Part shown: piece after piece, positions 1 through 64,000 of the stretch
Position numbering within the stretch: the first letter of the stretch is position 1
Layout: the number at the start of each line of letters is the position of its first letter
Assembly: GCF_025353065.1 (NCBI RefSeq)
Contig: NZ_JANXRJ010000103.1
Span: forward strand, 1-64,000
Length of the DNA: 64,000 bases
Reading direction: 5' to 3'
Source: Lapillicoccus sp.
GTDB taxonomy: Bacteria > Actinomycetota > Actinomycetes > Actinomycetales > Dermatophilaceae
The notes under the pieces: generated by a model
What the model saw: only the letters and a program-made list of their open reading frames with translations
What the model was told of the DNA's origin: nothing
The model's database searches: none
Translations under genes and position numbers: made by a program

Positions 1-382
1 GAAGGACATGAGCAACGGCGAGACCGCCGCCGGCGACGGGAAGCCGATCACGATCCGCGGCGCCGTCTTCGCCAAGGGCCTCGGCGTCAACGCCACCAGT
101 GACATCGTCTAGTACCTCGGCGGTGCCTGCTCGTCCCTCACCACCACGGTCGGGATCGACGACGAGGTGGCCGCCTCCGGTGGCAACGTGATCTTCCAGG
201 TCTTCGCCGGGGACACCACGGTGGCGGACAGCGGCGCGGTGACCAACACCTCGCCGACCATGACCCTGACGGCCGACCTCACCGGCGCCGCGTGGCTGCG
301 GCTGCACGTCGACCCCAACGGGCCCACGACCTTCGACCACGCCGACTGGGCGGGGCCGGTGCTGACCTCCGCGGCCCCCTGA
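1..382 (+). pseudogene. NPCBM/NEW2-type carbohydrate-binding domain protein, 3' part only, interrupted by in-frame TAG at 110-112
   Basis: Frame starting at base 2 reads KDMSNGETAAGDGKPITIRGAVFAKGLGVNATSDIV*YLGGACSSLTTTVGIDDEVAASGGNVIFQVFAGDTTVADSG...; both sides of the TAG match one NPCBM-like domain; stop TGA 380-382; 5' end lies outside the window. Confidence 0.7.
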
Positions 383-398
383 CGCTCCCGCGGTGACA

Positions 399-450
399 CC
401 GGATTGGCGTCCAGACGCGTCATTGAGAGCGCGGTTTCACCCCAATCCGG
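399..450. repeat. Palindromic repeat family A, copy A1
   Basis: CCGGATTGGCGT...ACGCGTCATTGAGAG...ACCCCAATCCGG; same core and arms as 60387-60440 and 61486-61539. Confidence 0.75.
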
Positions 451-495
451 GGGTCGGGGTCGGGGATCCAGGTCGGGGCGGCTGGTCAGCGCTGG

Positions 496-945
496 TCAGT
501 GCTGCTTCAGCCCGTAGGCCCGTTCCACCACGACGCTGAGCACGAGACGTCCGTCGCGGACCATCGCGCGACGGTAGTCGTCCCAGTCGGGGTGCTCCTT
601 GCCGGCGATCGCCCGGTAGAGCTCGACGAGCTGATCCACCGTGGGGTCGTCGGGGGCCTCGGCGACCGGTGAGATCTCGGCGTGACCCTCGAGCACGGCA
701 TACGACCAGCCGTCGGCGGAGGTGAGCATGAGCGAGACCCGGGGGTCGCGGCGGAGGTTGGCGATCTTGGCCAGGCTGGTGCGGGTCGAGGTGCGCGCGA
801 CGCACTGCTTCGCCGACCACGCGAAGTTGACGACGGACAGCTGCGGGCGGCCGTCCCGGCGGATCGTCGCCAGCGAGCCGATGGTGCGCGACTCGGCGAG
901 CTCGCGGACGTCCGCGGAGAGGTCGATGCGCGCGATGGTGGCCAT
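496..945 (-). CDS. PPOX-class F420-dependent / pyridoxamine 5'-phosphate oxidase-family protein
   Basis: MATIARIDLSADVRELAESRTIGSLATIRRDGRPQLSVVNF...; split-barrel flavin/F420 family pattern. Confidence 0.8.
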   Translation of the reverse strand: MATIARIDLSADVRELAESRTIGSLATIRRDGRPQLSVVNFAWSAKQCVARTSTRTSLAKIANLRRDPRVSLMLTSADGWSYAVLEGHAEISPVAEAPDDPTVDQLVELYRAIAGKEHPDWDDYRRAMVRDGRLVLSVVVERAYGLKQH

Positions 946-1040
946 GCGCCCATCCCACCGGGAAGGAATGGGCTGCGTCAACCGTTGACCAGCCCGGGTC
1001 CGATCGCCTCCGCCCACCCCAGCATCCCGAGGAGCAGCGC

Positions 1041-1301
1041 ATGTCCGTCCAGACGCCCGACGCCGGCACGGTGACGATGTACAGCACGAGCTGGTGCGGC
1101 TACTGCGCCCGGCTCAAGACCCAGCTCGACCGCGAAGGCATCCCCTTCACGGTCATCGACATCGAGCGGGACCCCTCGAGCGCCACCTTCGTCGAGGAGG
1201 TCAACCACGGCAACCAGACCGTGCCGACAATCCTCTTCCCAGACGGGTCCGCCGCGACCAACCCCAGCGTCATCGAGGTCAAGAAGCGCCTCGGGCTCTG
1301 A
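1041..1301 (+). CDS. Mycoredoxin / glutaredoxin-family protein
   Basis: MYSTSWCGYCARLKTQLDREGIPFTVIDIERD...NQTVPTILFPDG; CxxC and TVPT motifs. Confidence 0.88.
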   Translation: MSVQTPDAGTVTMYSTSWCGYCARLKTQLDREGIPFTVIDIERDPSSATFVEEVNHGNQTVPTILFPDGSAATNPSVIEVKKRLGL

Positions 1302-1340
1302 GCCCATTGGTCGTTGACCCGATAGCCGGTATGCCGCCCG

Positions 1341-2351
1341 TCACCAGTGGACCGCGGCCGCCGATCCCCCGCCCGACTCGATCGCCTCGGTGACCGTCTG
1401 CCCCAGCCAGTGCTCGATGATCCGCTGGGCGATGGAGATCCCGCTCGGGGTCTTGAGCTCGCCCGAACGCAGCTGCGCGACGTAGTCCTCGCGGCTCACC
1501 CACCGCGCCTCGGCGATCTCAACGGGATCGACGGTGATCTCGGTGCCGAGCGCCCGCGCGCGGAAGCCGATCATGCCCGAGGCGGGGAACGGCCACGGCT
1601 GGTTGCCGAGGTAGGTCACGTCGGTGACGGCGATGCCGACCTCCTCGCCGACCTCGCGGGTGACCGCCGCCTCGAACGACTCCCCCGGCTCGACGAAGCC
1701 CGCCAGCACCGAGAACCGGCCCTCCGGCCAGGCCGGCGACCGTCCGAGCAGGAGCCGGTCGTCGGCGTCGATGACCGCCATGATGACGGCCGGGTCGGTC
1801 CGCGGGTAGTGCTCGCTGCCGTCGCGCTCGCACCGGCGCGTCCACCCGGAGAGCGCCGGCGCCGTCGGAGACCCGCAGCGGGGACAGAACGGGTGGGCCG
1901 CGTGCCAGAACATCAGGGCCTGCGCCGTGGTGAAGATCCCGGCGTCGCGGGCGCCGAGGTCGAGACCGGCCGCCCGCAGGTTCTGCCAGCGCCCGGCCGC
2001 CGGGTCGTCGTCGTCAGGGGCGTCGCCGACCACCGCGACGTGTGCCGTGGGGTCGCCCCCCGCCGCGCCGTCCTCCGGTGTCTCCTCGCCGAGGAAGAAG
2101 GCCATGAGATCGCGGTCGGCCTCCGTCGGGGACCGTTGCACGAGAACGGTGCCCGTGGCCTCCGAGGCGGCGGCCGACTGCTCGCTCTCGTGGCTGAGGA
2201 CCTCCATCCGCGCGTCCCGCGTCACCGTCACGACGCGCGTCGCGGGATCGGCCAGCAACCGGCTGATCAGCTCGGGGTCCGCGCGGCGGTGAGCAGCGCG
2301 GTCGAGGGTCCCCCGGGAGAGGGCGAGGTGGGTTAGCGCGTCGTGGGCCAC
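1341..2351 (-). CDS. nudC: NAD(+) diphosphatase (NUDIX, NudC type)
   Basis: FCPRCGSPTAP...CERDGSEHYPRTDPAVIMAVID...GFVEPGESFEAAVTREVGEEVGI (zinc ribbon plus Nudix box). Confidence 0.9.
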   Translation of the reverse strand: MAHDALTHLALSRGTLDRAAHRRADPELISRLLADPATRVVTVTRDARMEVLSHESEQSAAASEATGTVLVQRSPTEADRDLMAFFLGEETPEDGAAGGDPTAHVAVVGDAPDDDDPAAGRWQNLRAAGLDLGARDAGIFTTAQALMFWHAAHPFCPRCGSPTAPALSGWTRRCERDGSEHYPRTDPAVIMAVIDADDRLLLGRSPAWPEGRFSVLAGFVEPGESFEAAVTREVGEEVGIAVTDVTYLGNQPWPFPASGMIGFRARALGTEITVDPVEIAEARWVSREDYVAQLRSGELKTPSGISIAQRIIEHWLGQTVTEAIESGGGSAAAVHW

Positions 2352-2445
2352 GTCGTCAGCCTAGGCGCATCCCCGGACTCGCCGAGGTCGCGCATCCCCG
2401 GCGAGGTTGCGGGGCCCGCGCGGGCCCACGGCATACCGTGGGGGA

Positions 2446-3864
2446 GTGACTCGCACGCCCCTGCAGCTCGCCGCCCTCGCCAGCTCGGCGGTGCCCGGTC
2501 TGGATCCGGCGGCGGTGCAGGCGGCGACGGCTGCGGCCGACCACTACTACGAGGTCGCGTTCGTGACCGACTCGCAGCAGCGGATGTGGGTCGTCCGCGC
2601 ACCGGTGACCGCGGCGGCCGGGGCCCAGATGGACACGACGGTGGTGCTGCTCGGCCTCATCGCCCGACGGCTGCCGTTCGCGGTGCCGGCGCCCCGGGGC
2701 TTCGTCGGCGTCCCCGAGGGGCGGGTCGTCGTCTATCCCCACATCTCGGGCCGACCGATCAACTTCGCCGCCCTCCCGCCCGGTCCAGGCCTCGCGGCCG
2801 AGCTCGGCCGCACCCTCGCCGCGATCCACAACCTCGACCGCGCGCTCTTCGACGAGGCGTCGCTGCCGGTCTACGACTCCGAGACCTACCGCACCCGCCG
2901 GCTCGCCGACCTCGACCGGGCCGCGGCGACGGGTCACGTGCCGACGGCCCTGCTGTCGCGGTGGGAGCGGGCGCTCGAGGACGTCTCGATGTGGCGCTTC
3001 GCCCCGACGCCCGTCCACGGAGACATCAACGGCGACCAGGTCCTCGTGGGGTTCGAGGACCCGGACGACGTCATGACCGGCCGGGTGCGCGGCATCACCG
3101 GATGGGACGACGCGCAGGTGGCCGACCCCGCCGAGGACTTCGCGGCGATCGTCACCCAGTGTGAGGAGGAGACCATCGAGACGGTGCTCGAGGCCTACGC
3201 CAACTCGCGCGTCGAGCGCCCCGACGCGCACCTGCGGCGACGCGCCCGGCTCGCCGCCGAGCTGCGGCTGCTGACCTCGCTCCTCACCGCCGTGAGCGCC
3301 GGGCGTCGCGACCTCATCCGCGCGTATGCCGTGGACCTGCGCGACCTCGACGAGCGCACCATCGACGAGCCCGACGAGCCCGAACAGCCGGCCGGGCTCG
3401 GTCGCCACGGTGCCGGCGTCCTGCCGTTGCGGGAGTCGGCCTTCGACCGGGAGCAGCTCGACGACGAGGGGTTCGACGAGGAGCATCTCGACGAGGAGGG
3501 GTTCGACGAGGAGGGTTTCGACGAGGACGAGGAGCAGCTCGACGATCTCGATGTCGGCGAGGACACCCAACCGATCTCCGCCGAGCACCTGGGCGAGCTG
3601 ACCGCCGTCATCCCCCAGGACGAGCTCGACCGGATCCGCCGGGATACGGCCTCCGACGACGCGTACTCCGACGACGGCCCGGCCGCGCCCACCGAAACCG
3701 AGCCCCCCGAAACCGAGCCCCCCGAAACCGAGCCCACCGGGTCCGAGCCCACCGGGCCCGAGCCCACCGGGCCCGAGCCCACCGAGCCCAGTGGCACCAC
3801 TACCGGACCGGTGACGAAGAAACCGCCATCCGACTCCGGGATCGACTCCGACACCTGGCGCTGA
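2446..3864 (+). CDS. Aminoglycoside/macrolide phosphotransferase-like kinase with acidic and Pro-rich C-terminal tail
   Basis: PTPVHGDINGDQVLVGFEDPD...GITGWDDAQVADPAEDFA (APH-type catalytic and metal motifs); GTG start at 2446; repeat-rich tail. Confidence 0.8.
   Translation: MTRTPLQLAALASSAVPGLDPAAVQAATAAADHYYEVAFVTDSQQRMWVVRAPVTAAAGAQMDTTVVLLGLIARRLPFAVPAPRGFVGVPEGRVVVYPHISGRPINFAALPPGPGLAAELGRTLAAIHNLDRALFDEASLPVYDSETYRTRRLADLDRAAATGHVPTALLSRWERALEDVSMWRFAPTPVHGDINGDQVLVGFEDPDDVMTGRVRGITGWDDAQVADPAEDFAAIVTQCEEETIETVLEAYANSRVERPDAHLRRRARLAAELRLLTSLLTAVSAGRRDLIRAYAVDLRDLDERTIDEPDEPEQPAGLGRHGAGVLPLRESAFDREQLDDEGFDEEHLDEEGFDEEGFDEDEEQLDDLDVGEDTQPISAEHLGELTAVIPQDELDRIRRDTASDDAYSDDGPAAPTETEPPETEPPETEPTGSEPTGPEPTGPEPTEPSGTTTGPVTKKPPSDSGIDSDTWR
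3443..3792 (+). repeat. Intragenic low-complexity repeats: EGFDEE-type acidic repeats followed by 15-bp T/P-E/G-x-EP units
   Basis: gacgaggggttcgacgaggag... units and accgaaaccgagcccccc / accgggcccgagccc tandem units. Confidence 0.85.
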
Positions 3865-3879
3865 GGGTTCGCGGCGACG

Positions 3880-6800
3880 TCAGGACTCGGGATCGGCTGC
3901 AGGTTCGTCGGCGATCGACCCGAGCAGGGCGAGCAGCTCCTTCTCGCGCGGGAGCCTCGGCCGGACGGTCGTGCCGGTGGCGGCGTAGTAGAAGGCGCCG
4001 TCCACGCGGGAGGTCGGCAGTCCGCGCAGCCGGGCGTAGGCGAGCGCGTAGGTCGCGAGCTGCAGGGCCCGCGGGCGGGCGTCCCGGCCCTGCGGCTCGG
4101 CGCCGGTCTTCCAGTCGACGATCGTGCAGCCCCCGTCGTCGCGGGGGAACACCGCGTCGATCCGGCCGCGCAGGGCGAAGCCGTCGAGCATCGTCTCGAC
4201 CGAGATCTCGATCTCCTCCGGCACCCGCTGCGACCACTCGCTGGCGAGGAACAGCTCCTTCATCCGCGGCAGGTCGGCGTCGTCGCCGGCGTTGTCGTCG
4301 GCGCTACCCGGCAGGTCGAGGAGGTCGACCATCGCGGCGCGGGCGAAGTGCTCCTCCACCCAGGCGTGGAACGCGGTGCCGCGACGGGCTGCGATCGCTG
4401 GCTCGCTGGGCATCGGTCGCCGCAGCTGCAGGGCATAGCGGTCGCGATCAGTGGCCAGCTGGACGACGGCCGAGGCCGACAGATGGCGGGGGACCTCGAC
4501 GACGACGCCGGCGCGGTGGCGGGAGGCCTCACGCTCGCGCAGCAACAGCTCGAGATCCCGTTCGAGCTCGGGGTCCGACGGCACCTCGAGCGGGTCGAGG
4601 CCGGCGGACGACCCGTCGACGTCCGCGTCCTGGACCGCTGACCCGCGGACCCCAGCGGCACCGCCACCCTCCCGAAGCCGCCGCATGGCCACGGTCACGC
4701 GGTCGACCGCCTCGGCGAGCTCGGCCCGTCGGAGCGCCAGGGGGTCGGAGGGCCAGGCCGCCCGGGTCGGCTCCACGAGCCGGGGGTTGGGCGGCTTCGG
4801 CGGGTCGACGGGCGGCATCGGGGCCCAGTGCGACACCGAGACACCGAGACCCGCGGCCGGGTCAAGGGCCTCGGTGAGGAAGGTCGAGGTGACCCGCGGG
4901 GTGGACGCGTCCGACCAGACCGGTGCGGTGAGCAGCAGCGCGGACCGGGCCCGCGTGAAAGCGACGTAGGCCAGCCGACGCTCCTCGGCGAGGGCGTGCC
5001 GGCCGCCCTCGAGGACGAACTGCTCGAACGCCCCCTTGATGTCGTCCCAGTCCGTGGTGGTGCGCCACCCGAAGACCGGCAGACCGTCACGGTCGCCGCG
5101 CAGGTCGTAGGGGACGCCATCCGCCCCCACGCACCAGCCTTTGTCGTGGTCCACACCGACGCTCCACTCGTCGTCGGCGACCGAGCTGCTGACCCCGTTT
5201 GACCGGGCCGGGAAGGACCCCTCGACGAGGCCGGGGATCGCGACACAGTCCCACTCCAGACCCTTGGCCGCGTGCACGGTGAGCACCTGGACGGCGTCCG
5301 TCGACGACTCGATGGTCGGGGTGTCGAGACCGCGCTCCTGCTCGATGGCGGCGTCGATCCAGGCGAGGAAGCCGCTGAGCGTCGGGCGGTCGGCGGAGAC
5401 GGAGAACCCGGCGGCCACGTCGGCGAACGCGTCGAGGTGGGCCCGTGCGGTCGTCGGGGTGTGCTCCGGTCGGGCGAGCACCTCGATGTCGAGACCGAGA
5501 GCGCGCTCGGCCTCGCCGACGAGGTCGGCGAGAGGCAGCCCGGTGAGCTTGCGCAGCCCGCGGACGACGGCACTGAGGCCGGCCAGCCGCTCGAGACCCG
5601 CGGCCGAGACGTACTGCCCCTCGGGTCCCCGCCAGCCCTCCCGGGGCAGGTCGTCGATCGCCTCGACGATGCTCGCCCGCTCCGAGCTCTCCGGTGCTTG
5701 GTCGCGGGCCGTCTCGGGCGGCGGCAGGACGGCCATGCCGGACTCGTCGGAGTCGCGGCCGTCGGTGGACGCGTCGGCGAAGTCGTCGAACTCCGGGGGC
5801 CGGTCGTCCTCGAGCCCGGGCAACGTCACGACCGCGGCACCCTTCGGGCGGGCCTGCTGGCTGCGGGCCCACGTCGCGAGACCGTCGAGGTCGGCCGCGC
5901 CCAGTCGGCAGAGCGGCCCGGTGAGCAGCCGCATCAGCCGGTCGCCCCGCGAGGGGTCCTGGACGACCCAGAGCAGGCTCACGAGGTCACCGACCTCCGG
6001 GGTCTGAAGGAGGCCTCCCAGCCCGACGACCTCGACCGGGAGCTCCTGTGCCCTCAGCGCCTCCACGATCATCGGGAACTGGGCGCGCTTGCGACACAAC
6101 ACCGCTGCCGACAGCCCGGTGCGTCGTCCGCTCGCACGACGCCACCGCTGGGCGATCCAGTGCGCGACGTGTGCGGCCTCCTCCTCGGTGGTCTCGAAAC
6201 GTCCGGCGTGGACCTCGCCGGGCCCCGCGCCCGGACGGGTCGTGAGCGGCACGACGTGCTCGGTGCGCAACGGCGCCGAGGTGCGGTTGGCGACGTCGAG
6301 GATCAGGTCGTCGTTCCGCCAGCTGGTGCTGAGCTGGAGCACCCGCGCCGGACCCCGCACGTCCGCGAACTCCGCCGGAAAGCGCCGCAGCGTCGTGGCG
6401 CTCGCGCCCCGCCAGCCGTAGATCGACTGGTTCGGGTCGCCGACCGCGGTCACCGCGGACGGCCTGTCCGTCCCGGCGAACAGCGCCCGCAGCAGCACGA
6501 GCTGGGCCTCCGAGGTGTCCTGGAACTCGTCGAGCAGCACCGCCCGGAACCGCTGGCGCTCGATGCCGCCGATGGCCGGGAAGCGGGTGGCGAGCTGGGC
6601 GGCCAGCGCCATCTGGTCGGAGAAGTCCATGGCGTCGCGGCTGCGCTTGAGCTCGAGGTAGGACCGCACCATGGGCAGCAGGGCGCGGCGGTTGCGCAGG
6701 GCCTCCAGCACGTCACGCACCGGGAACTTCTGGGCGCGGGACCCTCCCTTGGGCAGCACCTCGAGGTAGGCCTCCATGTCGTCGATGTAGTCGACGACCT

Positions 6801-7446
6801 GCTCGGGCGTGCGCAGGTGCTCGGCGAGCTCGCCGGCGAGCGAGACGACGGCCCCGATGATCGACGACTCCACCGAGGTCACGTCGTCCATCGGCCCGTC
6901 GTAGCACGCCACCGCCTCGGCGGCATACTGCCAGGCGGCCGCCTCGGAGAGCAGTCGCGACTCGGGCTCGTAGCCCAGCCGGAGGGCGTGCTCGCGCACC
7001 AGCCGCCCGGCATACGAGTGATAGGTCGAGACGACGGGTATGCCGCCGAGCGCCTCGGCGCCGTCGTCGTCGAGCGCGCGCGGGGTCCACAGCTGCGTCT
7101 CGGCGAGCCGGTGCAGCCGCCGCCCGATGCGCTCGGCGAGCTCGGTCGCCGCCTTGCGGGTGAAGGTCAGGCCGAGGACCTGGTCGGGCTCGACGTGGCC
7201 GTTGGCGACGAGCCAGACGACCCGCGAGGCCATCGTCTCGGTCTTGCCGGACCCGGCGCCGGCGACCACCAGCAGCGGGTGGTCGGGGGCGGACTCGATG
7301 ATGACCCGCTGCTCGTCGGTCGGCGGGGGGTTGCCGAGGGCCTCGGCGATGTGGCCCGCGGAGAGGGTCGCCCGGGTGGCCGAGCCCGCCGAGCCCGCCG
7401 AGCCCGCCATGGCGACAGGGGTGCTCGTGTCATTGATGGTCGTCAC
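3880..7446 (-). CDS. adnB: UvrD-family helicase with C-terminal RecB-like nuclease domain (AdnB-like)
   Basis: VVAGAGSGKTETMASRVV Walker A, AVLLDEFQDTSEAQ, GDPNQSIYGWRGAS, C-terminal GRIDAVF...IVDWKTG; start GTG overlaps the stop of the next gene (GTGA). Confidence 0.85.
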   Translation of the reverse strand: MTTINDTSTPVAMAGSAGSAGSATRATLSAGHIAEALGNPPPTDEQRVIIESAPDHPLLVVAGAGSGKTETMASRVVWLVANGHVEPDQVLGLTFTRKAATELAERIGRRLHRLAETQLWTPRALDDDGAEALGGIPVVSTYHSYAGRLVREHALRLGYEPESRLLSEAAAWQYAAEAVACYDGPMDDVTSVESSIIGAVVSLAGELAEHLRTPEQVVDYIDDMEAYLEVLPKGGSRAQKFPVRDVLEALRNRRALLPMVRSYLELKRSRDAMDFSDQMALAAQLATRFPAIGGIERQRFRAVLLDEFQDTSEAQLVLLRALFAGTDRPSAVTAVGDPNQSIYGWRGASATTLRRFPAEFADVRGPARVLQLSTSWRNDDLILDVANRTSAPLRTEHVVPLTTRPGAGPGEVHAGRFETTEEEAAHVAHWIAQRWRRASGRRTGLSAAVLCRKRAQFPMIVEALRAQELPVEVVGLGGLLQTPEVGDLVSLLWVVQDPSRGDRLMRLLTGPLCRLGAADLDGLATWARSQQARPKGAAVVTLPGLEDDRPPEFDDFADASTDGRDSDESGMAVLPPPETARDQAPESSERASIVEAIDDLPREGWRGPEGQYVSAAGLERLAGLSAVVRGLRKLTGLPLADLVGEAERALGLDIEVLARPEHTPTTARAHLDAFADVAAGFSVSADRPTLSGFLAWIDAAIEQERGLDTPTIESSTDAVQVLTVHAAKGLEWDCVAIPGLVEGSFPARSNGVSSSVADDEWSVGVDHDKGWCVGADGVPYDLRGDRDGLPVFGWRTTTDWDDIKGAFEQFVLEGGRHALAEERRLAYVAFTRARSALLLTAPVWSDASTPRVTSTFLTEALDPAAGLGVSVSHWAPMPPVDPPKPPNPRLVEPTRAAWPSDPLALRRAELAEAVDRVTVAMRRLREGGGAAGVRGSAVQDADVDGSSAGLDPLEVPSDPELERDLELLLREREASRHRAGVVVEVPRHLSASAVVQLATDRDRYALQLRRPMPSEPAIAARRGTAFHAWVEEHFARAAMVDLLDLPGSADDNAGDDADLPRMKELFLASEWSQRVPEEIEISVETMLDGFALRGRIDAVFPRDDGGCTIVDWKTGAEPQGRDARPRALQLATYALAYARLRGLPTSRVDGAFYYAATGTTVRPRLPREKELLALLGSIADEPAADPES

Positions 7447-10400
7447 GTGAGGACGTCCCCCTCGGGCTGCACCGGGCACGACGACTTCACCGGGCAGTAG
7501 AGGCACTGCGTGCCCTGGGTGGCGACGACCACGGCCCCGCTCATCCCCTCGGCGGTGAGCGCGATGAGCTCCTCGGCCCAGTGCGGGTCCTCCTGGTCGG
7601 CCAACGGTGGCTGCTCCATCAGGGCGTTGTCCTTCGGCGCCTTCTTGCCGAGGCGCAGGATCGCCGCCCCGGCCGACTCGCGCCCCTCGTCGAAGCCGCC
7701 GTGCTCGGTGGCGACCTGGTAGGTCGCCAGCTGGGGATGGACCAGGACGGCGGCCCTCGTGGGCGCCGACGACCCGGTCTTGTAGTCGAGGACCCGCAAC
7801 CGCCCTGCAGCGTCGCGCTCGAGGCGGTCGACCCTCCCGGAGATCGTCGCCCGCCCGACCTCCACACATAGGCCCACCTCGCTGCCCACCTTCTCCCACC
7901 CCTCGCGCGCCGCCCGCGCGTAGTAGTCGACGAGCCGCCCCACCATGTCGTGGGCGTCGTCGCGCAGCCGGTCGTTGACCCACCCCGGGGGGAGTCCGAG
8001 CCGACCCCACCGGCGGTCGACCTCGGCGACGAGGGTCTCGCGGTCGACGTCGTCGCCGAGGTCGTGGGCGATGTCGTGGACCAGGGTGCCGAGGTTGGCC
8101 TTGCCCTGGCTCGGCGAGTCACCTCCGGCGGAGGTGAGCAGCCAGCGCAACCCGCAGGTGGCGAAGGCCTCGACCTTGGACGGGGAGATCCGGACCTGCT
8201 GCTCCGGGCGACGCAGCGGCCGGTCGTCGGTGAGCAGCCGCTGCGCCCACCACTGGTCGGGGTCCGCCCCCGAGACCTCCGCGTCGGCCAACCGGGCCAG
8301 CGCCCCGGCTGCCGTCGCGGCCTGGGCGACGTCGCCGACGACCAGGGTGCGGCGCAGCCGCGCGACGAGCGCCGGAAGGGTCAGGGGTGCGGCCACGTCG
8401 ACGAGTGGCCGCAGGCCGTCGCCGGCTTTGGTGCCGGTCGCGCCGGAACCCTCCTCGTCAGGGCCTGCTGAGACCTCGGGTCCCTGGGTGCCGGTCAAGG
8501 GGTCGACGAGGTCGAGGTAGACCGACGGCTGCTCGTCCTCGCTGCGCACCGCCGTCACCAGCAGCCGTTCCTGAGCGCGGGACACCGCCACGTGGAAGAG
8601 CCGCGTCTCGTCGTAGCGCACCGCCGCCTGTGCCGCCCGCATCGAGGTCCCCCGGCCGGTGACGACGGCGACGAGGTCCTCGGACCCGAGCAGCGATCCC
8701 CGCAGCCGCAGGTCGGGCCAGACCCCTTCCTGGACCCCGGCGACCACAACGAACGGCCACTCCCGACCTGCCGCCGACGCCGGGGTGAGGACCGCGACGG
8801 ACTGTCCCTCGGGCGCTCGGGGGACGAGGGTGTCACCGGGCACGTCCTGGCTGCGGACGTGCTCGAGGAAACGGTCGGGACCGGCACCGGGCAGCCGGTC
8901 GACGAAGGCGGCGACGGCGCCGAAGAGGGCGACCACCGCGTCGAGATCGCGGTCCGCGCGGGCCCCACGAGCCCCTCCGGACAGGGCGATCCGCCGCCAG
9001 CGACCAGCGATGTCGAGCCCCTCCCAGATCGCCCACAGCACGCCCTCCGCGGTGACGCCGGGAGCCCAGCTGCGTTCTGTGTCAACGCTGTCGGAGCCGT
9101 CGGGCACGTCGACCACCCGGGCGGCGTCCAGCCCGCGGGAGATGGCGGAGGCGAGGCGCCGCACCGGTCGGCCCTCGAAGCCGAGGGCCGTCGCCTCCGG
9201 AAGGTCCAGGAGCACGGCCCCCAGCAGCTCGTCACTGGTGCGGTGCCCACCGGCGTCGAGCTCGGCCCGGCGCAGCAACCGGCGCAGGCGGCGCAGGTCG
9301 ACGGCGTGGCAATCGGCCGCTGGCGAGAGCAGCAGGTCCACCGCCTCCTCCGGCTCGATGACGGCCTGGGGGTCCTTGGCGAGCCGCAGGACGAGGTCGA
9401 GGAGGGCGAGCAGCGGGCGGACCGCGACCTCGTCGCGCACGGGGATCTCCCCGCTCGCGGCGGCGACGGGGACCCCCTGCGACACCAGGGTCCGACGCAG
9501 GGTCGCGTCGCGCCCCTTGCCCCGGACGATGACCGCCATGTCGCCCCACGGCATCCCGTCCAGGAGATGGGCCCGTCGCAGCCGCGCGGCGATGTGGGCA
9601 GCCTCCTGCGAGGCGGCGCGCAGCAGGGCGACCTCGACCGTCTCGGCGTGCGGGAGCCCGACGCGGCCGGCCACGACCTCGCGCTGGGTGCTGCCGCCGA
9701 GGGCGCCGATGCGGCGAGCGAGACGGTCGGTGACCGAGCGCAGCGCCTCCGGCTGGCGGTATGCCGTGGGCAGCACGATCGTCGGCGGCTCACCCTCGCG
9801 GCCGGGCGCCAGCGCGGTCCAGCCGGTGGCGAGGATGCGGGGGTCGGCTCCGCGGAAGGTCTGCACGGCGCTGTCGGGGTCGCCGAGCAGGACGAGGTCG
9901 ATGCCGGCGGCTCCGAGCACCCCGAGCAGCCGTGCCGCCGCCGAGGTGAGCTCCTGCGCGTCGTCGACCACGACGAGGCGGACCTGCTCCCGGAGCCGGT
10001 CGAGGGCGGCGAGGTCGTCCTCGAGGAGGTCGGCGGCTGCGGTGAGGATCCAGGCCGGGTCGTAGGCGCCCGGACGAGAGAGGGCTGTCACCTCGTCGTA
10101 CTCCGCGAGCACCTGCGCGGCCGCTTCCCACTCGGGGCGGTGGTGCTCGCGTCCGAGCGCCGCCAGGTCATCGGCCTCGAGACCGTGCTCGACCGTGCGC
10201 ATGAGCAGGTCACGCAGCTCGGAGCGGAAGCCGCGCTTGTCGAGGGCCACGTCGAGGTGGTCGGGCCACGCGGGTCCTCGGACCTGGCCGGACGCGTGCC
10301 CGGCGAGGAGGTCGCGCAGGATCACGTCCTGCTCCGGCCCGCTGAGCAGACGCGGCGCGGGCTCGCCGCGCAGGGCCGCCTCGCGCCGCAGGATGCCGAA

Positions 10401-10712
10401 CCCCAGAGCCTGGTGGGTGCGCGCCAGGGGCTCGGTCGAGGTGCGGTCGAGCCTCGCGGTCACGCGCTCGCGGAGCCGGGCCGCTGCAGTCCGGGTGGAG
10501 GTGAGCAGAAGGCACTCGTCAGGCTGCAGGAGCCCGGCGGCCACCCGGTCGACGACGACCTCGACCGCGGTCGTCGTCTTGCCCGTGCCCGGGGCGCCGA
10601 GCACCCGCAGGAGGGGACCGCGGTGCGCGAGGACGCGACGCTGCGCCTCGTCGAGCGGGGGCGCCGCCACGACGAGCGCTGGAGCACGGCGCAGGTCGAC
10701 CACGGGAGCCAT
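7443..10712 (-). CDS. adnA: UvrD/REP helicase with PD-(D/E)XK nuclease domain (AdnA-like)
   Basis: RVLGAPGTGKTTTAVEVV, VVVDDAQELT, C-terminal GRVDRLERDAAGRLRVLDYKTG and CLYCPVKSSCPVQPEG (Fe-S cysteines); adjacent to adnB. Confidence 0.85.
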   Translation of the reverse strand: MAPVVDLRRAPALVVAAPPLDEAQRRVLAHRGPLLRVLGAPGTGKTTTAVEVVVDRVAAGLLQPDECLLLTSTRTAAARLRERVTARLDRTSTEPLARTHQALGFGILRREAALRGEPAPRLLSGPEQDVILRDLLAGHASGQVRGPAWPDHLDVALDKRGFRSELRDLLMRTVEHGLEADDLAALGREHHRPEWEAAAQVLAEYDEVTALSRPGAYDPAWILTAAADLLEDDLAALDRLREQVRLVVVDDAQELTSAAARLLGVLGAAGIDLVLLGDPDSAVQTFRGADPRILATGWTALAPGREGEPPTIVLPTAYRQPEALRSVTDRLARRIGALGGSTQREVVAGRVGLPHAETVEVALLRAASQEAAHIAARLRRAHLLDGMPWGDMAVIVRGKGRDATLRRTLVSQGVPVAAASGEIPVRDEVAVRPLLALLDLVLRLAKDPQAVIEPEEAVDLLLSPAADCHAVDLRRLRRLLRRAELDAGGHRTSDELLGAVLLDLPEATALGFEGRPVRRLASAISRGLDAARVVDVPDGSDSVDTERSWAPGVTAEGVLWAIWEGLDIAGRWRRIALSGGARGARADRDLDAVVALFGAVAAFVDRLPGAGPDRFLEHVRSQDVPGDTLVPRAPEGQSVAVLTPASAAGREWPFVVVAGVQEGVWPDLRLRGSLLGSEDLVAVVTGRGTSMRAAQAAVRYDETRLFHVAVSRAQERLLVTAVRSEDEQPSVYLDLVDPLTGTQGPEVSAGPDEEGSGATGTKAGDGLRPLVDVAAPLTLPALVARLRRTLVVGDVAQAATAAGALARLADAEVSGADPDQWWAQRLLTDDRPLRRPEQQVRISPSKVEAFATCGLRWLLTSAGGDSPSQGKANLGTLVHDIAHDLGDDVDRETLVAEVDRRWGRLGLPPGWVNDRLRDDAHDMVGRLVDYYARAAREGWEKVGSEVGLCVEVGRATISGRVDRLERDAAGRLRVLDYKTGSSAPTRAAVLVHPQLATYQVATEHGGFDEGRESAGAAILRLGKKAPKDNALMEQPPLADQEDPHWAEELIALTAEGMSGAVVVATQGTQCLYCPVKSSCPVQPEGDVLT

Positions 10713-10923
10713 CCCATCACGCAGGACCGACAGCGGGCTCGGTGGCGCGGCGGCGATGGCGCGTCAGAGCCGGATCACGTGGCCCGGGTTGACGGAGCCC
10801 GGCCTCCGAGTGGTCAGCTCTGGTCGATCCCAGGCTCCCGGAAGGACCTCTCCTGACCTCTCGACGACGCGCCCCGCCCAGGCGTCGCCAGTGGTCACCT
10901 TTGGCGAGGCCCCGGCATCGCCA

Positions 10924-11709
10924 TCAGCGAGCGACGAGCTCCACCTCGAAGCCCGCCTCGTCCTCGAGGTATGCCGCGTAGTGACCCGGCCCCCCGGCAT
11001 ACGGGTAGCGGTCGGTGAACATCAACGACCAGCCGTGACGCGGCCCGGCGCTGACGAGTCGGTCGACCTCGGCACGGGCGCCGGCATGGAAGGCGAGGTG
11101 GTTGACGCCTGCGCGCGTGCGGTCGTGGCCGCCGCGGACGTCGCGGCCGGCCTCGAGCACGAGGTAGGTGGCGCCCAGCTGCCACGACTCCCCCGTCGGC
11201 CAGGTGTCTTCTCGCGCGTAGCCGAGCTCGCTCAGCAGCCACCCCCAGCTCGTCTGTGCCGCAACGAGATCCGTGACCCACACCTCGACGTGGTGAAGCG
11301 TGCCCCGTGGAGCAGCAGGGAGCGACGGCGTCGCGTCGGCCCCCGTGCCCCCAGAGAGGTCGGGCTCCCACCGGGCCCGGGCCAGATCGACCCGCAGCCC
11401 CTCGAGCGTCCCGCGGACCAGCGGCGTCCCCTCCTCGCGGTAGTGCTCGAGAGCCCGTTCCTCGAGCCCCTGCGGCGGGTGGCCCCCCGCACGCAGCACC
11501 CGCCACCACGGCAGGTCGGCTCCGTAGCGGCTCAGCACGTTGCCGACGAAGCGGGGCCCGCGACCGCCGACCATCTCCGCGATGTCGCCATAGGTCGCGA
11601 CCTTCCCCTCGGGGATGCGCGCGACGACCTCCAGGACGTCCTCGACCTTCTCCGGCAACGTGGCCGGCGAGGGCGGCTCGCGCTCCCCGTCGACGGTGCT
11701 TCGCGTCAT
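10924..11709 (-). CDS. Alkyltransferase-like (MGMT-family, PWWRV) domain fused to a C-terminal VOC/glyoxalase domain
   Basis: N-term VARIPEGKVATYGDIAEMVG...LPWWRVLRAGG (Trp in place of the MGMT acceptor Cys); C-term LHHVEVWVTDL...GVNHLAFHAGA...AAYLEDEAGFEVELVAR. Confidence 0.82.
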   Translation of the reverse strand: MTRSTVDGEREPPSPATLPEKVEDVLEVVARIPEGKVATYGDIAEMVGGRGPRFVGNVLSRYGADLPWWRVLRAGGHPPQGLEERALEHYREEGTPLVRGTLEGLRVDLARARWEPDLSGGTGADATPSLPAAPRGTLHHVEVWVTDLVAAQTSWGWLLSELGYAREDTWPTGESWQLGATYLVLEAGRDVRGGHDRTRAGVNHLAFHAGARAEVDRLVSAGPRHGWSLMFTDRYPYAGGPGHYAAYLEDEAGFEVELVAR

Positions 11710-11776
11710 CGCGCCATCCTGTCAGGACCCCTGCCACATCCCCCGTGGCGCACCGGTCTGTGCAACCCTGCGGGGC

Positions 11777-12163
11777 ATGACGATTCGTGGCCGCGACCGA
11801 CAGGGCTGGCTCGGCGTCGTCCTCAACGCCCCGGACGCGCGGGCCCTCGCGACGTTCTACCGCGACCTCCTCGGCTGGCCGCTGGCCGACGACGAGCCGG
11901 ACTGGTGCACGATGCAGATGCCCGACCTCCCGGTCAACCTCGCCTTCCAGACCGAGACCGACTACGTGCCGCCGGTCTGGCCCGCCACGTCCGGCCACCC
12001 GCAGATGCAGCTGCACCTCGATCTCGGGGTCACCGACCTCGAGGGCGCCACCGCGGATGCCGTCGCCCTCGAAGCGACGCTGCCGGAGCACCAGCCGCAG
12101 CCGGACGTTCGCGTCCTCCTCGACCCGGCCGGGCACCCGTTCTGCCTCTATCTGGACCGCTGA
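11777..12163 (+). CDS. VOC (glyoxalase/bleomycin-resistance) family protein
   Basis: WLGVVLNAPDARALATFYRDLLGWPLADDEPDWCTM...LDPAGHPFCLYLDR. Confidence 0.85.
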   Translation: MTIRGRDRQGWLGVVLNAPDARALATFYRDLLGWPLADDEPDWCTMQMPDLPVNLAFQTETDYVPPVWPATSGHPQMQLHLDLGVTDLEGATADAVALEATLPEHQPQPDVRVLLDPAGHPFCLYLDR

Positions 12164-12192
12164 CCGCCCCTGCCGGGGAGCGGTAGGACCCC

Positions 12193-12819
12193 TCAGCCGA
12201 GGAACCCCACCACGATGAGCAGGATCGGCAGCCCGAGCAGGGCGATGTCGGTGAGCTCCCAGGTGCGGGTGACCTGACCCTCCGGAGACACCTCGGGACG
12301 CCCGTCGGCGACCATCTCCGACCACTCGTCGCGAGCGAGCTCCACGGACTGGGCGGCACTGCGGACGGTAGCCCCGTCGGAGGGCGGGGCCTGGCTCGTG
12401 CTGCCGGTCATCGCCTGCCGACCCACGCCGTTGAAGCCGAGTATGCCGGCTCCGCGCGGCCGCTGGATGTGCGAGGAGATCGCCCACGCGGCATACGACG
12501 CGCCGGTGTCGGTGTAGACCTCGAGGTTCCACCGGGTCGCGACGTCGTCGACCCGCGCCCACGGCACCACGGTGCGCCGGATGGGGTTGTTGACGTGCAC
12601 CCCGGCGAGACTGACGGCGAGCGACGGGCGGGTGAACAGCACCCAGCCGCAGGCCGCCCCGAGGAGCATGAAGCCGTCGAACACCAGGGAGAACGACCTC
12701 GTCACCACCGAGGTCACGACGATCCCGACACACAGCACGGTGGCGATGATGCCGAGCGCGACAGATCCGCGCTGTCGCAGCGTGCGCAGAGCCGCGGTGG
12801 ACGGTGACGTCTCGGCCAT
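12193..12819 (-). CDS. PH-domain-like membrane protein
   Basis: Two N-terminal TM segments, then GVHVNNPIRRTVVPWARVDDVATRWNLEVYT; C-terminal TM. Confidence 0.6.
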   Translation of the reverse strand: MAETSPSTAALRTLRQRGSVALGIIATVLCVGIVVTSVVTRSFSLVFDGFMLLGAACGWVLFTRPSLAVSLAGVHVNNPIRRTVVPWARVDDVATRWNLEVYTDTGASYAAWAISSHIQRPRGAGILGFNGVGRQAMTGSTSQAPPSDGATVRSAAQSVELARDEWSEMVADGRPEVSPEGQVTRTWELTDIALLGLPILLIVVGFLG

Positions 12820-12953
12820 GCGGGCGGACTCCAGGTTCGGGTGGTCAGGGTCAGGCGGCGGGCGATCCAGCGGCCAGCCGAGTCTCTCACGCAGGTCCCG
12901 ACGACACCTCCCTCCGGGTGCTCCCCCACCGCCCCGCGCCCTAGACTCCCCCG

Positions 12954-13946
12954 GTGACCTCCACTGCCGACAAGGGCGACGCCGCCTCGAGGGCTCGCGA
13001 CCTGCTCGGGGTCGGGCGCCTCACGAACGCGGCTCTGACGACGTGGCTGCACGGGCTCCCGGGGGTCGACCAGGTGGGCTGCGAGGCGCGAGCCGCGGCA
13101 CTGGGCACCCGCTCGATCAAGACGACGGCGAAGGCCTGGGCGATCGACGCCGCGATCTCGATGATCGACCTCACGACCCTCGAGGGTTCCGACACCCACG
13201 ACAAGGTCCGGTCGCTCTGCGGCAAGGCCCTCGTGCCCGACCCCACCGACGCCACCACGCCACGGCCGGCCGCGATCTGCGTCTACGGCGACATGGTCGC
13301 GACAGCCAAGAAAGCGTTGGGAGACAGCGGGATCCGTGTTGCCTCGGTCGCGACAGCCTTCCCCTCGGGCCGAGCCAGTATGCGGGTGCGCCTCGCCGAC
13401 ACGCGGGACGGCGTGCAGGCCGGCGCCGACGAGATCGACATGGTCATCGACCGGGGGGCGTTCCTCTCGGGCCGCTACCTCGAGGTCTTCGACCAGATCG
13501 CCGCGGTCCGGGAGGCGTGCCTGCGTGCCGACGGGAGCAGCGCCCACCTCAAGGTGATCATGGAGACCGGCGAGCTGGCGACCTACGACAACGTCCGGCG
13601 CGCTTCCTACCTGTCGATGCTCGCCGGTGGGCATTTCATCAAGACCTCGACGGGCAAGGTGTCCCCCGCGGCGACCCTGCCCGTCACCCTCGTCATGCTC
13701 GAGGCGGTCCGCGACTGGCGCGAGCTCACCGGCACCCAGGTCGGGGTCAAGCCGGCCGGCGGCATCCGGACGAGCAAGGACGCACTGAAGTACCTCGTCA
13801 TGGTCAGCGAGGTCGCCGGCGACGACTGGCTCGACCCCGACTGGTTCCGCTTCGGTGCCTCGAGCCTGCTCAACGACCTGCTGCTGCAACGGCAGAAGCT
13901 CCGGACCGGTGCCTACTCCGGCGCCGACTACGTGACGATCGACTGA
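12954..13946 (+). CDS. deoC: Deoxyribose-phosphate aldolase
   Basis: SIKTTAKAWAIDAAISMIDLTTLEGSDT...VCYGDMV-like, ADEIDMVIDRGAFLSG...LKVIMETGEL...FIKTSTGK...GVKPAGGIRT. Confidence 0.93.
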   Translation: MTSTADKGDAASRARDLLGVGRLTNAALTTWLHGLPGVDQVGCEARAAALGTRSIKTTAKAWAIDAAISMIDLTTLEGSDTHDKVRSLCGKALVPDPTDATTPRPAAICVYGDMVATAKKALGDSGIRVASVATAFPSGRASMRVRLADTRDGVQAGADEIDMVIDRGAFLSGRYLEVFDQIAAVREACLRADGSSAHLKVIMETGELATYDNVRRASYLSMLAGGHFIKTSTGKVSPAATLPVTLVMLEAVRDWRELTGTQVGVKPAGGIRTSKDALKYLVMVSEVAGDDWLDPDWFRFGASSLLNDLLLQRQKLRTGAYSGADYVTID

Positions 13947-13957
13947 GGACCTGGCCC

Positions 13958-15406
13958 ATGGCGAAGCTCGAGTACGCACCGGCGCCGGAGTCGCGCGCCG
14001 TCGTCGAGATCAGGTCCTCCTACGGCCTGTTCATCGGCGGCGAGTTCGTCGACTCCCAGGGTGGCGGCGCCTTCCCGAGCATCAACCCGGCCACGGAGGA
14101 GGTGCTCGCCGATGTCACCGACGCCAGCGCCGCCGACGTCGACCGGGCCGTGCGAGCCGCGCGCGCGGCATACCGCGGGGTGTGGGGACGGATGGCGGGG
14201 GCCGACCGCGGCAAGTACCTCTTCCGCATCGCCCGGATCCTGCAGGAGCGGGCCCGCGAGTTCGCCGTCCTGGAGACGCTGGACAACGGCAAGCCGATTA
14301 AGGAGTCGCGCGACGTCGACATCCCCCTCGCTGCGGCGCACTTCTTCTACCACGCGGGGTGGGCCGACAAGCTCGCGTATGCCGGGCTGGGTGTGGCCCC
14401 GCAGCCCGTGGGTGTCGTCGGCCAGGTCATCCCCTGGAACTTCCCCCTGCTCATGCTGTCGTGGAAGATCGCGCCGGCGCTGGCCTGTGGCAACACGGTC
14501 GTCCTCAAGCCGGCCGAGACGACGTCGCTGACCGCGCTGCTCTTCGCCGAGGTGTGCCAGCAGGCCGACCTGCCACCGGGGGTCGTCAACATCGTCACCG
14601 GCGCCGGGGCCACCGGACAGGCGCTCGTCGAGCACCCGGGCGTCGACAAGGTCGCCTTCACCGGCTCGACAGAGGTGGGCAAGGCCATCGCGCGCTCGAT
14701 CGCCGGCACCCGCAAGCGGGCCACCCTCGAGCTCGGCGGCAAGGCGGCCAACATCGTCTTCGACGACGCCGCCATCGACGAGGCCGTGACGGGCATCGTC
14801 AACGGCATCTTCTTCAACCAGGGTCACGTCTGCTGCGCCGGATCGCGTCTGCTGGTGCAGGAACCCGTCGCCGACGAGCTCATCCGCAAGCTCAAGCGAC
14901 GGCTCGCCACCATCCGGGTCGGCGACCCGCTCGACAAGAACACCGACCTCGGCGCCATCAACTCCGCGGTCCAGCTGGCGCGCGTCCGCGAGCTGTCCGA
15001 CATCGGCGAGGCCGAGGGTGCCCAACGCTGGAGCCTGCCGTGCGACCTTCCCCCCCAAGGGTTCTGGTTCCCCCCGACCATCTTCACCGACGTCGCGCAG
15101 AGCAGCCGGATCGCCCAGGAGGAGGTCTTCGGACCAGTCCTGTCGGTGCTCACCTTCCGCACCCCGCAGGAGGCCGTGGCCAAGGCCAACAACACCCCCT
15201 ACGGTCTCTCGGCCGGGATCTGGACCGAGAAGGGCTCACGCATCCTCTGGATGGCCGACCAGCTCCGGGCCGGCGTGGTCTGGGCCAACACCTTCAACAA
15301 GTTCGACCCGACCTCGCCGTTCGGCGGCTACAAGCAGTCGGGCTACGGCCGCGAGGGCGGCCGGCACGGCCTCGAGGCCTATGTCACGGCAGGAGACCTC
15401 GGATGA
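13958..15406 (+). CDS. Aldehyde dehydrogenase
   Basis: PWNFPLLMLSWKIAPALACGNTVVLKPAE, FTGSTEVGKAI, LELGGKAANIVFDDA, NQGHVCCAGSR. Confidence 0.92.
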   Translation: MAKLEYAPAPESRAVVEIRSSYGLFIGGEFVDSQGGGAFPSINPATEEVLADVTDASAADVDRAVRAARAAYRGVWGRMAGADRGKYLFRIARILQERAREFAVLETLDNGKPIKESRDVDIPLAAAHFFYHAGWADKLAYAGLGVAPQPVGVVGQVIPWNFPLLMLSWKIAPALACGNTVVLKPAETTSLTALLFAEVCQQADLPPGVVNIVTGAGATGQALVEHPGVDKVAFTGSTEVGKAIARSIAGTRKRATLELGGKAANIVFDDAAIDEAVTGIVNGIFFNQGHVCCAGSRLLVQEPVADELIRKLKRRLATIRVGDPLDKNTDLGAINSAVQLARVRELSDIGEAEGAQRWSLPCDLPPQGFWFPPTIFTDVAQSSRIAQEEVFGPVLSVLTFRTPQEAVAKANNTPYGLSAGIWTEKGSRILWMADQLRAGVVWANTFNKFDPTSPFGGYKQSGYGREGGRHGLEAYVTAGDLG

Positions 15407-16356
15407 GCCCGACTGCCACGAGAGGCCCGACGCCGGGCACCAGCGCATCACAGGCCAATTCGCGCGTCGACGTGCGCAAGACCTACAAGCTCTATATCGG
15501 CGGCGCCTTCCCGCGCAGCGAGTCCGGCCGGTCGTATGCCGTCCACGGCGCCGGTGGCCGTGGGACACCGCGGTTCCTCGCCAACGCTGCGCAGGGGTCG
15601 CGCAAGGACGCCCGCGACGCCGTCGTGGCCGCCCGCGGTGCGGTGACCGGCTGGGCCGGCGCCACGGCCTACAACCGGGGGCAGGTGCTCTATCGCGTCG
15701 CCGAGGTGATGGAGGGTCGCGCCGACCAGTTCGCCGGCGAGGTCGCCGCCGCGGAGGGGCTCACCACGGCCCGGGCCCGCGTCGTCGTCAGCGCCGCGAT
15801 CGACCGCTGGGTCTGGTATGCCGGGTGGACCGACAAGGTGGCCCAGGTCCTCGGCGCGGTCAACCCGGTCGCCGGCCCCTTCTTCGACATCAGTGCTCCC
15901 GAGCCGACCGGGGTCGTGGCCGTCCTTGCGCCGCAGGCCTCCTCGCTCCTCGGCCTCGTCTCCGTCGTCGCCCCCGCGATCGCGACCGGCAACACCGTCG
16001 TCGTCGTCGCGAGCGAGCTGCGGCCTCTTCCCGCCGTGGCGCTCGCCGAGGCGCTCGCGACGAGCGACGTGCCGGGAGGGGTCGTCAACATCCTCACCGG
16101 CGTCACCGCCGAGATGGCCCCGTGGCTCGCCTCGCACCGCGACGTCAACGCCATCGACCTCGCCGGGGCCGCCAACGCCACCGGCGTCAGCTGGGGCGAC
16201 CTCGAAGCCGCCGGCGCCGAGAACCTCAAGCGGGTCCTGCGACCAGCGGGCACGGGCACTGTTGCGGTGGAACCCGATTGGACGCTGACCCCGGACCTGT
16301 CGCGGATACGGGCGTTCCTCGAGACCAAGACGGTCTGGCACCCCAAGGGCCGATGA
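15403..16356 (+). CDS. Truncated aldehyde-dehydrogenase-family protein lacking the catalytic Cys region
   Basis: ATG overlaps stop of previous ALDH; ALDH N-terminal fold (YKLYIGGAFPRSESGR...) but NTVVVVASE instead of NTVVLKPAE; ends without the catalytic-Cys segment. Confidence 0.75.
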   Translation: MSPTATRGPTPGTSASQANSRVDVRKTYKLYIGGAFPRSESGRSYAVHGAGGRGTPRFLANAAQGSRKDARDAVVAARGAVTGWAGATAYNRGQVLYRVAEVMEGRADQFAGEVAAAEGLTTARARVVVSAAIDRWVWYAGWTDKVAQVLGAVNPVAGPFFDISAPEPTGVVAVLAPQASSLLGLVSVVAPAIATGNTVVVVASELRPLPAVALAEALATSDVPGGVVNILTGVTAEMAPWLASHRDVNAIDLAGAANATGVSWGDLEAAGAENLKRVLRPAGTGTVAVEPDWTLTPDLSRIRAFLETKTVWHPKGR

Positions 16357-16378
16357 GTCCCCGTCTCGATGTCGTGTT

Positions 16379-17014
16379 ATGAACAGCACCACGCGCGCCC
16401 GGGTCGTCGTGCTGGCGGGGCCGTCCGGGTCGGGCAAGTCGCGGCTGGCCGCCCGGCTGCACGGCGCCCACGGGTGGCCCGTCGTGCGCCTCGACGACTT
16501 CTACCGTGACGGCACCGACCCCCGCCTCCCGATGAGGGAGCTCGGCGGCACCCGTCTCGTCGACTGGGACGACCCCGGGTCGTGGGACGCGGATGCCGCG
16601 GTCGGCGCGCTGCGTCGGCTCGTCGTCGAGGGGACCACCGAGGTGCCGCGCTACGACATCGCCCGGTCGGCGGCCGTCGGCACCGACCGGGTATCGATCG
16701 CGGCCGGGGCGCTCGTCCTCGCCGAGGGGATCTTCGCGGCCGAGATCATCGGACGGCTCGGCGACGAGGGGCTGCTCCACTCGGCGTGGTGCGTGCGTCA
16801 CCATCGCTGGCTGACCTTCGTGCTCCGTCTCGTCCGTGACCTCTCAGAGCGCCGCAAGGCGCCCCACATCCTCCTGCGCCGGGGTCTGGCCCTCTGTCGG
16901 GACGAACCGCGGGTCATCGCCCGGATGGGGCGCCTCGGCGCCCGCTGCGCGACGCCGCGCGAGGCCACCAGTGCGCTGGCCGGCGCGAGCGCCGATGCGG
17001 GTGGACCGCGATGA
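16379..17014 (+). CDS. Uridine kinase-like P-loop nucleoside kinase
   Basis: VVVLAGPSGSGKSRLAARL, VVRLDDFYRDGTDPRLP, DWDDPGSWD, YDIARS. Confidence 0.8.
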   Translation: MNSTTRARVVVLAGPSGSGKSRLAARLHGAHGWPVVRLDDFYRDGTDPRLPMRELGGTRLVDWDDPGSWDADAAVGALRRLVVEGTTEVPRYDIARSAAVGTDRVSIAAGALVLAEGIFAAEIIGRLGDEGLLHSAWCVRHHRWLTFVLRLVRDLSERRKAPHILLRRGLALCRDEPRVIARMGRLGARCATPREATSALAGASADAGGPR

Positions 17015-17844
17015 GGCCGTTGCTCGTCACCACCCGCAACGCGACCTTCCAGCAGTGGGAAGCGTTGCTCACCAACCGGACTCGTCGCCGCAAGTCGGGG
17101 GAGTTCGTGGTCCAGGGCGTCAGGCCGATCAGTCTCGCGGTCGAGCACGGCTGGACGGTGCGGGCCGTCATCCGCGGAGAGGACCGACGCTTGTCGCAGT
17201 GGGCGGCCGAGATGGTGGACCGGACCAGCGCGGCCGGGGCACAGGAGGTCGCGATGAGCGAGGAGCTGCTGCGCGAGCTCGGCGAGAAGGACGAGCAGGC
17301 TCCGGAGCTCGTGGCGATCGTCGGCCTCCGCGAGGACGGGATCGAGCGCGCGCTGCCCGACCACCTCGACCTCGCTGTCGTCCTCGACCGGCCCACGAGC
17401 CCCGGCAACATCGGCACGGTCCTGCGGTCGGCGGACGCCCTGGGCGTCCAGGGGGTCGTCGTGGCGGGTCACGCCGCCGACCCCTACGACCCCCGCTGCG
17501 TCCGGGCGAGCACGGGTTCGCTGCTTGCCGTGCCGGTGGTGCGGATCGACTCTCCCGCAACGGTTTTCGACCGCGTGGCCGCCCTGCGAGAGGTGCGGCC
17601 CGGGCTGCAGGTCGTCGCCACCGACGAGCGCAACGCCGTCGACGTCTGGGACCACGACCTCACCGGCCCCACCATCGTGCTCACCGGCAACGAGACCACC
17701 GGCCTGAGTGCCGCCTGGCGCGAGGCGGCCGACGCCGGCATACGGATCCCGATGGCCGGCTCGGCCAGCTCTCTCAACATGGCCGCCGCGACCACCGCGG
17801 TCCTCTACGAGATCGGCCGCCAGCGGGCGACCGGCCGCCACTGA
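17011..17844 (+). CDS. TrmH/SpoU-family RNA 2'-O-methyltransferase
   Basis: LDRPTSPGNIGTVLRSADALGVQGVVVAGHAADPYDPRCVRAS...VLTGNETTGLSAAW...IPMAGSASSLNMAAATTAVLYE. Confidence 0.9.
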   Translation: MRPLLVTTRNATFQQWEALLTNRTRRRKSGEFVVQGVRPISLAVEHGWTVRAVIRGEDRRLSQWAAEMVDRTSAAGAQEVAMSEELLRELGEKDEQAPELVAIVGLREDGIERALPDHLDLAVVLDRPTSPGNIGTVLRSADALGVQGVVVAGHAADPYDPRCVRASTGSLLAVPVVRIDSPATVFDRVAALREVRPGLQVVATDERNAVDVWDHDLTGPTIVLTGNETTGLSAAWREAADAGIRIPMAGSASSLNMAAATTAVLYEIGRQRATGRH

Positions 17845-17946
17845 CGCGCCCGAGCTCCTCGCGTCCGCGGCACTGGTTGCTCGAGCCACCAGTTCCGCGG
17901 GCGCAAGCGCCATGGGTCGCGACGTGGCCAGTCGCATACTGGGCGC

Positions 17947-18153
17947 ATGACCTGGTCGCGACGACGCGTGCTGATGCTCGTCGCCGGCAGCGGGGAGAGC
18001 CCCCCGGCGGCGGTCGACGCGGTCAATGACCTCTGCCGAGACGCTGCGCGTGCCTCGTGGTGGTGGGGCACCGTCCTGCTCGCCGCTGGTGTCGTCGTGG
18101 CTCTCGGCGGCCTGCCCCGGGGTCGCCGACCGGCCCCGCAACAGCGGCGCTGA
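17947..18153 (+). CDS. Possible small membrane protein
   Basis: 68-aa ORF with one hydrophobic segment (WWWGTVLLAAGVVVALGG); weak support. Confidence 0.3.
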   Translation: MTWSRRRVLMLVAGSGESPPAAVDAVNDLCRDAARASWWWGTVLLAAGVVVALGGLPRGRRPAPQQRR

Positions 18154-18229
18154 TAGATTTGTCCGACGGCTGGGCAGGCGACTTTCAGGGGTGGGACATG
18201 TCAGTGACGTGGGTTCGAGGGTGGTGGAC

Positions 18230-19426
18230 ATGTCCGGCATGACCGGCTTCGGGCCGCCGCCTGGCACCCCTGCGGAGTCGGCCCGTCAGCGGCCACCGTC
18301 CTACCTGCCACCCGGAGGCCTCTCCCACCCCTCCGCCGGTATGCCGGGTGCTCCCCTGCCGTCGCCGGTCGCGCCACCCGAGGGTGGTCTGCTCGCCCCC
18401 GGCGCATCGCTGGCACCGGGGGGCGGTGCCGGCCCCACGGCATACTCCGCTGCCCGGTCCGGTCGGCCCGGCCGGACCTTCGGGCCACCGCTGATGACGA
18501 GCTCCCACAAACCCGGGATCATCCCGCTGCGACCGATGGCGCTGGGTGACCTCCTCGACGGCGCCGTGAAGCACAGCCGGCGCAACCCCGGGCCGGTGCT
18601 CGGGCTGACGCTCCTGGTCCTCGGGGTCGGCGTCGTGCCCGCGGTGCTCCTGTCCGGCGTGGCCCTCGCCGGCAACTGGTACGCCGCCCTCGACCTCGGC
18701 GCCGTCCTCAGCACCTCGGAGTTCTCCTTGGTGCTCCTCGGGCTCGGCATCCTCTTCGCCACCCTCGTGGTCACCGGGATGCTCGCGCAGCCGGTGGCCG
18801 AGGCCACCCTCGGTCATCGCCTCGACCTCGGCCAGATCTGGACCGCGGTGCGGCCCCGGCTGCTGCGACTGGTGGGGCTGCAGGCCGTCGTCATCCTGCT
18901 CGTGGCAATTCCCACCGCCCTCGTCGTGCTCGCCCTGGTGCTCCTGCGGAACGGCTCCGGTCTGCTCCTCTTCGTCCTGGCGGCTTTCGGACTGGTCGTC
19001 CTCGTCGTCTGGAACTCCCTGGTCATCGCCCGCACCGTGCTCGCCGGACCGGCGCTCGTGCTGGAACGCAAGACGATCCGGGCCTCCTTCCGCCGCGCCT
19101 GGGCCCTGTCCCGGGGGTCGTTCTGGCGCGTCGGCGGCACCACCGTCCTCGTGACGACCCTCGCCGGCGTCGTCTTCCTGGCCATCGACCTGCCGCTCAC
19201 CCTCGTCCTCAGCCTCCTCAGCCTGCCCTTCAACCTGTCCGCGACGACCGAGCAGGCCGCGACGAGCCTGGCGATCAACATCGCCACGCTCGTGTCGTCC
19301 GCGGTGGTCGTCCCGGTGATAGGCGGCGCGATCTGTCTCGTCTATCTCGACCAACGGATGCGCAAGGAAGGCTTCGACCTCGTCCTCCTCCGGGCTGCGA
19401 GCAGCCGACCGGGCGCCGTTCGGTGA
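18230..19426 (+). CDS. Multi-TM membrane protein with Pro/Gly-rich N terminus
   Basis: Several TM helices (VLGLTLLVLGVGVVPAVLLSG etc.); PLRPMALGDLLDGAVKHSRRNPG; upstream of DUF4129 gene. Confidence 0.75.
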   Translation: MSGMTGFGPPPGTPAESARQRPPSYLPPGGLSHPSAGMPGAPLPSPVAPPEGGLLAPGASLAPGGGAGPTAYSAARSGRPGRTFGPPLMTSSHKPGIIPLRPMALGDLLDGAVKHSRRNPGPVLGLTLLVLGVGVVPAVLLSGVALAGNWYAALDLGAVLSTSEFSLVLLGLGILFATLVVTGMLAQPVAEATLGHRLDLGQIWTAVRPRLLRLVGLQAVVILLVAIPTALVVLALVLLRNGSGLLLFVLAAFGLVVLVVWNSLVIARTVLAGPALVLERKTIRASFRRAWALSRGSFWRVGGTTVLVTTLAGVVFLAIDLPLTLVLSLLSLPFNLSATTEQAATSLAINIATLVSSAVVVPVIGGAICLVYLDQRMRKEGFDLVLLRAASSRPGAVR

Positions 19427-20217
19427 TCGCCACCGTCCGGACCCTCACCGCGCGTGCCCTGAGCGGTCTCCCTGCCGACCTCTCACCCTCACCCGACGAG
19501 GCCCACCGCTGGGTCACCGAGGAGCTGGCGAAGGACGAGTACCAGGACCGGAGGTCGCTCCTCCAGCGGTTCTTCCAGTGGCTCACGGAGCGCTTCCAGG
19601 ATCTGCTGGGGCAGCCTGGGGGCGGTGGTGTCTCCCTGCCGTCCTTCGTCATCGCCGGACTCGTGGTCGTCGTGCTGGTGATCCTCGGCTACTTCGCCAC
19701 GAAGGTCCGACGGGAGCGGCGCATCGTCACCTCTCACGCCACGGTCCTCGGCGACTCGACCCTGACGGCCGATCAGCTGCGCGCGCGGGCGGCGACCGCA
19801 ATGGCCGAAGAGCGATGGGACGACGCGGTGCTCGACTCCACCCGCGCGATCGCGCGCGACGCCGACAGCCGCACCCTGCTGACCGACGTCCCCTCCCTCA
19901 CCGCCCACGAGATCGGCCGTCAGCTCGCGACGGTCTTCCCCGACCACGTCGGCCCGCTGAGCCGGGCGATGGACCTCTTCGACGCCGTGGCCTATGGCGA
20001 CCTGGCCGCGACGCGAGCGGACGCCGACGCCGTCCGGGCCGCGGACGAGCTGCTCCGTCGGGCCCGACCGCGGCTACCGGACCGTCCGCGCCCGACGTCG
20101 GGCGACGGACCGGCGTCGGGCGACGGACCGGGGTCGGTCGACCTGGCGCGGGCAGGCCACACGGGCCAGTCTGCGGCAGAGGCAGATTCGTTGTGGACGA
20201 CGGGCGCGGGCTCGTGA
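19423..20217 (+). CDS. DUF4129 domain-containing protein
   Basis: EAHRWVTEELAKDEYQDRRSLLQRFFQWLTERFQDLL plus TM; overlaps next start. Confidence 0.75.
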   Translation: MIATVRTLTARALSGLPADLSPSPDEAHRWVTEELAKDEYQDRRSLLQRFFQWLTERFQDLLGQPGGGGVSLPSFVIAGLVVVVLVILGYFATKVRRERRIVTSHATVLGDSTLTADQLRARAATAMAEERWDDAVLDSTRAIARDADSRTLLTDVPSLTAHEIGRQLATVFPDHVGPLSRAMDLFDAVAYGDLAATRADADAVRAADELLRRARPRLPDRPRPTSGDGPASGDGPGSVDLARAGHTGQSAAEADSLWTTGAGS

Positions 20218-21439
20218 CGACCTCGCTGTGGGACCGCGCCCCCGAGGCCGGTGACGCGGTGCCGGGCGCTGCGGGCGATGTCGCGGCTGATGCCGCGCGG
20301 CGGCGTCCGTCGCGTCGGCGCCTCGTGCGCTGGGCCGTCATCGTCGCGGTGGTCATCGGCGTCGCCCTCGTCATGACCTGGCGGGGCGCCGATGCCGCGA
20401 GCGACGTGCCGCTCGACCCCCGCAACCCCCAGCCCACCGGGAGCCAGGCCCTCGGCCGGGTCCTGGCCGACCACGGGGTCGAGGTCACGGTCGCCCGCGG
20501 TCAGGCCGCCCTGTCGGGCGCGCAGATCGACGGCGACACGACGGTCTTCGTCGCCCGCACCAGCGCTCTCGCGCAGGCCACGATCGACGAGCTCGCCGAC
20601 CTCAGCCGGCAGGCCGGGCGCGTCGTCGTGGTCGACCCCGATCCGTGGGTGCTGCGCTATCTCAGCCCCGAGGTCACCATCGCCCAGACCCGCCGTGACG
20701 GCGCTGACCTCGCGGCCTCGTGCGACACGGCCGACATTCGTCAAGGAGAGCGGATCTCGCACTCCCAGAGCGAGTTCCAGCTACGGGACGGATCCCCGAC
20801 CGACGCCTGCTTCACGACCACGGGGCACTCCGTCTACCTCTCCGTCCCCGCCACGGCGCACCACGCCCCGCTCGTCCTCCTCGGCAGTCGCAGCGCCATC
20901 ACCAACGGCGAGATCGCCTCGGCCGACAACGCGGCCATCGCCCTGCGCACCCTCGGACACTCGGCCCGGTTGGTCTGGTACGTCCCGTCCACGGACGACA
21001 TCCCCACGACCGACCAGTCCCGTGCCGCGGACCTGCTCCCGCCGTCGCTGGTCCCGGGCCTCGTCGTGGTGCTCATGGCCGTCCTCGGGCTCATGCTCTG
21101 GCGCGGCCGCCGACTCGGCCGCCTGGTCCGCGAACCGCTCCCGGTCGTCATCCGCGCTGTCGAGACCACGGAGAGCCGGGGCCGGATCTATCGCCGGGCC
21201 AAGGACACCGGACGCGTCGGCGTCGTGCTGCGTGATGCGACGAGGCGCCGGCTGGCCGGCTACCTCGGGCTGCCGACCGCAGCACCGCTCCCCCAGCTGA
21301 TCACCGCGGTCAGCGACGCCAGTGGCCGTCCCGCACCCGAGGTCGGCTGGTTGCTCGCCGGACCACCCCCGCAGACCGACGACGAGATGCTCGGCCTGGC
21401 CGGGTCGCTCGCCGCCCTGGAGAAAGAGGTACGCCCCTC

Positions 21440-21443
<4 letters not shown>
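20214..21443 (+). CDS. DUF4350 domain-containing membrane protein
   Basis: PLDPRNPQPTGSQALGRVLADHGVEVTVARG; N- and C-terminal TM segments. Confidence 0.8.
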
Positions 21444-22714
<1,271 letters not shown>

Positions 22715-22738
22715 CCGTGTCCCCCTCACCCGCCCTAG

Positions 22739-22780
22739 CGTCCGCGCGGACGCGACACCGGTGTGCCGTTGGCGCGGACG
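22739..22780. repeat. Palindromic repeat family D, unit 1
   Basis: CGTCCGCGCGGACGCGACACCGGTGTGCCGTTGGCGCGGACG; 39/42 identical to unit 2. Confidence 0.8.
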
Positions 22781-22801
22781 TCAGCGCACCACCCTCCGTT
22801 A

Positions 22802-22843
22802 CGTCCGCGCGAACGCGACACCGGTATGCCGTTCGCGCGGACG
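22802..22843. repeat. Palindromic repeat family D, unit 2
   Basis: CGTCCGCGCGAACGCGACACCGGTATGCCGTTCGCGCGGACG; near-perfect terminal inverted arms. Confidence 0.8.
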
Positions 22844-22859
22844 CAAGCGCGGTGTGCCC

Positions 22860-24152
22860 GTGGCGGTGAGCTGGCGCTTCCCCATCCTCGTGCTGGTCGG
22901 TCTCGTCGCCGTCGTCATCCAGCCGACCCGCGAGACCGTGCTGCTCTGGCTCGCCCTGAGCATCGTCCTCACGGTGGTCGACCTCCTCTTCGCGGTGAGT
23001 CCGCGACGCCTCGGGATCCAGCGCGAAGGGGGATCCCAGGTGCGGCTCGGCGACAGCGGCACGACCGCGCTGCTCGTGACCAACACCGGCCGGCGGACCC
23101 TGCGCGGACTCGTCCGCGACGCGTGGCAGCCGTCCGCCGGAGCAACCGTCGACCGGCACCGACTCACCCTCAAGAGTGGTGAGCGCCGAAGGTTGACAAC
23201 GATAGTGGTGCCGACCCGTCGGGGCGACCGGCTTGCCGACCGCGTCACGGTGCGCAGCTTCGGCCCGCTGGGACTCGGCGCCAGGCAACGCTCCTTCGAC
23301 GTCGGCGGCGTGATCCGCGCCCTGCCGCCGTTCCACTCGCGCAAGCACCTTCCCTCCCGGTTGGCGGCGCTGCGGCAGCTCGACGGCCGCTCCGCCGTGC
23401 GGATCCGGGGGCAGGGCACGGAGTTCGACTCGCTGCGTGACTACGTCGAGGGCGACGACGTCCGCTCGATCGACTGGCGTGCCACCGCCCGGCGCCAGCA
23501 CGCGGTGGTGCGCACCTGGCAGCCCGAGCGCGACCGCCGGGTGATCCTCGTCCTCGACACCTCGCGCACCTCCGCGGGCCGGGTCGAGGACATGCCGCGC
23601 CTCGACAGCGAGATGGACGCCGCGCTGCTCCTCGCCGCCCTCGCCTCCCGGGCAGGCGACCGCGTCGACCTCATCGCCGGCGACCGCTGGGTCCGCGCCC
23701 GGGTCGGGTCGGCGAGCCGCACGGCGCTGCTCGCCGAGCTCGTCCAGGCGATGTCCCCCCTGGAGCCGGCGCTGCTCGAGGCGTCCTGGCCCACGCTGGC
23801 CGCCGCCATCGCCGACACCAGCCGCCGCCGCGCGCTCGTCGTCCTGCTCACCTCGCTCGAGCCGGCTGCCATCGAGGAGTCGCTGCTACCGACCCTCGCC
23901 ACCCTCACGACCCACCACCGCGTGGTGGTCGCCTCGGTGAGCGACCCCGCGCTGACGGCCATGGCGGCTCGACGCGGGACGACCGCCGAGGCCTACGACG
24001 CCGCGGCCGCCGAGCGCACCCTCACGCTGCGCCAGCGGACCGCCGACGTCCTCGGCCGCCTCGGGGTCACGGTCATCGACGCCGACCCCGAGCACCTCCC
24101 ACCCCGCCTCGCCGACCACTACCTCCTGCTCAAGAGCCAGGGACTCCTCTGA
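22860..24152 (+). CDS. DUF58 domain-containing protein
   Basis: FDSLRDYVEGDDVRSIDWRATARRQHAVVRTWQPERDRRVILVLDTSRTS. Confidence 0.88.
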   Translation: MAVSWRFPILVLVGLVAVVIQPTRETVLLWLALSIVLTVVDLLFAVSPRRLGIQREGGSQVRLGDSGTTALLVTNTGRRTLRGLVRDAWQPSAGATVDRHRLTLKSGERRRLTTIVVPTRRGDRLADRVTVRSFGPLGLGARQRSFDVGGVIRALPPFHSRKHLPSRLAALRQLDGRSAVRIRGQGTEFDSLRDYVEGDDVRSIDWRATARRQHAVVRTWQPERDRRVILVLDTSRTSAGRVEDMPRLDSEMDAALLLAALASRAGDRVDLIAGDRWVRARVGSASRTALLAELVQAMSPLEPALLEASWPTLAAAIADTSRRRALVVLLTSLEPAAIEESLLPTLATLTTHHRVVVASVSDPALTAMAARRGTTAEAYDAAAAERTLTLRQRTADVLGRLGVTVIDADPEHLPPRLADHYLLLKSQGLL

Positions 24153-24167
24153 CCCTGGCCTCCTTGA

Positions 24168-24248
24168 CCTCGTTCCGAACACACGTTCTGTCAAATTTCG
24201 CGTGCTCCGGAGCCCCCGGATTGAGCAGAACGTGTGTTCGGAACGAGG
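24168..24248. repeat. Palindromic repeat family B, copy B1 (23-bp perfect arms) between convergent genes; may act as bidirectional terminator
   Basis: CCTCGTTCCGAACACACGTTCTG ... CAGAACGTGTGTTCGGAACGAGG. Confidence 0.85.
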
Positions 24249-24258
24249 AAGGGCTGGC

Positions 24259-25254
24259 TCAGGCGACCGGCGCCAGGTCGCCGCGGTCGCGCGCCGCCAC
24301 GTCGCCGGTCTCGCCGCGACGGACGGCCCACCGACCGAGGGTGAAGACGTAGGTGAAGAAGGCGGCCTCGGCGACCACGCCGACGCCGATCCGCGCCCAG
24401 GTCGGCAGCAGCGACGGCGTGACGAAGGCCTCGATCACCCCGGTGACGAACAGGACGCCGACGAGCCCGAGGGCGACCGACATCGCGGCGCGCCCCTCCT
24501 CCCCGATGGCCTGCACGCGGGTGCGGGGCCCGGGCTCCACCCAGCCCCAGAAGATCTTCAGCCCCACCCCGGCGGCGACGAAGACGGCGGTCAGCTCGAG
24601 CATCCCGTGCGGCAGGATGAGGCCGAAGAACAGCGACGCCTTGCCGTGCGCCCACATCAGCCCGCCGATCAGCGCGACGTTGAGGATATTGGTGAAGAGC
24701 AGGTAGATGACGGGGAGCCCCAGCACGCCGAAAGCTATGCAGAGGGCGGCAACCCACGCATTGTTGGTCCAGATCTTGAAGGCGAAGCTGCCCGCGGCAT
24801 ACTCGCTGTAGTAGCTCGAGAAGTCGTTGTTGATCAGCTGGTCGACCTCCTGCGGCGACATCAGCGCCGACTCGAAGCGCGGGTTCGCGACGAACCAGGC
24901 CCCGATGACGAACGCGACCACGACGTTGACCACGAGGGTCGAGATCCACCAGCGGCGGGTGCGATAGAGCGCCGCCGGGAAGGTCGAGACGACGAACCTC
25001 ACGACGTCGTCCCAGCTCAGGGTGCGGGTGCCGACCGAGCGCAGCCGCGCCTTCGCGAGCAGCGAGGACAGGTGGGCGACGAGGGTCGGCTCGGGCGAGC
25101 GCGTCCGGATCTCCGACAGGTGCGTCGCAACCCGCTGATAGAGGTCGAGCAGCTCGTCCCCCTCCGCGCCACTGAGCTTGCCGCGCTTCGACGAGAGGGC
25201 GTCGAGGCGGCCCCACTCGTGCTGGTGCGCAAGGACATAGGCGTCGAGATCCAC
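24259..25254 (-). CDS. Stage II sporulation protein M family (SpoIIM/DUF95) membrane protein
   Basis: MDLDAYVLAHQHEWGRLDALSSKRGKLSGAEGDELLDLYQRVATHLS...; multiple TMs; GLILPHGMLELTAVFVAAGVGL. Confidence 0.88.
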   Translation of the reverse strand: MDLDAYVLAHQHEWGRLDALSSKRGKLSGAEGDELLDLYQRVATHLSEIRTRSPEPTLVAHLSSLLAKARLRSVGTRTLSWDDVVRFVVSTFPAALYRTRRWWISTLVVNVVVAFVIGAWFVANPRFESALMSPQEVDQLINNDFSSYYSEYAAGSFAFKIWTNNAWVAALCIAFGVLGLPVIYLLFTNILNVALIGGLMWAHGKASLFFGLILPHGMLELTAVFVAAGVGLKIFWGWVEPGPRTRVQAIGEEGRAAMSVALGLVGVLFVTGVIEAFVTPSLLPTWARIGVGVVAEAAFFTYVFTLGRWAVRRGETGDVAARDRGDLAPVA

Positions 25255-25349
25255 CCCCTGATCGTATGCTGTGTGCCCGCCGCCGGTGGCGACTATCCTT
25301 GTCGACAGCGGCGGTTCACCGCCCGAAGGCAGATCGAGGCAGGGGGGGC

Positions 25350-26165
25350 ATGAGCAGCGCGACCATCGGTGTCGGCGAGGACGACCTCGTCACCGGCGAA
25401 GCCGTCGCCCTCGACCTGCCGCCCGCCTCGATCGGGCCGCGGATGCTCTCCGGCTTCATCGACTACGTCATCGTGTGGGCGGTTGCCTTCGGCTTCGCCA
25501 TCGCCGGCGCGGCGCTGGCCGCCCAGCTCGACGGCGCCCTGGCCAGCGCGGTGTCCCTCATCGGCGTCGTCTTCGCGTGGGTCGTCTACCCCGTCACCGT
25601 CGAGACCCTGACCCGGGGGCGCAGCGTCGGCAAGCTCGCCGTCGGGCTGCGCACCGTGCGCGACGACGCCGGACCGATCACCTTCCGGCACGCCCTTGCG
25701 CGCGGGCTGCTCGGCGTCGTCGAGGTCTATCTCTTCTCGGGCATCCCCGCGGTCGTCTGCAGCATCGTCAACCGGCGAGGCAAGCGGCTCGGTGACATCG
25801 TCGCGGGCACCTACGTCGTACGGGACCGCGTCATCGCGCAGCTCCCGCCCCCGGCCCTGATGCCGCCGCAGCTCGCGACGTGGGCGATGACCGCCGACAT
25901 CAGCCCACTCCCGGACCAGCTCGCGATGGCCGTCCGCACCTTCCTGCCGGCGGCCCGCGCGATGACTCCCGAGGCCCGCGAGTCGATGGGTCGAGCACTC
26001 CTCGACGAGATGAGCCTCTACGTCTCCCCGCCTCCGCCGGCCGGCAACCACCCGGAATACGTGCTGGCCGCCGTCATCGCCGACCGTCGCCGACGTGACC
26101 TCGAGCGGCTCGGCCGCGACGCCACCCTGCGGCGACGGCTCACCGTCCCCGACGAGATCGGCTGA
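25350..26165 (+). CDS. RDD family membrane protein
   Basis: IGPRMLSGFIDYVIVWAVAF...GRSVGKLAVGLRTVRDDAGPITFRHALARGLLG...RRGKRLGDIVAGTYVVRDR. Confidence 0.88.
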   Translation: MSSATIGVGEDDLVTGEAVALDLPPASIGPRMLSGFIDYVIVWAVAFGFAIAGAALAAQLDGALASAVSLIGVVFAWVVYPVTVETLTRGRSVGKLAVGLRTVRDDAGPITFRHALARGLLGVVEVYLFSGIPAVVCSIVNRRGKRLGDIVAGTYVVRDRVIAQLPPPALMPPQLATWAMTADISPLPDQLAMAVRTFLPAARAMTPEARESMGRALLDEMSLYVSPPPPAGNHPEYVLAAVIADRRRRDLERLGRDATLRRRLTVPDEIG

Positions 26166-26228
26166 CCCCACAGGCCGCTCGGCAAAGTAAACCCCTCGTT
26201 CCGGTATGCCGCGTGCCTCTCTCCGGTC

Positions 26229-27419
26229 TCACCGCCCGAGGCCCAGGGCGGCATACCCCGGCTTGATCACGGTGTCGATGAGGTCGAGCCGGACGTCGAA
26301 GGGGAGGAAGGCCGACTTCATCGCGTTGATGCTCACCCAGCGCAGGTCGGTGAGGTCCCAGCCGGCCTCGGCGGTCAGCAGCGACGCCTCGCGCGTCATG
26401 GTCGTCCCGCTCATCAGCCGGTTGTCGGTGTTGAGGGTGACCCGGAACCGCAGCCGCTTGAGCAGCGAGATCGGGTGCAGGCCAACGGAACTGGCCGCCG
26501 CGGTCTGGATGTTGCTGCTCGGGCACATCTCCAGCGGGATCCGCGTGTCGCGGACGTAGGCGGCGAGGAGCCCGAGATAGACGTCGCCGAGGTCGACGTC
26601 CTCGAGCGAGGTCAGGCCGCGCGCCGTCGCGGCCGCCAGCCACTCCGGGAAGGGCACGCCCTCGACGGTGATGTCGTCGACGATCCGCACCCCGTGGCCG
26701 AGGCGGTCGGCGCCGCACCACTGGATCGCCTCCCAGATGCTCTTCAGCCCGAAGGCCTCGCCGGCGTGGATCGTGAAGTGGGCACTCTCGCGGCGGAGGT
26801 ACTCGAAGGCCGCGAGGTGGCGAGTGGGCGGATAGCCGGCCTCCGCGCCCGCGATGTCGAAGCCCGCGACCCCGCGGTCGCGGTAGCGCACCGCCAGCTC
26901 GGCGATCTCGCGGCTGTTGGCGGCGTGCCGCATCGCGGTGAGCAGGGCGCCGACCCGGATCGGGCGACCGGCCTCGGCGGCGAGCCGCTCCCCGTCGCGG
27001 AACCCCGCGTTGACCGTCTCGACCACCTCCTCCAGGGTGAGGCCCGCGGTGAGGTGCTGCTCGGGGGCATAGCGGCTCTCGGCGTAGACCACGCCGTCGG
27101 CCGCGAGGTCCTGGACGCACTCGCTGGCGATGCGGAAGAGCCCCTCCTGCGTCTGCATCACCACGAGGGTCTGGTCGAAGGTCTCGAGGTAGCGCGGCAG
27201 CGACCCGGAGTCCGCGCTGTCGCGGAACCACCGACCCAGGGCGCTCGCCTCGGTGGCCGGCAGCCCGGCATACCCGATCCGCTCGGCGAGCTCGATGATG
27301 GTCTGCGGGCGCACCCCGCCGTCGAGGTGGTCGTGCAGCAGGACCTTGGGGGCGCGCCGCAGGACCTCCTCCGTGGGAGGGTCCGTCGTCAGGATGGTGG
27401 GCGGGGTCGAGACGCTCAT
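26229..27419 (-). CDS. add: Adenosine deaminase
   Basis: [26 protein letters not shown]...[32 protein letters not shown]...MCPSSNIQT. Confidence 0.93.
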
Positions 27420-27494
27420 CCGCTCACCCTAGTGACCCCGGTATGCCGCCCTGCCGCTCAGATCGTCTCCGCCCACCCCCCGCCTCAGGGCGCC

Positions 27495-28793
27495 TCAACC
27501 CACCCGGTCGATGACCAGCGGGAGCAGGTCGGGCCGCGACCCCTCGGGAGCGATGAAGAAGGCCCCGTCGAGCGCCTCGAGCGCGCGCTCGAACCGCTCC
27601 GGGGTGTCGGTGTGGAGAGTCAGCAGCGGCTGCCCGCCGCGCACGGACGCGCCGGGCTTGGCGTGCATCTCGATGCCGGCGCCGGCCTGCACGGGGTCCT
27701 CCTTGCGAGCCCGACCGGCCCCGAGCCGCCACGCCGCGACCCCGACCTTCAACGCGTCGAGCGAGGTCAGGACCCCGTCGGCCGGCGCTATGACGACGTG
27801 GGTCTCGCGGGCGGTCGGGAGCGTCGCCCCGGGGTCCCCGCCCTGCGCGCGGATCATCGCGCGCCAGACGTCCATCGCCCGACCGTCCGCGAGCGCGTCG
27901 GCCGGGTCGACGTCCCCGCGACCGGCGCCCGCGAGCATCTCGCGCGCGAGGGTGAGGGTCAGCTCGACGACGTCCGGCGGGCCGCCGCCGGCGAGCACCT
28001 CCACCGACTCGCGCACCTCGAGCGCGTTGCCGGCCGTCAGCCCGAGCGGGGTCTGCATGTTGGTGAGGAGGGCGACCGTGCGCACGCCGGCGTCGGTGCC
28101 GAGCGCCACCATCGTCTCGGCGAGCTCGCGGGCCGAGGCGACGTCCTTCATGAACGCTCCCGACCCGACCTTGACGTCGAGGACGAGCGCGCCGGTGCCC
28201 TCGGCGATCTTCTTGCTCATGATCGAGCTCGCGATGAGCGGGATCGACTCCACGGTGCCGGTGACGTCGCGCAGGGCGTAGAGCTTCTTGTCCGCCGGGG
28301 CGAGGCCGTCGCCGGCGGCGCAGATGACCGCGCCGACCCCCTCGAGCTGCGCGAGCATCTGCTCGGTGGTGAGGGAGGCGCGCCAGCCGGGGATCGACTC
28401 GAGCTTGTCGAGGGTGCCCCCGGTGTGACCCAGGCCGCGCCCGGACAGCTGGGGCACAGCGACCCCGCAGGCCGCGACGAGCGGCGCCAGCGGCAGCGTG
28501 ATCTTGTCACCGACGCCACCGGTCGAGTGCTTGTCGGAGGTCGGCCGGGAGAGCCTGCTGAAGTCCATCCGCTCGCCCGAGGCGATCATCGCGGCGGTCC
28601 AGCGGGCGATCTCCGGGCGGGTCATCCCGTTGAGGAGGATGGCCATCGCGAGCGCCGACATCTGCTCGTCGGCGACCACGCCGCGCGTGTAGGCGTCGAT
28701 GACCCAGTCGATCTGGGGGTCTGACAGCTCGCCACGCCCCCGCTTGGTGACGATGACGTCGACGGCATCGAAGGCTTCGTTCGCTTCGCTCAC
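27495..28793 (-). CDS. deoA: Thymidine phosphorylase
   Basis: SDKHSTGGVGDKITLPLAPLVAACGVAVPQLSGRGLGHTGGTLDKLESIPGW. Confidence 0.93.
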   Translation of the reverse strand: MSEANEAFDAVDVIVTKRGRGELSDPQIDWVIDAYTRGVVADEQMSALAMAILLNGMTRPEIARWTAAMIASGERMDFSRLSRPTSDKHSTGGVGDKITLPLAPLVAACGVAVPQLSGRGLGHTGGTLDKLESIPGWRASLTTEQMLAQLEGVGAVICAAGDGLAPADKKLYALRDVTGTVESIPLIASSIMSKKIAEGTGALVLDVKVGSGAFMKDVASARELAETMVALGTDAGVRTVALLTNMQTPLGLTAGNALEVRESVEVLAGGGPPDVVELTLTLAREMLAGAGRGDVDPADALADGRAMDVWRAMIRAQGGDPGATLPTARETHVVIAPADGVLTSLDALKVGVAAWRLGAGRARKEDPVQAGAGIEMHAKPGASVRGGQPLLTLHTDTPERFERALEALDGAFFIAPEGSRPDLLPLVIDRVG

Positions 28794-28821
28794 GCCCCCA
28801 TCATGTCGGACGGGTCCGGAG

Positions 28822-28910
28822 CCCTCCTCGTTCCAAACACGCGTTTTACCAAGTTCTCGGGCCCCGGAGGCCACCGGACTTGATAAAACGTGTGTTCGGA
28901 ACGAGGAGGG
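28822..28910. repeat. Palindromic repeat family B, copy B2
   Basis: CCCTCCTCGTTCCAAACACGCGTTTTA ... TAAAACGTGTGTTCGGAACGAGGAGGG (25/27 complementary). Confidence 0.82.
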
Positions 28911-28929
28911 GGTGGCGCGCGGGGGTGGG

Positions 28930-31900
28930 TCAGGCGGAGGCCGGGGTCCGCGTGCCGAGCAGGTGGGTCACGAGTGCCTCGGTCTCGCCCTCCAACGGCA
29001 CGTCGTATGCCGCGAGGGTGCGGCTCATCTCGTCGACCGCCTCGCGGACGGCCTCGATGCCGGCGCGCTGCTGCTCGACCTCGAGCACGTCCCGCCACAG
29101 CACCTGCGAGGTGCGGGCGAGCCGCAGCCCGCCGCCCGCTGCGGCCGCAGCCCCCTGCGCGTCCCCCGCCTCACGGGCGAGCTCGACGAGCCGATGCGCG
29201 ACGCCCACGACGCTGCGCACGATCGAGCGCTCGAGCGCGAGCCCGGCCAGCCAGGAGTAGTGCCCGTCGGCGCGGCCCTCGAACGGTTCGCCCCGGACGA
29301 GCCGCAGGGCCCGCCGGAGGTTCTCGCCCTCGGCGATGCGGCCGTTGGTGCCCTTGGCGCGGTCGACGAGGGTGCAGAAGGCGTGCCAGTCGCAGGCGAC
29401 GCCGCCGCCCAGGGAGTAGCGCCCGCCCCCGTCGACGCGCAGCCGGGCGAGCCCGTCGGGGCCGGCGCCCAGCCAGTCGCGGACCCGCACGAGGGTGGCG
29501 GTGAAGACCGACTGGCTCACGCCGCGGGGCCAGATCGCGCCGGCGAGCACAGCGGGGTGCACGCCGCCGGGGTGGGCGGCGAGGTAGGCGATGATCTCCT
29601 CGGCCAGCGGCCGGGCGCCGGGGTCGATCGGCCCGGGAGCGCGGACGGTGATCGGGCCGAGGAAGCCGACCCGGGCCTCGGTCACGGCGAACGCCCCGTC
29701 GTCGGTCGTCAGCGGCGACATCGGGACGGCAGCGAGTCCCACGCGGTCGGGGGTGTGGGGGACGCTCTCGGCCGCGCCGAACAGCTGCGCGACGGCCGAC
29801 AGGGCCTCGCGACTGACGCGGTAGGCCTCGAGGGTCACCCCGAGGACCGAGGTGGTGAGCATCCCGGCCTCGTCGACCACGAGCTCCCACGACGCGTCGG
29901 GGATGTCGCCGACCCCGACGAGGCCGACGGCCCGGCGGGGGCCCGAGGTGATCAGTGCGAGCCGAGCGAGCAGCTCGGGCGCGACGGGAGCGGCGAGCAC
30001 GGCATACTCCGCCGGACCGTCGGCTCCGCGCGCGAGGCGGCGGGTGAGGGTCTCGTCCCCCGCGACCGCAGGACGGATCTCGAAGCGCTCCGCGAGACCG
30101 GCGAGGTCGGGCGTCGTGTCGATGACACCGGCGCTGAGCTGCTCGATCTCCGGCGGAAGCCCCACGGCTGAGACCTTGACGCCGTCGGACCACGGCTGGG
30201 TGGCCAGCTGGATCGCGAGGGCGATCGCGACCTGCTCGGCGATGGTCGCGTCACCGACGAGCCGGATCGGCCCGGCCGCGGCCTCGAGGTCGATCAGCAG
30301 ATCGGCGCCGGAGCCGTCGCGGCCGAGGGCCACGAGACCGGGGTATGCCGCGACCCCGGCCGACGTCGAGGACCGCCCGAGGTCGTGGCGTCGCAGGGTC
30401 CACGTCGCCCCGTCGTCCTCGGCGCGCCACGGCTCGGGCGCCGCCGGACGCGGCTGGATGAGCATCAGGGTGACCACGTCGTCCGTCGCCCGCGCAGCGA
30501 AGATCTGGGGCGGCACGGTGAGCGAGGCGGCGCAGCGGGCGGCGAGCAGACGGAGCGCCAGGTTGATCCACCGCGCGCGCTCGAGGTCCGCCCCGACGCG
30601 CAACCCGACCTCCGCGGAGACGCCCAGGGCCGACGGGCTCGAGCCACCGCCGTTGCGGCGGCGCTGGCGCATCAGGGCCAACAGGATGCAGGCGGCGAAG
30701 GTGCCACCGGTGGCCAGGCTGGCGACCAACGGGTTGACCGGCTGGACGGGGGACATCGAGCCCTGGTCGGGTCGGCCGGGCGCTGACGGGGGCGCCAGGT
30801 CCGGCGATGGCGCAGTCGCGGGCGCGTTGTCCGGGACCGGTGCGGTAGGCAGGAAGCCGACCCCGGTCACCGAGCTGCCCTGGGGGGCCCACGCCTGCAC
30901 CGCAGGAGCCGTCGTGCCCGTCGGGGTGGTCGTGCCCGTCGTGCCCGTCGGGGCCGTGGTCGAGGGATGCAGGTCGGGCATGGGCGCGGAGACGGCCTGC
31001 CGGGCGGGCGGCGGGGTGACGGGCACGCGGCCGACGCCCACGGCGTCGTCCGGCATGACCAGCTCCCAGCCCGGCTGGATGAGCTTTGCGAGGTGCAGGG
31101 TGCCGCCGCCGGGCTGGACGCGACCCTCGTTGAGGGCGTAGATCTCCTTGTAGCGGCGTCCGTCGCCCAGGTGCTTCTCGGCGATCTCCCACAGGCTGTC
31201 GTGGTGGTGCCCGCGCGGGGGCTCGACGACGTAGACCTTCTTGCCGGCGACGTCGGAGGACGAGGTAGCGGTCGAGGCCGGGATGGCCGAGGCGGCACCG
31301 GTGCTCGCGGGGATATCGGGCGCGCGGGGGCCCATCGTCACGGGGCCGGCTGAGGTCGTGTCCCCCGGCGCCAGGGCGGAGATGGTCGTCGACGGCCGCG
31401 CCGGGGTGGCGTCACTGAGGGCTCCGGTGACGGCGGCGACCTGACCCAGGACGACCGAGCTCAGCAGGACGCCGCCGATGAGCATGCGGGCGAGCCGTTG
31501 CGACGGCCCGGAGAACGGGACCGGCCTCGGGACGCCGTGGTGGTTGACCGCCGAGAAGAGCTCGACGATGAGGCAGACGACGAACTGCAGCCACGCCAGC
31601 CAGACGACGGCGACGAGGACGACGAGCAGCTGCTCGACCCCGAGGTGCTGGGTGAGGTCGTCACGGGTGGGCAGACGGGTCGGGATGGGGGGTCGACCGG
31701 AGAGCCACAGCAGGAGCACCGGCACCCCGACGACGATGGCCAGGAGCGCGACGAGCGACAGGAGGCGACGCAGGACGGACGGTCGGTCGTCCTCGGGCGC
31801 GGCCTGCCGGAAACGCTGCGGGCCACTGGCGCCGACGGGGCCGGAGGCGTCGGCGGCTGAGGACCCGCGCTTACGGCCGGGGGTGATCTTCCGTCCGGAG

Positions 31901-31938
31901 GGGCGCGTCGGGTTCGGTGCCTGGGGCCTCTGGGTCAT
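28930..31938 (-). CDS. Membrane-anchored LysM-domain protein with C-terminal winged-helix/BTAD region, Tad-locus associated
   Basis: N-terminal TMs; VYVVEPPRGHHHDSLWEIAEKHLGDGRRYKEIYALNEG (LysM); PLVASLATGGTFAACILLALMRQ (TM); C-term FLGPITVRAPGPIDPGARPLAEEIIAYLAAHPGGVHPAVLAGAIWPRGVSQSVFTATLVRVRDWLG (BTAD-type); ATGA overlap with upstream gene. Confidence 0.75.
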   Translation of the reverse strand: MTQRPQAPNPTRPSGRKITPGRKRGSSAADASGPVGASGPQRFRQAAPEDDRPSVLRRLLSLVALLAIVVGVPVLLLWLSGRPPIPTRLPTRDDLTQHLGVEQLLVVLVAVVWLAWLQFVVCLIVELFSAVNHHGVPRPVPFSGPSQRLARMLIGGVLLSSVVLGQVAAVTGALSDATPARPSTTISALAPGDTTSAGPVTMGPRAPDIPASTGAASAIPASTATSSSDVAGKKVYVVEPPRGHHHDSLWEIAEKHLGDGRRYKEIYALNEGRVQPGGGTLHLAKLIQPGWELVMPDDAVGVGRVPVTPPPARQAVSAPMPDLHPSTTAPTGTTGTTTPTGTTAPAVQAWAPQGSSVTGVGFLPTAPVPDNAPATAPSPDLAPPSAPGRPDQGSMSPVQPVNPLVASLATGGTFAACILLALMRQRRRNGGGSSPSALGVSAEVGLRVGADLERARWINLALRLLAARCAASLTVPPQIFAARATDDVVTLMLIQPRPAAPEPWRAEDDGATWTLRRHDLGRSSTSAGVAAYPGLVALGRDGSGADLLIDLEAAAGPIRLVGDATIAEQVAIALAIQLATQPWSDGVKVSAVGLPPEIEQLSAGVIDTTPDLAGLAERFEIRPAVAGDETLTRRLARGADGPAEYAVLAAPVAPELLARLALITSGPRRAVGLVGVGDIPDASWELVVDEAGMLTTSVLGVTLEAYRVSREALSAVAQLFGAAESVPHTPDRVGLAAVPMSPLTTDDGAFAVTEARVGFLGPITVRAPGPIDPGARPLAEEIIAYLAAHPGGVHPAVLAGAIWPRGVSQSVFTATLVRVRDWLGAGPDGLARLRVDGGGRYSLGGGVACDWHAFCTLVDRAKGTNGRIAEGENLRRALRLVRGEPFEGRADGHYSWLAGLALERSIVRSVVGVAHRLVELAREAGDAQGAAAAAGGGLRLARTSQVLWRDVLEVEQQRAGIEAVREAVDEMSRTLAAYDVPLEGETEALVTHLLGTRTPASA

Positions 31939-32438
31939 GGGACTGCTCCGTTGATTCCGGTGACCGCGCTGGCCGTCGCTGTGCCCGCGATGTCGATGGT
32001 GTCGATGTGGACGAGGGACAGCAGCGTGGTCGGGATCGTCGCCTTGAGCGAGACCGTCACCGTGGTGGCGGTGATCTGGGTGGGTCCGTCGAGCGTGTAG
32101 CCGGAGTTCTTCGTGACGTAGTCCGCCGCCGCCGCTTGGGCGTCCGCCTGCTTGAGCACGACCCGGCCGGTGCTGCGCAGCGTGGTTACGTCGATCTGGC
32201 GCGCCCCGGCGCGCGCGGCCTGCTCGGCGACGTCGAAGGCACGGTCCTTCGCGTTGATGACGCGTCCCCCGTCGATGGCGAGACCGGCGACGCCGAAGAG
32301 GACGACGGACAGCCCGATGACGAACACGCTCATCGAGCCGTCGTCGCGCCGCCCACGGCGCACGCGACGGACGGTGCGCACGACTGCGGGAGCACCAGGA
32401 CGGGAGGCGGGGCCTCGGTGCCGACCGTGCTGCATCAT
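31935..32438 (-). CDS. TadG-like pilus assembly protein
   Basis: GSMSVFVIGLSVVLFGVAGLAIDGGRVINAKDRAFDVAEQAARAGARQID. Confidence 0.8.
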   Translation of the reverse strand: MMQHGRHRGPASRPGAPAVVRTVRRVRRGRRDDGSMSVFVIGLSVVLFGVAGLAIDGGRVINAKDRAFDVAEQAARAGARQIDVTTLRSTGRVVLKQADAQAAAADYVTKNSGYTLDGPTQITATTVTVSLKATIPTTLLSLVHIDTIDIAGTATASAVTGINGAVP

Positions 32439-32986
32439 GGCGTCCCCGTCCTGCGGAACTGGTCGAGGGGCGCGACGCTGGTGCCCCGCACGGTGGTCGA
32501 GCCGGGGAGGCCGACGAGCCCGAGGTCGCCATAGGTGATCACGCAGGAGATCTGGACGGTGACGCTACCGCCGGCGACGAAGTCGGAGGTGTCGACGGCG
32601 GCCGGGCAGGAGGTCGCGCCCATCGACGCCGAGACGGCACTGGCCGCTGCTCCCTGTGCCTCCCCGGACGAGCGGGCCAGTGACGCGGCACGAGCGGCGT
32701 CGCGAGCGGCGGAGTCGACGTCGCCCTGACGCAGGACCAGACGGCCGCCAGCGGCGATGAGCAGCACGAAGGCGAAGAGGAGGGGCACGAGGATGACGAC
32801 CTCCACGGCCATCGACCCGCCGTCCCGTCGACCCGCGCAGCGGAGGGGTCGACGCGACCCACATCCGGAGAGGGAGGAGCCACGACGAAGGACGTGGGTG
32901 CCCGAGCGTCGTCCGACCGACAGCGCCATCGCCACTCCCCCTCCTGCGTGATCTGCGTGATCGGTGATGACCATGGTCTCGGTCAT
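32435..32986 (-). CDS. TadE-like pilus assembly protein
   Basis: GGSMAVEVVILVPLLFAFVLLIAAGGRLVLRQGDVDSAARDAARAASLA. Confidence 0.8.
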   Translation of the reverse strand: MTETMVITDHADHAGGGVAMALSVGRRSGTHVLRRGSSLSGCGSRRPLRCAGRRDGGSMAVEVVILVPLLFAFVLLIAAGGRLVLRQGDVDSAARDAARAASLARSSGEAQGAAASAVSASMGATSCPAAVDTSDFVAGGSVTVQISCVITYGDLGLVGLPGSTTVRGTSVAPLDQFRRTGTP

Positions 32987-32993
32987 CGTCGTT

Positions 32994-33428
32994 TCAGTTG
33001 TCGGGCCGGAACTGCTCGACCGGCCCCTGCGAAACGGCCGAGATGTTCTCCAGCTGCGGGATCGGCACGAGGGAGAGCGGCTTCGCCGTCACCTCGACAC
33101 GGACGGTGAGCGCCGGAGCCGCCTGCTGCTGGATGACGACGTCCGTGACGAGCCCGTTGCCGATCTTCTTCGCGTAGTCGATCGCCTGCTGCTGGGCCTG
33201 CGCGGGGGTTCCCCCCGTGCGCAGCACCCGGGCAGCCTCTCGGGCGGTCGACGAGACGACCTGGTGACCGAGGTAGAACAGCGCGAACTGCACGGTGATG
33301 AAGATGACGAACATCAGCATCGGCGTGTAGAACAACAGCTCGATCGAGCTCGCGCCCGAGTCACTCCGTCGGAGTCTCCCGGATCGTGCCCGCCGTGCTG
33401 CCGCTGCCAACCCCCCGGTCATCAGCAC
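32994..33428 (-). CDS. TadE-family pseudopilin
   Basis: DSGASSIELLFYTPMLMFVIFITVQFALFYLGHQVVSSTAREAARV. Confidence 0.83.
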   Translation of the reverse strand: MLMTGGLAAAARRARSGRLRRSDSGASSIELLFYTPMLMFVIFITVQFALFYLGHQVVSSTAREAARVLRTGGTPAQAQQQAIDYAKKIGNGLVTDVVIQQQAAPALTVRVEVTAKPLSLVPIPQLENISAVSQGPVEQFRPDN

Positions 33429-33432
33429 CCGA

Positions 33433-33669
33433 TCAGGGGGCGGCGGGTACGGGCGGCGTCACCGTGATGTTGGCGGCGGCGGAGGTGATCTTGTCGTAGA
33501 GGACCTTGCTGACGATCCCGACGAGGATGACCAGCACCGAGGTGATGATCACCCACTCGACCGCGGAGGCCCCACGGTCGCCGGCCGCACCGAGGGCACG
33601 GGCCCGGTCGACGCGACGGCGGACGAACAGTTCGAGGACCTGAGCCGGCCCGGCGTGAAGAAAAAACAT
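33433..33669 (-). CDS. Flp-type pilin-like protein
   Basis: RGASAVEWVIITSVLVILVGIVSKVLYDKITS; class IVb prepilin-like G/ASAVE cleavage motif and hydrophobic stretch. Confidence 0.7.
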   Translation of the reverse strand: MFFLHAGPAQVLELFVRRRVDRARALGAAGDRGASAVEWVIITSVLVILVGIVSKVLYDKITSAAANITVTPPVPAAP

Positions 33670-33768
33670 GAGCTCCCCTTGTGGTGTCTTTTCGGGCTGT
33701 TCCGGTCATCTGACGGGCCCTGCTCCCCAGCGGTTCCCGAGATTGAGCACTCGTCCTCGGCAGGTCAC

Positions 33769-34695
33769 TCACAGGCCGCTGCTGAGAACTCGTGCAATGG
33801 CAGGGTACGTCAGGAAGGTAAGAAACCCTACACACAGCAGCAGCTGGGCGACGAGCATCGACTGGGACCGCGCCTGCGCCCGACCCTCGGCCTCGGCGAG
33901 CTCGCGCTGCCGCATCGAGTCGGCCCGGGCATACAGCGAGTCGCGCACCTTGGCCCCATCCTCGGCCACCAGGCCGAGCGCGGCGGAGAGGTCGCGCAGC
34001 TCGTCGATCTGCAGCTCGTTACCCAGCTGTCCCAACGCCGCCCACGGCGTGACGCCCTGCAGCCGCGCCGTCCGGAGGGTGTCCCGGATGAGGAGCATGC
34101 CCCACCCGCTGGAGATCCCGGCGGCGGTGTCGAGGGCCTCGGGGACACCGCGACCGCCGCTCAGGTTCATCGCCACGAGGTCGAGGAACGAGCTGATGAC
34201 GTGCCGGAAGTCGCGCCGCCGGTCGGCCGCCGTCCCCCGCAGCTGGAGCGTCGGCAGGACCAGTCCGAGAAGGCCGAGCAGCAGTGCGCCCCACAGCGGC
34301 ACGAACCCGACCGCGGTGACGCCCATCGCGACGAGGACGATGCCCAGGGCGACCGGGACGGCGATCCCGATGACCCCGCAGACGAGGCTCGTGGCGATGT
34401 GGTTCTCGACCGAGCGCAGGGTCATCGCGAGGTCGGCGCGGACGGACGGGGGGAGCCGGACCCCGCGCGCCTCCATGACCTCCCGCACCTGGGCACCGAT
34501 CCGGCGCAGCCGCAGCGACTCTCCCGTGAAGCGGTCGTCCACCGAGAGGACGGAGTCGCGACGGAAGCGCTGCCGGTCGAGGTCGAGGCGGGCGAGCGCG
34601 GAGGCACCGGAGACGGGTCGCTGGTCGAGGAGGGAGACGAGCAGGAAGAAGCCGACACCGGCCACCGCGCCGAAGAGGATGACGAAGGTGATCAC
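33769..34695 (-). CDS. tadC: TadC-like type II secretion F-domain protein
   Basis: TM-rich; SSFLDLVAMNLSGGRGVPEALDTAAG; position after TadB. Confidence 0.83.
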   Translation of the reverse strand: MITFVILFGAVAGVGFFLLVSLLDQRPVSGASALARLDLDRQRFRRDSVLSVDDRFTGESLRLRRIGAQVREVMEARGVRLPPSVRADLAMTLRSVENHIATSLVCGVIGIAVPVALGIVLVAMGVTAVGFVPLWGALLLGLLGLVLPTLQLRGTAADRRRDFRHVISSFLDLVAMNLSGGRGVPEALDTAAGISSGWGMLLIRDTLRTARLQGVTPWAALGQLGNELQIDELRDLSAALGLVAEDGAKVRDSLYARADSMRQRELAEAEGRAQARSQSMLVAQLLLCVGFLTFLTYPAIARVLSSGL

Positions 34696-35675
34696 CGGCG
34701 CCCCCTTCTCGGTGAGGTCGGGGACGACGCCGACGACGTCGCGCCCTCCTGGGTACCGAGGTGGAGGAAGCGGTCGGGGAGCTCGAACGCCGACAGTCGC
34801 CGCAGCCAGAGCAGGCCGGCGGCGAAGATGAGGACGATGAACAGGAGGACGGCCTGACCGGTGACGGTGCCGTAGGGCTCGACGAAGCCGGGGTTGAGCA
34901 GCCTGAGCCCGAGGACGGCGAAGGCGGTGATGCCGACGACGATCTGCACGCTGCGACGGGTGCTACGACGGCTCGCCATGATGCGGCCGCGCATCTCGAG
35001 CTCGCTGCGGACACTGCGGGCCAGCGAGCTCAGCACGTCACGCAGACCCGGTCCGCGCAGCTTGCCGTTGAGCAGCAGTGCGGCGACGACGAGGTCGGCG
35101 GTCGGGTCGTCGAGGTCCGCCGCCAGCCGGTTCAGGGCCGTGTTGAGCGAGACCCGGACCCGGAGGCGGTCCGCGAGATCGGTGACCGACTTCTGGATGG
35201 CCGGGGAGGCCGCCTCGGCCGATGCCGGGATTGCCTGCTCGAGCCCGACCGCGCCCGCGATGGTGTCCCGGAGCGACTCGGTCCAGGCGGCGAGCCCCTC
35301 GAGCCGGGCGTAGGCGTTGCGCTCGCTGGAGGCCCCACCGACCAGGGCGTTCCAGAAGAAGACGAGGAGCGCGGCGGCCACGGCCAGCACCGGCCAACGC
35401 GTCATCAGGAGCATGAGCAGGCCGACACCGACGGCGATCGGGATCCGCCGCCCGATGCGGGTCGCCAGCCGCCGCAGGTCCGGCCCGAGCACGGATGCTC
35501 CGGCCGCCTTCGGGGGCACGGGCGTGATCCCGAGGACCGCGAGGAGTATCCCCAGGCCGACGAGGGCGCCGAGCCCCACCATCTCGACCACGACGAGGGA
35601 GTCCGCGGAGGTGTTCACCGGTAGACCCCCGGTGCCGCACCGGAATACCCGACCCGCATGAGGTCGTCGAGGCAC
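34692..35675 (-). CDS. tadB: TadB-like type II secretion F-domain protein
   Basis: LEGLAAWTESLRDTIAGAVGLEQAIPASAEAASPAIQKSVTDLADRLR; TMs. Confidence 0.83.
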   Translation of the reverse strand: MPRRPHAGRVFRCGTGGLPVNTSADSLVVVEMVGLGALVGLGILLAVLGITPVPPKAAGASVLGPDLRRLATRIGRRIPIAVGVGLLMLLMTRWPVLAVAAALLVFFWNALVGGASSERNAYARLEGLAAWTESLRDTIAGAVGLEQAIPASAEAASPAIQKSVTDLADRLRVRVSLNTALNRLAADLDDPTADLVVAALLLNGKLRGPGLRDVLSSLARSVRSELEMRGRIMASRRSTRRSVQIVVGITAFAVLGLRLLNPGFVEPYGTVTGQAVLLFIVLIFAAGLLWLRRLSAFELPDRFLHLGTQEGATSSASSPTSPRRGRR

Positions 35676-36919
35676 GAGATCGCCGCCGCGGGATGGGCCT
35701 CGCCGTCGGGTCCCAGGGCGAACACCTCGCTCGACAGGACGCGCTCGTCGACGCCGTTGACCTCGCGGATGGAGGTGACGACCCGGCGGAGGCCACCGCC
35801 CGACTCGAAGGAGTTGATCCGCTCGACGAAGAGGACGAAGTCGATCGCCCCCGCGATGAGCATGCTCGCCGCGTCGGCCGGGAGCCGCTCGGCCGACTGG
35901 ATGGCGTAGGTGCAGATGCGGTTGAAGACCTCGAGCGAGCTGTTGGCGTGGATCGTCGAGAGCGACCCGTCGTTGCCCTGGCTCATCGCATTGAGCATCG
36001 TCACGATCTCGTCGCCGAGCACCTCGCCGACGATGACCCGGCTGGGGTTCATCCGCAGCGAGCGGCGGACCAGCTCGGCCATCCCGATGAACCCCTGGCC
36101 CTCGGAGTTGGGCAGCCGCTCCTCGAGGGAGACGACGTTGGGGTGCAGGTCCTCGTATTCCCCGAGCCCGAGCTCGAGGGCACGCTCGACGGTGATCAGC
36201 CGCTCCGACGGGGGGATCTCGTTGGCCAGGGCCCGCAGCAGGGTGGTCTTGCCGGCGTTGGTGGCGCCCGCGATCATGATGTTCTTCCGGGCCCGGACCG
36301 CGGCCGAGAGGAACTCGGCGATCTCGAGGGTCATCGAGCCGTTGCGGACGAGGTCGTCGAGCGAGACGCGGCTGAGGCGGGCGCGGCGGATGGAGAGGGC
36401 CGGCCGCGCGGTCACGCCCATGACCGCCGACAGCCGGCTGCCGTCCGGCAGCCGCAGGTCGAGCTGGGGGTTCGAGGTGTCGAACGGACGGCTCGAGAGC
36501 CCGGAGTATGCCGCGAGCACCTGCACCAGCTCGATGAGCTCTTCGTCGTTGTCGGCGATCGGCGCCGGGCGCTCCTCGTGGCCGTCCGCGAAGCCGACGA
36601 AGATCTGGTCGCAGCCGTTGATGTCGATGTTCTCGACCATCGGGTCGTCGAGCAGCGGCTGCAGCCGGCCGACCCCGAAGAGCGCGGCGTGGATGCCTTC
36701 GGACAGCTCGGCCTCGTCCTCGAGCGTCGGAGGCGTGCGGCCGCCCGCCATCTCGGTGCGCGCGTAGGACTCGAGGGTGCGCGCGATGACGGCGCGGGCG
36801 AACTGGCGCTCGTCCTCGGCGTTCATCAGCCCGACACCGGCGGCGGAGTCCTCACGCCGTTGCCGGGTCAGGGTGTCGGCGACCTCTTCACGGAGTCGCC
36901 GGACGATCAGCTGGTCCAT
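35615..36919 (-). CDS. tadA: CpaF/TadA secretion ATPase
   Basis: NIMIAGATNAGKTTLLRALANEIPPSERLITVERALELGL, MNPSRVIVGEVLGDEIVTMLNAMSQGNDGSLSTIHANSS. Confidence 0.92.
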   Translation of the reverse strand: MDQLIVRRLREEVADTLTRQRREDSAAGVGLMNAEDERQFARAVIARTLESYARTEMAGGRTPPTLEDEAELSEGIHAALFGVGRLQPLLDDPMVENIDINGCDQIFVGFADGHEERPAPIADNDEELIELVQVLAAYSGLSSRPFDTSNPQLDLRLPDGSRLSAVMGVTARPALSIRRARLSRVSLDDLVRNGSMTLEIAEFLSAAVRARKNIMIAGATNAGKTTLLRALANEIPPSERLITVERALELGLGEYEDLHPNVVSLEERLPNSEGQGFIGMAELVRRSLRMNPSRVIVGEVLGDEIVTMLNAMSQGNDGSLSTIHANSSLEVFNRICTYAIQSAERLPADAASMLIAGAIDFVLFVERINSFESGGGLRRVVTSIREVNGVDERVLSSEVFALGPDGEAHPAAAISCLDDLMRVGYSGAAPGVYR

Positions 36920-36984
36920 CGTGCTCTCCTCTCTCGTTTCCTGGTCGGGACTGACTGGCTGTCGTGGACGTGGGGCGGTCGACC

Positions 36985-37779
36985 TCAGGCGAGCTGCGCG
37001 GCGCGGCGCGCAGCGAGGTCCCGCAGGGACTGCCCGACCGCGGCCACGGACCGCACGAACAGCGACTTCGTCGGCAACGCCTCGAGCGAGTAGCGCATCC
37101 GGCCGGCCGCCTTGGAGTCGACGGCGATCTGGCCGACCACGCTGACATCGAGGCGCGCCTGGTCGAGGATCCGATGGATCTCACCGGTGCTGGCGCGGTC
37201 GCGCTCGTCCGTGACGACCGCCACGCCGATGGGGACACCGAGGGCCTCGCGCGCGGTCAGCTGCTCGATGATCCCCGACAGCCGCTCGCGCAGGTGGTAG
37301 AGCTCCTCGACCGTGGGTCGGGTGAGCACGAGGACGGCGCTCGACGCCGCGAGGACCGGCATCACGGCGGTCTGCGGCACGATCCGGCCGCAGTCGGCGA
37401 TGACGTCGACCTCGGCGATGGCCGCGAGGGCTACGGCGATGTGCTGCCAGCTCGCTCCCAGCGCGGCGACCTGCTCCGGTCGGGTGACCCCGGCGAGCAC
37501 CGCCGGCCCGCCGGCGATGCGCTGCACGTGCGGCTCGACCGATCCCCCCTCGGTCCCCCGTCGCAACGACGACGCGAGGGACATCAGCCCCCGGTCCGCG
37601 AGCAGCGGACGCGACTGCTCGTCGCGGTAGCGGATCGCCATGTCTCCGCCCGAGGTGTCGAGGTCGGCCAGCAGGGTCGGGCGGTCCCAGGTCATCGCCA
37701 TGGCGGCTGCGACGGTGCTGACCCCCGGTGAGCCCTTCGCCGTGCAGACGGAGAACAACGCCACGTCAGCTGCCGCCAC
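36985..37779 (-). CDS. CpaE/TadZ-like ParA-type ATPase
   Basis: CTAKGSPGVSTVAAAMAMTW...LLADLDTSGGDMAIRY; between CpaB-like and TadA. Confidence 0.75.
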   Translation of the reverse strand: MAAADVALFSVCTAKGSPGVSTVAAAMAMTWDRPTLLADLDTSGGDMAIRYRDEQSRPLLADRGLMSLASSLRRGTEGGSVEPHVQRIAGGPAVLAGVTRPEQVAALGASWQHIAVALAAIAEVDVIADCGRIVPQTAVMPVLAASSAVLVLTRPTVEELYHLRERLSGIIEQLTAREALGVPIGVAVVTDERDRASTGEIHRILDQARLDVSVVGQIAVDSKAAGRMRYSLEALPTKSLFVRSVAAVGQSLRDLAARRAAQLA

Positions 37780-38470
37780 GCGTGATGAGGATGACCGCGA
37801 TCTGGTTGGCGGCCGACGCCGCTGCGACGGCTGGCGCGACGTCGGGCGTCACGATGAGGGTGGCGATCCCACCGTTGGACGAGCCCGCCGACGACCCACC
37901 ACCACCGAGGAAGGACCCGCCGCCCGCGCTCGCATCGGCCGAGGGGCCGCGCGACACGACCGCGTTCTCGACGAGGACCGTGGCTTTGCCCTCGACGACC
38001 TGCACGACCTCGACCGTGTCGCCCGTGGAGAGACCGCTTGCCGGCATCCGACCGGAACCGATCGCCACACCGACGGCGACCACGCCCTTCCTGAGGAATC
38101 CCTGGCTGGTGAACATCTGCTGGTCGAGCAGACGACCCTGGGGGATGTTCTGCGACGCGAAGGAGCCGATCAGGCTGTTCGCCGTGGTGGCCGGGAGGAC
38201 GGAGAGCCCGTCCCCGGCGACCCGCTGCACCGCGAGGTCGTCGGCGGTGATGGGTTGGCCGACGGCGATGGCGTGCGACGCGACGAGCACCGGCTCACGG
38301 CTGTCGATCCGCACCGCGAGCAGCCCGGCCACGGCTGCGCCGCCCACGATGAGCAGCACCGCGAGCCCGATCATCGCCGGACGCCGACGCGTGGCGCTGC
38401 CCCCCTTGGGGAAGCGCGTGGACGGTGGGGGCGGCAGCGCAGGCCCTGCCGGCCCCGGAGGCGTGCTCAT
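37766..38470 (-). CDS. cpaB: CpaB/RcpC-like SAF-domain pilus assembly protein
   Basis: N-term TM; VLVASHAIAVGQPITADDLAVQRVAGDGLSVLP...IPQGRLLDQQMF. Confidence 0.8.
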   Translation of the reverse strand: MSTPPGPAGPALPPPPSTRFPKGGSATRRRPAMIGLAVLLIVGGAAVAGLLAVRIDSREPVLVASHAIAVGQPITADDLAVQRVAGDGLSVLPATTANSLIGSFASQNIPQGRLLDQQMFTSQGFLRKGVVAVGVAIGSGRMPASGLSTGDTVEVVQVVEGKATVLVENAVVSRGPSADASAGGGSFLGGGGSSAGSSNGGIATLIVTPDVAPAVAAASAANQIAVILITRGGS

Positions 38471-38632
38471 ATCGTGGTTCCTTCCCCCTGGAATGGACGT
38501 CCGAGTGCGCCCGGTGCGGACCCACCGGGCACGACGTCCCAGTGTATGACCACCGGTGGGACGACCGAACCGGCTGTTCGGCTCCCTCAGGAGTCGGACA
38601 GCTCAGGCCGGACCTGCCCTGTCGGGAAGGGG

Positions 38633-39061
38633 TCAGGCCGGCGGAGGCCGCCGTCGGCCGGCCGCGTCGAGGTCGTCCGCCCCGAAGGCCTGCGGCAGCA
38701 CGTCCGCCATCGTCCGCACACCCTCGGGGGTCTGCAGCAGGCAGTCGGGCCCACCGTTCTCCCACAGCAGCTGCCGGCACCTCCCGCAGGGCATCAGCGG
38801 CTCGCCATCCCCTCCGACGCACGCGACGGCGACGAGCCGGCCGCCGCCCGTCACGTGCAGCTGCGACACCATGCCGCACTCCGCGCAGAGGGTCACCCCG
38901 TATGCCGCGTTCTCGACGTTGCAGCCGACGACGACCCGCCCGTCGTCGACGAGGCCGGCGACGCCGACCGGGAAGTGGGAGTAGGGAGCATAAGCCTGGA
39001 GCATCGCCTCGATCGCCTTGTCTCGCAGGGCAGCCCAGTCGATCTGGTCCGACCGCGTCAC
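38633..39061 (-). CDS. cdd: Cytidine deaminase
   Basis: AYAPYSHFPVGVAGLVDDGRVVVGCNVENAAYGVTLCAECGMV...LMPCGRCRQLLWE. Confidence 0.93.
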   Translation of the reverse strand: MTRSDQIDWAALRDKAIEAMLQAYAPYSHFPVGVAGLVDDGRVVVGCNVENAAYGVTLCAECGMVSQLHVTGGGRLVAVACVGGDGEPLMPCGRCRQLLWENGGPDCLLQTPEGVRTMADVLPQAFGADDLDAAGRRRPPPA

Positions 39062-39071
39062 GTCGGCATCC

Positions 39072-40364
39072 TCATCGGCCCGAGTAGGGCACGCCGTCGG
39101 CGGCGGGCGACTGGCTGCGACCGACGACACCGGCGACGACGAGCAGGGTGACGAGGTAGGGCAGGGACCCGAGGATCTGGGACGGGATGCTCAGCGGTGT
39201 CCCGATGAAGGAGAGCGCGGTGTTCAGCGCGGACGTGAAAGCGAAGAGGATCGCCGCACCCATCGCCCCGAGCGGGGTCCAGCGCCCGAAGATGACGGCG
39301 GCGAGGGCGATGAAGCCGCGGCCGGCCGTCATGTTGATGCCGAACCCCCCCACGGACCCGATGCTCACGTAGGCACCGGCGAGCCCGGCGATGCCGCCGG
39401 CGAGGAGCGAGTTGCGGAACCGCAGCCGGGTGACGTTGATGCCCAGGGTGTCCGCGGCCCGCGGGTGCTCGCCGACCGCCCTCGTCCGCAGGCCCCACCG
39501 GCTGCGGAACAGCATCAGGTTGAGGACGACGACCACGACGACGGCGAGGTAGACCAGGAGATTGGCCTCGAACAGCACCGGACCGATGATCGGGATCCTC
39601 GACAGCACCGGGATGGTGAGCGGCTGGACGGTGCCCGGCTGGTTGAGGCCGGCGGAGTCCTGCTGGAGCAGCCGGGAGTAGAGGTAGGTCGTGAGGCCGA
39701 GGACGAGGAGGTTGATGACGACCCCGAGCACCACCTGGTTGACCTGGTAGCGGATCGCGAACGTGCCGAGCAGGGCGCCGACGAGGACGCCGGCGACGAC
39801 CCCGGCGATCGTGCCGGCGACGAGGCTGTGCGCGACCGTGCCCACGAGCGCGGCGAGGAAGGCGGCCCCGAGCATCTGGCCCTCGATGGCGACGTTGACG
39901 ATGCCGCTGCGCTCGGACACGGTGCCGGCCATCGCGCCGAGGACGATGGGCACGGCCAGGAAGATGGTCGCCTGGAGCAGCCCCACGGCGTCGAGCTGGG
40001 CGTTGGGGTCGCCGCTCGCCGCCCAGAGCAGGAAGGCGAGGATGACGGCGACGACGGCGAACCACGTGCACAGGGCCCGCACCCGCCCCGCAGGACGACG
40101 GGCGACGAGGTATGCCGTGACGGCCGCGACGAGGACGGCGAGCACGATCGCGGTCAGGGTGGTCGGGACGGTGATCAGGGGGATCGAGACGTAGTCGCCG
40201 GGTGAGTTCAGGCGCAGGCTGGACCGGCCGGAGTCTCCGGCGCCCAGACCGAGCAGGAGGCAGAGGACCGCGCACGAACCCGTTCCGATCGCGAGGTTGC
40301 GGACGGGCCGGGGAGCCTCGACGACGGGGACCCGGGTCTCCTCGGGAGTCAGCTCGAGCGTCAT
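39072..40364 (-). CDS. Nucleoside ABC transporter permease
   Basis: MTLELTPEETRVPVVEAPRPVRN..., TM-rich, SERSGIVNVAIEGQMLGAAFLAALVG. Confidence 0.88.
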   Translation of the reverse strand: MTLELTPEETRVPVVEAPRPVRNLAIGTGSCAVLCLLLGLGAGDSGRSSLRLNSPGDYVSIPLITVPTTLTAIVLAVLVAAVTAYLVARRPAGRVRALCTWFAVVAVILAFLLWAASGDPNAQLDAVGLLQATIFLAVPIVLGAMAGTVSERSGIVNVAIEGQMLGAAFLAALVGTVAHSLVAGTIAGVVAGVLVGALLGTFAIRYQVNQVVLGVVINLLVLGLTTYLYSRLLQQDSAGLNQPGTVQPLTIPVLSRIPIIGPVLFEANLLVYLAVVVVVVLNLMLFRSRWGLRTRAVGEHPRAADTLGINVTRLRFRNSLLAGGIAGLAGAYVSIGSVGGFGINMTAGRGFIALAAVIFGRWTPLGAMGAAILFAFTSALNTALSFIGTPLSIPSQILGSLPYLVTLLVVAGVVGRSQSPAADGVPYSGR

Positions 40365-40366
40365 CG

Positions 40367-41617
40367 TCACCACCCCTTCGCGGCGGTCTGGCCGAGGCTG
40401 CTGCCCTCGGCCCGCATCCGGAAGACCGTCCGGATCAGGGCCGGCGCGGCGATGAAGAGCACCGTCAGTGCCTGCACCACCGAGACGAGGTCGACCGGGG
40501 TCCCGGTCTGGGAGGCCATCCGTTGCCCACCCGCGCGCAGCGCGCCGAAGAGGAGTCCTGCGGCGAGGACGCCGGCCGGCTTCCCCCGGCCGAGCAGCGC
40601 GACGGTGATGCCGTCGAACCCGACGCCGTTGTCGATGCCCCCGACGACCTGGTCGCTCGGTCCCATGATCTGGGCGGCACCTGCTGCCCCGCAGAGGGCT
40701 CCGGCGAGGACCATGGCCCAGACCGCGCCTCCACCGACGGACATCCCGGCCGTGCGGGCGGCAGCCGGGTTGATGCCGATCGCGCGGAGGCGGAACCCGA
40801 GGGTGGTCCGTTCGAGGATGTACCAGACGACCACGCACAGGGCGACGACGACGAGGATGCCGATGTTGGCGCGCAGCGAGCTGCCGAACAGGCGCGGATA
40901 CTTGGTTCCGGGGTTGACCGTTCGTGAGATCGCGTCGGTGAACGGGGGCGCCTGGAACCAGCGCACCGACAGCAGCAGCGCGAGGACGTTGACGCCGATG
41001 TAGTTGAGCATGATCGTCGTGATGACCTCGTGGGCGCCGGTGCGCGCCTTGAGCCCGCCCGCGATGCCGCCCCAGACCGCGCCGCCGATCATCCCGGCGA
41101 GCAGCACGAGGGGCACCTGGATGGGCCACGGCAGGTCGAGGGTGAAACCGACGAAACCCGCCGTTGCCGCCCCGATGACGACCTGGCCCTGGCCGCCGAT
41201 GTTGAACAGGCCGGAGCGGAAGGCGATCGCGACCGACAGACCGGCGAGGGTGACGGGGCCGGCATACACGAGGGTCTCGGAGATCGAGCCGAGGATCTCC
41301 GTCGCGCTCCCCGACGAGAACGTCGCCGGGTCGACGATGGAACCGCGGAAGAGCCAGCCGTAGGCCGGGCCGACGGCGTGCCACGCCGCCGCGAACAGGT
41401 CGCCCGGTGAGGCGAAGAAGTATGCCGCGGCCGCGCGGACCGCCGGATCGGCGAGACAGATGATGACCGCGGCGACCACGAGGGCGAGCACGACGGCCAG
41501 CAGCCCGGTCAGGATCTCGCGCCACACCGACGACCCCGCCGGGGCGGCCGGAGTCGAGGACTTGACCGGCGGCTCGGCCACCTCGGGGGCGGCGGCCGGT
41601 GTGGTCGACGTGCTCAT
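40367..41617 (-). CDS. Nucleoside ABC transporter permease
   Basis: GLSVAIAFRSGLFNIGGQGQVVIGAATAGFVG; TM-rich. Confidence 0.88.
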   Translation of the reverse strand: MSTSTTPAAAPEVAEPPVKSSTPAAPAGSSVWREILTGLLAVVLALVVAAVIICLADPAVRAAAAYFFASPGDLFAAAWHAVGPAYGWLFRGSIVDPATFSSGSATEILGSISETLVYAGPVTLAGLSVAIAFRSGLFNIGGQGQVVIGAATAGFVGFTLDLPWPIQVPLVLLAGMIGGAVWGGIAGGLKARTGAHEVITTIMLNYIGVNVLALLLSVRWFQAPPFTDAISRTVNPGTKYPRLFGSSLRANIGILVVVALCVVVWYILERTTLGFRLRAIGINPAAARTAGMSVGGGAVWAMVLAGALCGAAGAAQIMGPSDQVVGGIDNGVGFDGITVALLGRGKPAGVLAAGLLFGALRAGGQRMASQTGTPVDLVSVVQALTVLFIAAPALIRTVFRMRAEGSSLGQTAAKGW

Positions 41618-43155
41618 GAAGCCTCGCTCTCGGAGGGGAAGGGAGCGGCGGGCGCCGAGCCGGCCGTCGTGCCGGCCATGGCGAGCCCGACCTCGTCGGC
41701 CGACGAGCCGGCCGGGAACTCGGCGATGATCCCCCCGCGGTAGATGACGAGGATGCGGTCCGCGAGGCTGAGGACCTCGTCGAGCTCGGAGGAGACGAGG
41801 AGCACCCCGGCCCCCGCGTCACGCGCCTCGATGACCCGACGGTGGACGAACTCGATCGACCCGACGTCGAGTCCTCGGGTGGGTTGGGCCAGGACGAGCA
41901 GGTCGAGGTCGCGCGACATCTCGCGCGCGAGGACGACCTTCTGCTGGTTTCCTCCCGACAACGTCGACGCGGTGGCGGTGGGAGACGGGGTGCGCACGTC
42001 GAACTCGGCGATCTTGGCCCCGGCGTTGTCCTGGATGGCTTCGAGGTCGAGCCGACCGGAGTGGGAGAAGGGCGCCTTCGAGACGACGTCGAGGACGAGG
42101 TTCTCGGCGATGGTGAAATCGGCCACCAGCCCGTCGAGGCTGCGGTCCTCGGGCGCGTAGCCCAGGCCCTGGTCGAGCATCGAGTGGATGTCGGTCGTCG
42201 TGGCGACGCCGCCCTTGAACCGCACCGTCCCCGACGTCGGCTTCTCGAGCCCGACGATGATCTCGGTGAGCTCGCTCTGGCCGTTGCCCTGGACACCCGC
42301 GAGCGCCACGATCTCGCCCCGGCGGACCGTGAGGTCGACGCCGTCCACGGGCACGTGGCCGTCGGGCTGGACCAGACGCAGGTCGGTGACCTCGAGGACG
42401 GCCTCCGCGGGTGCCGCCGGCCGCTTGTCGACGCGCAGGAGCACCGGTCGGCCGACCATCATCGAGGCCAGGGTCTGCTCGGAGTCGGTGGGCAGGGCCT
42501 CGCCGACGACGGCGCCACGACGGATCACGGTGACCCGGTCGGCGATGGCCCGGATCTCCTTGAGCTTGTGGGTGATGATGACGATCGAGGTGCCGCGGTC
42601 GCGCAGCTCGCGCATGATGCTGAAGAGGCCCTGGATCTCGGGCGGGGTGAGGACGGCGGTCGGCTCGTCGAGCACGAGCAGGTCGCAGCCGCGGATGATC
42701 GCCTTGAGGATCTCGACCCGCTGCTGGAGTCCGACGGGGAGCTCCCCGACCCGCGCGTCGGGGTCGACCTCGAGGTGGTATCGGCCGGCCACCTCCACCA
42801 GCTCCGCGCGGGCGGCGGCCTCGTCGAGGAGCCCGGCCCGGGAGCGCTCGTGCCCCAGCATGATGTTCTCCAGGACCGTGAACACGGGAATGAGCATGAA
42901 GTGCTGGTGCACCATGCCGATGCCCGCAGCCATCGCGTCACCGGGGCCGGCGAAGACCGCCGCCTTCCCGTCGATGACGATCTGGCCCTCGTCCGGTGCA
43001 TAGAGCCCGTAGAGCACGTTCATCAGCGTGCTCTTGCCGGCGCCGTTCTCCCCGAGCAGACCATGGATCTCGGCCGGCTCGACGACGAGGTCGATGGCGT
43101 CGTTCGCGACGAGGGCTCCGAATCGTTTCGTGATGCCCCGGAGCTCCAGCCTCAT
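41614..43155 (-). CDS. Nucleoside ABC transporter ATP-binding protein (two NBDs)
   Basis: LLGENGAGKSTLMNVLYGLYAPDEGQI...VLDEPTAVLTP...TLSGGNQQKVVLAREMSRDLDLLVLAQPTRGLDVGSIEF. Confidence 0.93.
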   Translation of the reverse strand: MRLELRGITKRFGALVANDAIDLVVEPAEIHGLLGENGAGKSTLMNVLYGLYAPDEGQIVIDGKAAVFAGPGDAMAAGIGMVHQHFMLIPVFTVLENIMLGHERSRAGLLDEAAARAELVEVAGRYHLEVDPDARVGELPVGLQQRVEILKAIIRGCDLLVLDEPTAVLTPPEIQGLFSIMRELRDRGTSIVIITHKLKEIRAIADRVTVIRRGAVVGEALPTDSEQTLASMMVGRPVLLRVDKRPAAPAEAVLEVTDLRLVQPDGHVPVDGVDLTVRRGEIVALAGVQGNGQSELTEIIVGLEKPTSGTVRFKGGVATTTDIHSMLDQGLGYAPEDRSLDGLVADFTIAENLVLDVVSKAPFSHSGRLDLEAIQDNAGAKIAEFDVRTPSPTATASTLSGGNQQKVVLAREMSRDLDLLVLAQPTRGLDVGSIEFVHRRVIEARDAGAGVLLVSSELDEVLSLADRILVIYRGGIIAEFPAGSSADEVGLAMAGTTAGSAPAAPFPSESEAS

Positions 43156-43189
43156 GGGTGCAACCTCTCACAGAACGGGGGTCGGAGGA

Positions 43190-43231
43190 CACGTTCGCCC
43201 CGCCGCCCGGACGGGCGACGAGGCGAACGTG
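43190..43231. terminator. Nested hairpin between BMP lipoprotein gene and ABC ATPase gene
   Basis: CACGTTCGCC ... GGCGAACGTG (10 bp perfect) enclosing CGCCCG-GA-CGGGCG. Confidence 0.5.
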
Positions 43232-43283
43232 ACGGCGAGGCGGCATACCGGCGGAGGAGCCTTCGCCCGAGGTTGGTCCAGGA

Positions 43284-44372
43284 TCAGCCGCGACCGGGGG
43301 TGGCCGGCTTGATCTCCCCGGAGATGATCTTCGTCTTGATGGTGGCGATCTCGCTCTTGAGATCGGCGGGGATCTTCGCGTCGAACTGGTTGAAGCCGTC
43401 GATGCCCGTGCCGCCGTTCGCCAGCGTCCCGTCGAAGGTGCCGGTGAGGGGCTTGCCGGACTTGACGCCCTCCAGGAACGCGCCGATCCGATCGGGGATG
43501 CCCTTCAGCACGCTCGTCGCGATGTTGGGGCAATCCTGCGGGTAGAAGGTGCAGCCCGGGAAGTCGACCCAGAAGATGGTCAGCTTGCCGCCCTGGGCCT
43601 CGGCCTCCGTCAGCGCACCCTCCCCCGAGGCGCCCGCGACCGGGAAGATGACGTCGGCGCCGGCGCGGAACATCTGCTGGGTGATGGAGCGACCCGTGCC
43701 CTTGTCGTTGAAGCCCTTGCTGGGGTCCGGGCTGACGGCCGTGCCGGTCTTGCCGTTCCAGCCGAGGACCTGGACGGTCTTGCCCTTCTGCTGGTTGTAG
43801 TAGTTCACCCCGTCGAGGTAGCCATCCATGTAGTCGGTCACCGCCTGCGGGAGCAGCGTGCCGCCGAACGTGCCGACCTTGCCCGTCTTGGTGAGCCCGG
43901 CCGCGAGGTAGCCGGCCTGGAAACCGGACTGTGCCGTCTCGAACTTCATGCCGTAGACGTTGGGTGCGTTGGACCCGGAGTCGACGATGGCGAACGGCAC
44001 CGTCGGGTTGGCCATCGCCACCTTCTTCGTCGCGTCGGCGAGGTTGAAGCCGACGGAGACGATCGCCTTGCAGCCGTTCTTCACGCTGTTGGTGAGGTTG
44101 GGCTCGTAGTCCGAGTTGCCCTGGGACTGGATGTAGGAGACCTCGAGAGCAGGGTCCTTCTTCGCCGCGTCCTGCATGCCCTGCCAGGCGGACTGGTTGA
44201 AGGACTTGTCGTCGACGCCCCCGGTGTCGAGGACGATGCAGGCCTTGACCTTCGCGCCGGCGGCCGTCGCCGACGCGCCACTGCCTGCGGTGTCAGTCGG
44301 CTTGCTGCCGCACCCGGCCAGGGCGAGCCCGGCCACGGCGACACCCGCCACGATCTTCAACGATGAACGCAC
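43284..44372 (-). CDS. BMP-family nucleoside-binding lipoprotein
   Basis: VRSSLKIVAGVAVAGLALAGCGSKP lipobox; ACIVLDTGGVDDKSFNQSAWQGMQDA; GTG start with AGAGGAG upstream. Confidence 0.9.
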   Translation of the reverse strand: MRSSLKIVAGVAVAGLALAGCGSKPTDTAGSGASATAAGAKVKACIVLDTGGVDDKSFNQSAWQGMQDAAKKDPALEVSYIQSQGNSDYEPNLTNSVKNGCKAIVSVGFNLADATKKVAMANPTVPFAIVDSGSNAPNVYGMKFETAQSGFQAGYLAAGLTKTGKVGTFGGTLLPQAVTDYMDGYLDGVNYYNQQKGKTVQVLGWNGKTGTAVSPDPSKGFNDKGTGRSITQQMFRAGADVIFPVAGASGEGALTEAEAQGGKLTIFWVDFPGCTFYPQDCPNIATSVLKGIPDRIGAFLEGVKSGKPLTGTFDGTLANGGTGIDGFNQFDAKIPADLKSEIATIKTKIISGEIKPATPGRG

Positions 44373-44546
44373 GGCGCTCTCCTCTTCTGGGTCCCGGAAT
44401 ATTCGGGGCGTCACTGAGCCGCCACGACGGCACCATAGCGTCCCGGTGTCCACTACGTGGACAGTTGCGGAGGGGTCGGGGGTCAACCGTTACCGATCCG
44501 CGACCGAAGGTCTGTCACGCACGCCCGGGCGGCCGACCGGGACGGC

Positions 44547-45734
44547 TCAGCGGGTCCCGCCAGCGAGCGCGGCGCCCGCCAGGACCTTCGCACCGATCCC
44601 GATCGCGCGCTCGTCGATGACGACGTCGCCCTGGTGGAGGTCGTAGGTCCGCCCACCGGGGGTGCGGGTGCCGAGCCGGGCCATGGCCCCGGGGACGGAG
44701 CTGAGGTACCACGCGAAGTCCTCGCCTCCGAGGGACTGCGCGGTGGGGGTCTCGAGCGCCCCGGCCGAGAGGACGCCGGCCCGCAACGCCTCGATCGCAT
44801 GACCCTCGTTGACCACCGGCGGCACGCCGGGCACGTGCTTGACGTGCGCGGTCACGGCATAGGGGGCGACGACGGCGTGGATCAGCTGCTCGAGGATCGG
44901 GCCCGACGTCTTCCACACCTCGGCGTCGAGCATCCGCAGGGTGCCGGTCGCCGTGCCGATCGAGGGGATCACGTTGCCCGCGCCGCCGGCGTGGACGCTG
45001 CCCCAGACCAGCGCGACCCCGGCCCGCGGGTCGAGTCGGCGGGACAGGGCGGCAGGCACGTCGGTGACGACCTTGGCCAGCGCGTAGGTGAGGTCCTGCG
45101 TGAGGTGCGGCCGCGAGGTGTGGCCACCGCGACCGGTGAGCGTGACCTCGACGGAGTCGGCGGCGGCGGTGACGGCGCCGACCTTGAGGCCGACCGACCC
45201 CACGGCGATCGTCGGGTCGCAGTGGACGGCGAGGATCCGGTCGACGCCGTCGAGACCACCCGCCTCCATGACGTCGTGCGCCCCACCGGGGATGACCTCC
45301 TCGGCGGGCTGGAAGACCAGGCGGACGCCGAGGCCACGGGCGAGCAGCTCGCCCTCGCGGGCCTTGAGGAGGAGGCCGGCGCCGAGGACGGCACTCGTGT
45401 GGACGTCGTGGCCGCAGGCGTGGCAGACGCCGCTGACGGTCGAGGTGAAGGGCAGGCCGGTGGCCTCGGGCACGGGCAGCGCGTCGAGGTCGGCCCGAAG
45501 CGCCACCCGGTATGCCGGGTGCTCGGCCCCCAGGTCGGCGACCAGACCCGAGACCGGCAGCAGCCGGACGGCGAACCCCGCCGCCTCGAGCCGGTCGGCG
45601 ACGGCGGCGGTCGTCCGGTGCTCGCGGCGCGACAGCTCGGGGTGGGCGTGCAGGTCGCGGCGAAAGGCGATCAGCTCGCTCTCCAGGGCCTCGAACGTCG
45701 TCGGCACGGCGGGGCTCGGGTGCGGGCGGGTCAC
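44547..45734 (-). CDS. M20-family amidohydrolase
   Basis: FRRDLHAHPELSRREHRTTAAVADRL...ALRADLDALPVPEATGLPFTST...HACGHDVHTSAVLGAG. Confidence 0.92.
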   Translation of the reverse strand: MTRPHPSPAVPTTFEALESELIAFRRDLHAHPELSRREHRTTAAVADRLEAAGFAVRLLPVSGLVADLGAEHPAYRVALRADLDALPVPEATGLPFTSTVSGVCHACGHDVHTSAVLGAGLLLKAREGELLARGLGVRLVFQPAEEVIPGGAHDVMEAGGLDGVDRILAVHCDPTIAVGSVGLKVGAVTAAADSVEVTLTGRGGHTSRPHLTQDLTYALAKVVTDVPAALSRRLDPRAGVALVWGSVHAGGAGNVIPSIGTATGTLRMLDAEVWKTSGPILEQLIHAVVAPYAVTAHVKHVPGVPPVVNEGHAIEALRAGVLSAGALETPTAQSLGGEDFAWYLSSVPGAMARLGTRTPGGRTYDLHQGDVVIDERAIGIGAKVLAGAALAGGTR

Positions 45735-45879
45735 GCTTTCGATGTTAGTCGGGGGTGGACCGCCCGCTCGGAGCCGGAGGTGGTGGTGTCAGTGGGAGGC
45801 GGTGCTGATGGCCTGGGACTCGGCGACGGGGACACGTGACCGGCTTCGACGACTGGCAGCTCCACGGCATACTCGGCGC

Positions 45880-46824
45880 ATGTCCAGCCCTGTCGCCGCT
45901 GCCCCCTTCCTCGTCCATGCCGAGGTCGCCCAGGCCCTCGCCGAGGGTCGCGGCGTCGTCGCGCTCGAGAGCACGATCCTCGCTCACGGCCTCCCCCGCG
46001 GCGACAACCGCCGGATCGCCGACGAGATCGAGGACGCGGTCCGCGGCGCGGGATCTGTGCCCGCGACGATCGCCGTGCTCGACGGGGCTGTGCACATCGG
46101 CCTCGACGACGACGACCTCGACCGGATCTGCCACGAGGACGACGTCCTCAAGCTGAGCATCCGCGACGTCGGGGTGGCCGTCGCGCTCAAGCGCACGGGA
46201 GCGACGACGGTCGCCTCGACAGCGGCGCTCGCCCACCGGGCCGGCATCCGGGTCTTCGCCACCGGCGGCCTCGGTGGGGTGCACCGCGGCGCGGCGGAGA
46301 CCTTCGACGTCTCCGCAGATCTCGGGGCCCTCGCCAGGACACCGGTGCTCGTCGTGTGCGCCGGCGTCAAGTCGATCCTCGACGTCGCCGCCACCCTCGA
46401 GATGCTCGAGTCGCTCTCGGTGCCCGTCCTCGGTTACCGCACCGCGCGCTTCCCCGGCTTCTACCTCACCGACTCCGGCCACCGGACTCCGTGGGTGGTC
46501 GACTCCGCGGCACAGGCCGCGGCAGTCGCGCACGCCCGTCGGCTGCTCGGAACCGACTCTGCCGGCGTCGTGCTCGCCAATCCCCTACCCGAGGGGCGGC
46601 AGGTCGACCCCCTGCTGCACGACCGGCTCGTCGCCGAGGGTCTCGCGCTCCTGGCCCGCGAGGGGGTCACCGGCAAGGACGTCACGCCGCGGCTCCTGGA
46701 GTTCTTCCACAGCAGCTCCGGTGGCGAGAGCCTGCGCGCCAACGTCGAGCTGGTGCTGTCCAACGCCGCGCTCGCCGGTGAGGTCGCGGTCGAGCTCGCG
46801 GAGCTGGAGGCGGAGGACCGGTGA
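45880..46824 (+). CDS. psuG: Pseudouridine-5'-phosphate glycosidase
   Basis: VALESTILAHGLPRGDNRRIADEIEDAVR...TVASTAALAHRAGIRVFATGGLGGVHRG...DVTPRLLEFFHSSSGGESLRANV. Confidence 0.93.
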   Translation: MSSPVAAAPFLVHAEVAQALAEGRGVVALESTILAHGLPRGDNRRIADEIEDAVRGAGSVPATIAVLDGAVHIGLDDDDLDRICHEDDVLKLSIRDVGVAVALKRTGATTVASTAALAHRAGIRVFATGGLGGVHRGAAETFDVSADLGALARTPVLVVCAGVKSILDVAATLEMLESLSVPVLGYRTARFPGFYLTDSGHRTPWVVDSAAQAAAVAHARRLLGTDSAGVVLANPLPEGRQVDPLLHDRLVAEGLALLAREGVTGKDVTPRLLEFFHSSSGGESLRANVELVLSNAALAGEVAVELAELEAEDR

Positions 46825-47702
46825 CACCGGTGTCGGCGAGCCGGCCGGTCGTGGTCGTGGGCGACGTCGGCATCGACGTGCTCACCCGCCCGCGTATGCC
46901 GCTCGTGCCCGGCGGCGAGTCGCCCTCCGACATAAGACTGGTGCCGGGGGGCGCCGGTGGCAACACCGCTGCCTGGCTCGCGCGGCACGGCGTCGATGTC
47001 GCTCTCGTCGCGCGGATCGGTGCCGACCAGACGGGTGCGGCAGCACGAGGAGCGTTGGAGCGCTTGGGTGTTCGTTGTATCTTTGCGGTCGATGAGGTGC
47101 TCCCGACCTGCGTGGTCGTCGTCCTGGTCGACGATGCCGGCGAGCGGACGATGCTGTCCGACCGCGGCGCCAACAAGGCGTTCGGCGCGGCCGACGTCGA
47201 CCTCGACGCGGCGGCGCTCGGACCGGCCCACCTGCACCTGAGCGGCTACGTCCTCTTCGACCCGTCGTCGCGCGAAGCCGGGCTCGCCGCCCTCGCCGGG
47301 GCGCGCGAGCGCGGTTGGACGACGTCGGTCGACCCGCAGGCCGCCGAGCTCGTGACCGCGGTCGGCCCCGAGGCCTTTCTCGGTTGGGTCGACGGGGTGG
47401 ATCTGTTGCTGCCGAACGAGATCGAGATCGAGGCGCTGGGCGGGACCGAGGTGGCGTTGGAGCACGTCGGCACGGTCGTCGTCACCTACGGCGCTGCCGG
47501 CGCCCGGTGGTTCACCGCGACCGGCGACGAGCACGTCGACGCCCCGGCCATCACCTGCATCGACTCCACCGGAGCCGGCGACGCCTTCAACGCCGGGCTC
47601 CTCGCGAGCTGGCTCGCCGGCGGCTCCCCCGCTGCCGCCCTGACCGCCGGGGTAGCCGCCGGCAGCACCGTCGCCGCGGACGTGGGCGCCCGGCCGGCCT
47701 GA
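46821..47702 (+). CDS. psuK: PfkB-family carbohydrate kinase, likely pseudouridine kinase
   Basis: VVVGDVGIDVLTRP..., PGGAGGNTAAWLARHGVDVALVARIGAD..., ITCIDSTGAGDAFNAGLLASW; overlaps psuG. Confidence 0.82.
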   Translation: MTPVSASRPVVVVGDVGIDVLTRPRMPLVPGGESPSDIRLVPGGAGGNTAAWLARHGVDVALVARIGADQTGAAARGALERLGVRCIFAVDEVLPTCVVVVLVDDAGERTMLSDRGANKAFGAADVDLDAAALGPAHLHLSGYVLFDPSSREAGLAALAGARERGWTTSVDPQAAELVTAVGPEAFLGWVDGVDLLLPNEIEIEALGGTEVALEHVGTVVVTYGAAGARWFTATGDEHVDAPAITCIDSTGAGDAFNAGLLASWLAGGSPAAALTAGVAAGSTVAADVGARPA

Positions 47703-47728
47703 CGCGGCATACCGACGGGTGGGGACGA

Positions 47729-47805
47729 GGGACGCAGGACCGGCACGAGTCCGGAATGTGACCCAGTCGCCGGCGCAAACCAGGCACGCGCCGGTCCTGC
47801 GTCCC
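47729..47805. repeat. Palindromic repeat family C, copy C1 (16-bp perfect arms)
   Basis: GGGACGCAGGACCGGC ... GCCGGTCCTGCGTCCC. Confidence 0.85.
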
Positions 47806-47854
47806 CTGTGGAGAACTTCCGGGCCGTGGGCGCGGCATACGGCAGGCTCGACGG

Positions 47855-48772
47855 ATGGATCCCGTCGACGTGCTGACCCGCCTCGGCGGCGTCGCGACAT
47901 GGCGGCAGCTGCGACAGGTCGTCCACTGGCGGCGGATCGGCGCGGCCCTGGACGCCGGCACGATCGTGCGGACCGCTACCGGCCGATACGTGCTGCCCAC
48001 CGCCGACGAGGCGCGGCGTGCGGCATCTCGCCTCACGGCCGTCGTCAGCCACACGAGCGCGGCTGCGCACTGGTGCTGGCCGGTCAAGGCCACGCCCCCG
48101 CTGCCCCACCTGACGATCCGATACAAGCGGCGTATCAACAGCGAACTCTCGGCCGTCCTCCACTACCGCGACCTCGAGCCGGCCGAGGTGGTCGACGGCT
48201 GGGTGACCTCCCGCGCCCGGACGGTGGTCGACTGCTGTTTGGACCTGCCCTTCGACGAGGCGTTGGCCGTTGTCGACTCGGCGCTGCGAACTGGGTTGCG
48301 GCACAGAGAGATCCGAGCAACCACGGCATCCCTTCCCGACCGCGGTCGACGACGCGTGCTTGCCGTGCTGACCGCGGGTGACGCCCGGGCGGCCAACCCC
48401 TTCGAGTCGGTGCTGCGTTCGATCGCGACCTCGGTGCCCGGTCTCGCCGCACAGCCGCAGTACCGCATCCGGCTGACGAGCGGCGGACGGATCCGGGTCG
48501 ATCTCGGCGACGAGGACCTGCGGATCGTCCTCGAGGCCGACAGCTTCGAGTTCCACGCCGCCCGCAAGGGCTTCGACCGCGATTGCCGCCGCTACGACTG
48601 GCTCGTCCTCGACGACTGGCTGGTGCTCCGATTCACCTGGGAGATGGTGATGTTCGAACCCGGCCTTGTCACCTCCATGATCCGCGACGCCGTCTCGCTC
48701 CAGAAGGCGCAAGCGCAGCGCCGGGGACGCAGGACCGGCACGAGTCTGGTTCGTCCCGCCGTCCTCGTCTGA
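47855..48772 (+). CDS. AbiEi-antitoxin-like N-terminal wHTH domain plus DUF559 (Vsr-like) nuclease-like C-terminal domain
   Basis: MDPVDVLTRLGGVATWRQLRQVVHWRRIGAALDAGTIVRTATGRYVLP...; C-term RIRVDLGDEDLRIVLEADSFEFHAARKGFDRDCRRYDWLVLDDWLVLRFTWE. Confidence 0.78.
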   Translation: MDPVDVLTRLGGVATWRQLRQVVHWRRIGAALDAGTIVRTATGRYVLPTADEARRAASRLTAVVSHTSAAAHWCWPVKATPPLPHLTIRYKRRINSELSAVLHYRDLEPAEVVDGWVTSRARTVVDCCLDLPFDEALAVVDSALRTGLRHREIRATTASLPDRGRRRVLAVLTAGDARAANPFESVLRSIATSVPGLAAQPQYRIRLTSGGRIRVDLGDEDLRIVLEADSFEFHAARKGFDRDCRRYDWLVLDDWLVLRFTWEMVMFEPGLVTSMIRDAVSLQKAQAQRRGRRTGTSLVRPAVLV

Positions 48773-48801
48773 TACCGGACACCTGCCGGTCGACAGTCCC
48801 C
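48723..48801. repeat. Palindromic repeat family C, copy C2, overlapping the 3' end of the DUF559 gene
   Basis: GGGGACGCAGGACCGGCA ... TGCCGGTCGACAGTCCCC (14/18); left part 25/26 identical to C1 as a direct repeat. Confidence 0.8.
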
Positions 48802-48840
48802 TGAGCGTCCGACCGCCGTCCCCGGCCGCGCCGAGGTGAA

Positions 48841-49542
48841 TCAGCCGGCGGTGACCTTGGTGGCCGCGAACTGGGCGCCTGCCGCCGCGCTGCCGTTGGA
48901 GACGTACTGCAGGTGGGCGGCGAAGTTGTTGCCGTTGCCGCAGACCGGGTCACCGGTGTTGCAGTAGGACTTGGCCCGCGCCCCGTAGGTGGCACTGGCC
49001 GTCTCGATGGTCTGTCGCTGCAGGCCCAGCGGGTTGCCGAACACGACGATGGCCGCGACCTTCGGCGCGAGAGCACTGGGAAGGACGGTGCCGGCTCCCC
49101 CGGTGGTGGTCTGGAGGCCGAGCGCCTTGTCGACGACCGTCGCGCCCTGGGAGTAGCCGCCCAGCACGAACCGCGTGCCGGGGCAGGACGCCGCGACCGA
49201 CTGCACGTGGTTGACCAGGTCGGTGGATCCCGCTCCGGCACTGGACTGGTTGGTGGCGGCCGCGTAGACGACCGCGTAGGACGAGACGCTGCGCCCGGAC
49301 AGGTCCGACGTCACGTCCGAGGTGAAGGGGCCACCGACGCTTCCCAGGCCCTGCCGCTCACCGGTGCCGCGAGCGAAGACGACGTCGATCGACGAACAGG
49401 TGACGGCCGATGCGGGCGCGGCCGGGAGCACGCCGACCAGGCCGCCGACGACGGCGACCGCTGCGGCACCCAGGCCGAAGCGACGTCGACGAACGGGGGT
49501 CGCACCGGTGCGGTCGACAGGACTGTGGGACGTGGTGGGCAA
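48841..49542 (-). CDS. Secreted cutinase-family hydrolase
   Basis: Signal peptide RRRRFGLGAAAVAVVGGLVGVLPAAPASA; CSSIDVVFARGTGE...FVLGGYSQGATVVDKAL. Confidence 0.9.
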   Translation of the reverse strand: MPTTSHSPVDRTGATPVRRRRFGLGAAAVAVVGGLVGVLPAAPASAVTCSSIDVVFARGTGERQGLGSVGGPFTSDVTSDLSGRSVSSYAVVYAAATNQSSAGAGSTDLVNHVQSVAASCPGTRFVLGGYSQGATVVDKALGLQTTTGGAGTVLPSALAPKVAAIVVFGNPLGLQRQTIETASATYGARAKSYCNTGDPVCGNGNNFAAHLQYVSNGSAAAGAQFAATKVTAG

Positions 49543-49779
49543 GACGAACCATCCGTTTCAGCTCGAGGTCGGCCCGGGAATCCGGGCCGTGGCGGATCTC
49601 CCGCCGCCTTTCCATCGGATCACAGCCCCGCACCAGGTTGTCCAGAGCTCATCGTGCCTCGTGCTGTGGCAAGTCCCACACATCGTCATGGCCCGGAGCT
49701 GACCTACTTTTCGCTGAGGCACAGGGGTCAAGCCCCCGCGCTGGTATGCCGCGCCCGTGCCGGAGAGCAGGATGAGGGC

Positions 49780-50616
49780 ATGACGACGCTCGCCCTCACC
49801 GGGGCCACCGGCCGGCTCGGGGGCCGGGTCGCCCGGCTGCTCGGCCCCGACGTCTCCCGCCTCGTGGCCCGCGACCCCTCCCGACTGACGCCTGAGCAGA
49901 TCGCCGGCAGGCAGGTCGTCGTGGCGAGCTACGACGACCACGACGCCACCGTCGCCGCACTGCGCGGGGTCGACGTCCTCTTCATGGTCTCGGCGGCCGA
50001 GTCGCCCGTCCGGCGCGCGCAGCACCGCACCTTCATTGCCGCGGCCGCCGACGCCGGGGTCGGCCACCTCGTCTACACCAGCTTCTTCGGCGCCTCCCCC
50101 GACGCGGCCTTCACCCTCGGGCGCGACCACGCCGACGCCGAGGCCGCCATCCGCGAGACCGGTATGCCGTTCACCCTCCTGCGTGACAACTTCTACAGCG
50201 ACTTCTTCCCGGTGTTCGCCGGCGAGGACGGCGTCATCCGCGGGCCCGCCGGCGACGGACGGGTCGCGGCGGTGGCCCGGGACGACGTCGCCGACGTCGC
50301 CGCAGTTGTCCTGCGCGACAACGCTGCTCACGTCGGCGCCACCTACGAGCTATCGGGGCCGGAGGCCGTCAGTCTGACCGAGGCCGCCGCCCGGATGTCC
50401 ATCGTCCTCGGCCGCAGCTACACCTTCCACAACGAGACCGTCGAGGAGGCCTACGCGTCCCGCCGCGTCTGGTCGCAGGAGCAGTGGCAGCTCGACGCCT
50501 GGGTCTCGACCTACACCTCCATCCGCGACAGCGAGGTCGCGCGGGTCACCGACGACGTCCTCCGGCTCACCGGTCACCCGGCCCGGACGCTGGAGCAGGC
50601 AATCACGACACCGTGA
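49780..50616 (+). CDS. NmrA/SDR-family NAD(P)-binding protein
   Basis: TLALTGATGRLGGRVARLL...HLVYTSFFGASPDAAFTLGRDHADAEAAIRETGMPFTLLRDNFYSDF. Confidence 0.9.
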   Translation: MTTLALTGATGRLGGRVARLLGPDVSRLVARDPSRLTPEQIAGRQVVVASYDDHDATVAALRGVDVLFMVSAAESPVRRAQHRTFIAAAADAGVGHLVYTSFFGASPDAAFTLGRDHADAEAAIRETGMPFTLLRDNFYSDFFPVFAGEDGVIRGPAGDGRVAAVARDDVADVAAVVLRDNAAHVGATYELSGPEAVSLTEAAARMSIVLGRSYTFHNETVEEAYASRRVWSQEQWQLDAWVSTYTSIRDSEVARVTDDVLRLTGHPARTLEQAITTP

Positions 50617-50636
50617 CTCGCGGCACAAGGGCGGCT

Positions 50637-51155
50637 TCACACTGACGCGGACCGTCGCTCCTCCCACCGGCTCGCGATACCGGCGACCTCCACCGACACG
50701 AACTCGAGGAACTCCACCGACAGGGCCAGTCGGGCGCCAGCCCGCGTCGAGTCGCCACCCACGGTCGCCACCCCGTCGGCCAGGGCCCGGATGAAGGGGT
50801 CGTAGATGCGCCCGGAGTTGAGCATCATGTCGTGCCAGACGTCGTCGCGCACGACGTAGACATCACGCCGGCTCCCGCGCTCGCGCCCACGGTGGATGAG
50901 GTGGACGCTCGCGAGGTAGTTGACGGCCCCGGAGATCGCCGCCGGGCTGACCTCGAGCGCCTCCACGAGATCGGTCGCCGTCATCCGGCCGTCCTCCGTC
51001 GCGAGCAGCGAGGAGAAGACCCGGGCCGGCAGGCGCGGGAAGCCGGCGTCGGTGAACGCCGACCCGAGCCGCTCGACGAACGCGGCCACGGCGGTGGGGT
51101 CCACGGACGCTGGGGCGGACGTGGTCGCCGGGGGTTTCGCTGGACGTCGGGGCAT
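50637..51155 (-). CDS. MarR/GbsR-type transcriptional regulator
   Basis: MTATDLVEALEVSPAAISGAVNYLASVHLIHRGRERGSRRDVYVV; divergent from ABC exporter genes. Confidence 0.85.
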   Translation of the reverse strand: MPRRPAKPPATTSAPASVDPTAVAAFVERLGSAFTDAGFPRLPARVFSSLLATEDGRMTATDLVEALEVSPAAISGAVNYLASVHLIHRGRERGSRRDVYVVRDDVWHDMMLNSGRIYDPFIRALADGVATVGGDSTRAGARLALSVEFLEFVSVEVAGIASRWEERRSASV

Positions 51156-51168
51156 GTCAGGAGTTTAG

Positions 51169-51192
51169 AGTATTCAGTTTCTTCTGAACACT
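51169..51192. promoter_or_regulatory. Candidate operator for the divergent MarR/GbsR regulator
   Basis: AGTATTCAG-TTTCTT-CTGAACACT, 8/9 complementary half-sites in the divergent intergenic region. Confidence 0.55.
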
Positions 51193-51207
51193 GTGTACGT
51201 TGATGTC

Positions 51208-52134
51208 ATGAGTGCTGCGATCGAGATCCGCGACCTCCACAAGTCCTTCGGCTCGTCCGTCGCCCTCGACGGCCTCGACCTCGAGGTCGGGACCGGCGAG
51301 GTCCACGGCTTCCTCGGCCCCAACGGCGCCGGCAAGTCCACGACCCTGCGCATCCTCCTCGGGCTGCTGCGCGCCGACAGCGGCTCGGTCATCCTCCTCG
51401 GCGGCAACCCGTGGACCGACGTCGAGTCCCTCCACCGCCGCCTCGCCTACGTGCCCGGTGACGTCACGCTCTGGCCCACCCTCTCCGGCGGCGAGGTCAT
51501 CGACCTCCTCGGCCGGCTCCGCGGCGGCCTCAACGCCACCAAGCGCACCGCCCTCGTCGAGCGCTTCGGGCTCGACCCCACCAAGAAGGGCCGCACCTAC
51601 TCCAAGGGCAACCGGCAGAAAGTCGCCCTCGTCGCCGCCCTCTCCTCCGACGTCGACCTACTCGTCCTCGACGAACCCACCTCTGGCCTCGACCCGCTCA
51701 TGGAAGCGATCTTCCGCGAGGAGATCCAAGCGGTCCGCGCGGAGGGCCGCACGGTACTCCTCTCGAGCCACATCCTCAGCGAGGTCGAGGCACTCTGCGA
51801 CCGGCTGAGCATCATCCGCGCCGGGCGCAACGTCGAGACCGGCACGCTCGCCGACCTGCGCCACCTCACCCGCACGGGGATCGATGCCGTGCTCGCCGAT
51901 CCACCTGTGCTGCAGGAGATCTCAGCGTTTCCGGGAGTCACGGCCGCCCGCCTCGAGGGCGACCGACTGACGTGCTCGGTGGAGACCACACACCTCGGCG
52001 ACCTGCTGGCCCGGCTCGGGCCACACGGCATACGCAGCCTCACCTCGCAGCCGCCTTCGCTCGAGGAGCTGTTCATGGACCAGTACCGCCGCGGCTCAGC
52101 GCTCACCGACCAGGCGGCAGAGGCACGGGCATGA
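51208..52134 (+). CDS. ABC exporter ATP-binding protein
   Basis: [25 protein letters not shown]...[36 protein letters not shown]. Confidence 0.92.
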
Positions 52135-53732
52135 GCGGGTATGCCGCGACCGGCACCCTCGTGCGGCTCGCCTTGCGCCGCGACCGGATCCTCGTCCCCG
52201 TCTGGGTTCTCGCGCTCGTCGCGCTGGCCGGCGGGTCGGCGAGCTCCACCATCGCGCTCTACCCCGACCCCGCCAAAGCCGTCGAGGCGGCCAGGGCGGC
52301 GGCGCTCAGCCCGGCCATCGTCGGGATGTACGGCCCCATCGCCGACCCGAACAACCCTGACTCGATCGGCGCCCTCAAGACCCTCGTGCTCGGTGGGATC
52401 TTCCTCGCCGTGATGGCCTGCATCCTCGTGCGACGCCACACGCGCAGCGAGGAGGAGGCCGGCCTCACCGAGCTCGTCGGCGCGGGCGTCGTCGGCCGGC
52501 GGGCGCCGCTCACGGCCGCGGTCCTCGTCGCCAGCGTCACGGTCGTCGTCACCTCGCTCCTCGCCGGGCTGTCGATGGCCGGCGCCGGGCTCGGTCTGAC
52601 CGGCTCCCTCGCCTTCGCGGCAGCATGGGCGGGCATCGGCCTGGCCTTCGTCGGAGTCACCGCTGCCGCGGCCCAGCTCACCGAAACAGCGCGCGGTTGC
52701 ACGGGATTCGCGATCGGGACGCTGGGGGTCACCTATCTGGTGCGCGCCGTCGGGGACACCAGCGCCGAGCTGGGCTGGTTGACCTGGGTCTCGCCGATCG
52801 GATGGGCCGAGAAGGTCGAGGTCTACGGGGCGAACCGCTTCATCGTCGCGCTCCTCCCCGCGGTCTTCACGATCGCTCTGATCGGGCTGGCGTTCGCCCT
52901 GCTCGAGCGCCGTGACCTCGGAGCCGGGCTCGTCCCGACCCGGCCGGGTGCCGCCGTGGGGACGCCATCCCTGCGTTCACCGTTCGCCCTCGCCTGGCGC
53001 CTGCAGCGTGGGCTCCTCATCGGGTGGCTCGTCGGCTTCGCCATCTTCGGCCTCGTCCTCGGGGGCATCGCCGGCAACGTCACGTCGTTCGTCGACAGCC
53101 CCCAGGTCGCCGACATGCTCACCAGGCTCGGCGGCAGCGCGGGCAGCCTCGGCGACGTCTTTCTCTCGACCGAGCTGCGCTTCATGGCGATCGGAGCCGC
53201 GGCATACGGCATCTCCGCCGCCCTGCGACTGAAGTCCGAGGAGACCGACCTGCACACCGAGCAGGTGCTCGCGACCAGCGTCAGCCGACGCGCGCTCCTC
53301 GTAGGTCACGCGGTCATCGCGCTGGGTGGCAGCGCCCTGCTGCTCCTCGTGGTCGGTGCCGGCCTCGCCCTCGGTGGAGCGTCCCAATTCAACGGCCTCC
53401 GAAAGGCGCTGGGCCATCTGCTCCCAGCTGCCCTCGCGCCGATCCCCGCGGTGTGGGTCTGTGTCGGGCTCGCGCTCGTCGTCTACGGGGCCCTGCCCAA
53501 GGTCGTCGTCGTCGCGTGGGCGCTGCTTGCGGCCTTCCTCGTCGTGGGGGAGCTCGGGCCGCTCTTCGGCTTCCCGCGCGGTCTGGTCGACCTCTCGCCG
53601 TTCTCGCACGGCACGGTCGTCCCCGGCGGCAGCGTCCCGGGCGCGCCGCTCGTCGCGCTCGCCCTGGTGGCCGCCGCGCTCGTCCTCGCCGCCGGCGTGA
53701 CGTTCCGACGCCGCGACCTCGTCAGCAGCTGA
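52131..53732 (+). CDS. ABC exporter permease
   Basis: About 12 TM segments; overlaps the ATPase stop codon. Confidence 0.87.
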
Positions 53733-53770
53733 CGCCAACCCACGACCGCGGCCACGGGCTACGGGCCGCA

Positions 53771-53800
53771 CCTTTATCGGGTCACCCGACCCGATAAGGG
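53771..53800. terminator. Bidirectional hairpin terminator between convergent genes
   Basis: CCTTTATCGGGTC-ACCC-GACCCGATAAGGG, 12/13 stem. Confidence 0.75.
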
Positions 53801-53803
53801 GAA

Positions 53804-54937
53804 TCAGGTGAGGTGGGTCCGACCGTCGGCGGTGAGCGCCTCGACGACCTTCTTGACGTCCTGCGCGCGGTCCCGCGCGATGACGAGCACCGCGTCGGGA
53901 GTGTCGATCACCACGACGTCATCGAGGCCGACGAGGGCGACGACCCGGCCGCTGCCCGGCACCACGATGCCGGTGCCGTCGACCGTCACGACCGACCCGG
54001 CATCGCCGATGACCTTGACCCCCGGGCGGCCCTCGACGTCGGGCAGCAGCGTGCCCAGGGAGTCGAAGTCACCGACGTCGTCCCACCGGAAAGCGGCCGG
54101 CACGACCGCGACCAGGCCTGCGGCTGCTGCCGGTTCGGCGACGGCGTGGTCGATGGCGATCTTGTCCAAGGTCGGCCAGACCGCACCGAGCGTCGAGAGG
54201 TCGGCCGCGATGGCACGCAGCGAGGCCGCCATCGCGGGGTGCTCAAGGGCCAGGGCGTCGAGCAGCACCGAGGCCTTGACGACGAACATCCCGGCGTTCC
54301 ACCAGAAGCCGCCACCGGAGAGATACTCGGTGGCTGTCGCCGCATCCGGCTTCTCGACGAACTCCTCGACCGCACAGGCCGTCTCGGCGCCGTCGATGCC
54401 GAGCAGGTCGCCCTGGCGGATGTAGCCGAACGCGGTGGACGGAGCCGTCGGGGTGATCCCGATGGTGACGATCTTGCCGGTCCGGGCGACGGCTGCGGCA
54501 GCGTGCACTGCCGCGTCGAAGAGGTCGACCTGGTCGATGACGTGGTCCGCGGCGAACGAGCCGATCACCGCGTCGGGATCCCGCCGCTCGATGATCGCCG
54601 CCGCCAGACCGATCGCGGGCATCGAGTCGCGGGGGCTGGGTTCGGCAATGACGTCGGACGCGTCCGGCAGTTGCGTCCGCACGGCCTCGGCGTGTGCCTC
54701 CCCCGTGACGACGACGACGCGCCCTTCGGCGAGGGGCGCGAGCCGGTCCCACGTGCCCTGGAGCATGGTCCGGCCGGTCCCCGTGAGGTCGTGGAGGAAC
54801 TTCGGGGAGGTGCGGCGCGACACCGGCCACAGCCGCGTCCCGGCGCCGCCGGCCGGGATCACGGCCCAGAACCCGTCGATCGGGCCGGAGGCCCCGTCCG
54901 CCCTGTGCCTGCCGTGCTCGCCGATGCCTGCCGTCAT
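53804..54937 (-). CDS. Mannose-1-phosphate guanylyltransferase
   Basis: FWAVIPAGGAGTRLWPVSRRTSPKFLHDLTGTGRTMLQGTWDRL...FVEKPDAATATEYLSGGGFWWNAGMFV. Confidence 0.92.
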   Translation of the reverse strand: MTAGIGEHGRHRADGASGPIDGFWAVIPAGGAGTRLWPVSRRTSPKFLHDLTGTGRTMLQGTWDRLAPLAEGRVVVVTGEAHAEAVRTQLPDASDVIAEPSPRDSMPAIGLAAAIIERRDPDAVIGSFAADHVIDQVDLFDAAVHAAAAVARTGKIVTIGITPTAPSTAFGYIRQGDLLGIDGAETACAVEEFVEKPDAATATEYLSGGGFWWNAGMFVVKASVLLDALALEHPAMAASLRAIAADLSTLGAVWPTLDKIAIDHAVAEPAAAAGLVAVVPAAFRWDDVGDFDSLGTLLPDVEGRPGVKVIGDAGSVVTVDGTGIVVPGSGRVVALVGLDDVVVIDTPDAVLVIARDRAQDVKKVVEALTADGRTHLT

Positions 54938-55101
54938 GAGACGCGAGGGTAGGCCATACCGGACATCGGCGGCACGACAGGTCAGGTGCCGAACCGCGTA
55001 CCGCGCTCTAATATCGTCGGTGACCGGCACAGACGCCACTGTTGTCCGCCCTGCTGCGGCGTCACCCCCGACCTGCCGGCACCCCGGACGGAGACCCCTC
55101 G

Positions 55102-56694
55102 ATGAGCAAGGACACGACCAACCCCACGCGCACCGCCCACCGGAAGAGGTCGGGTGGTCCGCCGGAGGCGACCGGTCCCCTCGCCTTCCTCGACCGGCGT
55201 CGGACGATCGCCCCGGCCGGCTACAGCCGGTGGCTGATCCCGCCGGCCGCGCTCGCCGTGCACCTCTGCATCGGTCAGGTCTACGCGACGAGCGTCTACA
55301 AGACGTCGCTCGTCGCTCACTTCGGTGCCTCGCAGACGGCGATCGGGGTCATCTTCTCGATCGCCATCGTCATGCTCGGCCTGTCGGCGGCGGTGATGGG
55401 GACGTGGGTCGAGCGCAACGGTCCGCGCAAGGCGATGTTCGTGGCGGCCTGCGCCTGGGCCCTCGGCTTCCTCGTCGGGTCGATCGGCATCGCGACGACC
55501 CAGCTCTGGCTGCTCTACCTCGGCTACGGCGTGATCGGCGGCATCGGGCTCGGCATCGGCTACATCTCGCCCGTCTCGACCCTCATCAAGTGGTTCCCCG
55601 ACCGGCCGGGGCTCGCTACCGGTCTCGCGATCATGGGCTTCGGCGGCGGCGCGCTCGTCGCGAGCCCGTTGTCGCGCCAGCTGCTCTCGGCCTACGACCC
55701 GGCATACCGGCCGTCGGTCTCGACCTCGATCGCCAGCGGGCACGCCCTGACCCTGCTCTTCGTCACCCTCGGCATCGGCTACTTCGTCATCATGATGTTC
55801 GGGGTCGCCAACATCCGGGTGCCGGCGACCGGCTGGACGCCCGACGGGTTCGACCCGGGCTCGGCGCCGACCAAGGCCCTCGTGACGACCAAGAGCGTGT
55901 CGGCGGCCAACGCGATCCGGACCCCCCAGTTCTGGTGCCTGTGGATCGTGCTGTTCTGCAACGTCACCGCCGGCATCGGCATCCTCGAGCAGGCCAGCCC
56001 GATGATCCAGGACTTCTTCCGCGGATCGGACGGGAAGTCCTCGGTGGCCGTCGCGGCCGCCGGCGGGTTCGTCGGCCTGCTCTCGCTCTTCAACATGGCC
56101 GGCCGGTTCGTCTGGTCCACGGCGTCCGACACCATCGGGCGGAAGCCGATCTACGTCGTCTACCTCGGCGGCGGGATCGTCCTCTATGTCGTGCTGGCCC
56201 TCGTCGGCCAGACGGCCACCGCGATCTTCGTGCTCCTGGCCGCGGTCATCCTGTCGTTCTACGGCGGTGGGTTCGCGACGGCGCCGGCCTACCTGCGTGA
56301 CCTCTTCGGCGTCTTCCAGGTCGGCGCGATCCACGGGCGCCTCCTCACCGCCTGGTCGGCCGCCGGCGTCGCGGGGCCGCTCATCATCAACGGCTTCCTC
56401 GACGCGCAGGGCAAGCCGGGCACTCTCACGGCGGCCGCCTACCGCCCGGCGCTGCTGACGATGGTCGGGGTCCTCGCCGTGGGGGTGGTGGCCAACCTGC
56501 TCATCCGGCCGGTCGCGGCCCGGTTCCACCAGCCCGACGGCCCGGCGAAGGCCACCAGGACCCAGGTCGATGTCGCCACCACCGGACCGGCGCCCGGGTC
56601 AGCGCGGCTGCTGGTCTCCTGGGCCCTGATCGTCGTGCTGCTGGCCTACGGCGTCATCCAGACCGGGGTGACCGCGGCCACGCTGTTCCGGTGA
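55102..56694 (+). CDS. OFA-family MFS (oxalate/formate-type) transporter
   Basis: 12-TM MFS; GQVYATSVYKTSL...ISPVSTLIKWFPDRPGLATGLAIMGFGGGALVASPL. Confidence 0.85.
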   Translation: MSKDTTNPTRTAHRKRSGGPPEATGPLAFLDRRRTIAPAGYSRWLIPPAALAVHLCIGQVYATSVYKTSLVAHFGASQTAIGVIFSIAIVMLGLSAAVMGTWVERNGPRKAMFVAACAWALGFLVGSIGIATTQLWLLYLGYGVIGGIGLGIGYISPVSTLIKWFPDRPGLATGLAIMGFGGGALVASPLSRQLLSAYDPAYRPSVSTSIASGHALTLLFVTLGIGYFVIMMFGVANIRVPATGWTPDGFDPGSAPTKALVTTKSVSAANAIRTPQFWCLWIVLFCNVTAGIGILEQASPMIQDFFRGSDGKSSVAVAAAGGFVGLLSLFNMAGRFVWSTASDTIGRKPIYVVYLGGGIVLYVVLALVGQTATAIFVLLAAVILSFYGGGFATAPAYLRDLFGVFQVGAIHGRLLTAWSAAGVAGPLIINGFLDAQGKPGTLTAAAYRPALLTMVGVLAVGVVANLLIRPVAARFHQPDGPAKATRTQVDVATTGPAPGSARLLVSWALIVVLLAYGVIQTGVTAATLFR

Positions 56695-56829
56695 GGCGGA
56701 ACTGTCCGAACGCCCAGCGTGCGCGCCCGGTGGTTGAGCCGCAATCGAATGACAACGAGACAAATGGCACAGGGACGGAGGCCCGGCTCGGACCCGCCCT
56801 CCCGCAGCCCAGGAGGTAAGTTGAGGTGT

Positions 56830-57531
56830 GTGGCCACCTCGACTCTTCCCCCGAGCATCCAGGCCCGGCGCACCACCATCGCGATGAAGCTCGTCATGGC
56901 CGTGTCCGGCTCGCTGTTCGTGCTGTTCGTCATCGCGCACATGTACGGCAACCTGAAGATGTTCGGCGGCCAGGCGGCATACGACGACTATGCCCACCAC
57001 CTGCGCACCCTCGGCGAACCCATCGCCCCCTACTCGGGGGTGCTCTGGATCATCCGGGTGGTGCTGCTCGGCTCGGTCCTCGCGCACATCTACTCCGCCT
57101 TCTATCTGTGGAGCCGGGCGCAGGGTGCGCGGACGACGAAGTACCGGATGAAGAAGGCCGCCGCAGCGACGATCTCGGCGCGATTCATGCGCTGGGGTGG
57201 GGTCGCCCTCCTGCTGTTCCTGATCTGGCACATCCTGCAGTTCACCACCCGCACCATCAACGTCAACGGCAGCCACGACAGCCCCTACGACAACTACGTG
57301 GCCGCGTTCCAGCCCTCGGTATGGTGGGTGTTCGTCATCTACGCCCTCGCGATGGTCGCCCTCGCGATGCACATCAGGCACGGGGTGTGGTCGGCGACCC
57401 AGACCCTCGGCTGGACCGGCAACGTCCGCGCTCGACGACGCGCCAACACGCTCGCCATCACCTTGGCCGCCGTCGTCTCGATCGGCTTCATCCTCCCCGC
57501 CGTCTTCGTCCTGTTCGGCGTCATCAAATAG
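56830..57531 (+). CDS. sdhC: Succinate dehydrogenase cytochrome b subunit
   Basis: KLVMAVSGSLFVLFVIAHMYGNLKMFGG...FLIWHILQFTTRTIN; 5 TM. Confidence 0.9.
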   Translation: MATSTLPPSIQARRTTIAMKLVMAVSGSLFVLFVIAHMYGNLKMFGGQAAYDDYAHHLRTLGEPIAPYSGVLWIIRVVLLGSVLAHIYSAFYLWSRAQGARTTKYRMKKAAAATISARFMRWGGVALLLFLIWHILQFTTRTINVNGSHDSPYDNYVAAFQPSVWWVFVIYALAMVALAMHIRHGVWSATQTLGWTGNVRARRRANTLAITLAAVVSIGFILPAVFVLFGVIK

Positions 57532-57539
57532 TCAAGTGA

Positions 57540-59630
57540 GTGAGCATGACTGACACCATCACCGAGATCCCCGTCGCGCCCACGGCCCCCGAGGCTCCTT
57601 CTCCTGCGGCTCCCCCCGCTCCCACGGCCCCTGCCGCACCAGTCTTCGACGTGCCGCTGGAGAACGCCGGCATCGCTCACGGGCTCTACCGCGACGGCGA
57701 GAACATCTCCGACACCAAGGCCCCTCCGGGAGACATCCAGAGCAAGTGGACGACCCGCCAGTTCGAGGCGGCCCTCGTCAACCCGGCCAACCGCCGCAAG
57801 CTCACCGTCATCGTCGTCGGCACCGGCCTCGCCGGTGGGTCGGCGTGCGCGACGCTCGGCGAGGCGGGATACAACGTCAAGGCCTTCTGCTATCAGGACT
57901 CCCCGCGCCGGGCCCACTCGATCGCGGCCCAGGGCGGCATCAACGCGGCGAAGAACTACAAGGAGGACGGCGACTCGACCTACCGCCTCTTCTACGACAC
58001 CGTCAAGGGCGGCGACTTCCGCTCCCGCGAGTCCAACGTCTTCCGGCTCGCCTCGGTGAGCACCAACATCATCGACCAGTGCGTCGCCCAGGGCGTGCCC
58101 TTCGCCCGTGAGTACGGCGGTCTCCTCGACAACCGCTCCTTCGGCGGCGTCCAGGTCTCGCGGACCTTCTACGCTCGCGGCCAGACCGGACAGCAGCTGC
58201 TCATCGGCGCCTACCAGGCCCTCGAGCGGCAGATCGCTGCCGGCACCGTCGAGATGAACACCCGCCACGAGATGCTCGAGCTCGTCGTCGTCGACGGCCG
58301 GGCCCGCGGGGTCATCGTCCGAGACATGGTCAGCGGCAAGGTCGAGACCCACCTCGCGGATGCCGTGGTGCTCGCCAGCGGTGGCTACGGCAACGTCTTC
58401 TACCTCTCGACCAACGCGATGGGCTGCAACGTCACGGCGACGTGGCGCGCCCACCGCCAGGGCGCCTATTTCGGCAACCCCTGTTATACGCAGATCCACC
58501 CGACCTGCATCCCGGTCTCCGGCGACCACCAGTCCAAGCTCACGCTGATGAGCGAGTCGCTGCGCAACGACGGCCGGATCTGGGTGCCGAAGAACCGCGA
58601 GGACTGCGGCAAGGACCCCCGCGACATCGCCGAGGAGGACCGCGACTACTACCTCGAACGGATCTACCCCGCCTTCGGCAACCTCGTGCCGCGCGACATC
58701 GCCTCGCGACAGGCCAAGAACGTCTGTGACGACGGGCGCGGCGTCGGCCCGGCCATCGGCGACTTCCGCCGCGGCGTCTACCTCGACTTCACCGACGCCC
58801 TCCAGCGGATGAGCGCCGAGGCGGTCGCGGAGAAGTACGGCAACCTCCTCGACATGTACCAGCGGATCACCGGGGAGAACCCCTACGAGGTGCCGATGCG
58901 CATCTACCCCGCGGTGCATTACACGATGGGCGGCCTCTGGGTCGACTACGACCTGCAGTCCAACATCCCGGGGCTCTTCGTGACCGGGGAGGCGAACTTC
59001 TCGGACCACGGCGCCAACCGGCTCGGCGCGTCCGCGCTCATGCAGGGTCTGGCGGACGGCTACTTCGTGCTGCCCAACACGATCCGCGACTACCTCTCGC
59101 ACGGGCCCTACCCCAAGGTCGAGGAGACTGACGCGTCCGTCGTCGCCGCTCGCACCTCGGTCCAGGCCCGGATCACCAAGCTCCTCTCCATCAACGGCGA
59201 GCGCACGGTCGACTCCTTCCACAAGGAGCTCGGGCACATCATGTGGGAGTACTGCGGCATGGAGCGCAGCGAGACCGGCCTGCTGAAGGCGGTCGACCTC
59301 ATCCGCGGCCTCAAGGACGAGTTCTGGCGCAACGTCAAGGTGCTCGGCAGCGCCGAGGACCTCAACCAGAGCCTCGAGAAGGCCGGTCGGGTCGCCGACT
59401 TCCTCGAGCTCGGCGAGCTGATGTGCATCGACGCCCTGCACCGGCGCGAGTCCTGCGGCGGCCACTTCCGCGTCGAGAGCCAGACCGACGACGGCGAGGC
59501 GCTGCGCAACGACGACGAGTTCGCGTATGTCGCCGCGTGGGAGTGGGGCGGCGAAGAGGGTATGCCGGTCCTCCACAAGGAAGACCTCGTCTATGAGTAC
59601 GTCCACCTGAAGCAACGGAGTTACAAGTGA
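57540..59630 (+). CDS. sdhA: Succinate dehydrogenase/fumarate reductase flavoprotein subunit
   Basis: [57 protein letters not shown]; Pro/Ala-rich N-terminal extension. Confidence 0.95.
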
Positions 59631-60370
59631 AGATCACGCTCAAGGTCTGGCGCCAGTCCGGGCCGAAGGACTCGGGCGGTCTCGCGACCTACGAGCTCGA
59701 CGACATCACCGAGGACATGTCCTTCCTCGAGGTCCTCGACGTCCTCAACGAGGGGCTCATCACCTCGGGCGAGGAGCCGGTGGCCTTCGACAGCGACTGC
59801 CGCGAGGGCATCTGCGGCATGTGCGGGCTGATGATCAACGGCAGCGCCCACGGTCCCGAGGTCACAACGACCTGCCAGCTGCACATGCGCTCGTTCTCCG
59901 ACGGCGAGACGATCACCGTGGAGCCGTGGCGCGCCGACGCGTTCCCCGTCCTCAAGGACCTGGTCGTCGACCGCTCGGCCTTCGACCGGATCATCCAGGC
60001 CGGCGGGTTCATCAGCGTCAACACCGGTGCGGCGCCCGATGCGCACGCGGTGCCCGTCCCGAAGGAGAACGCCGACAAGGCCTTCGCCTCCGCGGCCTGC
60101 ATCGGCTGCGGGGCCTGCGTGGCGGCCTGTCCCAACGCCTCCGGCATGCTCTTCATGGGCGCCAAGGTCACCCACCTGGGGCTGCTGCCCCAGGGCCAGC
60201 CCGAGCGCGACGCCCGAGTCGTCAAGATGGTCAACCAGCACGACCACGAGGGCTTCGGCGGGTGCACCAACATCGGCGAGTGCGCGGCGGCCTGCCCCAA
60301 GGAGATCCCGATGGACGTCATCTCCCAGCTCAACAAGGACCTCCGCACGGCGATGCAGCACGGGCGGTAG
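59627..60370 (+). CDS. sdhB: Succinate dehydrogenase/fumarate reductase iron-sulfur subunit
   Basis: [21 protein letters not shown]...[15 protein letters not shown]...[20 protein letters not shown]. Confidence 0.95.
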
Positions 60371-60386
60371 GGACTCCACCTGCGCC

Positions 60387-60440
60387 ACCGGATTGGGGTG
60401 AAAGCGCGTCATCGATGACGCGTTCACACCCCAATCCGGT
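60387..60440. repeat. Palindromic repeat family A, copy A2
   Basis: ACCGGATTGGGGTG ... CACCCCAATCCGGT (14 bp perfect) around the perfect palindrome CGCGTCATCGATGACGCG. Confidence 0.88.
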
Positions 60441-60451
60441 ATGCCGCGGGG

Positions 60452-61408
60452 TCAGCCCGCGCGGCGGGCGGAGAGCTGGTGGTGGGCGCGGCATACCTGC
60501 TCCATGAACGTCTCGGCGATCAGTCGCATCCCGACGAGGTCGATGCGCAGCATCTTCTCGTCCCCGATCACGACCTCGTTCTGCCGCAGGTTGTCGTCCG
60601 TGACCGCCAGCCCCTGGCGGTGCTGGGCGCCGTCGATCTCGACGACGAGCCCGATGTCCTCCCACGCGACATCCAGATAGATCCGGCCCGTCGAGGTGGT
60701 GCGCACGACCTGACGACTCGGCTCTGGGAGACCGTGGGCGCGGCACAGGGCAGCGAAGTCCAACTCCCCGAGCGCTTGGGCGCCGTCCAGGAGGTCGGCG
60801 ATGACCCTGACGATGAACGGCCGGCGACGGAGCAGCGCGACCTCCGCGACCACGTCATCGAGCTGTCGCGGAGTGGCGAGGCGCTGCTGGACCACCATGC
60901 AGAGCACCAGCGCCGCCTGCCGGTCGCTGACCGCCCACGATGCGGCCCGCAGCGCAGCGATCGCCGGCCGGACGCGGGGCACGCCGACCGAGATCACCTC
61001 AGCCGACTGGCGGGCGATGACCGTCCGCTGCCGCACGTCCGCGACGGGAGGTGGTCGGCTGCCATGCGGCACGGAGACCTCCAAGGCGCCGGTCGTGAAC
61101 CCCTTGAGACCCGCCGCGGTCAGTGCCGTCGCGCCGTCGAGAGCAGCGATGCGGTGGCCGACCTCCCACACGGCACGCCACCAGAGGGCCTGCCCCGACA
61201 ACTCCCCCGTGTGCACGGCGATCGTCTGGCGCCCGTGCGCCTTCCATCGCTTCGCACGAAGCTCGGACCGCACCCCGTGCCGGTCGATACCCAGCCCGCG
61301 CAGGACGTCCCGACTGAGGACGCCCTCGTAGATCTTCGCGGCTCGTTCGGCCGTGGCTCGTCGTCCTTCGCCGTTCGTGCGTCTGTCCATCATTCGACGC
61401 TCGCGCAC
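60452..61408 (-). CDS. DUF559-type nuclease-like protein
   Basis: C-term GRIYLDVAWEDIGLVVEIDGAQHRQGLAVTDDNLRQNEVVIGDEKMLRIDLVGMRLIAE; N-terminal LSRDVLRGLGIDRHGVRSELRAKRWKAHGRQTIAVH wHTH-like region. Confidence 0.75.
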   Translation of the reverse strand: MRERRMMDRRTNGEGRRATAERAAKIYEGVLSRDVLRGLGIDRHGVRSELRAKRWKAHGRQTIAVHTGELSGQALWWRAVWEVGHRIAALDGATALTAAGLKGFTTGALEVSVPHGSRPPPVADVRQRTVIARQSAEVISVGVPRVRPAIAALRAASWAVSDRQAALVLCMVVQQRLATPRQLDDVVAEVALLRRRPFIVRVIADLLDGAQALGELDFAALCRAHGLPEPSRQVVRTTSTGRIYLDVAWEDIGLVVEIDGAQHRQGLAVTDDNLRQNEVVIGDEKMLRIDLVGMRLIAETFMEQVCRAHHQLSARRAG

Positions 61409-61485
61409 GACGCCCGTTTGCGCTACCGCGGCTGACCGGGCTGTGGAAACTGGGACGATCGGCCGTGGGGGTGTGGACGACGCCT

Positions 61486-61539
61486 CCCGGATTGGGGTCT
61501 GAACGCGTCATCGACGACCCGGTATCACCTCAATCCGGG
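61486..61539. repeat. Palindromic repeat family A, copy A3
   Basis: CCCGGATTGGGGT ... ACCTCAATCCGGG (12/13) with core AACGCGTCATCGACGAC. Confidence 0.85.
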
Positions 61540-61610
61540 GCGGGGCGGGCGCCGACCCGGACCTCACGCGGCACGGACCTCACCGTGAGGCGGGGTCGGG
61601 GTGAGAACAG

Positions 61611-61627
61611 GTTTACGGAGGGGTTAC
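61611..61627 (+). promoter_or_regulatory. Possible GlnR-type site upstream of nitrate transporter
   Basis: gtttACggaggggttAC matches the AC-n9-AC spacing reported for mycobacterial GlnR; ends 75 nt before the GTG start. Confidence 0.35.
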
Positions 61628-61702
61628 GGCGCGCCGTTCACCGGCAACATCCGGCTCCTAGGTTCGGAGCCGACACCAGCCCCCCCAGCCAGGAGGACCC
61701 CC

Positions 61703-63232
61703 GTGACCGCGGTGGAGAACGAGACGAACACCGAGGCAACCGTCCCCCCCGGGACGCCCCACCCGACCACGACACCGGAGCGGCCCCGTTCGACGTCCCG
61801 CGCCCGCTCGCGGCTGATCACCGACTGGGACCCCGAGGACACCGTCGCCTGGGAGGCGGGCAACAAGGACATCGCCCGCCGCAACCTCGTGTGGTCGGTC
61901 GCGACCGAGCACATCGGCTTCTCGATCTGGTCGATCTGGTCGGTGATGGTCCTCTTCATGCCGCAGGCGGTCTACGGCTTCACCCCCGCCGACAAGTTCT
62001 TCCTCGTCGCCGTCCCCACCCTCGTCGGCGCCGTGCTGCGCGTGCCCTACACGATGGCCACCGCGACCTTCGGCGGTCGCAACTGGGCCGTCTTCAGCGG
62101 CATCGCCCTCCTCGTGCCGACCACCGCCACGTGGTACCTCATGGTCCACCCCGGCCACTCCTACACGACCTTCCTCCTCGTCGCCGGGCTCGCTGGCCTG
62201 GGCGGTGGCAACTTCGCCTCGTCGATGACGAACATCAACGCCTTCTACCCCCAGCGGATGAAGGGCTGGGCCCTCGGGCTCAACGCCGGCGGGGGCAACA
62301 TCGGCGTCCCCGTCGTCCAGGTCGTCGGCCTGCTCGTCATCGCGAGCCTCGGCAACCGTCGACCCGAGATCGTCTGTGCCGTCTACCTCGTGCTGCTCGC
62401 CGTCGTCAGCATCGGCGCCGCGATGTTCATGGACAACCTCGACCACCAGACCGCCAACGCCGGAGCCATGAAGGACGTCCTCGGGCACGCGGACTCGTGG
62501 CTCATCTCGCTGCTCTACATCGGCACCTTCGGCTCGTTCATCGGCTTCAGCTTCGCCTTCGGGCAGGTCCTCCAGATCACCTTCCTCGCCGGTCTCACGA
62601 GCGGGGCCCCGACCGCGGCGCAGTCGGCCGCCGCCAGCCTCCACGCCGCGCAGATCGCCTTCATCGGTCCGCTCCTCGGCTCGGTCAGCCGGGTCCTCGG
62701 CGGCCGGCTCGCCGACAGGCGCGGCGGCGGCCTGATCACCCTCGTCACCTTCGTCTCGATGGTCGTCGCCGGCGGGATCCTCGTCGCCTCGGGCACGGCC
62801 GACGACGCCACCAAGGGCGCCGCCACCGGTCTGCAGCTCACCGGTCTGATCGCGGGGTTCATCCTGCTCTTCATCCTCTCCGGCATCGGCAACGGCTCGG
62901 TCTACAAGATGATCCCGGCGATCTTCGAGCGGAAGTCCCTCGCCCTCAGGGGCGTCGGCGCCGAGCAGCGTCAGCAGTGGTCGCGCGCGATGTCCGGCGC
63001 ACTCATCGGTATCGCCGGAGCCATCGGCGCGCTCGGCGGCGTCGGCATCAACCTCCTCCTGCGCACCTCGTATGCCGGGTCGGCCAAGTCCGCGACTGCC
63101 GCCTTCTGGGTCTTCACGGCGTTCTACGTCGTTGCCGCCCTGGTCACCTGGGTCCGCTTCGTTCGCCGCCCGAAGGTGGAATCGGTCTCTGCCGCAACGG
63201 TTCCCGACCTCCAGACCCAGACGACCACCTGA
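61703..63232 (+). CDS. NarK/NNP-family nitrate/nitrite transporter
   Basis: GGGNFASSMTNINAFYPQRMKGWALGLNAGGGNIGVPVVQVVG signature; RBS aggagga upstream of GTG. Confidence 0.92.
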   Translation: MTAVENETNTEATVPPGTPHPTTTPERPRSTSRARSRLITDWDPEDTVAWEAGNKDIARRNLVWSVATEHIGFSIWSIWSVMVLFMPQAVYGFTPADKFFLVAVPTLVGAVLRVPYTMATATFGGRNWAVFSGIALLVPTTATWYLMVHPGHSYTTFLLVAGLAGLGGGNFASSMTNINAFYPQRMKGWALGLNAGGGNIGVPVVQVVGLLVIASLGNRRPEIVCAVYLVLLAVVSIGAAMFMDNLDHQTANAGAMKDVLGHADSWLISLLYIGTFGSFIGFSFAFGQVLQITFLAGLTSGAPTAAQSAAASLHAAQIAFIGPLLGSVSRVLGGRLADRRGGGLITLVTFVSMVVAGGILVASGTADDATKGAATGLQLTGLIAGFILLFILSGIGNGSVYKMIPAIFERKSLALRGVGAEQRQQWSRAMSGALIGIAGAIGALGGVGINLLLRTSYAGSAKSATAAFWVFTAFYVVAALVTWVRFVRRPKVESVSAATVPDLQTQTTT

Positions 63233-63234
63233 GC

Positions 63235-64000
63235 GTGACGGACCTTCTCGAGACGGCCCCTCGCGTGACCGACACCCACTGTCCCTACTGCGGGCTCCAG
63301 TGCGCGATGACCCTCACCGGCGACAGCGCCGCCGACCTCACCGTCACCCCCCGCCGCTTCCCGACCAACCGAGGAGGCCTGTGCCAGAAGGGCTGGACGA
63401 GCGCCGAGCTGCTCCGCCACCCCGGGCGACTCACCACACCCCTGGTGCGCAAGGCCGGCGAGCTCATCGAGACCTCGTGGGACGAAGCGCTCGACCTCGT
63501 CGCCGACACGATGCGTCAGGTCCAGGACGACCACGGCCGCGACGCCGTCGCTCTCTTCGGCGGCGGCGGCCTGACCAACGAGAAGGCTTACCAGCTGGGC
63601 AAGTTCGCACGGGTAGCGCTACGCACCTCGCAGATCGACTACAACGGCCGGTGGTGCATGTCCTCGGCCGCCGCCGCCGGGATCCGTTGCTTCGGCCTCG
63701 ACCGCGGTATGCCGTTCCCCGTCACCGACCTCGGCTCGGCGCACGCCGTGCTGCTGCTCGGCGCCAACCCTGCGGAGACGATGCCACCCTTCCTCGGCCA
63801 TCTGGTGACCTCGGCCGAGGCCGGCGGGCTGATGGTGGCCGACCCCCGGCTCACCCCGACGGCCGCCCGGGCCCTCGAGGGAGGCGGTCTCCACCTGCAG
63901 CTGCGCCCGGGAACGGACGCCGCCCTGGCCCTGGGGATGCTCCACCTCGCCGTCGTGGAACGCCACGTCGACCGCGACTACATCGCGGCCCGCACCTCCG
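63235..64000 (+). CDS. Molybdopterin oxidoreductase, probable assimilatory nitrate reductase catalytic subunit (truncated by window end)
   Basis: GTG start; VTDTHCPYCGLQCAMTLTG...NRGGLCQKGWTSAELLRHPGRLTTPLVR...WDEALDLVA; open at the 3' window edge, downstream of NarK. Confidence 0.85.
   Translation, partial: MTDLLETAPRVTDTHCPYCGLQCAMTLTGDSAADLTVTPRRFPTNRGGLCQKGWTSAELLRHPGRLTTPLVRKAGELIETSWDEALDLVADTMRQVQDDHGRDAVALFGGGGLTNEKAYQLGKFARVALRTSQIDYNGRWCMSSAAAAGIRCFGLDRGMPFPVTDLGSAHAVLLLGANPAETMPPFLGHLVTSAEAGGLMVADPRLTPTAARALEGGGLHLQLRPGTDAALALGMLHLAVVERHVDRDYIAARTS

Follow-up and report, generated by a model that had tools for sequence, protein, structure and literature searches.

The closest described counterparts of the locus analysed here are the RAYTs, whose genes lie between two imperfect palindromes of the cognate type, one of them often at or over the stop codon, and which are kept as a single gene copy with no IS-like multiplication, while the extragenic palindromes follow their cognate gene (PMC2817692, PMC3733652, PMC8266576). 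TnpA-REP cleaves the single-stranded form of its cognate REP (PMC8266576). Two further groups are related at the protein level: the homing endonuclease I-Bth0305I forms a dimer on its target, which measures nearly 60 bp (PMC3943268), and AbiEi and Rv2827c autoregulate by binding inverted repeats of 23 bp in their own promoters (PMC7319586). The DUF559 protein VsrA of Caulobacter causes an SOS response in cells without a cytosine methyltransferase (PMC12907096), and therefore DUF559 proteins are able to damage DNA in vivo; these are the sole functional data on any DUF559 protein met in our literature search. No prior description of DUF559 proteins with palindromes, of an actinobacterial RAYT or of a REP with a winged-helix protein was found in the open-access literature, and the system described below appears to be undescribed in the part searched. 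With a probability of roughly 0.6, we interpret the DUF559-type gene and its two flanking palindromes as the resident copy of a mobile, REP-like system that a Vsr/EDxHD (DUF559) nuclease drives.

The window, that is, the whole stretch of 64,000 nucleotides of Lapillicoccus sp. that was analysed, contains the features listed in Table 1. The neighbours of the nuclease gene, named by reading, are presumably a PfkB-type kinase and a secreted cutinase-like ORF. The preliminary description had placed the gene between two copies of a palindrome, C1 with perfect 16-bp arms and C2 overlapping the gene, and all of this was found again at the same places. C1 starts 26 nt past the PfkB stop codon and its arms (GGGACGCAGGACCGGC/GCCGGTCCTGCGTCCC) pair perfectly over 16 bp each; the left arm is common to both copies, the left parts of which form the reported direct repeat (25/26 identical, 995 bp spacing). 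The covariance match of C2 extends from 48723 to 48801. The final residues and the stop codon (48770-48772) of the gene are encoded within C2, by the left arm together with part of the loop. The folding z-score is -5.2 for C1 and -1.0 for C2 alone. At several DUF559 loci, for example at 47805-47820 of the window, a CCTGTGGA-type motif stands straight after the upstream palindrome.

Table 1. Positions of the nuclease genes, their palindromes and the conserved neighbour in the window.
Feature	Position	Strand	Remarks
PfkB-type sugar kinase	46821..47702	+	conserved left neighbour of the window nuclease gene
C1, upstream family C palindrome	47729..47805	+	REP-like, 77-nt core; 81 bits, covariance model
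Nuclease gene, predicted wHTH + AbiEi-like + Vsr/EDxHD (DUF559-type)	47855..48772	+	305 aa
C2, downstream family C palindrome	48724..48800	+	over the gene's last codons and stop; 74 bits
Second, distant DUF559-type gene	60452..61408	-	318 aa; start codon uncertain
Family A palindrome	60387..60440	.	downstream of the second gene
Family A palindrome	61485..61538	.	upstream of the second gene
Solo family A palindrome	398..453	.	
Solo family B palindrome	24168..24248	.	cognate gene on contig C75 (L138)
Solo family B palindrome	28822..28910	.	cognate gene on contig C75 (L138)

The family matches of the window protein are to DUF559/MTES_1575 and AbiEi only, with Pfam DUF559 scores at the border of the cut-off (19.9 and 21.6 bits versus 20.6). 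Its AlphaFold2 model, based on 71 homologues, has a pLDDT of 94 and a pTM of 0.89. In comparisons with VIA-align, residues 178-285 resemble the DUF559 structure 3hrl (Z 13.2), I-Bth0305I (Z 12.8) and Vsr (Z 10.5), residues 51-176 the AbiEi of S. agalactiae (6y8q, Z 12.4), and residues 1-48 a winged helix, the last a weak match (Z 5.5). Conservation among the 71 homologues is complete for E184, E227, H234, D243, R246 and R259 and almost complete for D216; E184, D216, H234 and D243 are the EDxHD-type residues. In the model, both the fold and the conserved E-D-H-D residues of the EDxHD/Vsr nuclease class are present, and the protein is predicted to join a winged helix of the AbiEi type to a nuclease of this class. 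Assignment to the RAYTs was considered and rejected: the HUH motif and the catalytic tyrosine are absent and the whole-chain model consists of AbiEi and Vsr/EDxHD folds, and because there is no HUH/Tyr domain the window system lies outside the RAYTs. By analogy, a dimer of the window protein on both arms of the 79-nt palindrome is plausible, because I-Bth0305I dimerises and AbiEi binds inverted repeats.

Family C is a REP-like element of 79 nt, which the covariance model locates at 25 distinct places in its own genome; together with the z-score of C1, this number means that C1 and C2 are not a product of chance. Elsewhere in the 5.1-Mb genome there are more exact copies of the 16-nt arm, and several arms that are nearly exact stand in pairs spaced exactly 61 bp, which is the spacing in C1. 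Aligned copies read GGGAC, five variable nucleotides, ACCGGC, CACGA, GTCCGGTATG and a loop, followed by the mirror image. Across 79 genomes of the bacterial family from 53 genera, matches at E<=1e-6 are confined to the own genome, with none in the other 78, and the best scores in two congeneric genomes are 30-38 bits compared with 93 bits in the own genome. The stem shows no more compensatory changes than shuffled controls do, a hairpin test that is weakened by the high conservation of the C sequences. A tandem pair of C palindromes with a BIME-like spacing of 94 bp lies at C23:2992-3164 (L158/L160) of the own genome. Around 21 C elements neither a target-site duplication of at least 4 nt (0/21; shuffled mean 2.0 at 4 nt) nor a target motif common to the insertion sites was found, and none of the aligned copies has a GTAG/GTGG head at its edges. 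In the missing duplication the elements differ from a classical IS or MITE.

The location of these copies bears on the possibility that the palindromes are operators, through which the AbiEi-like protein would regulate its own gene and a regulon, with some other role for the nuclease domain. AbiEi and Rv2827c do act on inverted repeats of their own promoters (PMC7319586), and the upstream palindromes sit approximately 50-130 nt ahead of the start codon. However, nearly all of the 21 solo C elements start no more than about 75 nt downstream of a stop codon, and their neighbours are co-directional in 13 cases, convergent in seven and divergent in only one, while the second copy of a bracketing pair follows or overlaps the stop codon. 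In addition, the elements are 54-90 nt long across the families and are lineage-specific insertions, and cassettes swap at the palindrome edges. The operator model is marked down because the copies lie at 3' ends, and we regard it as unlikely.

A REP-like system agrees with the other palindrome families of the genome, in which each DUF559-type paralogue has a different palindrome pair: TCGGACGGGACGA at the paralogue on contig C180, CAGACATACAGA on C321 and GACGACCGTTGGT at a gene split between C65 and C188, while contig C75 carries two bracketed DUF559-type genes. The split gene (L033/L035) runs across two contig ends, has an in-frame TAG and keeps both palindromes; it is probably a decayed copy. 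Within the window, the second DUF559-type gene, overlooked by the earlier reader, is bracketed by a pair of family A, a sequence unrelated to family C; its product has a weak similarity to the window nuclease (E 0.016, residues 193-260) and no Pfam match at E<=0.01. Since the pair bracketing the C75 gene at L138 matches family B, a cognate gene that the earlier reader likewise overlooked, each of the three families of the window (A, B and C) has its cognate gene in this genome. At 22730-22852 of the window, a GTCCGCGCG(G/A)ACGCGACACCGGT(G/A)TGCCGT palindrome is present in two copies side by side, with 52-nt arms that are 83% complementary.

In three congeneric genomes, 18 of 21 DUF559-type genes lie between two copies of a palindrome of their own, a count that includes one gene scored by inspection (L032), and the three unbracketed ones are fragments or partial matches. 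Sampled from Intrasporangiaceae-type and Nocardioidaceae genomes, 41 of 79 DUF559 genes (52%) reach an upstream/downstream repeat score of at least 18, a score that 3 of 147 neighbouring genes (2%; Mann-Whitney p 1e-18) also attain, as do 1.4% of flanks when mispaired. Of 27 Pfam DUF559 genes sampled across the class, 12 are bracketed, compared with 1.6% of mispaired flanks; about half of the wider DUF559 sample has no detectable pair. Copies number approximately 6-25 per family. A genome-wide scatter of palindromes with no enrichment at DUF559 genes had been named in the preliminary description as an argument against its own reading; the scatter is found, the lack of enrichment is not, as the pairs are far commoner at DUF559 genes than at neighbouring genes.

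Between genomes, the GGCTGTCAA palindrome occurs with exact arms at 7 places in genome G001 and at none in two congeners, family A at 5 places in its own genome and likewise at none in two congeners, and, among 20 genomes, the GGACCGCCACGA family in three, each of which has that type of gene. Judged from these occurrences, the presence of a palindrome follows that of its cognate nuclease gene across genomes. MITEs are small palindromic elements mobilised in trans by unrelated transposases, and the palindromes could likewise be independent MITE/REP-like elements moved by another enzyme, with DUF559 genes as frequent passengers or targets. This mode of movement is familiar, and the action of the nuclease on the palindromes is itself only proposed, but there is one palindrome family per gene, its presence tracks the gene, and many unlike palindrome sequences occur always with the same protein class, which makes independent elements improbable.

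For the REP-like system, presence and absence can be compared at orthologous sites. Genes with a C palindrome at the 3' end have orthologues in G001 and G002 that are followed by the same gene and lack a C palindrome, some of the C-less gaps leaving less than 40 nt between the two genes. In G002, approximately 30 nt past the stop of the orthologue of the L150 gene (L181), a palindrome ACCGACTTGTTGCGG..CCGCAACAAGTGG is present where the own genome has C. Behind another such orthologue, in G001 (L192), there is a solo copy of the palindrome of G001's own L125 gene, and the next gene is not conserved. Close syntenic pairs, scanned for indels that would mark solo insertions, yielded no clear case.

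Whole cassettes differ as well. Terracoccus sp. 273MFTsu3.1 (L038) and Terrabacter sp. Ter38 (L045) have flanking DNA that is 95-98% identical, while the block between PfkB and the right-hand gene is swapped, with nucleases of 52% identity and different palindromes; the similarity ends approximately 15-40 nt outside the palindromes. PfkB is the left neighbour common to the window gene and a syntenic group, and its 3' side is a cassette insertion site in relatives. The right-hand gene at this site in relatives, named by reading, we take to be methylmalonyl-CoA mutase-like; the window genome has a different right-hand neighbour. A survey of the site revealed GGGTCAACCAACAGG-type cassettes in L242, L244, L246 (without a clear left palindrome) and L248, CGGACCGCCACGA-type cassettes in L243, L245, L251 and L253, another type in L249, and an empty site in L247 (genome G127), where the genes stand 28 nt apart. 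The DUF559 gene of Terrabacter sp. Root85 (L060/L244) has a one-base frameshift at about 3650, the close relative L038 being intact. In L248, the start of the left arm and the end of the right arm lie within approximately 3 nt of the empty-site sequence. The G127 site may represent a precise loss or a site that was never invaded; whichever applies, the aligned sites mark the palindromes as the edges of the insertion. A clean empty site at an orthologous locus, as the preliminary description had envisaged, is present in G127, and instead of the same gene conserved without palindromes, which it had weighed against itself, the orthologous positions have a diverged gene with other palindromes. Its proposal of a REP/RAYT-like organisation with an unrelated nuclease fold stands up in that the palindromes track the gene, the cassettes are palindrome-edged and have an empty site, and the nuclease is of the Vsr/EDxHD and not the HUH type.

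Alleles with and without a cassette at the PfkB site could also indicate a homing-endonuclease-like selfish gene, whose nuclease would cut cassette-free alleles so that recombination copies the cassette in, the palindromes being remnants or recognition sites, and the nuclease domain is indeed near the EDxHD enzyme I-Bth0305I (Z 12.8) with its long dimeric target (PMC3943268); dispersed solo palindromes at unrelated sites with no common target, and intact palindromes instead of half-sites beside the gene, leave this a low probability. A Vsr-like restriction, repair or defence nuclease with palindromes as terminators or protective marks, for which the SOS response to VsrA without cytosine methyltransferase (PMC12907096), the AbiEi defence-model matches and the hairpins in 3' regions could be cited, is very improbable, as terminators are not expected to form gene-specific families that track a nuclease across species.

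Genome comparison establishes the association, specificity, dispersal and clean presence or absence of palindromes and nuclease genes. From this pattern we infer that the DUF559 protein binds and cleaves the palindromes, its catalysis offering what seems the best explanation. In the REP-like system we propose, the arms of the palindrome would be recognised by the winged-helix/AbiEi part, acting as a dimer on the duplex or on an extruded hairpin, the nuclease would nick or cut at the palindrome edge, and repair or strand transfer would then copy the small element to new sites. The gene-bearing cassette would occasionally be moved or excised, with the nuclease gene kept mostly single-copy at a fixed locus, like RAYTs. 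The gene looks single-copy per family and often sits at a conserved locus, and whole-cassette mobility would therefore be rare.

We consider it somewhat better than an even chance that such loci represent widespread, undescribed actinobacterial mobile DNA, in which Vsr/EDxHD (DUF559) nucleases serve as dedicated transposase-like enzymes for their own palindromes, as an independently evolved, non-homologous counterpart of REP/RAYT. Should the nuclease indeed move the palindromes, this would be a second, independent origin of the REP/RAYT lifestyle of a resident nuclease with small dependants, and a transposition-like system run by Vsr/EDxHD enzymes, a class not known for such activity. DUF559 proteins are common and mostly without an assigned function, and many actinobacterial ones are now paired with a palindrome family, which could explain the palindromic repeats of 3' regions in actinobacteria and provides many natural cognate pairs for studies of the co-evolution of nucleases and long palindromes. 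Such nucleases may also stand behind other palindromic repeats for which no enzyme is known, e.g. the CGTC REPs.

Among known systems, IS200/IS605 and MITEs with TIRs resemble the present one in their subterminal palindromes or small non-autonomous copies of their ends, whereas here a HUH/Y1 or DDE transposase and a target duplication are absent and the gene is not multicopy. AbiEi antitoxins of type IV TA systems and Rv2827c have the N-terminal winged helix and the following domain in common with the predicted window protein, which differs in the nuclease fusion and in palindromes dispersed at gene 3' ends; AbiE has a DUF1814 (AbiEii) partner, and none was noticed beside the window gene among neighbours known by reading only. 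The catalytic fold and the E-D-H-D residues are shared with Vsr and with EDxHD homing endonucleases such as I-Bth0305I, in contrast to which the system described here has dispersed cognate palindromes, no intron or intein and no tie to a methyltransferase. REP/RAYT systems, REPtrons and REPINs have the same anatomy, a gene flanked by two cognate palindromes, and here as there dispersed extragenic copies co-occur with the cognate gene. REPs usually exceed 100 per genome, and the present families are far below this, with fewer copies and several unrelated families per genome. They differ further in their palindromes of 54-90 nt, in the absence of a GTAG head in family C and in their actinobacterial hosts, and, instead of the HUH tyrosine transposase of REP/RAYT, the enzyme here is, according to the model, a wHTH-AbiEi protein with a Vsr/EDxHD nuclease.

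Follow-up and report, generated by a model that had tools for sequence, protein, structure and literature searches.

The stretch of DNA analyzed here, referred to below as the window, comprises 64,000 nucleotides from Lapillicoccus sp., whose genome assembly (5.1 Mb) consists of 343 contigs. It contains a nuclease gene, P0001, that is bracketed by two imperfect palindromes, A2 and A3, and the unit of palindrome, leader, gene, and palindrome is called a cassette in the following (Table 1). A2 ends 11 bp past the stop codon of P0001, and A3 starts 77 bp ahead of its start codon. A preliminary description of the window had placed the two palindromes at 60387-60440 and 61486-61539, and both placements hold. 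It had also named NarK as a neighbor of the gene, with which the MFS protein encoded at 61601-63232 agrees; the other neighbor in the window, identified by reading its frame, is a succinate dehydrogenase subunit. The leader between A3 and P0001 includes the motif TCCACAG. In 84 loci this motif is present within the upstream 130 bp, compared with 0 in a control stretch of equal length. This motif resembles a DnaA box.

Table 1. Positions of the nuclease genes, leader, and palindromes in the window and of the nuclease gene on contig C180 of the same genome.
Feature	Position	Strand	Remarks
Solo palindrome A1	399..450	.	Third copy of the A2/A3 core; no adjoining nuclease gene
Solo tandem pair, palindrome C	22730..22852	.	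Family of the contig C27 gene; missing here in both congeners
Solo palindrome D	24168..24248	.	Family of the contig C75 gene; in one congener, another palindrome with the same ends occupies this place
Solo palindrome D	28822..28910	.	Missing here in both congeners
Palindrome B, 5' of P0002	47729..47805	.	
Second nuclease gene, P0002	47855..48772	+	Same two-part architecture, other subfamily; DUF559 0.00069, AbiEi (PADLOC) 6.1e-7
Palindrome B, 3' of P0002	48724..48803	.	Overlaps the final 49 bases of the P0002 frame; 73% identity with the 5' copy
Palindrome A2	60387..60440	.	3' end of the cassette
Nuclease gene P0001	60452..61408	-	318 aa; open frame, Foldseek, PADLOC, motif conservation
Leader between A3 and P0001	61409..61485	-	TCCACAG at 61441-61447; TCCACA at 61472-61477
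Palindrome A3	61486..61539	.	5' end of the cassette
Seventh nuclease gene, contig C180 (L278, G000:C180)	about 756-1652	-	Palindrome at 1726-1791

The P0001 protein is divided into two parts. The N-terminal half (about residues 20-205) is an AbiEi-like winged-helix region, and the C-terminal half (about residues 210-318) is a Vsr/DUF559-like nuclease domain with the motif E215, D246, E257-x-D259, H263, and N277, in which E215, D246, E257, and H263 are identical in all 136 of the 136 aligned homologues. A Foldseek search with the structure model returned AbiEi as the best match (6y8q, E 1.5e-5), together with Rv2827c (1zel, E 1.4e-3), and on these matches P0001 meets the criterion of an AbiEi antitoxin fold. 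The model was built from 7 sequences, with a mean pLDDT of 69 and low confidence in the nuclease half. For the C-terminal part, PADLOC reports mREase_II (6.3e-5), and a sequence search of the PDB with P0001 gave weak matches at most, one of them between this part and PvuRts1I (E 0.058). The preliminary description spoke of a DUF559 gene at 60452-61408, which holds in part: P0001 scores 12.6 bits against Pfam DUF559 (PF04480) and does not reach the curated cut-off of 20.6. Consequently, the label denotes remote similarity only. Its sister proteins pass either Pfam DUF559, as P0005 does with 24.3 bits, or AbiEi_4. No HUH enzyme was found for P0001 in Pfam, NCBIfam, PADLOC, or Foldseek, which returned either AbiEi and a REase-type domain or no match, and no known transposase or recombinase was found in the Pfam, NCBIfam, and PADLOC searches.

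A2 and A3 have a core of exactly 52 bp in common (60388-60439 and 61487-61538). The inner consensus proposed for both in the preliminary description fails for A2, whose inner part reads GCGCGTCATCGATGACGCG. The pattern CCGGATTGN{30,45}CAATCCGG matches three times in the window, compared with no match in 100 shuffles, and ten times in the whole genome, compared with none for the reversed control. It was not found in any of the 57 relatives searched, two congeners among them. In each half-site, a variable spacer separates an outer from an inner block, and the mismatches of the whole family cluster in the 5-nt spacer of each arm. The eight solo copies of family A lie between convergent genes (four), between co-oriented genes (three), and in one divergent gap, and most solo palindromes are no more than tens of bases away from a stop codon. 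Folded as RNA, the A copies are more stable than shuffled sequence; a search of Rfam returned nothing but sub-threshold chance matches.

At the variable arm positions of family A, the arms agree in 43% of cases, compared with 51% expected if they were independent, and the corresponding values for the repeat of genome G062 are 42% and 48%. The outermost 8 arm positions are fixed by the search pattern and are therefore uninformative on pairing. As the variable positions show no pairing beyond chance, the repeat resembles a symmetric site bound as duplex DNA rather than a hairpin. This argues against recognition as a folded single-stranded hairpin, an inference made from sequence alone and without biochemistry. 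The lengths of the palindrome families (44-52 bp) can be set beside those of two known targets: AbiEi binds a pair of 23-bp inverted repeats separated by 3 bp (PMC7319586), and the target on which an EDxHD homing enzyme forms a dimer is nearly 60 bp long (PMC3943268).

The preliminary description counted two DUF559 genes, which proved to be an undercount, as the genome has at least seven. They were found by searches with PF04480, P0001, and P0002, and the flanks of six of them were read directly. A palindrome lies beside every one of the seven, on at least one side, with a different family for each gene, and four genes have one on both flanks: family A in P0001, family B in P0002, and families D and E in the genes on contigs C75 and C321, respectively. 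The gene on contig C27 has palindrome C upstream, and its downstream flank is cut by the end of the contig, where an apparent second C begins. The gene on contig C65 is a fragment with a palindrome 3' of it. On contig C180, the upstream palindrome, found by search, is about 66 bp long with the arms TCGGACGGGACGA and TCGTCCCGTCCGA, and one arm that matches, TTCGTCCCGTTCGA, is present on the downstream side. Paralogues of the same genome do not share palindromes, either among 80 ordered flank pairs or among 21 comparisons restricted to the palindromes themselves (0 matches in each).

A separate observation concerns the octamer CGGCATAC, which occurs 52 times in the window on both strands (for example at 696-703, 22824-22831, and 60439-60446), compared with 0.8 expected. 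Its density is 4.6 per 10 kb in loci of the family and 0.11 in loci of the class, and with a higher-order background it is not exceptional. By analogy, it may be a Chi-like or uptake-signal-like sequence and is regarded as lying outside the palindrome system.

Homologues of P0001 were found in 111 of 150 genomes of the family and in 107 of 297 genomes of the class, with Phycicoccus, Humibacillus, and Intrasporangium among the named relatives. A scan of genome contigs with P0001 as the sole query returned just 7 loci. The plasmids searched contained no homologue. The sole match in the phage search was L211 (MT837139.1, 3694-4554), an unverified fecal scaffold labeled 'Bacteriophage sp.' that encodes a homologue 52% identical to P0001. 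Two further homologues, L018 and L030, have an internal stop codon in the matching region and are possibly decaying cassettes.

Bracketing by palindromes extends to these homologues. A palindrome score of at least 11 was reached by 106 of the 178 flanks of 89 homologues and by 9 of 177 control stretches (Fisher OR 27, p 9e-31). The controls were taken further out on the same loci and are not limited to intergenic DNA, so that the contrast may in part be one between intergenic and coding sequence. With an ungapped method, palindromes were detected on both sides of 43 of 90 loci, and in 81% of these 43 the two sides match (score >=14); no palindrome was detected at 17 of the 90. In the second subfamily, the two flanks match each other (score >=15) in 67% of cases, compared with 2% for mismatched pairs, and in a class-level set drawn mostly from other orders the values at the same score are 68% and 6%. 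The palindromes flanking the gene are also present elsewhere in the genome, which fulfills one of the criteria for REPtrons. The preliminary description would have been refuted if palindromes were no more frequent at the flanks than at random intergenic regions, and with the controls described it passes this test; the subfamily of its other gene, P0002, shows the same bracketing.

The type of palindrome follows the lineage of the nuclease. Mapped onto the nuclease tree, the presence of the TCGAKGT/TGGAGGT core requires 10 changes, compared with a minimum of 27 after shuffling; without the purF-purM site the values are 7 and 18, and with one locus per genomic site they are 6 and 10 (2000 shuffles). 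Non-syntenic pairs from different genomes whose palindromes match have a mean protein identity of 56.1%, compared with at most 53.6% in 5000 permutations, an excess that is significant and modest. Among such non-syntenic pairs at 65-70% identity, none of 14 has matching palindromes. An initial flank-to-flank cross comparison was set aside, as homologous neighbors of oppositely oriented cassettes had artificially raised its match rates among proteins of high identity; it was superseded by the tests using palindromes only and one locus per site. The repeat TTCGAGGTR...YACCTCGAA reaches up to 89 copies per genome, with a reversed control of 0 throughout, and 36 of the 37 genomes carrying it have a P0001 homologue. 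Copies are present in 23 of the 30 genomes in which that core flanks the sampled gene, compared with 7 of the 46 others. The palindrome type is thus correlated with the nuclease clade, as the preliminary description required, and its idea of a cognate specificity between gene and repeat is supported at the sequence level; biochemical specificity has not been shown, in the absence of binding or cutting data. Tandem arrays of palindromes with a step of about 67 bp were also observed in genome G062 (G062:C1:2252011-2252268 and 2488308-2488519).

Sixteen genomic sites are common to at least two loci. The largest is the purF-purM intergenic region, whose gene names were assigned by reading frames. 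Cassettes occupy it in 22 genomes (at L066 and 21 further loci), 12 in one orientation and 10 in the other, without contradiction among the orientation calls of 213 pairs. Occupancy of this site requires 9 changes on the nuclease tree. For cassette orientation, the purF/purM tree requires 9 changes as well, a number not lower than after shuffling, so that orientation carries no signal. In oppositely oriented pairs, the neighboring genes are 74-94% identical and the nuclease genes 63-74%, whereas the nuclease genes of same-orientation pairs reach 97%. The pairs compared are not independent. Since no opposite-orientation pair exceeds 74% gene identity, recent simple inversions are not seen. Base-by-base alignment of two pairs shows that the left-hand similarity extends into the palindrome and ends within its outer arm.

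Comparison with relatives provides a further view of turnover. For a solo palindrome in another genus, 8 species have none at the corresponding position, and the sdhB-narK interval of one congener holds a different gene and no cassette. The presence of cassettes and palindromes is lineage-specific, and no cleanly resolved empty cassette allele was found among the congeners compared. A clean insertion with a target duplication was likewise not seen in congeners and relatives, as the intergenic stretches concerned have diverged too far even in the nearest species compared. Much of the inheritance of cassettes is vertical, because many pairs of similar cassettes are syntenic. Taken from sequence alone, the turnover data favor replacement of the whole cassette. 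They do not exclude fast evolution combined with old inversions; it is possible that fast evolution of the cassette, together with inversion between the flanking palindromes, mimics replacement.

Several properties are thus established directly: matching palindromes bracket the nuclease gene, and their type tracks the nuclease lineage; solo palindromes occur in many copies, and their presence is lineage-specific; one site has been reused in both orientations, and the catalytic motif is intact. An undescribed family of mobile DNA is suggested, because the unit recurs at shared sites both ways round and its palindrome is dispersed, in many actinobacteria. The explanation toward which the evidence leans by a narrow margin is that the unit is a mobile, homing-like cassette accompanied by dispersed non-autonomous palindromes, with binding, cutting, and movement all inferred. 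In the proposed mechanism, the AbiEi-like halves of two protein copies would probably read the half-sites of their own palindrome as double-stranded DNA. The Vsr-like half would then cut in or beside the palindrome, and repair from a palindrome-bearing copy would import either the whole cassette or the palindrome alone, a step that could equally well prove right or wrong. Because the site is symmetric, cassettes would settle either way round. Solo palindromes would be the non-autonomous copies, mostly tolerated just past gene ends, where they may also end transcription. The homing-like model does not explain how a first palindrome enters a palindrome-free site.

Among the alternatives, the least improbable is that the palindromes are operators, with the AbiEi-like half repressing its own gene and a small regulon, the nuclease half serving defense, and no self-movement. 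Its support comes from the autoregulation of AbiEi proteins via inverted repeats (PMC7319586), the PADLOC matches to AbiEi and mREase_II, the palindrome upstream of the gene, and the lack of a pairing constraint at variable arm positions. It remains unlikely, however, since the gene has a matching palindrome on its downstream side as well, the eight solo A copies are spread over the gap types given above, solo palindromes are missing at the same place in congeners, and genomes hold up to 89 copies. It is very unlikely that the palindromes are bidirectional transcription terminators spreading passively, with the nuclease as a bystander lodged in the same gene ends. The position of most solo copies within tens of bases of stop codons and the RNA folding of the A copies speak for terminators; the same family on both sides of the gene, the tracking of the nuclease tree, and the variable positions without pairing constraint speak against them. 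So does the copy on the promoter side, an argument against a simple terminator that the preliminary description had made from A3 and that is upheld here.

Mobilization of the palindrome as folded single-stranded DNA, as in REP elements, is also considered very unlikely. The outward pattern is that of REP/TnpA-REP, with a cognate gene, co-evolved palindromes, and tandem arrays (PMC8266576), the last represented by those of G062. However, the protein consists of an AbiEi and a Vsr-like domain, no HUH enzyme was found, and pairing is not kept at the variable positions. Also very unlikely is a role of the palindromes as passive homology arms, with recombination there inverting, deleting, or swapping the gene and the nuclease taking no part in the movement. 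This would account for both orientations at one site and for similarity that breaks off inside a palindrome arm, but it leaves the clade-specific palindromes, the multiplication of solo copies, and the invariant catalytic residues unexplained, and it does not fit the gap in gene identity between opposite-orientation pairs (at most 74%) and same-orientation pairs (up to 97%).

The homing-like cassette can be taken further in a bolder reading, which is inferred and a little more doubtful than it is probable. According to this reading, the system would represent an undescribed class of mobile element, in which a free-standing AbiEi-Vsr nuclease recognizes duplex DNA at a symmetric palindrome some 44-90 bp long, mobilizes its own palindrome-flanked cassette in either orientation, and multiplies solo palindromes in trans. 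Each lineage would evolve a new palindrome, so that paralogues in the same cell ignore each other's sites. If true, a large set of actinobacterial proteins that are currently classed as DUF559 or unnamed would gain a function, and a class of dispersed palindromes would be accounted for. Many naturally matched pairs of nuclease and long site would become available, and the spread of palindromic repeats could be tested directly with an enzyme unrelated to REP transposases.

No description of such a system was found in the open-access literature searched for DUF559, AbiEi, and palindromic repeats, a search that did not cover most subscription journals and preprints. Individual components have known counterparts. 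VsrA of Caulobacter, a Vsr-like DUF559 protein, shares the DUF559 domain, which belongs to the PD-(D/E)XK superfamily, and is required for the SOS response in cells without a methyltransferase; unlike the nuclease described here, it is tied to a cytosine methyltransferase, and the main text of that paper does not mention palindromes (PMC12907096). The AbiEi antitoxin of type IV AbiE systems and Rv2827c share the fold of the N-terminal half, and AbiEi binds inverted repeats in a 23+3+23 bp arrangement (PMC7319586). However, AbiEi is without a nuclease domain, whereas the palindromes described here also lie downstream of the gene and are dispersed. On reading the frames inspected here, no AbiEii partner gene was noticed. 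The EDxHD homing endonuclease I-Bth0305I is likewise a multi-domain nuclease that acts as a dimer on a long target (PMC3943268). Its catalytic domain is akin to Vsr. It is described among the phage-derived homing enzymes of group I introns (PMC3943268), whereas the present gene is free-standing between two copies of a repeat at gene ends. There is also a likeness to REP/TnpA-REP (RAYT) systems, or REPtrons, in which a chromosomal enzyme gene is likewise accompanied by co-evolved palindromes and many gene-less copies (PMC8266576). REPtrons rely on an HUH enzyme acting on folded single strands, whereas an AbiEi-Vsr fusion, a symmetric site, and no pairing constraint at variable positions are found here. 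The system works like REP yet fails the REP enzyme test; evidence that the nuclease moves the cassette would justify a new class.
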